From Halichondria panicea (lineage: Eukaryota > Porifera > Demospongiae > Suberitida > Halichondriidae), in contig NC_087382.1 of the NCBI RefSeq assembly GCF_963675165.1, positions 3,263,963 to 3,327,962 of the forward strand: DNA of 64,000 bases. The letters run 5' to 3'. The translations under genes were made by a program, and so were the position numbers. Position 1 is the stretch's first letter, and every line of letters starts with the position of its first letter. Of this stretch, positions 1 to 64,000 are shown in pieces. A model generated the notes under the pieces. That model saw only the letters and a list, made by a program, of their open reading frames with translations. It was not told where the DNA came from and did not search any database.

Positions 1-1
<1 letters not shown>

Positions 2-45
<44 letters not shown>
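2..45. repeat. (CA)n microsatellite at window edge
   Basis: An uninterrupted CA dinucleotide run opens the window. It lies just upstream of a 3' splice acceptor and probably forms part of an intron of the PRMT2-like gene. Confidence 0.95.
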
Positions 46-47
<2 letters not shown>

Positions 48-72
48 CACCCCACACACACACCCCAGACAG

Positions 73-485
73 ACACACTGGAAGCAAGACCTCCTTGTCA
101 TAGACTGCCCCCTCGAGGTTGTCACTGGAGATACTATAGAAGGAAGAATCTCCATCACCAGAAACAAAATATGGAGGAGACATCTTAAAATTGATGTTGA
201 GTACAAACACTTCAGTGGCAAGGCTCAGGAAACATCGGTAAAGTCATAATTTGTGCTTTTTGCTTTAATGGTGGCCTTGCATAATAATCACTTGTATGTC
301 TGTGTGAAGACATTTCTGCATTTATTCATCGCTCCATTTTGAGCTGTCTCTTATAGTGCATGTATCTCTGGCCAGGCCTAGATTAAGTGTGGCTGCGGTG
401 GCTTCTTTGCCTATACAATATAATTATGCCTTTCTGTTTTTTCTCGCAGGCCACCTACAACAAGAGTTTCAAGCTGTGGAGATAA
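73..485 (+). CDS. PRMT2-like protein arginine methyltransferase, C-terminal exons (partial)
   Basis: The last two exons of a protein arginine N-methyltransferase: 73-237 and 450-485, joined in phase 0. The first exon reads THWKQ, the motif that opens the C-terminal beta-barrel of PRMTs, followed by a GDTIEGRISITRN strand. The rest runs through NKIWRRH to a terminal SFKLWR and TAA at 483-485. The WRRH motif and the WR ending resemble PRMT2 more than PRMT1 or PRMT6. The family moves methyl groups from S-adenosylmethionine to arginine side chains. The SAM-binding half lies outside the window. Membership of the PRMT family is solid; the PRMT2 subtype rests on remembered C-terminal motifs. Confidence 0.75.
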
Positions 486-1044
486 CAGGGAGGGACTGTG
501 ACATTTTAGAATAGTTTTGTCAGTGTGTTTGGTTGCATTCTATCCAGTATTAATTTATTTTACGCCTATTGTTTTTATACCATGCATGATCGTGTGCAAA
601 CCTCTTTTCATAAGACGTTCACACGTTCCATTCAACCTATGACTTAATGTGATGAATGAATCAGAAAAAACAGTGCAATAAGAAACGTTAAGTACAGTCA
701 TGACTGCATTTGATGAATGCAAGAATGTATGAATACACTCCTGATGAAGGTCATTGGCTGTAGGTCATGCATGATACGTAGTATTCTATGGTGGGGTGTT
801 TAATATATACCAAACGGTTCTACTATATAGTAGATCTAGTGTCGATTTGTCATCATTACAGTAACTAATCCATGACACATTTGCTAGTGTATATGCAAGG
901 TAATGATGCACTATTCATTGCCTTCCTAACAGACTAGCATGCATGTGGTTAGTTATGACATAGGCTGGACATGCAGGAACGCCCTACATATCATAAGATT
1001 TAGTGGGAGTCAATAATAGATAGATCTATCTGCATGAAGATCTG
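486..1044. other. Intergenic: PRMT2-like 3' flank and GT14 copy 1 promoter
   Basis: No coding exon seen. It must hold the 3' UTR of the PRMT2-like gene and the promoter and 5' UTR of the first glycosyltransferase gene. Copies 2 and 3 are each preceded by related upstream sequence, duplicated with the genes. Confidence 0.5.
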
Positions 1045-3184
1045 ATGGCAGTAACAGTGTTGAAGAAACTCTATACTGCTGTGGTTCTTCTGGGTGTAGG
1101 TTTCATACTGGGCTGGACTACAGTAAGTGCCTATAGCAAGTTATCACACTCACTATAATTTATCTCTCTTCAAAATTAGATATAGCAGGGATTCAGTAGA
1201 AATGGAGCAGTATCCTAGAATTATAGAATCTAATATGCTCACCTAAATAATGCGTGTCTCTACAGACTATTAATTAATGGCAACAGAAGTCTTTATAATT
1301 ATATCTGCATGCATATAATGGCTTGAATGATTATCGTGACCTGTATCTAAGGGGCGGATTTGCAAACTTTTCGCGAAGTGTTAACTAACTGCATATACAT
1401 AACAAATAATTATGTCCATAGAAAAATCTGCGGCGGTGCATGGTGTGATTCAGCGGGTAGATCCTTTCGAAAGCAATTTAGCCGTACATTAATTTTCACT
1501 GACTTGTAGCTACCACATATGAATGGTATACTGTATAATTATAGGGGCTGTCTGGGATTATCCCGGTGAAGACTGTTGAAATTTCAGATTCACTATCGAA
1601 GCAATCACAAAGTCTCCTCACTCATCATGAGAGCAACACTACCGGTAACTCATCCCACTACTACAGAAGTATTGATAAAGAAGAGAGGAAAGTTTCAGCT
1701 TGGCTATCTAACGTAAATGACACAGTCACTCATGATTTATCAGAAGTATGTAACAATCACAGGTATGCAATTGACTTTTTAAAACCTCGTTTTTTGAATT
1801 GTACAAATCTCTTTAAGGGGAGTTCAATCGAGGTGAATAAAATTAAAGTTGGACATAGAACACGAAAGTGGCCAGTTCCATCAGATAATGACTTTTATCA
1901 CTATGCCTGTAATTGCGACTGGATAAAGAAAGAGTTGGACCCAGGTTACTATGTGTCTGAGCAAGAACAGCAATTTCCACTAGCATTTGCTTTAAGTGTA
2001 CATCAGTCACCTTATCAGATATTTCGGTTTCTCAAAGTCATCTATAGACCTCACAATTTGTACTGCATTCACTATGACAAAAAGTCCAGCGAACCATTCA
2101 AGAAGCTGATGGTCACCATTGCCGACTGTCTGCCCAATGTGATTGTGCCCAGCAAAATTGCCGATGTCATATGGGGCTGGCATACGATAGTCGATGCTCA
2201 GATGAATTGTATAGAAGATCTCTACAAGCTGCGACACACATTTCCTTGGAAGTATGCAATCACTCTGTGTGGGAAAGAAGTTCCTCTGAGAACTAATAGA
2301 GAAATGGTTCACACTTTGAGCAAGTTGAACGGTACCTCAGCTGTAGATGTGGAACAAAACAAGGAGTATGAATACGATTATTGGACATACGAACATTACT
2401 TGAAAAATGGATCCATTACTCAATCTGAACAAAGACTTGCACCCATACCATTTAATCTCACCATTTCCAAGAGCATGGCTTATTTTGGACTCTCAAAAAC
2501 CTTTGTTCAATTTCTGCTACACAGTGATATGGTCGCCAAGTTTCGGGGATTCATGGATCACACTAAGATACCGGACGAGCACTTTATAGCAACTCTATTC
2601 AATATGACAGGTATCAATAGTACAGTCTCATTTGTAATATAAATAGATGGTTATTTTCGAGCTGGTTTCGAGGATTGACCCCAGAAACACGAAAATTGGG
2701 GTATTGAAATTTCTCTGCTGTAGGGGCAATCCTAAAAAATAAAAGCCTCAGAATTTTTTAGTTTAATTTGGCAATCTGTGAAAGTTTAGTGCCTCGAAAT
2801 AACCTGCTATATGGTACCTTGCCAATGCAGAAAATTATGTTCTACAGCCATAGCTAACTATTGTTTTTCTTGTATGCAGGTGTACCTGGTGGAAAAAATG
2901 AAAATTACTCAATGCTAATACCCACCACCTCTTCGTATATATGGCTAGTTGATCTACAGCAAACATGGCAGAGATATTGCCATGGAAACAATGTACACAG
3001 CGTTTGTATCATATCCAGTGGCGACCTACATCGACTGGACTATATGTACGACCCTAAGAAAGATCACCAGACGTTCTTCCACAACAAGTTCTTCATTGAG
3101 AGTGATCGGGCGGTGATGGACTGTGCTGAGGAAGAGCTCCTCAGGAGAAACAGAGAAGAGTGTTTGACTGACATGTACAATTGA
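1045..3184 (+). CDS. GT14 beta-1,6-N-acetylglucosaminyltransferase (core-2 branch family), copy 1
   Basis: Three exons, 1045-1122, 1545-2610 and 2880-3184, with GT-AG borders and matching phases, give 482 residues. Exon 1 encodes a short basic tail and one membrane anchor (residues about 9-25), so the protein should be a type II Golgi enzyme. Exon 2 holds the catalytic core: FPLAFAL, then LYCIHYDKKS, the WGWHTIVDAQMNC segment and LCGKEVPLRTN, which line up with GCNT1 features. Exon 3 carries the GDL motif and the HNKF segment of the GCNT1 C terminus. The family adds branching GlcNAc to O-glycans or I-antigen chains from UDP-GlcNAc without a DXD motif; the acceptor here cannot be told. First of four tandem copies. 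No lesion seen. Confidence 0.85.
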
Positions 3185-3319
3185 TTTATTTTATACTCTT
3201 TTTTTAATTTTTTTTCTACAGCAAATACATGCTTGAGCTATGCTAAGCGAAAATTAATCTTGATGGACACACATGCTGATTGCAGTATAGATCAGACGAC
3301 GCGTGCACTCGCTGCCATG

Positions 3320-3325
3320 AATAAA
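3320..3325 (+). terminator. AATAAA polyadenylation signal, GT14 copy 1
   Basis: A canonical AATAAA 135 bp after the stop codon. The same signal stands in the matching 3' flanks of copy 2 (6068-6073) and copy 3 (8883-8888), so it was duplicated with the gene unit. Confidence 0.6.
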
Positions 3326-3549
3326 AATCATGCAACTGTTATATTTGGAATGTCCTTGTAATTAAAGCTTTGCAGATGTGATGGGGTTTGCTCACGTTAC
3401 ATGTTGTGCATACCTCTGGTCAGAAGAAACCTCGAGGCTAAACCGCGGATTGACTCCGTTGCGCATGCATATATAATGCCCATTCTAAAGGACTTTAATT
3501 AATACTGCTGTAGGTGTTTTAATAACAAGCCAGTTATAAGTGAAATCTG

Positions 3550-5944
3550 ATGGCAGTGATAGTATTGCAGAAACTCTATACTGCTGTGGTTCTTCTGGGT
3601 GCAGGTTTTATACTGGGATGGACTACAGTAAGTTGCAATTGCATGCCATTGCTTAACAAAATAGCTAGCTAGCAAGCTTGCCATCGCACTAGAAGTAATG
3701 GCTGGTTTACGTCCCTAGCAGTTGAAGCTCTAGTTGCATTAAATGGTTATGGTTACAGTTAAAAATGGAGTTCTTTTGAAGAATCTGATGTATGCACATG
3801 TCCCTATGATTATTATATATACAGTCTATAAAATTATAGCAACATTCATGTTCATTTGCATGTGATCTGGTATAATTTGCTTTAGCTACTACGTTGACTT
3901 TTATAATGACCTTTGAATCCGGTTATGCTTTAACGAGCTATTCAATGATTACACGACCTTTGCATTCCTGCATGTAATTCAAGTTTCCCATGACATAAAG
4001 AATTGTGCCTCCTCCACTGCAGAGAATGTGTTTATAATGACTGCTGCATGACTGCATGACTGCATGACTGCATGACTGCATGACTGCATGACTGCATGTG
4101 TGCCATACGGTACATTGTGGAAGCAACACATGTCATACAGTGTACATAGGTTCATTGAAATTAGGCTATAATTATCGGTACTTAATTGTTTTGTAACCAA
4201 ATAAAGTCGAAAATAATAGTCTACCTCGTGACATGCATGACCAAGAGGCTGGATATTTCTTACTAGGAATTTAGCATTGAAAGTTGAAGTATGAATGGTT
4301 AAAATCACTGTAAATATAGGTGCTGCCTGGGCCTGCCCCAGTGAAGACTGCTAACATTTCAGAATCACTATCAAAACATTCACAAAGTCTCCTCGCTCAT
4401 CATGAGAGCAGCACTAACTCATCTCACTACAAAAGTATTGATAAAGAAGAAAGGAGAGTTTCAGCTTGGCTATCTAAACTAAAGGACACTCATGATTTAT
4501 ATTTATCAGAAGTGTGTAACAGTCACAGGTATGCAATTGACTCTTTAAGACCTCGTTTTTTGAATTGTACAAATCTCTTCAAGGGGAGTTCAATCGAGGT
4601 GCATAAAGTAAAATTTGGTCAAAAAAAACAAAAGTGGCCAATTCCATCAGATAATGAGTTTTATCGCTATGCCAGCAGTTGTGACTGGATAAAGAAAGAG
4701 TTGGACCCAGGTTATTATGTGTCTGAGCAAGAACGGCAATTTCCACTAGCATTTGCTCTAAATGTTTATCAGTCACCTTATCAAATATTTCGGTTTCTCA
4801 AAGTCATCTATAGACGTCACAATTTGTACTGCATTCACTACGACAAAAAGTCCATCGAACCATTCCAGAAGCTGATGGTCACCATTGCCGACTGTCTGCC
4901 CAATGTGATTGTGCCCAGCAAAATTGCCGATGTCATATGGGGCTGGCATACGATAGTCGATGCTCAGATGAATTGTATGGAAGATCTCTACAAGCTGCGA
5001 TACAAATTTCCTTGGAAGTATGCAATCACTCTGTGTGGGAAAGAAGTTCCCCTGAGAACTAATAGAGAAATGGTTCACACTTTAAGCAAGTTGAACGGCA
5101 CTTCAGCTATAGATGTGGAACAAAACAAGGAGTATGAATACGATTATTGGACATACGAACATTACTTGAAAAATAGAATCGTGACTCAGTCTGAACAAAG
5201 ACTTGCACCCATACCATTTAATCTAACTATTTCCAAGAGCATGGCTTATTTTGGACTCTCAAAAACCTTTGTTCAATTTCTGCTACACAGTGATATGGTC
5301 GCCGAGTTTCGAAGATTCATGGATCACACTAAGATACCGGACGAGCACTTTATAGCCACTCTATTCAATATGACAGGTATCGGTAGTACAGTCTCATGTG
5401 TAATATGGTTATTTTCGAGCCGGTTTCGAGGATTGACCCCAGAAACACGAAAATTGGGGTATTGAAACTTCTCTGCTTGTAGGGGTAATCCTAAAAAATA
5501 AAAGCCTCAGAATGTTTTAGTTTAATTTGGCAATCTGCGAAAGTTTAGTGCCTCGAAAATAACCTGCTATATGGTACCTTGCCAATGCAGAAAATTATGT
5601 TCTACAGCCAGAGCTAACTATTGTTTTTCTTGTATGCAGGTGTACCTGGTGGAAAAAATGAAAATTACTCAATGCTAATACCCACCACCTCTTCGTATAT
5701 ATGGCTAGTTGATGTACAGCAAACATGGCAGAGATATTGCCATGGAAACAATGTACACAGTGTTTGTATCGTATCCAGTGGCGACCTAAATCGACTGGAC
5801 TATATGTACGACCCTAAGAAAGATCATCAGACTTTCTTCCACAACAAGTTCTTCATTGAGAGTGATCGGGCGGTGATGGACTGTGCTGAGGAAGAGCTCC
5901 TCAGGAGAAACAGAGAAGAGTGTTTGACTGACATGTACAATTGA
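3550..5944 (+). CDS. GT14 beta-1,6-N-acetylglucosaminyltransferase, copy 2
   Basis: Exons 3550-3627, 4320-5376 and 5640-5944 give 479 residues in the same phases as copy 1. Exon 1 encodes an N-terminal anchor almost identical to copy 1. The catalytic exon and the C-terminal exon differ from copy 1 by scattered substitutions, and even the introns and flanks are alignable, which points to a recent duplication of a unit of about 2.7 kb. It differs from copy 1 in a few-residue indel after the VSAWLSKLKDTHDL stretch. No premature stop or frameshift was found. It should act in the Golgi lumen on the same kind of glycan acceptor as copy 1; specificity is unknown. Confidence 0.85.
4044..4098. repeat. 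8-bp tandem repeat (ACTGCATG)n
   Basis: About seven head-to-tail copies of ACTGCATG inside intron 1 of GT14 copy 2. The matching intron of copy 3 has only one unit (near 6810), so the expansion is specific to this copy. Confidence 0.9.
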
Positions 5945-6067
5945 TTTATTTTATACTCTTTTTTTAATTTTTTTTCTACAGCAAGTACATGCATGAGCTA
6001 TGCTAAGCGAAAATTAATCTTGATTGCAGTATATATAGATCAGACGACACGTGCACTCGCTGCCATG

Positions 6068-6073
6068 AATAAA
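6068..6073 (+). terminator. AATAAA polyadenylation signal, GT14 copy 2
   Basis: Canonical signal 123 bp after the stop of copy 2, in the same local context as in copy 1. Confidence 0.6.
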
Positions 6074-6291
6074 AATCATGCAACTGTGGAATGTCCTTGT
6101 AATTAAAACTTTTTGGGCTTTGCAGATGTGATGGGTTTGCCAACGTTACATGTTGTGCATACCTCTGGTCAGAAGAAACCTCGAGGCTAAACCGCGGATT
6201 GACTCCGTGCATGCATAATGCCCATTCTAAAGGACTTTAATTAATACTACTGTAGGTGTTTTAATAACAAGCCAGTTATAAGTGAAATCTG

Positions 6292-8518
6292 ATGGTAGTG
6301 ATAGTATTGCAGAAACTATATACTGCTGTGGTTCTTCTGGGTGCAGGTTTCATACTGGGATGGACTACAGTGTCAGTAAGTTGCAATTGCATGCCATTGC
6401 TTAACAAAATAGCTAGCTAGCAAGCTTGCCATCGCACTAGAAGTAATGGCTGGTTTATGTCCCTAGCAGTTGAAGCTCTAGTTACATTAAATGGTTATAG
6501 TTACAGTTAAAAATGGAGTTCTTTTGAAGAATCTGATGTATGCACATGTCCCTATGATTATTATACAGTCTATAAAATTATAGCAACATTTATGTTCATT
6601 TGCATGTGATCTGGTATAATTTGCTTTAGCTACGTACTACGTTGACTTTTATAATGATCTTTGAATCCAGTTATGCTTTAAAGAGCTATTCAATGATTAC
6701 ACGACCTTTGCATCCCTGCATGTAATTCAAGCTTCCCTGCATGTAATTCAAGCTTCCCATAACAGAAAGAATTGTGCCTCCTCCACTGCATAGAATGCGT
6801 TTATAATAACTGCATGTGTGCCATACGGTACATTGTGGAAGCAACACATGTCATACAGTGTACATAGGTTCATTGAAATTAGGCTATAATTATCGGTACT
6901 TGTTTTGTAACCAAAAATAATAGTCTACCTTGTGACATGCATGACCAAGAGGCTGGATATTTCTTACTTGGAATTTAGCATTGAAAGTTGAAGTATGAAT
7001 GGTTAAATCACTGTAAATATAGGTGCTGCCTGGACCTGCCCCAGTGAAGACTGCTAACATTTCAGATTCACTATCAAAACAATCACAAAGTCTCCTCACT
7101 CATCATGAGAGCACTAACTCATCTCACTACAAAAGTATTGATAAAGAAGAAAGGACAGTTTCAGCTTGGCTATCTAAACTAAAGGACACTCATGATTTAT
7201 CAGAAGTGTGTAACAGTCACAGGTATGCAATTGACTCTTTAAGACCTCGTTTTTTGAATTGTACAAATCTCTTCAAGGGGAGTTCAATCGAAGTGCATAA
7301 AGTAAAATTTGGTCATAAAAAACAAAAGTGGCCAGTTCCGTCAAATCATGAATTTTATCGCTATGCCAGCAGTTGTGACTGGATAAAGAAAGAGTTGGAC
7401 CCAGGTTATTATGTGTCTGAGCAAGAACGGCAATTTCCACTAGCATTTGCTCTAAGTGTTTATCAGACACCTTATCAGATATTTCGGTTTCTCAAAGTCA
7501 TCTATAGACCTCAAAATTTGTACTGCATTCACTACGACAAAAAGTCCAGCGAATCATTCAAGAAGCTGATGGTCACCATTGCTGACTGTCTGCCCAATGT
7601 GATTGTACCCAGCAAAATTGCCGATGTCATATGGGGCTGGCATACGATGTTGTCGATGCTCAGATGAATTGTATAGAAGATCTCTACAAGCTGCAACACA
7701 CATTTCCTTGGAAGTATGCAATCACTCTGTGTGGGAAAGAAGTTCCTCTGAGAACTAATAGAGAAATGGTTCACACTTTGAGCAAGTTGAACGGTACTTC
7801 AGCTGTAGAGGTGAAACAAAACAACGAGTTTGAATACGATTATTGGACATATGAACATTACTTGAAAAATAGAATCGTGACTCAGTCTGAACAAAGACTT
7901 GCACCCATACCATTTAATCTCACTATTTCCAAGAGTATGGCTTATTTTGGACTCTCAGAAGCCTTTGTTCAATTCCTGCTACACAGTGATATGGCTGACA
8001 GGTTTCGAAGATTCATGGATCACACCATGATACCGGACGAGCACTTTATAGCCACTCTATTCAATACGACAGGTAGATATATCGGTACCGTAGTCATGCA
8101 GTCTCATATACACATATAACATACATGTATATATACCTTGCCAATAGCTATAGCCAGACATTTCTGTTTTACCAGCTAGCTATTAAACTTATTTTTCTCG
8201 TGTAAATTATATGCAGGTGTACCTGGTTGAAAAAATGAAAATTACTCAATGCTAATACCTACCACCTCTTCGTATATATGGCTAGATGTACAGCAAACAT
8301 GGCAGAGATATTGCCATGGAAACAATGTACATAGTATTTGTATCGTATCCAGTGGCGACCTACATCGACTGGACTATATGTACGACCCTAAGAAAGATCA
8401 CCAGACGTTCTTCCACAACAAGTTCTTCATTGAGAGTGATCGGGCGGTGATGGACTGTGCTGAGGAAGAGCTCCTCAGGAGAAACAGAGAAGAGTGTTTG
8501 AGAGACATGTACAATTGA
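6292..8518 (+). pseudogene. GT14 glycosyltransferase, copy 3 (frameshift and nonsense)
   Basis: The same three-exon layout as copies 1 and 2: 6292-6375, 7023-8072 and 8217-8518. Two independent lesions are visible. Near 7650-7660, inside the codons for the WHTIVDAQ motif, the gene has a net gain of two bases relative to copies 1, 2 and 4, which shifts the frame. At 8228-8230, four codons into exon 3, GGA of the other copies is TGA. Exon 3 also lacks one codon by an in-frame deletion. Exon 1 uses a donor six bases further on and gains two codons. The rest is well conserved, so inactivation looks recent. A truncated anchored product is possible but would lack the C-terminal half of the catalytic domain. 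Confidence 0.85.
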
Positions 8519-8912
8519 TTTAATTTTAATTTTAATTTTTTGTAGTACTCGAGCTTGAACAATGCATATTATATAAACTATAATTTTTCTGTGTAATTAA
8601 TTAATCACTTTTAAGTTATTTCTACAGCCTGTATAATGTAAAGCATAATCATTAGCTAGTCCCAACACTCTACTGGCATGTTGTATATGAGCAATAACTG
8701 TGGCCATGGTGATTACTCAGTGCATAGTCTCATACAATAGTACTTGTAAAATAATTATAGGAGATATTTGCATTGTTCACTGAAACATTCAACAAAGACT
8801 TGAGTACATATCTGTTAATCGAATATTAATCTTGATGGACACACACATACAATTAATTATAGATCAGACATGCACTGTCAGGAATAAAAATCAACTGTTG
8901 TTTGAGTTATTA
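8519..8912. other. Convergent 3' region between GT14 copy 3 and the DAPP1-like gene
   Basis: No coding exon. It holds an AATAAA at 8883-8888 for copy 3. The segment 8542-8588 recurs at 9149-9192 inside the last intron of the DAPP1-like gene as a direct duplicate of about 45 bp. Confidence 0.6.
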
Positions 8913-11684
8913 CTAATTTGGGGTTGATCCTTGTAATACTTGTTTCTCGGTCGTATCAGTAGAACTTCTTTTCCTGGCTTCTTGTAGCTCATTCTGTAAG
9001 TGTGACAGTGCATGTATGTGTGCAGGAAGGAATGTATATTTGAGGAGTTGCGTGTGTACTGGGGTCACAAACGTGTGTGTGCGGATTGTTAAGAGAATAT
9101 ACTTCGTTCGTTCAATTGGTTTACTGATCATTACAGTCAATGTGCACTGTAGTACTCGAGCTTGAACAATGCATATATAATGTACTATAATTTATACACA
9201 CGCCTGTATAATTATATGAACATGTACATTATTTTGTCCGACCATGTATGCATATAGCTTTTTGCACAAAATGAATCTTACCAGTTTAAAGTCGAGCACA
9301 TGTATCCACTCGTCTCTGACAGTGGGATTAGGTGCTTGAATGAAGAACGTTCGAGAAGGAAGGACCAATCTGTGAGGGTTTGTGTGTGTGTGTGTGTGTG
9401 TGTGTGGGCGTGGGTGTAGGTGTGTGTATACCTGAATGCATTTGTTTTCCTATGAATGGGATGTAAGTCGCACGCCTTCACTTCAGTAACTTCTCGAAGG
9501 TTGATGACCCGAATCGGTTGTTTATCCTACATGTTTGAAATGTGAGTCACCACTGCACGAGTGTCGGAGTGAATAATCAACTTACACTGTCTCTAGAAAA
9601 GTATCGAAGCTCTTCATTCTTCAGAACAAACCATCTTCGTTTCCAAGTCTATATAAAGTAACCTATAATTAAGCTGTCATAATTATATATGGTTCCAACC
9701 TACCTTAACAACATTTCCCAACTTGACTAGGTAGCCTTCTTTTGACACTAACTGCATGTGTGTTTATGATTAAAAAGTCTTTGTCAAATTATCGCCCCAA
9801 GGCTTTTGTAAGAGTACACTTAACATGTGCTTTTGTGTGCAGACAGTGTTTACATTGTGGCATTCTTCCCAACACCAACCACTTGATAATGTCAACAATA
9901 ACTCACCGAGTATGTTTTAGCTTCTGTATTAGCAGCTATTTCTTCGCTGATTCTTCTCTCTGGAATGAAATGCTCTGTAACGTTACTATAATCATGCATC
10001 TCATCTACGTCTCTCGGATACGGGTGTTTGAAAACAATAAGATGTCCTGTAAGGATATAGAACATCCATAATTATGCATCTTTTGTCTTATTTATATGTG
10101 CTCCATAGGTATACAAGCATATCCATGCAGTAGAGGAAACCAGTTGATCAACAAAGAGGTAATATTGTGTATCCTGAAAGAAAATTCAAAGAGTTACATT
10201 TTCATTTGTGTAAACTGATCTCAGCCTGGCTAGAGCTTTGACGAAATTCCCATAGCAAATCATGGAGTTCCTGGCATACAATTGCATGGACAACGCAAAT
10301 GGAACGGGTTGTATTCTACAGCTGTCGTCCATTAAGGGTGCTTGTAACCACTGAATACAAACAATGACAGACAATAACCACCTTCCTCAAGTGTTACTGT
10401 GAAACCTATCTATATAGTGGTCACCCTCCTTGCATGGGCTGTATTATAGAGGGTGGCCTGCTAACACAGGTCCAAACACATGCTATGGAGAGACTTTGGG
10501 GCCCATTAACCTGGCTGTATTATAGAGGGTGGCCTGCTAACACAGGTCCAAACACATGCTATGGAGACTTTGAGGCCCATTAACCTGGCTGTATTATAGA
10601 GGGTGGCCTGCTAACACAGGTCCAAACACATGCTATGGAGAGACTTTGGGGCCCATTAACCTGGCTGTATTATAGAGGGTGGCCTGCTAACACAGGTCCA
10701 AACACATGCTATGGAGAGACTTTGGGGCCCATTAACCTGGCTGTATTATAGAGGGTGGCCTGCTAATACAGGTCCAATGCTATGTATATATATAATTATA
10801 TATGGACTGCTTATAGTTATTATTTCACCATTCCCACAAACAACGGCTCTAAATTAATTTTTTAGCTATAGTTAATTAATGAGAATGAGTGTACCTGTTT
10901 CGTCCCCAATAAGAGGGTAATTCCTAAAGTGCTGGAGAAATGATTCGAGGTCAGAGAAAGTTTCTTGTCCAAAAACGAGGCTTCCTTTATGTACATTTAT
11001 TCTGAAGTGTTTCACAGAATGTGCAGATCTGAGCGAGATTGATGAACAATTGAAAGTTTATGATACTTGTTTATCACTTAATAAATGTTATGAAAACAAA
11101 GCATCTAACAACACACGGTAATTTATTATCACACTTGGACACACAAAGCTTTTGCAAAGTACAGATATACCATACACATCTCTTAGATTAATTGACACAT
11201 TAATTTTACTGCATGCATGGGCACGGCCTCCTATATCCAGGCCTAGAAAAAAAATAGCAGTCTATAGGAGTGAGGACAAGGGCCTAGTTACACTTCACCT
11301 TATATCGAGTGAGTACCCCTCCACCACTTGACCACCCTTCATTTTGGGACGGAGTAGATACACACCCTCTTCTGAATTTCCCAGCTCAGCCTCGGCGTGA
11401 TGTCTTATCAAGTTAGGATGAAACCATCTGAACACAAATAGTGAACACCCACACACTCAGTCTACACATACAGGGTACAGTGGCTACAGTATCTAGGCAG
11501 TAGCTACTATAGCAACTCACGGAATATCAAGCATGTTGAATTTGGTAGTGCTGGCCATGGGGCTCCAGCCTGTACCTGTACCACCTGCAGAGCTATCACT
11601 GACTTCAGAATCGGTTGTTCGTTGCCTCCTGACAATAATCTGTGAGGACTCTTGTTTCATGAGCTCTTCCACGGCCTGCGCCAT
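8913..11684 (-). CDS. DAPP1: DAPP1/Bam32-like adaptor (SH2 + PH domains)
   Basis: Nine exons on the minus strand, all with GT-AG borders and consistent phase: 11684-11521, 11427-11299, 11028-10895, 10046-9907, 9751-9704, 9648-9586, 9526-9432, 9369-9282 and 8993-8913. They encode 313 residues; human DAPP1 has 280. The SH2 domain starts at WFHPNLIRHHAEAEL and contains GVYLLRP (the arginine that binds phosphotyrosine), HSVKHFRI and a PLIGDETG end. After an FKHPYPRDV linker the PH domain starts at KEGYLVK and contains TWKRRWFVL and the closing DEWIHVLDFKL helix. DAPP1 is a cytosolic adaptor recruited to the membrane by PI(3,4,5)P3/PI(3,4)P2 and tyrosine-phosphorylated after receptor activation. 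The first 50 or so residues are low in similarity. It lies head to head with GT14 copy 4. Confidence 0.9.
10437..10780. repeat. Tandem repeat of about 76 bp, 4-5 copies
   Basis: Near-identical units, each containing GGCTGTATTATAGAGGGTGG and CCCATTAACCTGG, in intron 3 of the DAPP1-like gene. The units differ by a 2-bp deletion and single substitutions. The same unit recurs at 17189-17358 in a cyclin Y intron. Confidence 0.9.
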
Positions 11685-11986
11685 CACTACTCAGCTAAAC
11701 CAGAGATAAACTACTAATCTATGGCTACTATAATCTATGCTATAATGTACTACTGATAATACTAGCTACGTTCTACGTATCTGTACATTTTAGCTAAGCG
11801 ACGAGCCACGCCTCCAGATCCTAAGAGAAGTGGAGGCGTGGCTCGTATCCATCTCTGATAGTGCACTACCTTGCCCGGCCCCGGCCCTAATGCCCTAGCC
11901 GGCCGTATCCTTGAGAAAGACCAGACAAGAAGGTCTTTATGTGTAGCTAGATATATATAGATCTAGGTAGCTGCTATCTATCTAAA
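11685..11986. promoter_or_regulatory. Shared head-to-head promoter region (DAPP1-like / GT14 copy 4)
   Basis: Only 302 bp separate the two divergent start codons, so both promoters must lie here. A 16-bp inverted repeat with a 14-base spacer (11801-11816 and 11831-11846, ACGAGCCACGCCTCCA) sits in the middle. No TATA box was recognised. Confidence 0.5.
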
Positions 11987-13852
11987 ATGATAGTTACTAA
12001 AAGAAAGGTGTTTGTTGCAATTCTCTTTACACTTGGATGCATTGCCTGCGGCATAGGCCTAGTGAGTGAATTCAGTAGATCTATAGCTCAATCCTCCAAT
12101 AGTAAAGGTAAAGTAATTTCTTATTTTGAGCCAGAGGGTCAGAAATTCCATGTACATATAATCCATGTGCATATATATATAAGGCCTGTATGTTCCTTTC
12201 CACAGTTTTTGAAACACAGACCTGCTTCGCTTTTGTGGACAGATCATTTCCCCCGTGGTGATTCTCGTATGATGCGTTGTAATTCTGACATCTACAATTT
12301 GAAAGTCAATGAATTCAACTGTTCGCTGCTCTTCAAGGGTGATGCAGAGGAAATTGCAAAAGATAAATCGATCGATAACAAATCCAAATGGCCAGTTCCG
12401 TCGGATAATGAGTTTTACAAACTTGCTGATAGTTGTGACTGGATAAAGAAAGAGTTGGACCGAGATTATTATGTGTCTGAGCAAGAACGACAATTTCCAC
12501 TAGCATTTGCTCTAAGTGTTTATCAGACACCTTATCAGATCTTTCGGTTTCTCAAAGTTATCTATAGACCTCACAATTTGTACTGCATTCACTATGACAA
12601 AAAGTCCAGTGAACCATTTAAGAAGCTGATGGTCACCATTGCCGACTGTCTGCCCAATGTGATTGTACCCAGCAAAATTGCCGATGTCATATGGGCCTGG
12701 CATACGATAGTCGATGCTCAGATGAATTGTATGGAAGATCTCTACAAGCTGCGACACACATTTCCTTGGAAGTATGCAATCACTCTGTGTGGGAAAGAAG
12801 TTCCTCTGAGAACTAATAGAGAAATGGTTCACACTTTAAGCAAACTGAATGGTACCTCAGCAGTAACTGTCGAAAAAAATTTAAATCACGAAGTCAAATA
12901 TTGGACACTTAAACATTCGCTTTCCCAACGCTCACTGGTGGAGTTGAAGGAAAAATTGGACCCTGTACCGTTTAATCTCACAATGGCCAAAAGCATTGCA
13001 TACTACGGGCTATCGGAGACGTTTGTTAATTATTTATTGTACAACGAAGAGGCTCTTAAGTTTCGGAGATTTATGGAGGATACAAAAATGCCTGATGAGC
13101 ACTTTGTTGCTTCCCTATTCAATCGAACCGGTATATATACATGTGCATATACCGTATAGCGTGTAATTTTCGTGGGGCAAAATATTCGTGGTTTTCGTGG
13201 TTGGAGGTCTGACCACGAATATTTTACCCACGAATGAAGCGACCTTGCCTACCTTTACCTGCAGTGCAAGCAGCAACCACGAAAATATTACCCACGAAAT
13301 GTCTCAATATTGCTGAACCACGAATATTTTTTCCCCCGAAAATTACCCGCTATACGGTACATGCAGAGTAACACATTAGTGGGAGCTTAATTGTGTGTAC
13401 ATAAGTAGACACTGCTATTACAACTAGTCTCGAATTCCAGCCGGTTCTCATTGTAAGCGGAGAACCTCCCACGCTTACAATGAGAACCGGCTGGAATTCG
13501 AGACTACCATTACAACAGTACAGTGTAATTATATAATTAATCACATGCAGGTGTACCTGGTGGAAGAGATGAAAGATACGTCCATCTTATACCCATAACT
13601 TCGTCCTATTTGTGGATGTTCTCCACGGCACAGAAGAAGCTATGCACTGGTTGGAATGTACACAGTATCTGTGCTATAGCAAATGGCGACCTACAGCAAC
13701 TGGACTATATGTACGACCCTAAGAAAGATCACCAGACGTTCTTCCACAACAAGTTCTTCATTGAGAGTGATCGGGCGGTGATGGACTGTGCTGAGGAAGA
13801 GCTCCTCAGGAGAAACAGAGAAGAGTGTTTGAGAGACAATAATTATCATTAA
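11987..13852 (+). CDS. GT14 beta-1,6-N-acetylglucosaminyltransferase, copy 4 (divergent)
   Basis: Exons 11987-13130 and 13551-13852 give 481 residues. The N terminus starts with a basic MIVTKRK tail and a membrane anchor (about 8-24). It is fused in one exon to the lumenal part, whereas copies 1-3 have an intron there. A GT and AG pair at 12108-12205 looks like an intron but splicing it breaks the frame, so I kept the open reading. The middle, from about KWPVPSDNEFY to LSKLNGTSAV, is nearly identical to copies 1-3. The stretch after it (VEKNLNHEVKYW to FNRTG) is clearly diverged, and the C terminus from DYMYDPKKDHQ is again nearly identical. A glycine bend residue reads WAW instead of WGW. 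Function as for copy 1. Confidence 0.8.
13150..13359. mobile_element. MITE with TACCGTATAGCG termini
   Basis: A 210-bp non-coding element in the second intron of GT14 copy 4. It starts TACCGTATAGCG and ends with the inverse, CGCTATACGGTA. The interior is rich in CCACGAATATTTT motifs in both orientations. Related elements lie at 26647, 32152, 32426 and 33698. Confidence 0.75.
13425..13506. mobile_element. Perfect hairpin element, 35-bp arms
   Basis: Arms 13425-13459 and 13472-13506 are perfect reverse complements around a 12-base loop. The element is flanked by ATTACAAC on both sides (one extra base on the right), which looks like a target-site duplication of 8-9 bp. It sits next to the acceptor of the last GT14 copy 4 exon. 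Confidence 0.75.
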
Positions 13853-14029
13853 TTTTCATTAATTATCACAGTAAGTCATGTGATATTAAAAATTGTTGGG
13901 CAAGTGCAAAGTTCATCTCGATCATGTACACGAATATTATTACAGAATGGAGGAAGTTAAAAAAATTAAAGTGGAACAAAAAAGCAGCAATGGTACAAAG
14001 TCGTAATAAATAAAGATGCCTATATAGAT

Positions 14030-17000
14030 CTACGACAGCACGAGAATGTTCTTAGGGGATAGTGGTTCACTACTGGCTGACTTCCTCATCTTGGGCTGAC
14101 TAGCACTGGTCAACTTGTCCTCAGCTCCTTGTGTGATAGCCTGCAAGGGAGGGAGCGGCGTATAGTGACTATATTATAGTGTGTTTATACAGGCACATGT
14201 GCTGTGATTTGTCATGGGAAATCAACGGCCAATCTTGACTTGTATTGTGATACAAGAAATGCAATGTTTACAAGTATACATGTACAATACATAAAGAATC
14301 ATGTATATACAATGCTCACACTATTGACCTCCCCCTCAAACTATCACCTCTCTATATATTGAGGCCACCCAGTATACTGTCCTACCAGAGGAGGTACGAC
14401 ACGCGTGCTTCGATTTAGCCTCTGCAATAACGTTGAGCGTGGGTGGATAATCGAGGCATTCCTCCCACGCTCAAATCGAGGCACGCGTGTCGTATCTCCT
14501 CTGCTGTCCTATAATACTAAACTCACTATAATTATGCTTACATTAATACAAGTGTACACCTCCTTATACATATCTTACTATTATACCTCACACACAATAG
14601 ACCACTACTGACACACACCTCTAGTTTCTTTGCTCTTTCTTTGGTGAGTAATTCGTGTTCGTTGGGGAAAATGAGTCCGTTGTCTTCGGCAAGTGATCTC
14701 AGGTCAAAGTAATACTTGGCGTAGGTACTGCTCAGTACATTGATGTTGAACTGAAGTTGCTCCAGATACACTCTCTCTAGTTCATTCCTGCAAATGAATA
14801 CAAGCCGTGATTGTACCTCCCTAAAGAGACCACTCAGTACTGTCCCTACAATGCTATCACTATTGACCTCCCTAAAGAGACCACCTCTCTATTGAGACCA
14901 CTCAGTACTGTCCCTACAATGCTATCACTGTTGACTTCCCTAAAGAAACCACCTCTCTATAGAGACCACTCAGTACTGTCCCTACAATGCTATCCCTAAA
15001 GAGACCACACAAGAGCTTCCTCAAAACAGCTTTTTTAGACTGTGTGTACAGTTGTACATACACATGCTTGTCACAACCAACAAGAGTTGAAAGCCCAATT
15101 TGCCTAATATATAAACATGCTAAGCCATATAGTACATCCACACTGAAGCCTAGTGGCATGCTTGCACACAACACACAACACACAATATTATATATTATAA
15201 TTCGATTTAAGACGACACTAAAAATGTACAGACTAAACAAATGAATTTATATGGTGCTATAATTATAGGCGGGGAAATGTTCAAATGTCACATTTAAGGT
15301 AGTGTACGTGTTACTACCCTCACACCTCACACACACCTCACACATCACACACACCCCTCACACCTCACACACACATCACACACAACTCACCCACACCACA
15401 CACACCCCTCACACCTCACACACACCTCACACACAACTCACATGTCCTCCACTGTAATGTCCCTCAGAATCTGACAGTAGTCCACGTTCCAAACTATACA
15501 ATTGAAAACATGATGCATACATAAAAATAATATTTGTGTACAGCTTAGTCAGGCAAGTATCGAACATTCATCAAAGCCTTGCATTAGATGTATTCGGAGA
15601 CTTCCTGTCTAAAACGCATGCATGACCAATTAAATCAATTTAGCGGTAAAATATTGGCGGCTCTAGGAGCTCGGATTGGTCAGTTACCAAGCAGGAAGTC
15701 ACGTTACTTTCCGGGATACACCTGATGCAAGGCAAGGCTTTGTTCGATACTCTCTCTCTTTGATTATGGACTCTTGACAATGCTTACCGGCTTGGTCGTC
15801 CCATACTTTGGAGGCTAATAGTATAGCTCCTAATAAGATCCTCTTCCAGTTACTAGGATGGAGGTCCAGCTCAGAATAATGCAGGAGCCTCTCAAGATAG
15901 ATCTGAAGGGAGGGATGCTAATAGCTGAACATGAATCTTTGCAACCAAACATACGATAGACACATTAAAAGTGCTAGAATGCGAACATGAGCAGTCAAAG
16001 TACATAGCTAATGAAAGGGATTCCCTTGAGTACATATGCCGATACAATTACAATACATGCTGTGTACACTACTAGAGTACATGTGACGATTTAATAACAG
16101 TGTCTAAGCATCATAGATCAGAGCAACCATGAGTATCTAGCCAACCAGATTTGAATGTTCTTTGATACATGATTTTCTAAGTGAAGTACATGATTTTCTA
16201 AGTTGGATAGAACACTTCCTTTAGCCAATCAGATTGCAGTATTTATGGCGAACATGATCTAATACAGAGACGTGTACATAGCCTAGGGTATACTGAATCA
16301 ACACAAGTGCACACAGATATGTGTTCTCACGAGCGTAATGATGCCACACTCTGCAGTCAGCTGTGCAGCATGGAACAGAGTCTTGATGAACTTGTAGATG
16401 AGCTTGTGATCGGGTGTGTAGTCGCCATAGTGGGAGGGTATCTCCTCTTTCTGTGTGGGTGTGTGTGTGAGTGTGTGTGTGAGGTGTGGGTGTGTGTGAG
16501 GTGTGGGTGTGTGTGAGGTGTGTTGTATACACAATTCTTTGGGCCATTCCCAAAAAATGGGTAAGAATCATCATACAAAAATGTTGCGTTTGAGGTATAT
16601 CGAAATAATAATCACAAAGCATACACACAGTTTGCTTACAGTTAGTGGGTGTAGCTTCTCATCAAAGCCTGGCAGTGTCCGGGGCTCTCTACCTCTGTCC
16701 CTACAGTAGGAGGGAGGAGGCTTTGTACACTAGTCTTGAAACAGGGTTGCAATGTACATGTATGCATGACTTATGTACAACTGTAGCTCTATAAATGTAC
16801 AATGATATTATGTGCAAAATTGTTAAAAAAGGGCTCTGTCAATTTCCATATTTAGTAACCTATTCCTTGTACATGTAATAATGTGCTTACCTGTTCTTTA
16901 TGTGGTAAAAGACTGCCAGAGATACACTGCAGAGGAGAAGAACCATCAACCATAACAGTTAATATAACAACCACAGCAACCATAATTATTGAAAATCTAC

Positions 17001-18167
17001 CCAAATGCACTAAAACTAGCGGCTAATATTCCCTAGAGCTACATACATGTAGCGTACAAAATAACACTCCACACTCAGCTAAGAATGTTAAGCCACTTCT
17101 GTAACAGCGTATGCCAGTGTACAATCATGCCATGTATAGTACAATGAAAACCTGTCTATACAGCAGTTACTCCTGGGCAGATCAACAGTGGCTGTATTAT
17201 AGAGGGTGGCCTGCTAACACAGGTTCAAACACATGCTATGGAGAGACTTTGGGGCCCATTAACCTGGCTGTATTATAGAGGGTGGCCTGCTAACACAGGT
17301 CCAAACACATGCTATGGAGAGACTTTGGGGCCCATTAACCTGGCTGTATTATAGAAGGCCGGTAGTTAATCGTAACGCACCATTTGAGAGTGGATTTGAG
17401 GTTGGGCAGACTAACAGTGCTGTCATCGGTGTAGATAGTGGAACATGAATTAGCTTTCTTAATAAGGACAGGAGAGGAATGGCCTCCGTGTGAGAGCCGA
17501 GCACTACTGTGGCGTTGACGACCAGAGTAGGTGTGGTGTCGACCTGTTGGGAAGGGGGGGGGGGCATACTATCAGGTTCTGTCAATATTTAAAGCAAACT
17601 TTCTTGACAATTGATTGAACTATTATCTATATTATAGGGCAAGAGAAAGAACATGTTTACAATGCATATATAGGTATAATTTAATATAGGCCATGGTCTA
17701 AGTTTCCTGAAAACAGGCTGAAAATTATCGCATCAATTTGACTTGTATTGGATGTACTCACCATTTCTAGCTAACATTCTCTTTGCTTTCTTTGAGTGCT
17801 CTAGAAACATCGTTCCTTTCTGATTAGTGAGATCTGGAGAATGAAGAGAATACAAAGTCATAGTGATAGCATTGTAGGGACAGTACTGAGTGGTCTCAAT
17901 AGAGAGGTGGTCTCTTTAGGGAGGTCTATATAATGTACCTTCCCTATCTGCTATATGCTCCAACTGTTTTGGCTCAGGTTCCGGCTCTGTGAGACTGTCC
18001 GGAGTCATGTGACCACTCATGTGACTACTAACATAGCCGCTCGTCTCGGCCATATAGTGAGAGTTGGTGGCCGCGTTGCTCTGAACGCTGACCTCTAAGT
18101 TTTGACTCCCTTGGCTGTAAGTAGCTTCCTCGTTGAGAACAGGGCTCACCCCACAGCAGTTGCCCAT
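14030..18167 (-). CDS. CCNY: Cyclin Y
   Basis: Ten exons on the minus strand with matching phases: 18167-17939, 17833-17762, 17543-17381, 16926-16891, 16700-16640, 16450-16331, 15902-15788, 15493-15442, 14787-14619 and 14140-14030. The product has 375 residues (human CCNY 341). The N terminus is MGNCCG, a myristoylation site with adjacent cysteines, as in cyclin Y, which is anchored at the plasma membrane. Diagnostic cyclin Y strings follow: [32 protein letters not shown], the cyclin box [35 protein letters not shown] and [15 protein letters not shown]. Cyclin Y activates CDK14/CDK16 and promotes LRP6 phosphorylation in Wnt signalling. Serines in the C-terminal tail could be 14-3-3 sites as in vertebrates (inference). 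The introns are full of repeats. Confidence 0.95.
14386..14503. mobile_element. Imperfect hairpin element with target duplication
   Basis: Terminal inverted repeats start CAGAGGAGGTACGACACG on the left and are matched in inverse, with few mismatches, at 14473-14503. An inner arm pair (about 14432-14443 with 14464-14474) extends the hairpin. Flanks CTGTCCTAC (14377-14385) and CTGTCCTAT (14504-14512) form a near-perfect 9-bp duplication. Located in the last intron of cyclin Y. Confidence 0.7.
14811..15005. repeat. Tandem repeat in cyclin Y intron 8
   Basis: About three units built from CTCAGTACTGTCCCTACAAT, CTCCCTAAAGAGACCAC and CCTCTCTA segments. A weaker relative lies at 14319-14385. One inverted copy is at 17862-17930, in the first intron of the same gene. 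Confidence 0.85.
15310..15440. repeat. CA/CACCTC-rich low-complexity tract
   Basis: Irregular CACACCTC and CACACAC repeats ending directly at the donor site of cyclin Y exon 8 (read on the minus strand). Confidence 0.85.
17189..17358. repeat. Tandem repeat of about 76 bp, two copies plus partial
   Basis: Same unit as at 10437-10780. The array ends 23 bases from the donor end of cyclin Y exon 3 (17381), so it occupies the start of that intron. Confidence 0.9.
17862..17930. repeat. Inverted copy of the 14811-15005 repeat unit
   Basis: Reads as the reverse complement of the unit in intron 8 of the same gene (ATTGTAGGGACAGTACTGAG). It ends a few bases before the donor of exon 1. Confidence 0.85.
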
Positions 18168-19167
18168 AGTTACCTGAGCAGGGAGAGGGTGTAATAAAAC
18201 CATGGGAAGCAATTAATAGTGATACTAATGACTATTGATGGTATTGATACCACACACCCACAAATTATGTTAGTAATTAAGAGATGCAGGCCACGTATAG
18301 ACTATACAGTAAATACGAATACTACAGCTCATACTAACCAGCTACAAGTGAATAACTAGTGAATAACAAGACTAGTGGATGCATGTAGTACAGCTAGCTA
18401 GCTACATATAATTATGTATCACAACAAAGTCAATAATGTGATGTGATGTGTGTGTGTGTGTGTCTACATCAGCTGTCCGCTCTAGGCTAACAGACCTACT
18501 GTTGTTTTACCTGTTGCCTGTGTTTACAAACTTCTTGTTGGCTTCCTCCGACACAACAATTAAACAACTTCAGCAATCACTTTGTTTAGTTCCTTTACAC
18601 TAGCCTGTCACGTGATACTACTGGCGACATCACAAATCAATTAGTGCGAATTTTGCGAGCGTTGTGATGTTACAGTAGAACCTCGATTATCCGGCCCTCC
18701 ATTATCCGGAACCTCGATTATCCGGCTTGGCAGTTTCTTGTTATCAGATCAAAAAATGGGAGTGTCCCTCAAACGCGCATGCGCGTTGCAGCTGTTACCA
18801 TGGAGATATGCCTACTTATCTTCTGCGCATGCGCAGACAACCATGTGGCACTGCTGTTTATCAATAAAGTAGGTGGATCAAGGCGTGGTTTATCTATTTG
18901 ATTATCCGGTGTATTCACTTATCCGGCCTGCTTCTGGAACCAAGGTGTCCGGATAATCGAGGTTCTACTGTACTTGATCGCAAACTATCGCTCATTCGCA
19001 AAATTTTTACTAGCAAAATATTAATACGGTAGGGGGCGTGGTGCACTCCACGTGGACGACAAAAATTAGAATTATAACTAAACATTTATTTATTTATTAC
19101 TTTGTTTACTTTCTTGCTCATTGGAGTGTGCAGTGTAGACAGTGCTACTCTATAAAGAGCAAGCATC
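18168..19167. promoter_or_regulatory. Head-to-head region between cyclin Y and the alsin-like gene
   Basis: One kilobase between divergent start codons. It must contain both promoters and 5' UTRs. A (GT)n stretch lies near 18450 and a pogo-like MITE occupies 18671-18972. No TATA box was recognised. Confidence 0.5.
18671..18972. mobile_element. Pogo-like MITE
   Basis: Terminal inverted repeats of about 24 bp start TACAGTAGAACCTCGATTAT and return in inverse at the right end; both ends begin with TA, the pogo/Tc1 target. The motif ATTATCCGG recurs several times inside. No coding capacity. It lies in the shared cyclin Y / alsin promoter region. Confidence 0.75.
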
Positions 19168-22100
19168 ATGGCAGGCAAGAGAGATGCAGAAATGGAAGTG
19201 TTCTGGTCATCCCTTACTCCCAGGATAAAGGTGTGTAATACTGGCTGTTTAATATAGTAATGCCTGAATGCTCTTCAGGTCAGCTAGAATGTTGTAATCT
19301 CATGACTATAGTTTTATCTGGAAGAGGTCACTGTAGAGCCAAATGTACTACAGCCCATATATGTATATATCTACGCTCGGGCCGGCCGAACTGAATGCTG
19401 AAGCTGTTTAACTAACACACGTTAATGTTGAACCCACTCTCAGCTTAATATGGTCTAGCTATAACATTACTGGGGGTACATTGCATTAAAAATGCTCTGA
19501 ATTAGTACTCTTTCTGATAATGTATTTAATATAGCACTGGCTTTGTGAATGTTATCACATTAAAACATTCAGTGTTTCACAGGGTATAAGCATTCCATAG
19601 GACAGCAATAGATGAAGATGAAGTAACAGATAAAGCATTGTTGTATATGAACAATATCTATCTTATGCTCACATCTGCTCACTTGTTTACTTTCACTCTC
19701 GTGGGACTGGAGGGTTGGAATGTCAATAGAATAATATACGCGTGGTACATTATAATAGTGCATGTGTCTTTGGTGTTATTGTCTAGGGAGCTGTAAGGGT
19801 TGTCATTATTAGGAGTGCATGTACCGAATCTTAGGATACTCTACCAGTATTGTGTTGAGTTTGTCTGTATTGTGAACAGGGGATGTTTATTTGGGATAAT
19901 TACAATATCCAGACGTAATGGACACACGCACGCACGCACACATCCACCCACCCACACGCACACACACACCCACTCACCCACACGCACACATACACACACA
20001 CACACACACGCACACACAAGCACTGCGTGTAGTCAACTGTATAAGGCCACTTACTGTTCTGTCCCCTAGCATGTGATTAACTGTACCCCTAATCTGATGG
20101 GTTGTTTGCGAAGTGATGTATACAATTTAGGACATAGCACATCAAGTGTGAGAGCACCATTAACAGCCAATAGTTATAGTTGCTAATTGGATAGAATTAT
20201 CATGCATGGCATAATTATGCGTGTTTATATAGCTACCGTTATAGCGGGTAATTTTCGTTTATGCATATTTTCATATGAACCATGACCTAATTAAGTAATT
20301 CGTATTCTATCATACAGCTCTCAGGATAGTGATGTTGAAGCTATTGCGGTAAAGTAATTTTGCAATTTTAATTTTCGTATGATGCTCTACGAAAATCATG
20401 AACAATTCCACCATACAATATACGAAAATAACCTTGCATGTAGTACGTCATATAGCTCATTTAAAAATAAATACCAAAATTCTGGTGCGGTTCAATATGT
20501 ACAAGTTGGTCTGTACTACCATAAGAGGAATTGAACATGCTCTCCCGTTAAACCACCCACTCGTATAGCTGTGAAAATGAGTGCCAAAATGTACAAGTTG
20601 TTCTGTTAATTTTTTCATTCATCTTTCAGATTGTTAATGGGTCCACCTATATAGTATCTATCGCTCCATTTGGCTCTTAGTACTGTTGCTATAGGAACGT
20701 CATTGTGAGGAGTGCTAGTTAGTCGCAGATAGTTGCCAAATCTCAGTGTACTGTACTTGTTCTGAGTTGTGTGATGGTGGTTAATCACCGTATGACTAGA
20801 GAATAGTTGCAAGCATCAAACACAATTATTATGCAAACGTTGCGAGGGTTGATCAATTCACAAAAATAAATAAAGATGCGCAAAACCTAAAGACACACGA
20901 TCTTTGAACAACGCTCAAAGTCAATTTTTCTCTGCTGATTTGGCTCATTTGTAGGTTTTTCACCAGCAAAATGTTCTAGTAATATGGTATCACATTGCCA
21001 TGCCTTGGTTTGCTAGCATCTGGTTGTTATAATTATTTGCGTACAGCATTTTTACGGTATTTAAACGGTCAAACCAACGTTTGTTGAAATCGATAGTGTC
21101 TTCATACAAGTTTTGGTTGTCCTGTTTTTTGTTTAATGTACGTGTTTGGGTATAATCATCAATAATCCCTCTCAAACACTTCCCCCCATCTCCTTCCCAT
21201 GCACAGTCACTGCTCTGGTTTGAAGATCGTAGGTTGGTTATATCCAGCGATGAGGTACCAGTGATGTTGGCTCAGCAAGGCAGACTGGCTGCCATAAAAA
21301 CAGCTCCAAAGTTTTATCTTTTCACCGACGCCTTTTGTGTACTGCAGGTGAGAGGAAATAATGGCTGCTGAAAGATCTATTCAGCTACATTGTGTATCCA
21401 ATTTCAACAATTTATGTACGGTTTAGAGTTTAGATCAATCCTCCACACCCACACACACACCCACACCCACACACACACACAGGGCACGTCACTCACGGAG
21501 TACCCACTGAGTGTGACCTGGCTAGAACACATGATCCCTGCCGAGGGCATGTTCCATAGCATTCAAAACATGTGAGATATGTTATATCCCTATAGCTAGC
21601 TGGTATACCATTCCAATATCTCCATTCCTATACAGGACATCATTCCGACTTCTAACCCCTGAGGCTACTGTAGAACTGATATGTAAAGAACTGGCTCACA
21701 AAGTGAGGGCTCTCTGTTATGTAATAGTTAGACACTGTAGGAGGTGTCTACAGGATTTAGAATCCCAAAGGCACTGAAGTTCCAAGTGATTATGGAGATA
21801 CATTGAATAAAAAACCAAGTAACGCAACGAGTTTCAATGACTCCCATCATTCAAAGCTTTTGCATGTGCATAAAAATGCTCTGTACTTTTTATGATTAAT
21901 AGGCCTTCCCATTGGTTGGCCTTCCAAAAATTTATTTCCAGCAACTGGAGGTGATGTAATCAGTCACCTTGATACTCTCAATTATACAGCTTTTATAAGG
22001 TAGCAGGGTTTGAACTAATTGTGGGGAATACATATGAATAACATTAAAACACACATAACTTCATGATGACTACCAGAATATTATTGGATGCAGAAACCTT

Positions 22101-23410
22101 TGCGAATGAGCCAATTAATCAGCATAAAATTGACATTTTATTTTTGCGAATTGATCATCAAGTCATTGTGTGCTGGCTCAGCCAAAGGTGGTGCATGTGA
22201 TCGTGTGTGCGTGTTCAACACTATAGTGACGATGACATCATCTTAATACACTCTTCCTCTCTCTGACACAGTCCAAGTGGGTGTCCTCCATTGCTGATGC
22301 TATTGGAATATCACTCAACTACACTCAGTTCATCAGTGGAAGAGGGTCAGTTGAGTAATACTCCGAATACATAATTATACACAGTTGCTCCTACCCCCCC
22401 CCCTAGCTCCCACCCCATTGGATAGATCCCTGCATCACTATACACGTCTACAATATAGCTGTTTCCTAGTGTTTAAACAGTTATTATAATGGCTGCCTGC
22501 TGAAGTGTAGCTTCTTTAATGAGTACTATGTTTGCTTCTGTTTCTAATTATACACCGTATGGCACAATATGAACTCAAACTATTTCCTATAAACACAACT
22601 ATTGTTCGTTAGTTTTAGTGTGGCTTTCTAGTTTCACTTTAATTCACTTGCTTTTTGCTTCTGTGTGACAAGTACCCAAACAGACTGATTGTATAGTATG
22701 CATACACTTCATCTCTCTCTCTGTTAGTGATCTGAGCTTGGACAGCAAGTTGGAACTACTCAAGACTCGTGAATACGCAGAGTACATATATCGAAGTCTG
22801 GCCGAGTACAAGGACGGAAGGTTCAAAGGTCAATGGAGAACCGCCAAGCCACATGGCAGGTATAGTTACTATAACGTACTATAATTATAGTAGCAATGTA
22901 CTTAACATGTGCATTGTGTGTGTTTGTGGGTGTACTCTAGCCTCACACACTCACATCCCCACCCACACCACACTCACACCCACCCACACCACACAGTGGA
23001 GAGTTCTCCCAGGAGAGCACTGGTATTCTCTATAAGGGTAGCTTTAGAGAGGGCAGGTTCCATGGTCAGGGGGAGCTCACGTGGTTCTCAGAGAGAGACA
23101 ACCGAAAGAAGTACATTGGAGATTTCAGAGGAGGGCTGACGGACGGACATGGAGAAATGAAGTGAGTCAGTTTGTGTGCGTGCGTGCGTGCATGCGTGTG
23201 CTTTCGGCCCTAAATTGTCCATTTTCTGGAGGAAAAAGCATACATGTATGTGGGTTATGTTTTCAGAGCTAAAATTGATGGTTCATAACTTGCCTTAGTT
23301 TTAAAGCTAAAAGATGTATTTAGTAGCCCATTGATAGTGCTACTATGTTTTCACCACACACACATACGCCCACATATGTCCACACACACGCACACACACA
23401 CACACACACA

Positions 23411-23503
<93 letters not shown>

Positions 23504-24094
23504 TCTGTTGTACACATTTTGACTTGGATTCTTGTGTTTTATTAACCCTTTACATTAACCCCTTAGGTACTCTAATAGCGACATCTACTCGGGTCACTGG
23601 AGTCAAGGAGAGAGGTCAGGGTTCGGCAAGATGGAACAAATGTCACGCAAAAACTCCTTCTATATCGGCAGTTGGGAGAATGACAAGAGGCAGGGTTATG
23701 GAGTGTACGAAGACAAGATGAAGTGAGATTAAGATTAGAAGTTGTTTAATGTGTAGACTCTAATTCTTGGCCCTCAAATTATATCCACACCCACACCCCT
23801 CCACACACACATACACATGTTTAATCCTCCCCATTCCCACACCCACACACACTGTCCATCTGCCCACACCACCACACATACAGACACGAGCGCTACCTGG
23901 GCATGTGGGCAGATGATAATCAGAGTGGTCCCGGAGTGGTGGTCAACTCTATCGGTACATACTGCGAAGCTGTCTTTACAAATGGAGTCATCGCAGTAAG
24001 TACCATTGAGATATACTAATAACATCATTATCGTGTTTCCGAACTGTCACCCTCCCATTAATGAAAGCCACACACGCCCGCACACACACATACG

Positions 24095-24143
<49 letters not shown>

Positions 24144-27100
24144 TGTAGAGTGGCCATGATGGCTTGTTGATTGATCCTGATGGGAAATCATTCATGGGAA
24201 GGTTGGGATCTGAGCTCAAACTTTGTGGAAAGGTGAAGATTTATAAGTTAGATATGGAGTGATTTTCATTTAGCAACCATATACATATACGCAGCTAGCT
24301 GGGTACATGTATGTCATGATTATCCAGTGGTGCTTTATTGTGGTGTACAATCAGACACCTGCTGGATTAGGCCATAGCAACAATGGACTGGAGCTCCCGT
24401 ATATATGGTGCCATCTGCATGCATGTGGTAAACCGCGTTGATATTTACTACAAGCTAGTACATGTACTGTACATTTGTAAGTGGTTGCTTACAATAGCCT
24501 GGTAATGCCTGCAGAATAATAAACTTTGGTAATCTTAGCACACTATACACACAGCTTCTATTAGTGTGTCATCTCATAAGGGTTCAAAGGGTTTATGTAT
24601 TGTATGTCACTTTACATGCTCCAGCTACTACTGTACACACGCTTTATACACGTGTATAGCTGCATTGTTGCTTTAATTGAGATGGTTACAATAATTATAA
24701 GCAAGGTAATGGTTGCACGTATTATCACAGTAAGGTGGTTTTAATCACAATTCACGATACACAAAAACACAAAATTAGAGTTTCTGAATTATACTTGGGA
24801 GTAGCTACGATGTGCCGAATTCGGATTCAAATGTTTCCATTCCATATCTCCTCCCGTTTCCTCTCCTAAAACACTCCCTCGACTATTAACTGTACTCACG
24901 TACTGCTCTTCACCGAAAATTGTAGTCTCGTTTTTGAGTCGTTTCGAAAATACCATCAAAATTGGTCCAGAGAAAAGAAAAGCACACATGAAAGTTGACC
25001 AGTACGTAAAAAACTGTATTTGGGATCTGTTCGTGTTCACAACCGTGTCTCTTAACAGTGGCACAGAGAAGACTAATATCGGTGTAGCCAGAAGTCCGAT
25101 ACTGCATATTATGTTGAGTGTAGTTACTGCGATGACGCCACACCACCAACCGACCTTACCCTCTTGTGAACTAGCACCCACCCAGAGCCCAGCTTGCACG
25201 TTCATTATAACAGATGCTAGCACAAGCACGCCCCCTGCGTTGCCAAGGGCACCGGCGTAGTTGAATACGAACTTGTAGCAATGTATAGTGTAGTCGTTCT
25301 CGTAATCAGTACAGTTGATCAGCGGATTTTCTGTTTTTGCCTTCCAAGTGGTGGAGTTTATTGCGAAACAGTCCATGTTCGGATTGCAGGCCATCGATTC
25401 GTCGACTAAAAATGCGTTCCAGAAGGCAATTAAAGTGCAAGTGCATACGAACATGACCACTAGAAACAGCAACGCCAGTAACCATGGTCGCACGTGTCTA
25501 CCACATATCGAGTATATAGTCGGCTTTCCTTTTGCTTCTAATTCATCAATTTCTTTACCGTAAATCAACTTTAGTCCACCGAAAATACACGTCCAACACG
25601 GCAGCTTCCCACCTTCAGTTTCAACTTGTGCTAAGAACTTTCTTACTCCTTTCTTGTGAGCACAAGAGTCGAGCATTTTCCTGAATGGCCAGCACATTAA
25701 GACAATAGCGTATGCTGTCACCATGGTTCCAACTAGACTCAGAGACAGAGCCACTAAGGGCACTACGGTAACTGTTGTCCTGTAGACACTGTAGTTGAAT
25801 GTAGTCTCATCAAACATCTTGATAGCTATAATTATATAAGAGTGAGCTATAACTTCAGTACTGGCTAGCTAGCTAGCTAGCTTGCACATGTGTCTGTATA
25901 TTAATGACCTTAAGGGCTTCTGTGTAGTGTATTCATACGACCTCTATAACATGTGCAGATGGTACTAACGATATTCACAGCTTGAGAGTGGCATTGTGGC
26001 GGTGTCATGTGCTTGTTGAGTAGCTCTATGTGTTATTGTTGATATTTACTAATGGCGCTATCCCTCCCTATACCTGTATAAATTATATATGCACAAAATT
26101 GCTTGGGATAACCCAACCTGTGTACAGTGTAGCAAAATAATTCTAGCAGTCCAATTTCAATGATTTTTTGAGGAGCTCTTTAAAATGCCAATTTCCAATT
26201 TCAGCAGGGTTTCAGATAACTCTAGTGCCGGTTACCCAGGTCTATACTTAGCTGATTTCCACTGCCTATAATAATTATCTTACAACTATTGTACAGGGTG
26301 TGCTGACGCTGACCAATGGGACGACAGTTGATGGTGTATTTGGTGGCAACTGGAAGGGGAGGATTGAGATAATGAGAGCAGTTCTAGCGGACAAAGGAGA
26401 GGAGGGGATTGACGGGGAAGCATACGATGAGTTACAGTAAGTGGAGGGAGGGCTGTAAAATTGAATAAATATTTCAGTTAAATAACCGTATTAGTAATAT
26501 TGAAATATGACCTTAATTTGGAAGTTCGTATTAGCTATGTACAGCTGCTCCAGCAGTTAGAAGGTTGTATAGTATGAGCAATTCTTGTTTGTTGCTTAAC
26601 TGCTAGATCATGCAATATTATATTAACTGATCCACACAGTCCTTACAACCGTATAGCAGGTGATTTTTGTGGGGTAAAAAATTCGTTATTTTCGTGGGCA
26701 AGCTGACCTCCACAAAATGTTAACGTAGGCATGGCTTATCGGAACGTAGGAATGCAGTGCAGGCAACGAGACTAAACGAAATTTTTACTCACAAAACTAC
26801 CGTTCTCCAATTTTTTACCCCCGAAAATTACCCGCTATACGGTATGCAGCACCAGCAGCTTTGGACTTCATCTCTTTATACTCTCTCACCTCTGGGATAA
26901 CCAAGCTTGAATATTGATTTGCAAGTATAACCGTATTGGATATAATTATATGCAGTAGCAGTTAGAAGGTTGCAAAACCTTGTATTTATATTTTTAATTC
27001 TCTCCACCTCTCTAGGATAGCCAAGCTTGATGGCAGGATAGGTAACAGTACAGTCTCGGCTAGTCGCAAGTGGGAGCCCCTGTTTAGAGAGTGTGAGACG

Positions 27101-29590
27101 GCCCTCGGGTTTACTGGTGATGCTGCCAACGACGTGTACTCTGCTTGGAGCCGACTAGCCACCGAGTCGTTCAACCGTAAAAGAGGGGAGGACTCTCCCC
27201 CGCAAGTATCCCCTCGTGGAAAACGGTCCAACTCCCTCACCGGATTGCAGGGCAAAACAGTTAAAGTGCCGGTGGGTTTGATACCTCTAGAGCGAGCGAG
27301 AGCACGAACTTTGAAACCTGGACTAACTGGATTACAAGATGCTGCGAAATCATTTGGTACGACTTCTACATCGGGGATTTTCCCCGTTTCCAAGGAGACT
27401 ACAGTCGAGGAAGTACGCCCATCAATTAGTCGTCCAATCAATATTGAGGATTCTTCGCTGTGTTGTTCGTATCCGTCTGGGCATGCGTATCGTTTGTCTC
27501 GTGTGCCGTATGCCCCCCACGCCGATAGTAGCGAAAGCCCCCCCAGTGAGGGGGGTCAAGAGGAACAGGGGAGCAGGAGTCAGGGGGTGACTAGACGGAG
27601 ATCTGATATGGAGGACACTATTCGAGAATCTTTTGATCTGACAAACACCATACGATCTTATGTGGATAAGGTAGAACCAAGTTACGATAAGATGTTTTAG
27701 TGCTAATTATTTGATATTTGATTTGCCTAATAATGGCGATCGCTGTCCTTGAGTGCGCATAACTCATGTTTATGTAGAGCGTACAATTACTAAACTATAT
27801 AAGACATAAATTCCGTAAGCGTAAGGAACTCATTATGATGTGTTTTAGATCAATACTTTATGGCTAGTTTAATGGCGATCGCTGTCCCTGAGTGTGCATA
27901 AGGTAGAGCGCTAAGCTAAGACATGAATTCCTTAAGCTCTCTACCATAATTTTTAGACTAAGAATCTCTGACTGGTTTTATAAATTTGACCAAAAGCCTT
28001 GCTTCAATCTCTATTAATTATTCTCTCCTATATATGCCAGGCCTTCAACACCTCCAGTCACCCGCTGGGTATACTCATGACGAGGCTGGAGACAGTCTAC
28101 CTGGAGTCGTACGGAGGTCTGGGGGCCAACAAGTACCTCCTCTCCCACGCCATTGCCGAGACTCACTCAATCATTAAGAAGATACACAGTATCGTGAGGT
28201 ATAGGATTGATTTAACGAAATTCATTAACACATCTACTGCATGTACGTACAGTAACAGGACACATTGGCTTGAGTTTAATTAATAATGACCTACGCCTGT
28301 ATAACTACTGTAGCTATTTTGGCGAAATTATTTTGTGTGGATTCTTTAGTTACCTCTTTTATTGCCTCCCACTTCTGCAGGATTCTATTCCCATTCATGA
28401 GTGGAGGTGATTCTAATATCTCAAACATTGGACTGTGTCGAGTGGAGGGACGGACTGACCCTGACGATTATCTGGATATAGAATCAGGTGAGCCAGCTTC
28501 TATATCTCCCACTCTTTCCCCATTTTTGAATCCATTCTCGCTTCTTTGTTTCTTCCGTGCAGGCTACGGCATTCTCCACCCGCTAGTGTTCATACGTCTA
28601 TTCCCAACTCTAATCAATCTTTATGTCCTCCATCACGAGGAAGAGGACCTCCGCTATCTGAGAGGACTCAAGTTCCTGCAAGATATGGACGTAGATAGGC
28701 TGACTCGATTCATCAAGTTCCCCAGGTGTGTGTGGTGTGTACATTGTGTGAGGTGGTAGTGTGAACGGGGGTGTAAATGTGTGTGTAGTGTGCATGGGGG
28801 CGTGTATGTGTGTATATTGTGTGTGAGATTATACTGTACGTGTAGTATTATGGCGGCAGATATAGCTATAACGTTAGCTGTAACATGTGCAGAGATTGAT
28901 CCTTATATAAACTCTTGCTTTACTCTACCCCCCCCCCCCCCCTCCTACACAGCCATCTCTGTACTAAGCTGACTGGACAAAAAGCCGACAGTGACGCTCT
29001 CAAGGTATGCAATATAAACACACAGTTTCTCTGTGCACGCTGCCTGTGGTAATCAGGTTATGTTTGCCACAGATTATGGACGAATCATCCAACACACTTC
29101 GAGTGATCAAGTAAGTTAAATACTACAGTTTCTAATGAAAGCACCACAGGTGCTGATGCCTCGGTGGAGATGCCAAAGCTACATAACATAAAGCTACTAA
29201 TAGCGCAATATTTTACTGCATGCAAACTCAAAGAGTGGGTAATGATCGACCATGATTGCTGTTAAAACGATCGATGCCAAAAGTTCAAGTCTAAAATCAG
29301 TAATGGCTGCCATGCAGAGCCTTGCATCTCTCTTCTCACTCTTGCAGCTACCAATAGCTAGCGTTCTAGTGCAGAGCTAACTACTAAGTAGAGTAGTAAC
29401 ACTCGGTAAACAAGTTTGGCTACGTGCTCTTCTGAAAAGGCTGCAATGGCATTCCAAGTAAGCAAAACTAGGCATAAGAGAACGAAGCATTATTTTGCAA
29501 ATCCACGAATTAAAATCCAAGAAAACATGACTAGAAGCCTATAGAAACTCTTACTTGCACTTGATTCATCCTTGAGCAGCTGTAGCAGTC

Positions 29591-29634
<44 letters not shown>

Positions 29635-30636
29635 ACCGTATACCTCGCTTGCGCATGCACACCGAGGCATAATAAAATATAAACTGTTTATAATTCCTCT
29701 TATTCTACAGTACTCTGTTCACTCCTGGTGAGTTTCTGGAGCATTTCAAGAAGGCCTTTCAGCAACTAAACAGTGTAAGTGTACATACACTTGTCCCTTA
29801 TGATATATACGTTGAGAGTCCCATAATTAAATTAATGTTCTATTATTGTTGATGTATTCTGTAGGTTTCGGAATGACCTTTCAAATTATGTGTTTATAGA
29901 TCCTGATTTTGTGATGACTAGTTAACAAAAGCACACACCATAGCCTCTGCGCTTTTCCCCTGAAACTCAGCCGTTTTGGTATCATGTAACGTACGTACAG
30001 CATTGCACAAGGTTGCACGTGTATACTGGTCCCATGTAAATCAACACTTGAGCAGTACGGAATGCATTGTATTCATGTTGTGTGTATTGAGCTGTTATTG
30101 CATCTTTACAGATTGAACTGTTGAGTGGAGACTTTCTGTTACCTGCCATTGTGTTCATTCTGACCAGAGCAAAGTGAGTTCATACATGTGATAGCTACAT
30201 TGTATAGTAGTCCATTATGTGTGAGAATGACCCCGGAAATTATTTGGTCAATTATGGCAGTTGCATATGCTTGTGGGTAAAGATATTCCCCCATTACTGG
30301 AACCATACTAATACCATGTTAGATCATACTGTACGAGAATTCAGTGGACTTGTATGGAAATCTTACATCCATGGTAATGCAACTCTGAGATTTTCTGAGT
30401 ATGCATAAAAGACTCCATTAAAAAATTCTCAGACGTTAGTTCATGTTTACTTGACATGCATGCATGTACTTATGCTGACGGCAAGATTTTTTATGTACTG
30501 TAGCTTACGGCACGGCCATAAATACATCTGAATTGTGTGAACTGTATATGATAGCAGCCAGCCTATAGTTACTGTGTACTGATGCATTTCCCCAGTACAC
30601 CACACACGCACAAACACACACGCACAAACACACACG

Positions 30637-30676
<40 letters not shown>

Positions 30677-30874
30677 CACACACACACAGTGTTCCAAATT
30701 TAGGAAGCTATTTGCACTTTTTGACTGACTTTGCCAACACAACAGCAGAAGATGACTACACCCTCGTCACATATGAGGTGAGTGGTCAGTTTCTCCCACC
30801 CCCTCAGTGACTAGTGCCCCTCCCCCCTACAGGCTGCTTATAACTTTATTAAGACCAACGCTCCTGGAAGATAG
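19168..30874 (+). CDS. Alsin/ALS2CL-like Rab5-type GEF (PH, MORN, VPS9)
   Basis: Twenty-one exons, all GT-AG and phase-consistent: 19168-19230, 21207-21347, 21483-21571, 21636-21702, 22272-22345, 22728-22859, 22997-23161, 23567-23722, 23884-23995, 24149-24232, 26297-26436, 27016-27670, 28041-28198, 28381-28487, 28563-28725, 28953-29004, 29073-29110, 29711-29774, 30112-30173, 30690-30777 and 30833-30874. The product has 883 residues. Residues about 22-145 look like a PH domain. Six MORN repeats follow (YKGSFREGRFHGQGEL, YIGSWENDKRQGYGVY and others). After a long low-complexity linker in exon 12 comes YVDKAFNTSSHPLG, a signature of alsin, and a VPS9-type C-terminal region with LGANKYLL, YGILHPLVFIRLFPTL and NTLFTPGEFLEHFKKAF. 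There is no RCC1 part, so the layout matches ALS2CL. Alsin proteins activate Rab5 on endosomes. Additional upstream exons cannot be excluded. Confidence 0.88.
20233..20258. mobile_element. Lone terminus of the TACCGTATAGCG MITE family
   Basis: TACCGTTATAGCGGGTAA followed by TTTTCG matches the family terminus with one inserted base. No matching inverse end is clear, so this is a decayed or partial copy in intron 1 of the alsin-like gene. Confidence 0.45.
23376..23500. repeat. (CA)n microsatellite in alsin-like intron 7
   Basis: CA run of over 100 bp with a few interruptions at its left. Similar shorter runs precede the acceptors of exons 3, 7, 9, 10 and 20 of the same gene. Confidence 0.95.
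24789..25817 (-). CDS. Uncharacterised multipass membrane protein nested in alsin-like intron 10
   Basis: An intronless reading frame of 342 residues wholly inside intron 10 of the alsin-like gene, on the other strand. I do not recognise the family. About five hydrophobic segments are visible: residues 20-45, 108-133, 187-212, 226-252 and 270-293. Between the second and third lies a loop of about 50 residues with five cysteines (ACNPNMDCF, NCTDY, IHCYKF) and NST and NCT glycosylation sites, so it is probably extracellular and disulfide-linked. A cysteine-containing cytoplasmic loop (PCWTCIFGG) follows the first segment. The C-terminal tail of about 45 residues is hydrophilic and ends SYSQV. 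Length, clean start and lack of lesions argue for a real gene. Confidence 0.75.
   Translation of the reverse strand: MFDETTFNYSVYRTTVTVVPLVALSLSLVGTMVTAYAIVLMCWPFRKMLDSCAHKKGVRKFLAQVETEGGKLPCWTCIFGGLKLIYGKEIDELEAKGKPTIYSICGRHVRPWLLALLFLVVMFVCTCTLIAFWNAFLVDESMACNPNMDCFAINSTTWKAKTENPLINCTDYENDYTIHCYKFVFNYAGALGNAGGVLVLASVIMNVQAGLWVGASSQEGKVGWWCGVIAVTTLNIICSIGLLATPILVFSVPLLRDTVVNTNRSQIQFFTYWSTFMCAFLFSGPILMVFSKRLKNETTIFGEEQYVSTVNSRGSVLGEETGGDMEWKHLNPNSAHRSYSQV
26647..26844. mobile_element. MITE with TACCGTATAGCG-type termini
   Basis: Starts ACCGTATAGCAGGTGA and ends with the inverse CCCGCTATACGGTA. Same family as 13150-13359, in intron 11 of the alsin-like gene. Confidence 0.7.
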
Positions 30875-31128
30875 AATGATGTACTGTTAACAATCATCAC
30901 TGTGTTTTATAAAGTTGTTTATTTGTGTATGTGTGTGTGCAATCAATTTTACATAAATTAATTAATAAGCATATTGACATCTTGACTTTCAAATACAGTA
31001 TAATACATCTAATTAGCAGTAATCATTAGTTCTGAGAATACATAAAATAGCTCAGTTCTTCTCTTGTGAGACTGTTCATACACCTGCATCCGTGGTAGTC
31101 AGGCTGAACCATGTCAATGGATGAGCAG

Positions 31129-32058
31129 TTAGTATAGATTCGTCTCATCTACTTGTATTTGGTTGTTCACATTTTGAACACGTTTAGTTCGGAAACTGTA
31201 CAACAGGTACCCAAGCACACAGTAGGGGTAAAGAGCTAATATAGTTGTTACTATGATCAGGCCGATTCTGATCTCTTTCCTATAATTTTGTAATAATACG
31301 TATGCATGTAAGGCAACATACGCAATGTGTAATATGTTAACTATAAAGTACATGGACCACATCACCAGTTCTTTAACAAACAGTATTGCATATCTCCTTC
31401 TTGCAACTAGTCTCCTTCGAACACAAAACCAAACAAGTAGAATTACATGACCAATCAAAGTTAAGAGCGTGGCTGCAGGAAAGACCACAAATATCGGACC
31501 TGAAAAAATTAATAGGTATACTATGACAAACGGTATAGGCAGCACAAATGCTACAATCACTAGCACCACTTCCAGTATCACTTGTTGTTTGGGTGTACGG
31601 TTTACACAGCACGGCTGTCTTCTCATACAGCAGCTGCACGTTTGAGCACATAGTTTCCATAGCAAGGTGGAGTAAGCTGTAAAGATTAGAACGTTAGCAA
31701 TCCATGCTATATAGCCTAATCCCGAATTGATTAATTTCAGTACATGTACATAATCACAAGTTTCAGGTATACTCATCACCAGGCCTAATCCTACCAGCAA
31801 TGTTGTAGCCACAGACAAATAGACAAACAATCTCGCATGGAAATTTGTCTTTTTTCTACAAACAAACACGATGCTCAAAACTAGTCCGATGATACTGAGG
31901 AGAAGTTCCAGAGAGGACAACACTTTCTGTGCCAATATCAACTCAGGAAAAGCTCCCAATTGCATTAAAAAATCTCGACACTCGTAGGAAATGTTGACTA
32001 GGTCGTAGTAGTAGCCCACATTATCATTTGGTAAGCTTGAATGCATCTTGGAGCTCAT
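31129..32058 (-). CDS. Orphan 7TM protein, copy 1
   Basis: Intronless, 309 residues, seven hydrophobic helices: about 47-67, 77-97, 118-140, 162-186, 190-214, 230-253 and 261-284. There is no DRY or NPxxY motif of rhodopsin-type receptors. Family marks are a Cys- and basic-rich loop after helix 3 (CAQTCSCCMRRQPCCVNRTP) and LYPYCVLGYLLYSFRTKRV at helix 7. The C terminus ends VDETNLY. In copies 2 and 3 the tail runs on for another 20 or so residues; here a 2-base difference after the TNL codons brings an early stop. It lies tail to tail with the alsin-like gene, which ends 254 bp away. GPCR-like by topology only; ligand and coupling unknown. Confidence 0.75.
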   Translation of the reverse strand: MSSKMHSSLPNDNVGYYYDLVNISYECRDFLMQLGAFPELILAQKVLSSLELLLSIIGLVLSIVFVCRKKTNFHARLFVYLSVATTLLVGLGLVMSIPETCDYVHVLKLINSGLGYIAWIANVLIFTAYSTLLWKLCAQTCSCCMRRQPCCVNRTPKQQVILEVVLVIVAFVLPIPFVIVYLLIFSGPIFVVFPAATLLTLIGHVILLVWFCVRRRLVARRRYAILFVKELVMWSMYFIVNILHIAYVALHAYVLLQNYRKEIRIGLIIVTTILALYPYCVLGYLLYSFRTKRVQNVNNQIQVDETNLY

Positions 32059-32151
32059 GTACCACTTGGCTGGCTATTTTGCATGTGCATGCTAATAGCT
32101 GTAAAGATTGTTTTATATTGATTAGATCTTGCTTAAAATTCCCCTAATCAT

Positions 32152-32343
32152 TCGTATAGAGGTCAAAATATTCGTGGTTAAAGGTCTGACCATGAATATC
32201 ATTACCCACGAATGAAGCGACCTAGCATGCCTACCTTTACTTGCAAGTGCAAGCTCCAACCACGAAAATATTACCCACAAAGTGTCTCAATATTGTTGAA
32301 CCACGAATATTTTGTCCCCCGAAAATTACCCACTATACGATAT
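32152..32343. mobile_element. MITE of the TACCGTATAGCG family, decayed left end
   Basis: Right end CCCACTATACGATA and interior CCACGAATATTTT motifs match the 13150 copy closely. The left terminus is eroded. It lies upstream of 7TM copy 1. Confidence 0.65.
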
Positions 32344-32425
32344 AGACGTCTAGATTGGCAAACTCACCTATTCATGTAATACATATAATTATGGTACAAA
32401 GGGAATTCCACAAATTATTACAAGT

Positions 32426-32625
32426 TACCGTATAGCGGGTAATTTTCGGGGGACAAAATATTCGTGTTTCAACAATATTGAGACATTTCGTTTCATGGTT
32501 GGAGCTTGCACTGCAGGTAAAGTTAGGCAAGGTCGCTTCATTCGTGGGTAAAATATTCGTGGTCAGATCTCCAACCACGAAAACTACCAATATTTTGCCC
32601 CACGAAAATTACACGCTATGCGGTA
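32426..32625. mobile_element. MITE with TACCGTATAGCG termini
   Basis: A 200-bp copy, start TACCGTATAGCGGGTAA and end TTACACGCTATGCGGTA, in the opposite orientation to the 13150 copy. It is separated from the 32152 copy by only about 80 bp. Confidence 0.75.
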
Positions 32626-32873
32626 TTCTATCATTATGTCAGTGCTGGAGTCTGAGAGTTTAATCAGATACTGATTTTGAACATAAAAAAGCACCAAATT
32701 CATTCCAGTACTATACATTACCCAAAGTGATTCAAAAAACAAGATTCGTGCAAATGTTCTATTTATGCTGTGTTCATCAATTTTATTGTACTGTGATGTC
32801 ACTTATACGACCATGCCATTGTGTAGGCAGCACTATAATATTGTATGCAGTTAAACTACACACAATCATACAT

Positions 32874-33032
32874 TGTTCCAAATTAGAGAAGTTATTTGCA
32901 CTTTTTGACTGACTTTACCAACACAGCAGCGGAGGATGACTACACCCTCGTCACATATGAGGTGAGTGGTCAGCTTCTCCCACCCCCTCAGTGACTAGTG
33001 CCCCTCCCCTACAGGCTGTTTATAACTTTAAA
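32874..33032 (+). pseudogene. Relic of the last two alsin-like exons (copy B)
   Basis: 32874-32961 matches alsin-like exon 20, with a small change in the opening codons (AATTAGAG for AATTTAGG) that disturbs the frame. 33015-33032 is the start of exon 21 and then breaks off. The donor GTGAGTGGTCAG and the short intron are kept. Not followed by a 7TM gene. Confidence 0.8.
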
Positions 33033-33287
33033 AAAGAAGTGGTTTTATAATTTCTCTATGAGCTCTCTCTAATTATGATGTCAGGTTTTTTCTTGTTGGG
33101 TACAACCCTTTATGCTAACCATTATTATTATAATATTCATGCATGCACTCCTGATAGTATAGTGCACTAAGAGCATACCTTCATGTACAGTGGAACCATA
33201 ATGACATAATAATTAAGTATTGTGCTCTATTTTACACATGCACTTGATATCTATGTAGACTCACTACATGTATACTCTTCTAGAGCA

Positions 33288-33377
33288 GTAGCCTCGATCC
33301 CAGGCCGATCCGTCTCCAATTGAACGCTAGGTCGCCTCCGTTCAATTGGAGACGGATAGGCCTGGGATCAAGGCTAC
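33288..33377. mobile_element. Hairpin element, 39-bp arms
   Basis: Arms 33288-33326 and 33339-33377 are reverse complements with very few mismatches around a 12-base loop. The ends read GTAGCCTCGATCCCAGGCC, related to the hairpin at 38850. Flanks CTAGAGCAG and CTATAGCAA may be a decayed 9-bp duplication. Confidence 0.7.
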
Positions 33378-33697
33378 TATAGCAATACATAGTATCATGC
33401 ACTCTTATAGGATTCTATACTGTGGTGATTTTTTGGGATCATTTCATGCCATGCATTCAGCAACATCATGCACATGTACACCTCAATAGTATTATTAACA
33501 ACAGTAAACTATAGATTAAAATTATGCAATCACTTGAAGAGCTAGAAATTAACCAGTTTATGATTTTATTTTACGTATATAATAAAGCACCAAATTCATT
33601 CCGGTGTTCATTAGCCTCAGCATGATTTCAAACCCAAACTGATGCAAAAAGCAAGATTTTTAGAACCGTGCAAGTGTTCTATTCTGTGTTCATCAAT

Positions 33698-33907
33698 TAC
33701 TGTATAGAGGGTATATTTCGAGGGTATAAATGTTCGTGGTTTTCGCGGATTAGGCATGAACCGCGAACATTTATAACCGTGAATTTAATATTTCATGCAT
33801 GCATGCTGCAAAAAAGGCGCTATTCCACGAAAATTAAATCCGCGAAAACCTTTCTAAAGGCACATCCACGAAAATTTATACCCTCGAAATATACCCGCTA
33901 TACGGTA
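33698..33907. mobile_element. MITE, variant of the TACCGTATAGCG family
   Basis: Left end TACTGTATAGAGGGTATA, right end inverse TATACCCGCTATACGGTA; interior with TTCGTGG and CCGCGAA motifs. A distinct subfamily from the four copies elsewhere in the window. Confidence 0.7.
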
Positions 33908-34024
33908 GTTCGATGTTGTTTACGACAGTTTGTATGGATTCAATATAATCAGATCATAAACTCCATTGTGCATATAGGCAGCACTTATAATATAGCATGC
34001 AGTTACTTTCCCACCCACACACAG

Positions 34025-34201
34025 TGTTCCAAATTTAGGAAGCTATTTGCACTTTTTTCCAACACAACAGCAAAAGATGACTACACCCTCGTCACTTATG
34101 AGGTGAGTGGTCAGCTTCTCCCACCCCCTCAGTGACTATAGTGCCCCTCCCCCCTACAGGCTGCTTATAACTTTATTAAGACCAACGCTCCTGGAAGATA
34201 G
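34025..34201 (+). pseudogene. Relic of the last two alsin-like exons (copy C)
   Basis: 34025-34102 matches exon 20 but has lost about 10 bases in the LTDF codons, a frameshift. 34160-34201 is a perfect exon 21 including the TAG. The 3' flank that follows is also duplicated, and 7TM copy 2 comes next in the same layout as at the true gene end. Confidence 0.85.
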
Positions 34202-34573
34202 AATGATGTACTGTTTACAATCATCACTGTGTTTTATAAAGTTGTTTATTTGTGTGCAATCAATTAATTAATAATATGCATATTCACATCTTGACTTTCA
34301 ATAATACATCTAAATAGCAATTGGGCTAATCCTCAGTCATGGTAATCTAAAATTAGACACTAGCTTTATGTCTCTGTCTGAGATGCAAAGTATTAAACTG
34401 ATCTACGAATTATGCAGAGTGGATTTTCATACTTGTCCTGCAACCATGAATACATACAGACACGTATACATGTACACAACAACAAATAAACTAGACTCTA
34501 ACTTGTGTTAATAGCAGTAATTATTAGTTCTGAGCATGCATAAAATAGCTCAGTTCTTCTCATGTGGGACTGT

Positions 34574-35491
34574 TCATACACCTGCATCCGTGGTAGTCTG
34601 GCTGAACCATGTCAATGGATGAACAGTTACTAGATTCGTACCATCTACTTGTATTTGGTTGTTTACATGTTGAACACGTTTAGTTCGGAAACTGTACAAC
34701 AGGTACCCAAGCACACAGTAGGGGTAAAGAGCTGATAAAGTGACTACTATGATCAGGCCAATTCTGATCTCTTTCCTATATGGTTGTGTCAGCATGACCG
34801 TAGATAAGGCAAAATAAGCAATGCTTAATATAGTAACTATGAAGTACATAAACCACATCACTAGTTCCTTGACACATCTTCTTTTTGCTATTAGTTTCCT
34901 TCGAACACAAAACCAAACAAGTAGAATTAGATAACCGATCAAACCTAAGAGCATTGCTGCTGGAGTGACCATATAGACCACACCTATACTACCACTTACT
35001 ATAACAAACGGTATAGGCACAACAATTATTAAGAGCAGGAACACCACTTCCAGTATTACCTGTTGTTTGGGTGTACGATTTACACAACACGGCTGTCTTC
35101 TCTTACAGCAGCTGCACGTTTGAGCACATAGTTTCCATAGCAAGGTGAAGTAAGCTGTAAAGCTTAGAACAGTAGCAATCCATATTATATATGCTAATCC
35201 AAAAACATGTATTCCAATAAAATAATCACAAGTTTCAGGTATACTCGTCACCAAGCCTAATCCTACCAGCAATATTGTAGCCACAGACAAGTAGACAAAT
35301 AATCTCGTGAAGAAATTGGTCTTCTTTCGACAGACGAAAACAATGCTTACAAACAGTCCGATAATACTGAATAGAAGTTCTAGAGAGAACAGCACTTTCT
35401 GTGCCAATATCAACTCAGGAAAAGCTTGCAATAAGCGTTCCTGACACTCACTAGATCGGTTGTAGTCTGAGATATTATTTGGTACATCCAT
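34574..35491 (-). CDS. Orphan 7TM protein, copy 2
   Basis: Intronless, 305 residues, same seven-helix pattern as copy 1 with a shorter extracellular N terminus (MDVPNNISDYNRSSEC with NIS and NRS glycosylation sites). The loop after helix 3 reads SCCKRRQPCCVNRTPKQQ. The tail is longer than in copy 1 and ends TWFSQTTTDAGV. It is followed by a copy of the alsin-like last exon on the other strand, as for copies 1 and 3. Function unknown; receptor-like by topology. Confidence 0.75.
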   Translation of the reverse strand: MDVPNNISDYNRSSECQERLLQAFPELILAQKVLFSLELLFSIIGLFVSIVFVCRKKTNFFTRLFVYLSVATILLVGLGLVTSIPETCDYFIGIHVFGLAYIIWIATVLSFTAYFTLLWKLCAQTCSCCKRRQPCCVNRTPKQQVILEVVFLLLIIVVPIPFVIVSGSIGVVYMVTPAAMLLGLIGYLILLVWFCVRRKLIAKRRCVKELVMWFMYFIVTILSIAYFALSTVMLTQPYRKEIRIGLIIVVTLSALYPYCVLGYLLYSFRTKRVQHVNNQIQVDGTNLVTVHPLTWFSQTTTDAGV

Positions 35492-35632
35492 CCTGGAGCA
35501 CTTAATTGGCTATGAAGGCTGTGAACTCCATGTGTCTATAATACCTGTTTTTGCATTCCTGCACACAATAATTATATGCATGATAGAACACTTGCAGTTA
35601 GACTACTTCCCCATGCACCCACCCACATACAG

Positions 35633-35710
35633 TGTTCCAAATTTAGGAAGTTATTTGCAGACTTTGCCAACACAACAGCAGAAGATGACTACACCCTTGT
35701 CTCATATGAG
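35633..35710 (+). pseudogene. Relic of alsin-like exon 20 (copy D)
   Basis: Opens exactly as exon 20 and ends at a GTGAGTGG donor, with 10 bases missing in the middle. No exon 21 follows; the copy breaks off after the start of the intron. Confidence 0.8.
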
Positions 35711-36007
35711 GTGAGTGGTCAGCTTCTCCCAAATTAATAATCTAATCTCCCACCCTCTCAGTGACGCTCCTAATGATGTTGTACCACTATAGATAACCTA
35801 GCGTTATTGACCTCACTGTGTTTTACTTGAATTGTGTGTGTGTTTGTGTACAATCAATTTTACATTCTACATTCTGCTTTCTGCTAAAGTTGTCAAATAC
35901 GTTATTCATAGATTTTGTAATTACTCGCATGCGCATGTGGTTTTCATGAGATTCATTTTTACGATTTCATTCCTGCATGCACACAATATAGAATACATGC
36001 AGTTATA

Positions 36008-36505
<498 letters not shown>

Positions 36506-36605
36506 CCATCTCTATTTATTTTGACTAATGCCTTGTGCTAATTCTAAGAACCAAAATTAGAGGTTAATAATTGTTTTGTGCTTGCCACCTAGTAAAGCCA
36601 CTACT

Positions 36606-36659
<54 letters not shown>

Positions 36660-37284
36660 CCATCTCTATTTAGAGGTTAATAATTGTTTTGTGCTTGCCA
36701 CCTAGAAGAACCACATAGACCCATCCCCATTATCAGATACTATCACCACAAAACCACCTGGCCCAGACAATACAGCCTTATAAGATAAGCCTCCCTCAAG
36801 GTCAGATTTAGTTTACACAAGTACATAGCCATGCAAGCTAAGTTGAAGTATTACAGCAGCCAATATCAAGTCTAAGATAAGTTCTATACTTTATGTCAGC
36901 ATTACTTCCAATGTGAATATAGCTTACAATCAGCATGGCCCCAAATGAATAGCTTACAATCATTATTTAGTTTTGAATGCAATTGCAACAGATGAATGGG
37001 GAGGGTTGGTGCACCGTTAAAGACTCTTTAACCCATCATTCTCGGCTCTCAAGGCCGAGCATCTGTTTGCTTTTTCTATATCTGTATGGTTTTGTGCTGT
37101 CTAATTTTTTTGTTTTTTGTTTCTGGTAAATCCTTGTCGTAAATACACTTAATTAGCATCAGATGTCAATATGATTTAAAATTAAATTAAGCGAGCATCC
37201 CGTTTGAGCTAGTAATATGAGCAGTGGACACAATTCCACCCAAAAGTTATTTATTATTTTCTTATAATTTTATTTTGAAACCTC

Positions 37285-37289
<5 letters not shown>

Positions 37290-37360
<71 letters not shown>
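37290..37360. repeat. (CA)n microsatellite before alsin exon relic E
   Basis: CA run that ends directly at the relic of alsin-like exon 20, in the same place as the CA-rich acceptor tract of the real exon 20. Confidence 0.95.
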
Positions 37361-37361
<1 letters not shown>

Positions 37362-37549
37362 TGTTCCAAATTAGAGAAGTTTTTTGCACTTTTTGACTGA
37401 CTTTGCCAACACAGCAACAGAAGATGACTACACCCTCATCACATATGAGGTGAGTGGTCAGCTTCTCCCACCCCCTCAGTGACTAGTGCCCCCCCTCCCC
37501 CCTACAGGCTGCTTATAACTTTATTAAGACCAACGCTCCTGGAAGATAG
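37362..37549 (+). pseudogene. Relic of the last two alsin-like exons (copy E)
   Basis: 37362-37449 matches exon 20 with the same AATTAGAG change as copy B. 37508-37549 is a perfect exon 21 with stop. 7TM copy 3 follows. Confidence 0.85.
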
Positions 37550-37744
37550 AATGATGTACTGTTAACAATCATCACTGTGTTTTATAAAGTTGTTTATTTG
37601 TGTACAATCAATTTTACAAAAATAACATTGAAACCATAATTTTACATAGATTACATATTCACATCTTGACTTTCAATAATACATCTAAATAGTAATAGTT
37701 CTGAGCATGCATAAAGTAGCTCAGTTCTTCTCATGTGAGACTAT

Positions 37745-38695
37745 TCATACGGCTGCATCCGTGGTAGTTTGGCTGAACCATGTCAATGGATGAGCATTGA
37801 CTAGATTCGTCTCATCTACTTGTATTCGGTTGTCAGCATGTTGAACACGTTTAGTTCGGAAACTGTACAACAGGTACCCAAGCACACAGTAGGGGTAAAG
37901 AGCTGATATAGTGACTAATAATATGATCAGGCCAATGCTGGTATCTTCCGATAGTTCGACCATAGACAAGACAAAATAAGCAATGCTTAATATAGTAACT
38001 ATGAAGTACATAAACCACATCACTAGTTCCTTGACACATCTTCTTTTTGCTATTAGTTTCCTTTGAACACAAAACCAAACAAGTAGAATTACATAACCAA
38101 TCAAACCTAAGAGCATTGCTGCTGGAGTGACCATATAAATCGCAGCTTCACCACCACTTACTATAAAAAAAGGTATAGGCAGTACAATTATTATAAGCAG
38201 GAATACCACTTCCAGTATCACTTGTTGTTTGGGTGTACGATTTACACAACACGGCTGTCTTCTCATACAGCAGCTGCACATTTGAGCACATAGTTTCCAT
38301 AGCAGAATAGAGTAAGCTGTAAAGCTTAGAACAGAAGAAATCCATATTGCATATCCAAATCCCTGCTGATTATATATTCCACTACTATGCTCACAACTGT
38401 CAGGTCGATGTATACTCGACCTCATCACTAAGCCTATTGCTAATCCTACCAGCAATGTTGTAGTCACAGACAAGTAGACAAATAATCTCACGAGGAAATG
38501 TGTCTTCTTTCGACAGATGAAAGCAATGTTTAAAACCAGTCCGATTGTACTGAATAGAAGTTCCAGAGAGAACAGCACTATCTGTGCCAATGTAAACTTG
38601 GGAAAAACTTCATATGGCAATAAACTTTCTTGACACCCGTCATAGACATAGTCAATAGATCGGTTATAGTCTGAGATGTTCTTTGGTACATCCAT
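37745..38695 (-). CDS. Orphan 7TM protein, copy 3
   Basis: Intronless, 316 residues, seven helices in the same arrangement as copies 1 and 2. It differs in the first extracellular loop (SSIHRPDSCEHSSG) and in a short helix 6-7 loop (VELSEDTSIG). The tail ends TWFSQTTTDAAV. Start MDVPKNISDYNRS carries two glycosylation sites. No lesion. Its start lies only about 25 bp from the left end of the large element at 38722, which may therefore have split its promoter. Confidence 0.75.
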   Translation of the reverse strand: MDVPKNISDYNRSIDYVYDGCQESLLPYEVFPKFTLAQIVLFSLELLFSTIGLVLNIAFICRKKTHFLVRLFVYLSVTTTLLVGLAIGLVMRSSIHRPDSCEHSSGIYNQQGFGYAIWISSVLSFTAYSILLWKLCAQMCSCCMRRQPCCVNRTPKQQVILEVVFLLIIIVLPIPFFIVSGGEAAIYMVTPAAMLLGLIGYVILLVWFCVQRKLIAKRRCVKELVMWFMYFIVTILSIAYFVLSMVELSEDTSIGLIILLVTISALYPYCVLGYLLYSFRTKRVQHADNRIQVDETNLVNAHPLTWFSQTTTDAAV

Positions 38696-38849
38696 CTTGG
38701 AGCACTTGCAATTGGCTATTTTACGGTGGCTCTGAGAGCTACTTGCAGTTGACGTTAGAAGTAGATAGTTGGCTTACCTATTTAGCTTTCTTTCGAAGTA
38801 GGTAGTTGGCTTACCTATACCTATTTAGCTTTCGAAGTAGGTAGTTGGC

Positions 38850-38906
38850 TAGCCTCGATTCCCGGCCGCTTGAACGCCTTGTTCAAGCGGCCGGGAATCG
38901 AGGCTA
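38850..38906. mobile_element. 57-bp perfect hairpin element with 9-bp duplication
   Basis: Starts TAGCCTCGATTCCCGGCC and ends with its inverse. It is inserted into a subterminal repeat of the 38722 element, and GTAGTTGGC stands on both sides (38841-38849 and 38907-38915), a clean 9-bp target duplication. Confidence 0.8.
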
Positions 38907-38960
38907 GTAGTTGGCTTACCTATACCATAGATGTAGGAGAGAGGGATTGGAAACGGAAGT

Positions 38961-40421
38961 AGATTTCAATGTACTTCACATATGACCTCGATAAACATCC
39001 TTGCCTCGCTTAATGAGGGCTAATTTATTCCCCAGTAACCTCGCGGGTAACTGAGATTATTGCAAATCTTGGATTTTATGCTAGTATTCTGTCAAGTTTT
39101 CCAGTATCCAGTGCAACTGTGCTTTATATAGATAGTGAATAACCATTATTCAAGCTCTATTTACCGTTGCAACTATCTTCTTCATTGAATTTAGGTAAGT
39201 TTAATCTTGTATTGTACACATTTATCCCTTTTTCTCTGAAATGATTAATGTTTAGGTCATATACTTCAATATGCTTGTTGGTAAATCATGTGGTATCACC
39301 CCAAGCCAAAGAAAATTAGTCATACATCAGCTGGTAGAATTTAGTGCTAGAAAAAAGTTGAATTAAAGAGCACCACTAAAGATCCCTTTTTTGGGAATAT
39401 GCTAAGCGTTACAGAAATTTTAATTTTAGGCATACATTCCCTTATGATTGGTGATCACCCCAAGAGCATTAGTTTTGGATCAGGTGGATGTATAGCTTTT
39501 GTGTGCATGAATGTGTAGTCACCTATTTTTACCTCACAATTGTTATTGGCCCGGTAGTAGATTGTGGTGAAGGGCCTGTATTTAACTACTACAAATGCTG
39601 TTTCATCTATATTTTATATAGCAATACCTCGCAAGCCAAAACTTACTGAGTACGCTGAAGAAAAGAAGACAGAAGAATACCGAAGAATACCCCTCCTCTC
39701 TACACCCCTACACGTCACCGCCCTCGTAAATGTTATTGGCTGTTCCGGCTATATATACACTCTTGTATGCCTCACCAGCTTCTCTCCATCTAAGACTGTC
39801 TGATTAGAGTGCTAAACTAATCATAATTATAGCTGTAATAATCATTTTTATCGTGTAAGTTTTTGTTAATGTTGTTCGGTTTGATCCCACTCGTTTTACA
39901 CTTAGAAAGCAACTGGCAGTGCTGTGGAGTGTTTTGCTGTCTCCAAGTGTATGTAATTATACTTAATGAATTGGAAATTGAAATGTATACACGCTCACCA
40001 GCCTAGTATATATAGAAACTTCGTACAACTGATTCATCAAAAGTGAAAACAATTAAGAAAGTTACATGGTGTATTATGTATCTTGTCGTGTGAATGATCA
40101 TGGTTATTGCCTCAAACTAGTGGACTTCTTGATGGTTTTCTTTTTCATTTAATTTTAAGTTGGCAGCAAAAGAGAAGCCTCTGACAGTCACAAATACATT
40201 CACAATTTCAGGGAACTAAGCATCCTCTGATGATTTTATATCTACTGTGAAACAAGTATCCAATACCACTATAGCTCTGCACATTCTCCTTACTATTACC
40301 ATGTACCAATGCACTGTTGATTGTGTCTCTTTCCCTCTTCTTTCACCGCTTACAATGAGTTTTCCTCATTTGAGGCAAGAAAAGAAGACAAGAAAGCGAG
40401 GCGCGGATGTTTTCCGAGGCC
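38961..40421. other. Left interior of the large element, no gene recognised
   Basis: No supported exon. The segment 38921-38960 (ATAGATGTAGGAGAGAGGGA) returns in inverse at 40422-40465, so this stretch is bounded by an internal inverted repeat and may be a separate nested insertion. Confidence 0.5.
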
Positions 40422-40593
40422 CACTTCCGTTTCCAATCCCTCTCTCCTACATCTATGCCTATACCTATTTAGCTAGCCTCGTTCCCAGGCCTTACTTTTT
40501 CTTGCTGTTGTCACTGTTCATCCATAAACATAAGAAAGACATAGTGAGGCAGCAAAGAAAGAAATGGGCGTACAGTTAAACGAGCATGCGCAG

Positions 40594-40600
40594 TATAAAA
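40594..40600 (+). promoter_or_regulatory. TATA box for the transposase gene
   Basis: TATAAAA followed by GGGGGCTGGGC in the left inverted end, 178 bp before the transposase start codon. The same block in mirror orientation precedes the accessory gene. Confidence 0.55.
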
Positions 40601-40777
40601 GGGGGCTGGGCAGTCCAGAAAATGGACGCATATAATTATAAAAAATGGTGGAAATGTACGCTTACTCTGGGAGCTATATATAGAGCTCTGTGAAGCTATA
40701 TATAGTGCTCTGGGAGGTACTTAGACTATATTTAGATCTAAGCCAGCAACCAGACACGTGTACGAGTAGTTTGCGCT

Positions 40778-43212
40778 ATGGCAAGTCAAAGAAATCGTTT
40801 CAGACATTCTCTAGTTGTCAATTTTGACAATGAAGCAGCTAAGGCTGCATTCAAGACAAGGGCTGAGCATATACGCTCTGTGCTTTCTCCTGCTGGACAG
40901 CCAACCCTGGACAACGCTGGTTTGATGTCAGCCATGTTTGACCTGGTTGAGCAGCTGATTCCCGCGCCTTACGCGGGTAGTCCTAGTGTAGTTCCTGCAA
41001 GACAGTCATTCAACAAAGACAGTGGTAAGTTACTGTTTGTAGCAAGTAGATGTAAATAGTATACACTGGCTGCTAGTGGGCACAGGCCTTTGTCTTTAAT
41101 ATAGCTACTATTTGTAAATACAGGCATCTATACTGGTAATATTAGACCAGATGATGAAGCTGCATTCCTCACTGAGAGGACGTGTCTGGCTGATTTGTTG
41201 GAGGGGTTGAAGACATCTTGTTCGTGTGGCTTATCTGTCAACCCTTGGACAGTAGGATCACTTGTTCAGGTACGTGTAGCTATAATTATATATACAAATA
41301 TTATCTTCTATAATAGAAGGGCCATGTCCTGAGGCTAAAGTTCTCGTGCCGCAGATGCCATGTCGCTGAGAGAACGTGGTCCAGCTCCAGAGTGTTTGGA
41401 GCGCGTTACTTCTTGAACCAAAAGTAAGTTTCTCACATTATACCAAACATAAAATCATTTACATGTGTATTTAGAATGGTTCACAGTCTCACCTGTGCCG
41501 GTGTGCTGCCAGTCCAGTACATCAAACTCTCTAAGTTTGCGGGAATCGGCCATGTTGGACATGGGTACATGAAGAAAGGTGCGAAGAAAAATTTTGTTGA
41601 AATTACTGATTGCACTGTATGCAGTGTACTACGCCAGTGGATACTCTGATATAGTGGGCAGGATGGCAGAGGAGAGCATGAATGCTGCAGTGGATGAAGT
41701 GAAGGCCCTGCCAGCTTATGCCGAGAATGGAGAGGTAAGAAGGAATACGATTTTAGTAAAAGTATGTTTTTGTCTTGTTAGTGGGTCATTACTGACGCCA
41801 GGCATGACTCCACTGCTAATGCCTACCACACTACTGTGCCTTGTCTCGCTGGAAGGTACATACGATTATTAAAATTGTATATATCTGTTTACCTACTTTC
41901 TTCCTAGCACCAAGAAGATAGTTGGGATATCTACAGTGTCTCGAACAGACCACGGTGTTGCTCAGACACGAGAATTGCAGTGCACTAAGATTGCTGTGCC
42001 ACAGGCAATTGCTCGTGGTATGGCACCTTTTTGTGTATGTACTATGCTAATCAGTATTGTAATTCAGGTCTGAATGTTGTAGAAGTGGCGCATGATATGC
42101 AGCATCAAGTGTCTCGTTACGTGACCTCTGATCTGGGACTGAAGAACTCCTTTGATACATGGCATGGTAAGTATTAGTAATAATAAAGTACACTGTTCAG
42201 AACTGTTTTATTCAGGGACCAAGAATTTGTCAAAGTGTCTCCAGAAGGTTACTCAGGGTCGAGTTAGAGACAAGGGACTGACATGGTTTCCTGAGCTGGT
42301 TGACAAGCGTACGTTTCCTATACTTATGTGTAATGGTGTGTTTTCAGTGTTCTTTAGGAAAGAGTATAAAGGTGCATCTATACTGGGCTATGAAGAATTG
42401 TGATGGTGATGGCCAGAAGCTTCGTAGTCTGATAGAAAATATCGCTATGCACTATCAGGTAAAGTAATGCAATAATAATTATTATTACACTAGTAATTTT
42501 TAGGACAACCACCTTGAATGCCACCCTTCATCGACTTGTCATCTCCCTCACTACGCTCCTGGCAAGGATCTGCTGACTGACCCGGCTACTGTCCAGCAGC
42601 TGGAGAAACAATTGAAGGACACCTACATCTATCGCTTCCCAGAGTCCTTCTGTAGGGTATGTTCGTTGAGTATGACTATAACCTACTTAGACTGTGTGCT
42701 GTATATAGTGTCGTGATATGTATTGGGTGGAAAGTTTCAACCACCAGCTTCTCTGCTACATCTCAAAGAGGATCCACTACTCTACCAGGGTTTTCTCTAT
42801 GAGAATGAACTTGGCTGTGTTGGACTGGGTAAGGTTACTACTTCCCTGACAATTTGATATTAATAATTATATTCAGAATGAGAACGTGGGACGAGAGCAC
42901 ACAAGCGAGCGCAAGTTGAAAGACCTTCGGCGACCTGACCGCAGAACTGCCATGAAAGCTCTCGTCAAGAAAACGTATGAGTTTGCTTATGTACTGTGGA
43001 CCACCTACGTTACAAAGAACATGACAAGCTTGGAGTAAGTCAACGTATCTAGTGATCAGTACAATACTTATTGTTATTGTTGTAGTTTTCTTGATGAAGA
43101 TGATGGCGATGATGGCGATGATTCTGATACTTTAGAAGATGGGGAGATTGTACCTGATTCAGACAGTGATTACGAGGATGATGATCCTGGCTGTGTGGGA
43201 CCAGACGTCTGA
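40778..43212 (+). CDS. Kolobok-like DDE transposase
   Basis: Fourteen exons with GT-AG borders and unbroken phase: 40778-41024, 41124-41269, 41317-41423, 41475-41578, 41625-41734, 41782-41855, 41908-42017, 42068-42166, 42216-42308, 42358-42458, 42504-42656, 42709-42828, 42877-43034 and 43086-43212, giving 582 residues. A cysteine zinc-binding part (CSCG and, 30 residues on, CRRCH) lies near residues 115-150. Likely catalytic acids are D243 in WVITDARHDS, D309 in VAHDMQHQ and E456 in YWVESFNHQ. The FDTWHGTKNL motif between them and LAVLDWNENVGR near the C terminus resemble Kolobok transposases. The tail after about residue 540 is very acidic. Introns are only about 43-100 bp. Protein similarity is from memory; TTAA ends support it. 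Confidence 0.7.
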
Positions 43213-43335
43213 TTGTGTGAGTATGTTGGTATAATGTACTTTTGTTTCGCTAACCCCCTTTTAGCCAGTCATACGTCATCCTATGTTTATCATTAATTTT
43301 ACATACAATTAATAATGAGTCTGTTTGTACTAAAA

Positions 43336-44100
43336 TTAATCTTCTATATTATCGTCTGTAGTGTCGTATTCAATACTGGCGTCAAATGTACTCATGTAAT
43401 CCCTATAATGTCCGTCATCTGTAGGATAGCGTCTTCGAATTTCCTGCATGTACAGTACATGTATACACTTGAGTAATTTAATGCCATGAATTTTTTTTTT
43501 CTTACTTCAATTACACAGCGTGGCATGATGTCTCTCCTGTCATCCCTTGCAGTGCGCAGCTCCTTCGCTCTCAAGTACTCCTCGTCCTGCCACACCCCAA
43601 GCGTGTTCAGACACCTCCAAAACAGCTTGTAGAGCCTGTGTCGCTTCTCTGCATTGGCTGGATGTGGGTCACATGATCCCTTCAAAAACGTTGGAGGCTG
43701 TTGAATGACGCACGGGGCACAGAAACAGTGTGGACAGTGGTTGAGCCCTCTGTGGACGGGCACATTATGTTGTAGTGTCTCGTAACCACGAGGAAGATCA
43801 CGCACACTCACATCTGCTGAAAGAAAGCGATAATAATTGGCTAAGTTGTACACGTATTGTGATATGGTCACTTACCTTGCCTTTCTTCCAGATCAATTTC
43901 ATTCTCTGGTCTAACCACCCTCTCCCAAACGATCTCTGCCCTAAACCCTCTTGTTGGCTGGTGATCACGAATGAATTTGTTCAATTCTGAGATGAACACT
44001 TGAGGAGGAATATCGTCGTATTCAACTCTAACCTGGAACAAAACTGTGTATAGCTTCATATTGTTTGTATTGGTCTTACTTTTATGGTTTTTGCAGCCAT
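43336..44100 (-). CDS. Transposon accessory protein with P2X7 ballast-like domain
   Basis: Four exons: 44100-44080, 44032-43876, 43816-43506 and 43443-43336, phases consistent, 198 residues. The C-terminal half reads LNHCPHCFCAPCVIQQPP, then HRLYKLFWRCLNTLG, IMPRCVIE and EIRRRYPTDDGHYRDY. The order Cys cluster, RLYK..WRC, PRC, IRRRYP..GHY matches the cytosolic C-terminal (ballast, zinc-binding) domain of P2X7 receptors, where the end reads like PSCCRWRIRKEFPKSEGQY. The N-terminal 60 residues are new to me. There is no membrane segment and no P2X channel part. It is transcribed towards the transposase gene; stops lie 123 bp apart. Exon 3 has a CAGCAG acceptor that permits two one-residue variants. 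Role in transposition unknown. Confidence 0.65.
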
Positions 44101-44210
44101 AGTAAGCGCTAGCAAAGATAATATCTCTGTGGATAGTAGCTAGCTGTGTGTGCAAGTCTTGCGGCACAATTTGAAATTGTAATCACTTCCTTCCGGACTG
44201 CCCAGCCCCC

Positions 44211-44217
44211 TTTTATA
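44211..44217 (-). promoter_or_regulatory. TATA box for the accessory gene
   Basis: Mirror copy of the left-end TATAAAA block, 111 bp before the accessory start codon on the minus strand. Confidence 0.55.
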
Positions 44218-44270
44218 CACGGGAGCGCGGCGTGCTATCGCGCATTGATATCTGACGCATGCTCGTTTAA

Positions 44271-46475
44271 GAAAAGTAAGGCCTGGTCTGGGAAATCGCG
44301 TGATCCGCAAGGATTTTTATGAACGTGGGCGATATGTAGCCCACAATCGTGACGTAAGGTATTCTCCCACGCATTCAGAGTAAGACTGTACTGTACTGCA
44401 CTGAGACAACCCAGCAAGTCAGATCAGAGAACCAGCGTGGCCAGCTCTGGTGGCAGTAGCTACCTGCTATATGATAATGATGACTAAGCTATTCTACTAT
44501 AGCATGTAGAAAGACACAAGAAAAGGTAATAGTGATAGAATCTAAACACACAATCTCTAGACTAGTAGATCATCTAGCTAAGCCTAAGGTATAGCTAGCT
44601 ATAGTGCTTGCAAACTTCCAGTTCCAAGTCCATGTCCAGCTTGCTGCAGGCAAAGTTTTATTAGTCGTAGACCTCTGCGTGGGCAGTCCAACATCTCTAG
44701 CTCAGTATGCCCACGCTCATTTTCACCCTTCTACCCTCAGCGACTTCCCGATACAGGCTCTCCTCAGAGCTCTCCTTTTTCCTAACTCTACGTCTATTTC
44801 TTTCTTTATTCCTCCAATTAATACCGTATTTTATCTCATTGAACGAATAATACAGTATTTTATCTTATTGAACGATATGATAAAGAGAGCCTGTGTAGAG
44901 GCTACTATCAAGCTTTTAGACTACATTACATCATCTGTAATTGATCTGATTGGCTAAAAACAGTAGATTACATGGAAGCATAATCTACAAGAAAGTACTT
45001 ATTCTACAGGAAATGGGCGCATATTCTACAGGAAGTGGACACATATTCTACAGGAAATGGACGCATATTCTACAGGAAGTGACAAATAATTTGCAAGAAG
45101 TTCTCAAAAGTTGAAATGAAATTTTTAGTGAAAGTGACAAGATGACAAAAACATTATAAAAACACAGAATGCAATAGTTTGTTCAGTCAATATCCATTCT
45201 TTCCATGTCCACTGTTGCTTTGTATTGCTTTTTCCAGTTGGGCATGGGCAAGGGGGGCCAGGAAGCATCAAAAACACTTTAGCAGTCGCTTGACACTTTC
45301 TATTGAGTTTTTTAAGGTTCCATGCCGGTCCAGTCTGCTCTATACCCCCTCCACTCCACCACAGAGCTTCATTCTTCTTCTTGTTGTGTTGCAGTCAGTT
45401 CTAGCATAGTTCTAGGTTCTTTTTACTTGTCTGTTCTTTCCAGTATCTTCAAGAAGCGTTTCACAAGCTTTACTAAGTTTTTCATTGTTTTGAAGCCGTC
45501 TTCTTATCTTTTTCTGTCAACTGGTGTCTCTCACAGCTCTCCAGCTTGTCCAGCTCGCACAAATTCAATTTCTGTTGCTACGCACCAAACCTGGCTTTTT
45601 ATAACCATAGTTGGTGACCTTTAAACTCTAGCTCTACAAGAGAGAAGTGGGCGGGGCCGGGGGACAAGCCAGGTCCCAGGCCACTCTTCCTCTCCTTTTG
45701 AGGCCTTGTGAAAGAGGCTCATACGTAGGGCTAGGGTAGACTATTTACTATTTTGTTGTGTGTTAGAGTAGAAGAGGGTATTATGAGATGGAACCAATTA
45801 TGAGACAGCTGTTTAAAACAGGAGTGCTTCAGCTATTTTGTCTGCAGTTAATTAATAGCACTACCACTCTAGTATTTTTTCTAAAAGAAATTTGGAGTTG
45901 TATGCTTGTGTTGACAGAGATACCACAATAGTTTGTTTAAGTACAGAATTTAATTGGAAAAAACATTTTTATTGACCAAATTTAAGTGGGTGCCAAATGT
46001 TTGTAGTAAATTTCACTAGGTATCAGTTAAAACAGGAGTAACTGTTTTTATAGGCAAAATAATCACTATATTTTAATATCAAAAAGTTCCAGATATGTTA
46101 GAACAGCCAATTAGCGTTAAAATTAATTAATTGCAATGGTGTCTCGTAAATACCCCCCCTGTCTCATAATATCCAAACCACTTTGAACACTAGCTGCAAA
46201 CAAAGCACTGTCACTAATTTTTTTGCTTACATGCAAAGCATATTTACCATAATAGTTAGTGAACAGGCTATTTAGCTCCCTCAAGATTACTGCAAGACAG
46301 GGGGGTCAGACACATTTAGAGGTCTCATAATACCCCCTTGTACTCTATAATCATTGGATGCAATGACACACAGAGAACATGCTATATCAGCACTGTGGTT
46401 CAGCTGAAACATGTAACAGTATCGCACACACTAGCACTACTGTAGATTTTCTAATACACATTGAATGTCATTTGT
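44271..46475. other. Right interior of the large element, mostly non-coding
   Basis: No gene supported. 45003-45082 holds about four units of a 20-bp repeat (TCTACAGGAAATGGACGCAT and variants). TTGGTGACCTTTAAA near 45610 returns in inverse near 46940, which suggests another nested insertion of about 1.3 kb. Confidence 0.5.
45003..45082. repeat. About 20-bp tandem repeat, four units
   Basis: Units alternate between TCTACAGGAAATGG and TCTACAGGAAGTG forms, each followed by a short ACGCATAT or ACACATAT spacer. Confidence 0.8.
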
Positions 46476-46547
46476 TCACTCGTTCCTTCTTAGATCCTGT
46501 ATGTTCTTGTGCTCAGCATACAGTGCTTCGAAGCAAGCAGTAATAAC
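46476..46547 (-). CDS. Possible terminal exon of an unknown gene
   Basis: After a CAG acceptor (46550-46548) there is an open 23-codon stretch, VITACFEALYAEHKNIQDL and a few more residues, ending in TGA. It has a coding look and a good acceptor, but I found no convincing upstream exon. It may be chance or a relic within the large element. Confidence 0.2.
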   Translation of the reverse strand, partial: VITACFEALYAEHKNIQDLRRNE

Positions 46548-46950
46548 CTGCAAGACAAAGATCTACGATTACAAACAGTATACCTGTACTGCTGACCCTC
46601 CTCCCACCCACAGCGATTTATAAGATTTATACAAGCACAGCAGATTCATGTTAGATACTATAAATTATGATGTAAGGCTTACATTTACTTTTGTGGGGAG
46701 AGGAAGGGGAATTTGTAACAACAGTTCCTTACCTTTCCTACTCAACTCTGTCTCAGGCTACTGCAACATCTTGCAAGACTTCAAGAGTTTGCTAAGGATA
46801 TTACATACTTTGGAGCACTGCATGCTGACATTCTCTACAGTATAAACACAGCACAAACACCATGGCAAGGCTAAAGCGTTTAGCACTAAGTAGCTAGATT
46901 TAAATGGGCATTTATTGGAATGAACACATTCCGTTTAGTTTAAAGGTCAC

Positions 46951-47340
46951 CAACTACCTACTTCGAAAGCTAAATAGGTATAGGCCTAGGTACAAGCCAA
47001 CTACCTACTTCGAAAGCTAAATAGGTATAGGTAAGCCAACTACTTACTTCGAAAGCTAAATAGCTAAGCCAACTACCTACTTCGAAAGCTAAATAGCTAA
47101 GCCAACTACCTACTTCGAAAGCTAAATAGGTATAGGTAAGCCAACTACCTACTTTGAAAGCTAAATAGGTAAGCCAACTACCTACTTCGAAAGCTAAATA
47201 GCTAAGCCAACTACCTACTTCGAAAGCTAAATAGGTATAGGTAAGCCAACTACCTACTTTGAAAGCTAAATAGGTAAGCCAACTACCTACTTCGAAAGCT
47301 AAATAGGTAAGCCAACTATCTACTTCGAAAGTCAACTGCA
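46951..47340. repeat. Subterminal tandem repeat array (right end of the large element)
   Basis: About ten units of AGCCAACTACCTACTTCGAA followed by AGCTAAATAGGTA with or without an extra TAGGTA, so unit length alternates between about 33 and 41 bp. The left end has three units in inverse orientation (38760-38920). The long open frame on the minus strand (repeating WLTYLAFEVGS) is a product of the repeat, not a protein gene. Confidence 0.9.
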
Positions 47341-47368
47341 AGTAGCTCTCAGGGCCACCGTACTATTT

Positions 47369-48900
47369 GAATGTTGTGGGTGAAGTGATTTTTATCCCAC
47401 AATTCCATACATATAGCAGCACCGTGTGTATCAAGTTGCTATGACATACCAATCACAGTACTTAGTAACTATAGTGCTATAGGTAATTCACAAAGCATGC
47501 ATGTGTGCAGTAATTATACGATTGCAATAAAATTCCTTGTGTCAGCCAGAGCTCATCACAGTCATCAGCCTCCCTCATGCAATCAGCTGATTTTCTTATT
47601 ACTCATTATTGTGTCACATACTCTGTCACATGGAGCTACAGCTTCCATTTGTAAAAATGCTGATAGAATGGCTTGTTTTGAGTGCAACAACTAATGGAGG
47701 ATCTGGCATAACCCTAGCTCCAACAGGCTATAGAGTCACGAGATAACTAACACAGTCACCTTTTATATGTTTTTTTATTTTGCTGTGTTAGTGGTTTTTT
47801 TTGTGGAATTTTAATAGATAATGAGTAATGAGATTTAATTTCATCTCCCTTCCTTGCATTTAATATTGCACAGAAACATTAATGTCATTGCAATGGCCTT
47901 AGGTGCTGAGCATTTCAGTCCTTCATACTCTGAAACCATGCATGCTCAGAACCGCTCCGATGTGATACTCATGCATGCAGTCGCAGTGCAACTTGATTAT
48001 TTACATGAATTCGATTCAGGCTAGCTAGACGATACATTTACCACACAGGTTAACGCTGATTATAGCCAATGCATTGAATTTATTCATTGTACATTGCATC
48101 AAACACTTTCAGCTAGACTAAGACTATGGACCATGAATGTAGGAGGTAGCAGCACTACAAATTAATGGCTTCTGTATATAATACAATTTGGCTTCTGTTG
48201 GTGGAGTGACAGTATAGCTAGTCAAACTGAATCCTATACTGTTGATTGGCTATAGTTACTATAGTAAGCTATATTTAAGGCAGCTACATGTATGTAGTCT
48301 GTTCCTCCATTGTCAGCATCTTCGGGTGAGGTGCGGAAGCAGTAAAACATATGCACATGCAGGAACAATCAGAGGGTAGAGGGAATATTTGTTTAAGTGA
48401 TAATTGAGCCATTATCACTAGATTTTTGCTGTGTTTTTTGAGTGAGTATAATTATATAGTATTATATTAGACACTATAGTAGTACATGGGAAAAGTGCCT
48501 CAGAGCAGGTATACCATGGAACTTAGTATACCTGCATGCAAATTTACTTAGTATACCTAATATTCTGTTGTCAAGTAATTGTAATTGTAGTCAAGCGGTT
48601 TGCGCATGCGCACTAGTATCTAAATGAGTTAGACACTGTTTTGTCAGTGTCCATCTTAACTATTATTTATACATGCTAGGATAATAAGTATAACACAGCG
48701 GCCATGAATGGGCCAATAACCGATTAGCCAAAGTATCAATATACATTCATTAAACGTTCTCATTATAATAATTATACCAATAGCGAAATACAAAGGTATA
48801 TTGTGGATTATTCTCTCCTGTGGAATGCGTGGCTCCTAAAGAACGTGCAGAAAATAAATCTAAAGTGTCTATTCCTATATAGTGTGACAAAGCTTTGTAC
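47369..48900. other. Non-coding stretch
   Basis: AT-rich sequence without a supported exon, RNA gene or clear repeat. Confidence 0.4.
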
Positions 48901-49304
48901 ATGTCTCATTACAAACGACATGATGATCATTTCCACACTCTCATTCCAGTAAATGAAGAGCCTGGGTCTCAACTTGAAATGGATGGAAGTGATCAGACCC
49001 CTGATAATGGAGGCTACTCTGGTATGTTCGTACGGATGCTCTACCTGACGATCTCAGTGATGGATACATGCAATCCCACGTGGTATCACAAAATTATTGC
49101 ATAATAATGGTATTGTTTGCATGAAAAATGTTGCGTACAAATTATGCTCAGATCCATCAAAACCCTTCTTTTAAAATGTGCATTCAAATTGAACAAACTG
49201 AACTAGCAACAGATACACAAGAGACATGTGTATATGCAGACAATGTTGAGGTTAAAGAAGAGCCCTTGATTCAAACTGTTCCCGCACTCCATATACTGGT
49301 ATAA
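48901..49304 (+). CDS. Small two-exon gene of unknown function (tentative)
   Basis: Exons 48901-49021 and 49240-49304 join in phase 1 to a 61-residue acidic, hydrophilic product starting MSHYKRHDDHFHTLIPVNEE and ending in TAA. Both splice sites are plausible (CTG/GTATGT donor, ATATGCAG acceptor). The CTG before GTATAA at 49298 could instead be a donor to further exons. An unrelated open frame of 70 codons follows at 49304-49516. I recognise no domain. 49517-50111 shows nothing supported. Confidence 0.3.
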
Positions 49305-50111
49305 TGACGGGCAAAATACTCGATGAACTTGCCGAGGAGGAATTCAAACTAGCCCATCGAAGTCAACTCCTTTCCATATCTCCATACGTTAAATTCAAAA
49401 CTTCGTATTTACAAACCCCCAAGGGAAGATCAGACGATACCTACCAAACGTTATCTACTGGTCGTATCAATTCAAAGCCAAGAACTTATTCAAGTATGCC
49501 CAACGTCTGGAACTGAAATCGGACTCCACCACTTGCTTGGAAATGGGACTCACAAAGAGCACTGTACAGAGCACGGTTGGAATGGAATCTGGACGTGACA
49601 ATCAGATCTAGACTTGGAACTGATCCCCACACAACCATCTTACAAGAGCGTGTCCAGTCATCCGTTCACTAGTTCTATTTTCCTCATTCAAATTAACCAA
49701 CAGGAAAGCTGCACTGGCTGACTTTCGATCTTGAGCAGGTTACTATGATGAAGCAAACACGTTTCAAAACACCAGAAAAAACCATCTCTACCTGTATCTA
49801 GAAAATGTGTTCAGAAAATGTCGAGAGTTTGCAGTAGCGGAAGAAAAAAGCCCCCAGCCTCGTCTGAGACAGAGGTATCCATGGCAACTAACGGAGGCCC
49901 AAAGGCCATATATTATGTCTTTGCCAACATTTGTAGGAATCAGTATAAATCATATAACACAACCATTTTTGATTCTACATATCTAGTAACATAATTATAA
50001 ACAATTACAGTAACTGATGGAAACTAATTATGGCCTACAAAATATTATTTTTAAGTTGTACATAATAATAAAAGTATAATTATGTTTATAACCTCATCTA
50101 AATAAGACAGT

Positions 50112-53100
50112 TCACACTTCATTTTTTATGAGGCTAATTTCTGTGTATGTAACAACAGGACAACGATTGACTCTTGGAGGGGGAGGGGCTGGTCTGTAGT
50201 CCTCTGTGGTGAGGGGGGCTAGATCATCCATGTAGGATAGTCTCAGCTGGTCCGGCCTTGTGGCTGGTCTGATGATGGGAGGAGTGATGTAACGATCAGG
50301 GTCAGCTTCTTCCACTGCTCCATCAGTGTAAGGTGGTGGGTCCTCAATATCTATTTGCTCAGCTTTAAGTTGCTCATTGTCATCGTTGGCTGCAAGCTGA
50401 TACATTGCCATGGTGTTGTTAGATTGTCGGTTCTTTTTGTCTGCAGCACCAGTTCTCAAGTTCTTATCACATTTCTTTATCTTGGGCCATATTTTGGTCT
50501 TCTTTAGTATGAAGTGGTGGAAATGGTAGCTGATGATTGTCACAAAGAGAATGAAAGCTACAGACATTGAAACAATGGTCAGTGATTCTTGCTGTCGGTT
50601 TGTTTCAACAACATAGGAGGTGCCATAAGATAGAATGCAGAGATTAAGCAGAAATAACGTTTCTAGATATTCACTTAGTTGTTTTTTGTGTACTCGGTTG
50701 GTCAATGTTATCAGTCCAACTGATAAAACCCCAGCTGATAGCACAGGGAGAGAAGTATCTGGAGCCATGGCAGCTACTAGATTATGAGCAATCAGAGCAA
50801 AGAGGAGCAGTCCCACCCAGTAGCGATGCTTGGGAGTGAATGGAGCATGGTATGCATCCATGAAGCCAGTGTAATATGTGTTCTTGGTCCATATCATAAC
50901 CTTGGAACAGCGTGGTAACCATTGTCCAAGGCAAAGCTGTACAGTGAACAAGCCACCAGCAATGAGGATTATGGCTGTAGCAACAAACTGAGGAATGTGT
51001 TTGGAAGTAAAGTATGGCATATTGCCGTCAAACAACCAAACAGTCTTGGTTGAACCGTCGGAATATTCCAAGACCCTGTTTTGTAGTGCAGCAACGATAA
51101 ACCGTAAGAATTTAGAATAAGAGAGTAGGACGAGTGTGCCTAGGGCAGCAACTGGGTTCCTGTTGGAGAGGAGCTTTGCAAATAAGCTACAATACTTGCT
51201 TAAAATAATTATTAAGAACATTAGAAGAAACAAGTAAGTTGGAAAGACAAGCTAGTTGAAGAAGCACTTTTACTTGAGAGTTCATTCCATTGTAAAAGCA
51301 CGTCTCGATTCCCAAGTCAAGATTCACCCATGATACGAAAACTATTAAAAAGTTGTTTAAATTAGGAAAGAAAATTGCTCTATTAGCAGCTACTATGTTG
51401 GCGTAAAAAATGAGGCCATGAATATTTCCAGTTGCTATAGTGATGTTGAGCACGAGAATTAAAGTAACTAGCAATATGCCAGCCAGCACAAATGGTATTA
51501 GTAGAAGAAGGTTAAGATTAGAGCATTCTTTACAGTTTGATGTAGCCAACACAAGACTTAGTCCTGGTTCACATTCTCCACACAGGACACCGCTTCGATT
51601 GTAGGCACACTGTTCGTTTCGGTTAATTAGACTGATGTTGACTGGTTTTTGTACGCAATAGTCAAGTGTACAGCTGCCAACAACATACCCTGTTCCATTG
51701 GTGGTATTTATGACTTCTATCCATGTGTTGTTATTTCTTTCCAGTGTTATGGCTCCATTTTCCTCAAAACAATTTGTTATCTGATATCTTTGTTGCAAGT
51801 CTGCATCACAGTCACACTTGCACTCAATATCTGATGTAATTGGCTGAAGTCCACTAGGGCATGTGCAGGGTTGAAAAGAAATATTAATAATTTGTCTTGA
51901 AATTCCCAAGTTGGTGCATGGACCCTCGGCATAGAGTTCCACCTGAGCAAAGCTGTCTTGTGAGAATACATTGTACTCTAATTCTGTGCACTGATTGCCA
52001 ACTGATTGTTGTGTCTGTCCTTCTTTGAAACGATCAAATCCACTCTCAGTAATAACAGAACTCCGAATGGTGGCATTCATGGGATTTCCAATTTGGTCAA
52101 CAGCCATAACACTGATTGTAAACATTTGTCCCTTTTTTGGAGAAACATAGTTATATTGACAAAAAATCACCTGAACAGGCCTAGAGGAGATTGATAGTGG
52201 CTCGATGGAGGATTTGACAGTTTTTTTTATGTAGTCCAATCCGTTTGAAGATTTATATTCAGCATTTTGACTTACTGTACACCTGTCCAACATACCTCCG
52301 TAGATGCCTGCTCCTGACTGGGTAGCTGTGTTATTAGTCATGAATGTGTTGAAGTAGTTTGGAGAATTGATGTCCAGTACCCCATGCAATTTAATTGTTT
52401 GAATGAAGCAGAGGCAGTCAGCAAAAATGGTGCGAGTAGCATCAGTTTCTATGGCCCCTACTCTGCAGGCACCACTATCTGTATCATCTGCCACAAATAT
52501 CCCCCCTCCGTACTGAGCCAAGTTGTTGTTAATTATTAGCTTGACATATAATACATTGACATTCTTAAATTCTCCATTATTTTTAAATAGGTAGAGTTTC
52601 GAACTTTGCTGTAGATACACTCCACCTCCATTAGCGTTTGCTGTGTTTGAGTCAAGGTTGACATATGATCGAGTAAGTTTAATAGTAGAAGATATTGCAT
52701 GTATACCTCCACCATTATTCTCAGCAATGTTGTGAGCAATCTCACTCTGATTATTTGGAGGAAGGGGCTGACCATCTGCATCTTCCATCTGCACTGATTG
52801 GAACTCAACTCCACTAGAATATGCATAAATCCCTCCACCATCCTTGTGTGCTGTGTTGTGATAGATCTTTATTGGCTCATTTACGAAGAGTGTACTCTCT
52901 CTCAGAAATATTCCTCCTCCAGAGGTAGCCGTGTTGTTGGTGATGATTATTTCTTCTGTGTTAATGTATATTTCACTCTGGTAAGCGCTGACGGCTCCAC
53001 CCAACACACCATGATTGTTACTGAGTGTTGTAGGTCCATTAAACTCGATTCGACTATTGAAAGCATAAACGGGACGACCATTGTTACTGACAATATTCCT

Positions 53101-54336
53101 TCCAGTGAATGTTACGTTTGATTGCGAAATGTTCAAACTGCCCTTGTTATTAGTAATGTTGGTGTTATTAAATATCAAGTTGGATCTTAAAGCGTAAATT
53201 GCTCCACCCTCACCAGAACTGCTGTTTGTCACCATGCTGTCAGAGATGGACACATAACTACCTGAGTCAACATAAATCGCTCCACCATCGTCAGCTTTGT
53301 TGTTTGTCAGCTCACTGTCTGAGATGGACACACTACCTGAGTAAACACTAATCGCTCCACCTTGGACAGCACTGTTGTTTGTTAGCTCACTGTTGGAGAT
53401 GGACACACTACCTGAGCCAATATTAATCGCTCCACCACGGAAAGCACTGTTGTTTGTCAGCGTACAGTTGGAGATGGACACACTGCCTGAGGCAATACCG
53501 ATCGCTCCACCACCATAGTTAGCACTGTTGTTTGTCAGCGTACTGCCAGAGATGGACACAATGCTTGAGACAACAGCAATTGCTGCACCAAAGGAAGCTT
53601 TGTTATTTGTTATGTTACACCAAGTGATCACTACAGTACCAGATACCACTTCCACTGCTCCTCCGTTCTCAGCACTGTTGTAGTTGAACTCTGTGTTGTT
53701 GATCAGTGCGTTGTTTGATTCAATGTCAACTGCACCTCCATCATTTCTAGTGAACACACTATTTGTTATGTACACATCATCAGCCTCAACGTGCAGTGCC
53801 TGACCAATGTTGTTCATAAAGAGAGTGCTCTCAATTGTTGCAGTTTGAGTATTAGTAACCTTAACTATGTGGTTTTCTGCTTGATTGAGTAATACAAAGT
53901 CCATAAAGTAGCAGTCTTTGATGTAAACATCATTGGTACCATCAATGATCAAACCTTGATGTGAGTTTTGTGGTCCAACGAAACCCAAGCGTTCAATACT
54001 CAATTTAGTAATACTAACAAAACGTATCGTACCATTGCTATGGAATCCAACTACAGTGGTACTTGTGTTCTGGCCAGTGATTTGCAGATGTAAAAAGTTA
54101 CGAATCAATAACTGCTCAGTTAACACATGATGTCCAGGTAGAAAGCTCAAGGTGAGATTGTCTCCACCAGAAAACAGGTCTGTTTGAACAAGCTGCTCGA
54201 GAGTGAAACAAGTTCCATTTCGATAGTCATGACAGAAGTCGGTTGAATCCACTGGCACAATGTGATAGTGCTCACTCCTGGTAACAGTAGCTAGGGTCAG
54301 TAGCACTAACCAGCTGAGAACACTTCTAGACAGCAT
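50112..54336 (-). pseudogene. Pmp-like beta-helix multipass protein, copy 1 (frameshifted)
   Basis: Intronless. Start chosen at 54336, which gives a clean signal peptide (MLSRSVLSWLVLLTLATVTR). Residues about 160-620 form a right-handed beta-helix of repeats with GGAI/GGGI and NNxA motifs, in the style of chlamydial Pmp proteins. A Cys-rich segment (CPSG, CKCDCD, GVLCGECEPGLSL) leads into a multipass membrane domain. At 51251-51255, between the first membrane helices, the gene has four extra bases (CTAG) relative to copy 2; this shifts the frame and ends the first frame at 51187. The second frame (51233-50112) continues the remaining helices and the cytoplasmic tail, which holds DPPPYTD, a PPxY motif. 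Everything else is intact, so the break looks recent, or could be an assembly error. Confidence 0.85.
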
Positions 54337-54436
54337 GTCTGCATGCATGTGCATATATATGATGATGATTGTTGGTATGCTCCCAGAATATATATAGTTA
54401 AATAGCTGCATGTGTACATTGCACATGCACACCATA

Positions 54437-55534
54437 AATATATAAAGCTGATGGTAAACTGCTAATGGATTGGAAACAAAGCACTGTTGAGGTACCTACA
54501 TGTATCCCCATAGTTTAAATGAGGCTCACTTTTCTAACATTCAAGGCTAGCTTGAATAATTCATGAGAATGGTTTTGCTGTCTGCTGCTGTGCTAAATAT
54601 CAATGTTCACTTTATATTTGAGGCCACAGCACACTACATATATAGTTACACAGTCTTAGCGTATATCATATAGGTACAATAATTATATTACTATATAGGT
54701 ACACAAGTATGAAGAAGCGCTCCATGTACCTCTATAGTTACGACGATCAAGATTATAATTTATTCAACTCACTTGTTTAATGGGCGCTGCACTCTCAGTT
54801 TCTGTTTCCCTACTTTTGCTAGTCAGCAAGCGCTCTTCTTTTATATCAACTAAAAAATCCAGCTGTTGGGAGTTTCCTGTTTGGAAACTTATACGTGTAT
54901 ACTTGTAAAAACATTCAGACCCCCCTCAGACCCCCCATGCATGCACATTATGAGATATGGTATACAGATACAACCAATACATGTCATTGATACATGTATA
55001 CTTAATTGATTGCTTTTTTAAGTCAAATTATGGTCTCTTTCTATAATTATAACTGAATTAACCTGAGAAAATACCCAAGGGAATATATCTACATGCAGTA
55101 TTTAATCTGCCATTTTATAGCCTGCCCTAATACCATTTAATATAGGCTACACAAGAGCTTCAAAATGCATCCTTACTTCAAGCTTATTGCATTATTATTG
55201 ACAATGCCATTAAGTACATGACTGCATGCAGTGCAAAATTGTTGTTTTTGATTTTTTACCTGCAGCAGTTGGACTGTTAAGACATCGAGGCTTCTCCATT
55301 ATGTTCAGTAACACATCACATGCATGATGCACTCAATGCATCAGGTCCCCTGTGTGCCCCCTTGGTGAGTACAGACCCCCACAGTGGCTGTATACAACGT
55401 ATAACAGCCTGAGAATCATTTCTACCTGTGAGGCCCTGTTTTATGTCCCCCTATAATTATCTTAGTATATACTGTAAAAGTATATGATTGTACTGGCCTA
55501 TAGCTGGTAACTAACAATTAATATAATAATAGAT
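54437..55534. other. Non-coding upstream region of beta-helix copy 1
   Basis: No exon supported. It should contain the promoter of the minus-strand beta-helix gene. Confidence 0.4.
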
Positions 55535-55541
55535 TTGTTAC

Positions 55542-57166
55542 AGTGCATTGCTTGTTTTCTCATTCCAACGTTCTATACTACGACCACAACAACATATCTC
55601 TTAGAGAGTTCCTGCATCAATACTGCTTCAGGTGTGTGTGTGTGTGTGTGTGCGTGCCATAACTTTTTATGTAGATATAATAGTCATAGTGCTGTGCATG
55701 ATCTGAGAAATCGTGCAACATGATTCTATTCTATATCCCATGGCATAAAGTCAGGTCTTGCAACCATATAACCATTTTGATAACCATTTTGTTGCCAACT
55801 GTTTAATATTTGAAGCCAGTCCACTTTATTCTACATCATGCAGGGTTAAGTGTATACAGTGATGGCATAATTGAACCTCTGTTTGCACTCACATGCAGAT
55901 CATTGCCAGGTAGTTTTTTGAAATTCTATATAGTTTGGCAATTAAGGAAGGGAAGTTAAAACACACAAAGAACTATTATATAGGATATGCCCACATGCAC
56001 TAGACACACACACATAATTATATGCACATTGCACATACAGGGAACAGAAACACATCATAATATCTGTCAAACTAAAATAAAATATGCAGCACAAATCCCA
56101 TCTTTAACTATGCAAACACTGTATTAGCTATAACTGCTCATTTGAACCTCTTGCTTTTAGGATGTTGCCATGCAGTGCAGTTCTATCTCTGTCCACACCA
56201 CACTCACACCACCTCCCACACCTCCCACACCTCTCACACCTCTCACACCTCCCACACACACACACATGCACACACACACACACAGGCTGGACATGGGTTG
56301 ACCTGTTGGATGTACTCGTTCCCCAGAGGACTATTCGTATCACCACTCCTCGTCGAACTACCTACATGGACTTCAAGACAGAAATTTAAAGAATGTGAGA
56401 ACATTATTTTATGTGTTTGAGTGTGTGTATTCAACTGCTATGATTATGAACTTATTTCCCAGTGCACATCATGATCATACATATAGGGCATGCGTTTAAG
56501 TATATCTCACGAGTCAGTGCACGTGAAATGTGTTTTATGGTGGTCACCCTTTGGGCAGACCAACAGTGGTTGTAATATAAGAAATTGGCTTGTTTGCACA
56601 GATTGCTATATATGCTATATAGGGAGATTTTGAAGTGGCTAGATCACAAACAGTATAGTTGGCAGCCTCAATGGCCATGTATTCATATGTGGTGTGAACC
56701 TTCATATGCAGCTTGATGTGGTGTGCTTATACACAAATGTTGTAACCACACCATGCACGTTCTGTTAGACAAACTACTCAGGCGTATATATAAGGCAGAG
56801 CAAGATGCGCTGAGGTCAAAGTTGAGGCAACTGAAGGACCTGGTTTTACTCGGATGTCCGTTTTACTCCAAAGAGGAGGCAGGAAAAGATGACATGAAGA
56901 TTGACCATGAGATAGAGGCTAGTATTATCGGTAACTTTCAAGACAGCAATTGCAGACCTCAAGAAATGTATTGCAGACCTGGTGGACTGCTGGAATATAA
57001 AGTGAGTGGGAAAATTCTGAGTTCTTAATCCACGCCCCACACCTAACCACCTTCCTCCCCCTCACTCATTCTACCACCCCCACACCTCCCCCCCCCTCAG
57101 TGACTAGTGCCTCTCCCCCTACAGGCTGCTTATAACTTTATTAAGACCAACGCTCCTGGAAGATAG
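55542..57166 (+). pseudogene. Relic exons, possibly PIKfyve-like, ending in an alsin-like last exon
   Basis: Three exon-like stretches. Near 55542-55631, NVLYYDHNNISLREFLHQYC is bounded by a TTACAG acceptor and a GTGTGT donor; it recalls the SLG-FL-CF motif of the CCT/GroEL region of PIKfyve. At 56286-56390 one frame reads VDLLDVLVPQRTIRIT, which also recalls PIKfyve but then meets TAA. 56768-57000 is open (KLLRRIYKAEQDALRSKLRQ and on) and ends at a GTGAGTGGG donor. It is followed, in phase, by 57125-57166, a perfect copy of the alsin-like exon 21 with stop. The pieces do not join into one frame, so I treat this as a relic or a chimera. The PIKfyve link is weak. Confidence 0.3.
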
Positions 57167-57352
57167 AATGATGTACTGTTAACAATCATCACTGTGTTTT
57201 ATAAAGTTGTTTATTTGTGTATGTGCATTCAATAAGCATATTGACATCTTGACTTTCAAATATAGTATAATACATCATCTAATTCTAAATAGCAGTAATT
57301 ATTAGTTCTGAGAATACATAAAGTATAGCCAGTTCTTCTCTTGTGAGACTGT

Positions 57353-58300
57353 TCATACGGCTGCATCCGTGGTAGTCAGGCTGAACCATGTCAATGGATG
57401 AACAGTTACTAGATTCGTACCATCTACTTGTATTTGACCATCATCTACTTGTATTCGGTTGTCAACATTTTGACCACGCTTAGTACGGAAACTGTACCAC
57501 ATGTACCCAAGCACACAGTAGGGGTAAATAGCTGATAAAGTGACTACTATGATCAGGCCAATGTTGGTATCTTTTGCGCAGAGATAAGAAAAAATAAGCA
57601 GTGCTTAATATAGTAACTATGAAGTACATCTTCTTGCAATTAGTTTCCTTCAAACACAAAACCAAACAAGTAGAAATACATAACCAATCAAAGTTAAGAG
57701 CGTTGCTGCAGGAATGATTACAGAGGCCGCACTTACACCACTTCGATCTAATCCAATAAACGGTAGAGGCACAACAGTTGTTAAGAGCAGGAACACCACT
57801 TCCAGTATCACTTGTTGTTTGGGTGTACGATTTACACAACACGGCTGTCTTCTCATACAGCAGCTGCACGTTTGAGCACATAGTTTCCATAGCAAGATGG
57901 AGTAAGCTGTAAAGCTTAGAGCAGAAGAAATCCAAATTAGATATCCTAATCCCTCACTAGAGACTTGTAGACTAACTCTACATCTGTACATGTGATCAGG
58001 TCGATGTATACTCGACATCATCACTAAGCCTATTGCTAATCCTACCAGCAATGTTGTAGCAACAGACAAGTAGACAAATAATCTCACGAGGAAATTGGTC
58101 TTCTTTCGACAGATGAAAGCAATGTTTAAAACCAGTCCGATGATACTGAATAGAAGTTCTAGAGAAAACAGCACTATCATTGCCAATATCAACTTGGAAT
58201 TAATTTCATATTGCGATAAACTTTCTTGACAATCATACGTCTCATTGTTATAATAGTCAATAGAGAGATTATACTCTAGGAAATCATTTGGTACGTTCAT
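57353..58300 (-). pseudogene. Orphan 7TM protein, copy 4 (disrupted)
   Basis: Start MNVPNDFLEYN at 58300. Helices 1-5 are intact and close to copy 3. Then the codon after WFCV, CGA in the other copies, is TGA, and about 30 bases that encode the start of helix 6 are missing just downstream. The remainder, to the TWFSQTTTDAAV-like end, is present in pieces. It follows the alsin-like last exon at 57125 on the other strand, as the intact copies do. Confidence 0.85.
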
Positions 58301-58633
58301 CTTGAAGCACTTGATAGCTAAATAAAATTCCAATCGCTGGGTGAGCAATTCATTCCATATATAGGTCTGTGTGTATCCAATTGTTTGATACAAATCAGGG
58401 CGCTAAGTAAATTCACGGAGCGTGTGTTCAGTAATTAATTATAGGCATGCAGTGCTGAGCATGTCAGTTCTTCTCTGCTCATATACCCATGCATAAAATA
58501 CTATCATGCAGGCCGGTACGATATTACACAAGAATGACATACTAATATTTTTTTATATGCTCTATATTTTCTACGGACACTGCCCAATCGACAAATTGAA
58601 TTGTATGACCGATGACTATATCCACTCACACAG

Positions 58634-58960
58634 GAGTACCTGGTGGGAAAGATGACAAATACTCAAGACTCACACCTACAGTGTCAAATACATAATATAG
58701 CTAAGACTCAAAGACAGGAATTTCAACCAGAAGCACTGTCCCAGTGGTTCCGTTGGATGGTGCATATCATTTGTATCGTATCCAGTGGTGACCTACATCG
58801 ACTGGACTATATGTACAACCCTAAGAAAGATCATCAGACGTTCTTCCACTACAAGTTCTTCATTGAGAGTGATCGGGCGGTGATGGACTGTGCACTGCTG
58901 AGGAAGAGCTCCTCAGGAGAAACAGAGAAGAGTGTTTGAGAGACAATAATTATAGGCAAG
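58634..58960 (+). pseudogene. Relic of GT14 glycosyltransferase exon 3
   Basis: Matches the C-terminal exon of the GT14 genes at 2880, 5640 and 13551: GVPGGKDDKYSRL start, then the GDLHRLDYMY and HQTFF segments. It has an early TAA near 58690, a divergent middle and a 5-base gain in the CAEEE codons. No other GT14 exon is nearby, so it is a detached fragment more than 40 kb from the array. Confidence 0.85.
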
Positions 58961-59329
58961 AAGTCTATTTCTTCCGATTTTATTTTATTTTATTATTTAT
59001 TAGAAGAAATTATAGGCAAATAGTCCTATTTTTGTATCTGTACTTTGATCATGTCATTACATCATTTAGGTGTTTTTCATGTTTTGGCTAATCAGCTATT
59101 GGCCTATAATTATGGCCTGTGCATGTGGTAGGTATAAACTTATCGTACAGCCTGAATCAAATTAATGTAATTGATAGCTGAAGGGAACTCTATTGGAGTT
59201 TCCATTGAGTATCACATTGGAGCAATTTTGAACATGGTAGATTATTATTAAACGAACTTATCATGAGGATGACTATATCCTTATATACAAGTATTATTAA
59301 ATTACTATAATAATTGTCCTGTTTTGTCA
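58961..59329. other. Non-coding stretch
   Basis: AT-rich, no exon seen. Confidence 0.4.
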
Positions 59330-59505
59330 GATTGTAAAGCTTAGAACGGTAGCAATCCATTATTATATATACTAATCCAAAAACATGTATTCCAATAAAA
59401 TAATCACAAGTTTCAGGTATACTCGTCACCAAGCTTAATCCTACCAGCAATGTTGTAACCACAGACAAGCAGACAAATAATCTCAAAAATATTTGTCTTC
59501 TTTTG
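59330..59505 (-). pseudogene. Relic of an orphan 7TM gene (helices 2-3)
   Basis: Minus-strand reading gives RLFVCLSVVTTLLVGLSLV and SIPETCDYFIGIHVFGL, close to helix 2 and the following loop of copy 2 (34574-35491). Both sides are missing and a frameshift follows the loop. Confidence 0.8.
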
Positions 59506-59801
59506 ACGATAGTAACATGTCTTGTTAGCCAACATAATTATTGTACATGTATATAATTCAGTACAAAAATCATAATTTCTAATACATGTATACATACTTT
59601 GTTTCTACAAAAAAACCTGTCTCTAGTAACAATTGCAGTACTCAGGTGTATTAAGGCACGCCCAGAATTAATAAAAGCCAACGTCACATACATTGATCAA
59701 TATTAAACATAGTAATTGCACATTTTGTAATTTTAATGCCTACAAACATAAAGGTTGCATATAAAGGGTATAATGTTTACACCTCAGCTAAATAAGGCAG
59801 T

Positions 59802-62800
59802 TCACACTTCATTGTGTGTGGGGGCGATTTCTGTGTGTGTAACAGCAGGGCGATGGTTTACTCTTGTAGGGGGAGGGGCTGGTCTTCTGTAGTCCTCTGT
59901 GGTGAGGGGGGCTAGTTCATCCATGTAGGATAGTCTCAGCTGGTCCGACCTCATGGCTGGTCTGATAATGGGAGGAGTGATGTACCGATCAGGGTCAGCT
60001 TCTTCCACAGCTCCATCAGTGTAAGGTGGGTTCAAGGTGTCTCTTTGTTCATAATCATCTACTGCTTCAAGAAAATCATCTTCATCATTCTCATTGATTA
60101 CCAGATCATACATTTCCCGGGTATTGTTAGTTCGTCGGAGTCTAATATCTGCAACACCTACTTGTAAGTTCCTTTTGATACTCTTAACGACATTCTTTAT
60201 CTCGAGCCATATTTTGGTCTTTTTTAGTACGTAGTGGTGAAAATGGTAGCTGATGATTGTCACAAAGAGAATGAAAGCTATAGACATTGAAATAATAGTC
60301 AGCATTTCTTGCTGTCGGTGTGTTTCAAAAACGTAGGAAGTGCCATAGGATAGAATGCCAAGATTAAGCAGAAATAATGTTTCTAGATAGTTACTAAGTT
60401 GCTTTTTGTGTACTTGGTTGTTCAATGATATCAGTCCGATTGCAATACACCCAGCAGATAGTACAGGGAGAGACGTGTCTGGAGCCATGGCAACTACTAG
60501 ATTATGAGCAATTAGAGCAAAGAGGAGCAGTCCCACCCAGTAGCGATGCTTGGGAGTGAATGGAGCATGGTATGCATCCATGAAGCCAGTGTACTTTGTG
60601 TTCTTAGTCCATTTCATAACCTTTGAACAGCGTGGTAACCATTGCCCAAAAAAGAGCAGTACAGTGAACAATCCACCCGCAATGAGGATAATACCAGCAG
60701 CAAAAAACTGAGGGATGTGTTTGGGAGTGAAGTATGGCACATTGCCGTCGTACAGCCAAACAGTCTTGGTGGATCCATCGGGATATTCCAAGACCCTGTT
60801 TTGTAGTGCAGCAATGATAAACCGTAAGAATTTAGAATAAGAGAGTAGAACGAGTGTGCCTAGGGCAGCAACTGGGTTCCTGTTGGAGAGGAGCTTTGCA
60901 AATGAGTCAAAGTACTTGCTCAATATTATAATAAGAAACATAAGAAGAAACAAGTAAGCTGGGAAGATAAGTTGAAGGAGCACTTTTCCTTGAGAGTTCA
61001 TCCCATCATAAAAGCATGCCTCGATTCCTAGGTCAAGATTCACCCATGATACAAAAACTGTTAAAAAGTTGTTTAAACTAGGAAAGAAAATTGCTCTATT
61101 AGCAGCCACTATGTTGGTGTAAAAAATGAGGCCATGAATATTTCCAGTTGCTATAGTGATGTTGAGCACGAGAATTAAAGCAACTAGCAATATGCCTGCC
61201 AGCGCAAATGGTATTAGTAGAAGAAGGTAAAGATTAGAGCATTTTTTACAGTTTGACGTAGCCAACATAAGACTGAGTCCTGGTTCACATTCTCCACACA
61301 GGACACCGCTTCGATTGTAGGCACATTGTTCGTCAGGATTACTGAGACTGATGTTGACTGGTTTTTGTACGCAATAGTCAAGTGTACAGCTGCTAACAAC
61401 ATACCCTGTTTCATTGGTGGTATTTATGACTTCTATCCATGTGTTGTTATTTCTTTCCAGTGTTATGGATCCATTTCCCTCAAAACAATTTGTTATCTGA
61501 TATCCTAGTTGCAAGTCTGGATCACAGTCACACTTGCACTCAATATCGGACTGAATTGGCTGAAGTCCACTAGGGCATGTGCAGAGTTCAAAAGAAATAT
61601 TAATAAACTGTTTGGAGATTCCCAAATTGTTGCATGGACCCTCGGCATAGAGTTCCACTTGAGCAGAGCTGTCGTGTGAGAATACATTGTACTCTAATTC
61701 TGTGCACTGATGGCCAACTTTCTGTTCAGCCTGTCCTTCTTTAAGACGACCAACTCCACTCGTAGTGATAACAGAGCTGCGAATTGTGGCATTCTTTGGA
61801 TTTTCAACTTGGTCAATAGCCATAACACTGATTCTAAATGTGTGTCCCTTTCTTGTAGAAATAATATTATAGTCATTTTTGCAAAAAATTACCTGAACAG
61901 GCCTAGAGGAGATTGATAATTTGGTGGAGGATTTTATGGTGTTATTTATATAGTCCAATCCAGATCCATTTGAAGTATCATATTCAGCATTTTGACTTGC
62001 TGTACACCTGTCCAACAAACCTCCGTAGATGTCTGCTCCTGACCTGGTAGCTGTGTTGTTAGTCATGAATGTGTTGAAAGAGTTTTGAGACATTTTTTGA
62101 TAGTGATCCCCATACAATTTAATTGTTTGAATGAAACAGTCAGCAAAAATGTTTTGAGTTGCATCATCTTCTGTGGCCCCTCGTCTACAGGTATCACTTT
62201 GTGTGTCATCTGCCATGAATATTCCACCTCCGTACTGAGCCAAGTTTTTGTTAATCATTAACTTGACATAAAATCCATTTCCACGCTTACTTTCTTTATT
62301 TTCTTTAAATAGGTACAGTTTGGAACTTTGTTGTAGATACACTCCACCTCCACTAGCATTAGCTCTGTTTGAGTCAATGTTGACGTGTGATTGAGTAAGT
62401 TTAATAGTTGAAGACACTGCATAAATACCTCCACCATTCTCAGCAATGTTGTGAGCAATCCCACTTTGTTTATTTGGAGGAAGTGAATAACCATATGCAC
62501 CTACGATCGGCACTGATTGGAACTCAACTCTGCTAGAATATGCATAAATCGCCCCACCATCCTGGTGTGCTGTGTTGTGATAGATCTTTATTGGCTCTTT
62601 TACAATGAGTATACTCTCTCTCATAAATATCCCTCCTCCGTAGGTAGCTGTGTTGTTGGTGATGATTATTCCTTCCGTGTTAATATATATTTGACTCTGG
62701 TCAGCGCTGATGGCTCCACCAAACACACCACGATTGTTACTGAGTGTTGTAGGTCCATTAAACTCGATTCGACTATTGAAAGCATAAATGGGACGACCAT

Positions 62801-64000
62801 TGTTACTGACAATATTCATTCCAGTGAATGTTACATTTGATTGTGAAATGTTCAAACTGCCTATGTTATTAGTAATGTCAGTGTTGTTGATGATTAAGGT
62901 GGAAGATTGGAAGACATCAATTGCTCCACCCTCTTTAGCAACGTTGTTTGTCAGCGTACTGTTGGAGATGGACACACTACTGCCTGAGTCAAAAATTGTA
63001 ATCGAACTACCTAAGTCAGCTCTGTTGTATGTCAGCTCACTGGATGAGATGGACACACTGCCTGAGACAATATCAATTGCTCCACCAACGTGAGCTCTGT
63101 TATTTGTCAGCTCACTGTTGGAGATGGACATACTACCTGATTCAACATAAATCGCTCCACCATTACCACCATAATAGTCAGCACTGTTGTTTATCAGCTT
63201 ACTATTGGAAATAGACACACTACCTGAGCCCAAAAAAATGGTTCCACCTCTATAGTGAGCACTGTTGTTTGTTAGCTCACTGTTGGAGATGGACACACTG
63301 CCTGAGCCAACAATAATCGCTCCACCACCCCAGTAAGCTCTGTTGTTTGTCAGCTCACTGTTGGAGATGGACACACTGCTTGAGACAACAGCAATGGCTC
63401 CACCAAACTCAGAACCTTTGTTATTTGTGAAGTTACACCAAGTGATCACTACAGTACCAGATACCACTTTTACTGCTCCTCCATTCTCAGCACTGTTGTA
63501 GTTGAACTCTGTGTTGTTGATCAGTGCGTTGTTTGATTTAATGTAAACTGCACCTCCATCATTTCTAGTGAACACACTATTTGTTATGTACACATCATCA
63601 GCCTCAATGTGCAGTGTGTGACCAGTGTTGTTCATAAAGAGAGTGCTCTCAATTGTTGCAGTTTGAGTATTAGCAATCTTAACTATGCTGGTTTCCACCT
63701 GATTGAGTAATACAAAGTCCATAAAGTAGCAGTCCTTGATAGAGACATCGTGGGCACTGTCGATGATGATGACACTTTGATCAAAGTTTTGTGGTCCAAA
63801 ATTTGCTTGAACAAAACCCAAGTTTTCAATACTCAATTCAATAATACTAACAAAAAGTATCGTACTATTGCTATGGAATCCAACTACTGTTATAGATCTA
63901 TTTGTGTTCTGGCCAGTGATTTGCACATGTGAGAAGTTACGAATCAATAATTGCTGGGTTAACACATGATCTCCAGGTAGAAAGCTCAAGGTGAGATTGA
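59802..64000 (-). CDS. Pmp-like beta-helix multipass protein, copy 2 (partial, runs off the window)
   Basis: Open from the window end to a stop at 59802, at least 1,395 residues; start codon and signal peptide lie outside. About residues 100-640 are a right-handed beta-helix with many GGAI/GGGI and NNSA repeats, then a beta-rich part. A Cys-rich region near 800-915 (CTCPSGLQP, CKCDCDPD, VLCGECEPGLSL) precedes about seven or eight hydrophobic helices (918-1245), among them LYLLLLIPFALAGILLVALI and HRYWVGLLLFALIAHN. The cytoplasmic tail of about 145 residues is Pro- and Tyr-rich (PAPPPTRVN). The layout, a long adhesive ectodomain on a multipass base, resembles adhesion receptors, but the membrane part is not one I can assign. 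Here the tail reads NPPYTD where copy 1 has the PPxY form DPPPYTD. Ligand unknown. Confidence 0.8.
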   Translation of the reverse strand, partial: NLTLSFLPGDHVLTQQLLIRNFSHVQITGQNTNRSITVVGFHSNSTILFVSIIELSIENLGFVQANFGPQNFDQSVIIIDSAHDVSIKDCYFMDFVLLNQVETSIVKIANTQTATIESTLFMNNTGHTLHIEADDVYITNSVFTRNDGGAVYIKSNNALINNTEFNYNSAENGGAVKVVSGTVVITWCNFTNNKGSEFGGAIAVVSSSVSISNSELTNNRAYWGGGAIIVGSGSVSISNSELTNNSAHYRGGTIFLGSGSVSISNSKLINNSADYYGGNGGAIYVESGSMSISNSELTNNRAHVGGAIDIVSGSVSISSSELTYNRADLGSSITIFDSGSSVSISNSTLTNNVAKEGGAIDVFQSSTLIINNTDITNNIGSLNISQSNVTFTGMNIVSNNGRPIYAFNSRIEFNGPTTLSNNRGVFGGAISADQSQIYINTEGIIITNNTATYGGGIFMRESILIVKEPIKIYHNTAHQDGGAIYAYSSRVEFQSVPIVGAYGYSLPPNKQSGIAHNIAENGGGIYAVSSTIKLTQSHVNIDSNRANASGGGVYLQQSSKLYLFKENKESKRGNGFYVKLMINKNLAQYGGGIFMADDTQSDTCRRGATEDDATQNIFADCFIQTIKLYGDHYQKMSQNSFNTFMTNNTATRSGADIYGGLLDRCTASQNAEYDTSNGSGLDYINNTIKSSTKLSISSRPVQVIFCKNDYNIISTRKGHTFRISVMAIDQVENPKNATIRSSVITTSGVGRLKEGQAEQKVGHQCTELEYNVFSHDSSAQVELYAEGPCNNLGISKQFINISFELCTCPSGLQPIQSDIECKCDCDPDLQLGYQITNCFEGNGSITLERNNNTWIEVINTTNETGYVVSSCTLDYCVQKPVNISLSNPDEQCAYNRSGVLCGECEPGLSLMLATSNCKKCSNLYLLLLIPFALAGILLVALILVLNITIATGNIHGLIFYTNIVAANRAIFFPSLNNFLTVFVSWVNLDLGIEACFYDGMNSQGKVLLQLIFPAYLFLLMFLIIILSKYFDSFAKLLSNRNPVAALGTLVLLSYSKFLRFIIAALQNRVLEYPDGSTKTVWLYDGNVPYFTPKHIPQFFAAGIILIAGGLFTVLLFFGQWLPRCSKVMKWTKNTKYTGFMDAYHAPFTPKHRYWVGLLLFALIAHNLVVAMAPDTSLPVLSAGCIAIGLISLNNQVHKKQLSNYLETLFLLNLGILSYGTSYVFETHRQQEMLTIISMSIAFILFVTIISYHFHHYVLKKTKIWLEIKNVVKSIKRNLQVGVADIRLRRTNNTREMYDLVINENDEDDFLEAVDDYEQRDTLNPPYTDGAVEEADPDRYITPPIIRPAMRSDQLRLSYMDELAPLTTEDYRRPAPPPTRVNHRPAVTHTEIAPTHNEV

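Follow-up and report, generated by a model that had tools for sequence, protein, structure and literature searches.

A probable divergent KolX gene with a P2X7-like tail in a TTAA-bounded Kolobok-type transposon of Halichondria panicea

The window analysed here (64,000 nucleotides; G000:C6:3263963-3327962, in a 131-Mb genome of 39 contigs) contains a small gene that resembles the cytosolic C-terminal domain of the P2X7 receptor, raising the question of whether a transposon encodes a stand-alone relative of this domain and how close that relationship is. The gene occurs in a TTAA-bounded Kolobok-type DNA transposon at 40576-44270, of which the element proper is 3,687 bp long with short inverted repeats, and which contains two genes arranged tail to tail, followed by a mirror-image right end. 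The best overall explanation, with a probability of roughly 0.73, is that the small gene is gene 2 of an intact transposon of the Kolobok superfamily, whose family moved recently, and encodes a divergent KolX protein with an accessory role. The features of the element are as follows.

40576-40579, unstranded: left TTAA target site
40580-40590, plus strand: left terminal inverted repeat, 11 bp (ACGAGCATGCG)
40593-40620: left copy of an inner 28-bp inverted block (27 of 28 positions identical)
40778-43212, plus strand: intact gene for a Kolobok-type DDE transposase, 14 exons, 581 amino acids, 13 of 13 introns GT-AG, single open frame
43336-44100, minus strand: accessory gene (probable divergent KolX), 198 amino acids, no stop, four exons (44100-44080, 44032-43876, 43816-43506, and 43443-43336)
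44191-44218, minus strand: right copy of the inner 28-bp inverted block
44256-44266, minus strand: right terminal inverted repeat, 11 bp
44267-44270, unstranded: right TTAA target site

A preliminary description had attributed the gene at 43336-44100 to a DNA transposon, and the TTAA sites and inverted repeats that enclose it as the second gene of a Kolobok-type element agree with this. Its three introns (44079-44033, 43875-43817, and 43505-43444) are all GT-AG. The termini of the Kolobok superfamily are given as 5'-RR and YY-3' in the available text of PMC9587614, whereas AC follows TTAA at both ends of the window element. At the accessory-gene end of 14 copies with a TTAA border, the sequence was TTAA-AC in 13 and TTAA-AG in one (L020). 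A 15-bp inverted repeat (CCAGGCCTTACTTTT) is located outside the element ends, at 40485-40499 and 44272-44286, and perhaps marks the termini of an older element that served as the insertion site of the window element. Elsewhere in the window, a tandem array with a short unit (CCAACTACCTACTTCGAAAGCTAAATAGG and variants) was recognized by eye at about 46945-47340, and an open frame of 342 amino acids (37745-38773, minus strand) rich in hydrophobic stretches resembled a membrane protein, its only Pfam match being weak (E 0.47).

The transposase possesses the DDE arrangement with a C/DxxH motif between the second D and the E that characterizes Kolobok, with the residue roles assigned by eye: the proposed catalytic residues are D242, D308, and E455, and the DxxH motif is DTWH at 328, between AHDMQH (306) and VESFNHQ (454). 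Its match to the Mutator family PF20700 (E 1.6e-5, 24.5 bits) was under the cut-off of 26.5, and a scan of the genome for Mutator returned 26 matches, none of them this gene. In Pfam, at E up to 1, it matched neither piggyBac nor THAP. The stretch HLECHPSSTC, read by eye only, sits between DxxH and E, where a zinc finger occurs in almost all Kolobok lineages except Kolobok1 according to the part of PMC9587614 available. In the same source, a small number of piggyBac families are said to carry KolX-like proteins of reduced form; these families share the TTAA target with the window element; the window transposase differs from these families, as far as their published description goes, in its Mutator match and DxxH motif.

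The accessory protein contained WRC, PRC, IRRRYP, and GHY in that order, as the preliminary description had stated, and it had no channel part, since P2RX7_C and DUF4074 (E 0.99) were its only Pfam matches at E up to 1. In the scan against all of Pfam, P2RX7_C (PF20478) was matched at E 8.1e-4 and 19.8 bits by residues 150-178, a stretch of 29 residues that corresponds to model positions 162-190 of 192. The profile search with this family that had been proposed was thus significant but weak, because the curated cut-off of 23.5 bits is missed by the window protein and passed by the canonical KolX of another locus in the same genome (L063; 39.4 bits). In alignment A1, composed of eight members picked to represent the subfamilies among 42 genomic loci, seven members matched P2RX7_C with E values no higher than 1 (the lowest 7.3e-4), and three members rescanned against it gave E values of 0.029, 0.079, and 0.28; these matches are not independent because the members are related. 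Judged from these sequence comparisons, the match of the tail to P2RX7_C is more than chance. The cysteines C87, C90, C95, and C160 were invariant in all eight rows of A1. The cysteine of WRC was replaced by L or S in six of the eight rows, and WRC is therefore not a feature of the family.

Three motifs have been described for the ZCD, the ballast domain of P2X7, in the available part of PMC7016195: PxWCxCx2C, LCCRx3GxCITT, and (LIV)PSC(CS)x3IRx2(FY)Px5Y(ST)G. The first is represented in the window protein by CxCx2C without PxW, its middle cysteine being lost in two of the eight members; the second, which forms the second cysteine cluster, was absent in a pattern search; and the third was found in a relaxed form (MPRCVIEEIRRRYP) but not in the strict form. 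The P2X7 cysteine cluster claimed earlier was thus not confirmed in full. Compared with the P2X7 ballast (P2RX7_C; PTHR36981; PMC7016195, as far as its text was available), the window protein shares the CxCx2C core, RHxxYxxF, and PxC-IRxxYP in the same order, whereas it has no channel, lacks one ZCD motif, retains two partially, and falls under the Pfam cut-off. Likeness to the P2X7 C-terminal domain as a whole was thus overstated, since the protein scores under the P2RX7_C cut-off and the second zinc-cysteine cluster is missing; the tail is related to that domain.

The same genome provided a closer comparison. A genome search with PF20478 identified two places, L063 (4138-8121; G000:C7 near 4.02 Mb) and L064 (near 6.48 Mb), both on contig C7 and 98% identical over 3,545 bases, and a search with the KolX exon of L063 gave nine matches at six places. 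In L063, the KolX gene (P2RX7_C, E 7.7e-10; P2X7 chain 6u9v, E 2.5e-5) faces an opposing frame, tail to tail as in the window element; this frame encodes a THAP domain (E 2.8e-21) and a stretch of Mutator-type transposase that exceeds the cut-off (28 bits). Chain 6u9v is that of rat P2X7. The ends of L063 read TTAA-AGGG on both sides, which is the expected 5'-RR, and no TTAA-headed pair of ends was found when looked for in L064. The transposases of L063 and the window element, which gave a BLASTP E value of 2e-4 (one comparison) at 20% identity, are related; the THAP match of L063 has no counterpart in the window transposase. L063 was taken for a canonical Kol0 element, and the window element would be a second, divergent lineage that shares its layout. 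The window gene resembles the KolX of Kol0 Kolobok, as described in the available text of PMC9587614, in its place as the second gene, next to a DDE transposase, of an element with TTAA target sites and in its P2X7-like tail, and differs from it in lacking the second cysteine cluster. About 16 more residues than in canonical KolX separate its RxxxY stretch from the PxC motif; both this count and the RxxxY resemblance rest on manual reading because the two RxxxY stretches were not brought together by MAFFT.

These comparisons bear on the main alternative, that the accessory protein is not a relative of KolX and that its short cysteine and IRxxYP tail motif arose by convergence in an unrelated zinc protein. 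The P2RX7_C match covers only 29 residues below the cut-off; a profile of the eight A1 members found no P2X7 chain in the PDB; hhalign against canonical KolX together with a P2X7 sequence aligned 23 tail columns at E 0.0026 (one comparison) with a probability of only 11.6%; and fold searches were empty, with structure models of low confidence (pLDDT 49.6 for copy L065 and 60.5 for window exon 3 alone), too poor for a comparison with the ballast fold and its two zinc ions and GDP site. On the other hand, convergence would have to account for an E value of 8.1e-4 against all of Pfam, for the matches of seven of the eight members to the same model, for a position and convergent orientation equal to those of the canonical KolX, and for the retained order of CxCx2C, RxxxYKxF, and PxC-IRxxYP, patterns that were picked after both proteins had been seen. 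Shuffling the protein 200,000 times never produced the combined ordered motif, a result that for the same reason is no clean test. Convergence is thus considered improbable, and the accessory protein is probably a divergent KolX protein.

The accessory gene also travels with its element. Exon 3 gave 49 matches in the whole genome at E up to 0.01, which merged into 42 loci; with a C-terminal part of the transposase as query, 139 matches (E up to 0.001) merged into 57 loci, both counts of loci being lower bounds. A transposase was located within 3 kb at 35 of the 42 accessory loci (33 convergent, two on the same strand), and the accessory gene therefore belongs to the element family; the absence of this gene from related Kolobok copies, which would have spoken against the earlier account, was not seen. 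Capture of a host gene by the transposon (Nanor-like or P2X7-like), as opposed to donation of a transposon gene to hosts, is very improbable, because it would agree with the seven loci without a transposase within 3 kb but not with the other 35, nor with the same layout of the gene in several subfamilies, nor with the restriction of P2X receptor matches to one place on contig C8, where no P2RX7_C match occurred, while the P2RX7_C matches are on C7. No accessory-gene match accompanied 22 of the 57 transposase loci. Fourteen of these 22, as judged by exon 3, are on contig C1 (0.088-1.0 Mb, 6.18 Mb, and 13.33 Mb), with 12 in the first megabase, and the one examined there (L069) retained the last accessory exon.

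Copies were compared in 19 pairs, using 23 of 30 accessory loci (L003-L032) sorted into four subfamilies. Similarity on the accessory side began at TTAA in 14 of the 19 pairs (one base earlier in one case), which places the accessory gene within the mobile unit. Two pairs of copies at different sites showed identities of 99.88 and 100% across roughly 840 bases, and such near-identity speaks for recent movement of the family. In exon 3, pN was lower than pS in all 28 pairs of eight chosen sequences; dN/dS was 0.13 for the closest pair (window and L004) and 0.08 to 0.38 in another seven, synonymous sites being saturated in the remaining 20. Exon 3 of the accessory gene is under purifying selection.

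The relationship between KolX and P2X7 has been proposed previously. In the available text of Kojima and Bao (2022; PMC9587614), the fold of the P2X7 cytoplasmic ballast is assigned to the KolX proteins of Kol0, a lineage reported there from vertebrates, annelids, cnidarians, and sponges. P2X7 itself is traced to a P2X4-like gene that fused with KolX, and Nanor is probably derived from KolX as well. Stand-alone ballast domains were found across animals, including a sponge (Rump and others, PMC7016195, in the part available), in an article whose text does not contain the words transposon, transposable, or transposase. The suggestion in the preliminary description that the receptor domain was captured from such an element is thus in print and not new: derivation of the P2X7 ballast from a Kolobok protein was published as early as 2022, and the window gene is a variant of this known kind. 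A reduced KolX form like the window protein was not met in the literature searched, as far as its text was available and with Repbase outside the search. What remains is a KolX lineage that has diverged, keeps four cysteines invariant, retains a P2X7-like tail, and is under purifying selection.

If the accessory protein is such a KolX, the ballast domain of P2X7 would be a captured branch of the same family, as proposed in the available text of PMC9587614. The protein may be a small zinc-binding factor, and a single four-cysteine site (C87, C90, C95, and C160) would take the place that the two-zinc centre occupies in canonical KolX. The protein may be made together with the transposase and aid it, most likely as a part or a regulator of the transposase-DNA complex. 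This function, as a zinc-binding helper or regulator of transposition, is proposed tentatively and is much less certain than the identity of the protein.

The genome newly provides mobile copies that are nearly identical, together with a KolX lineage whose reduced form reveals the residues that were retained. The available text of PMC9587614 names no function for KolX, and a minimal natural KolX is a useful test object for this function and for what the ballast inherited from it. Two structural classes of KolX might even coexist in this one genome, a canonical, P2X7-ballast-like class with two zincs and a stripped class with a single four-cysteine site, although this is doubtful. If it were true, the part needed by the transposon would be the P2X7-like tail rather than the two-zinc centre, and this would point towards the ancestral activity passed on to vertebrate P2X7.
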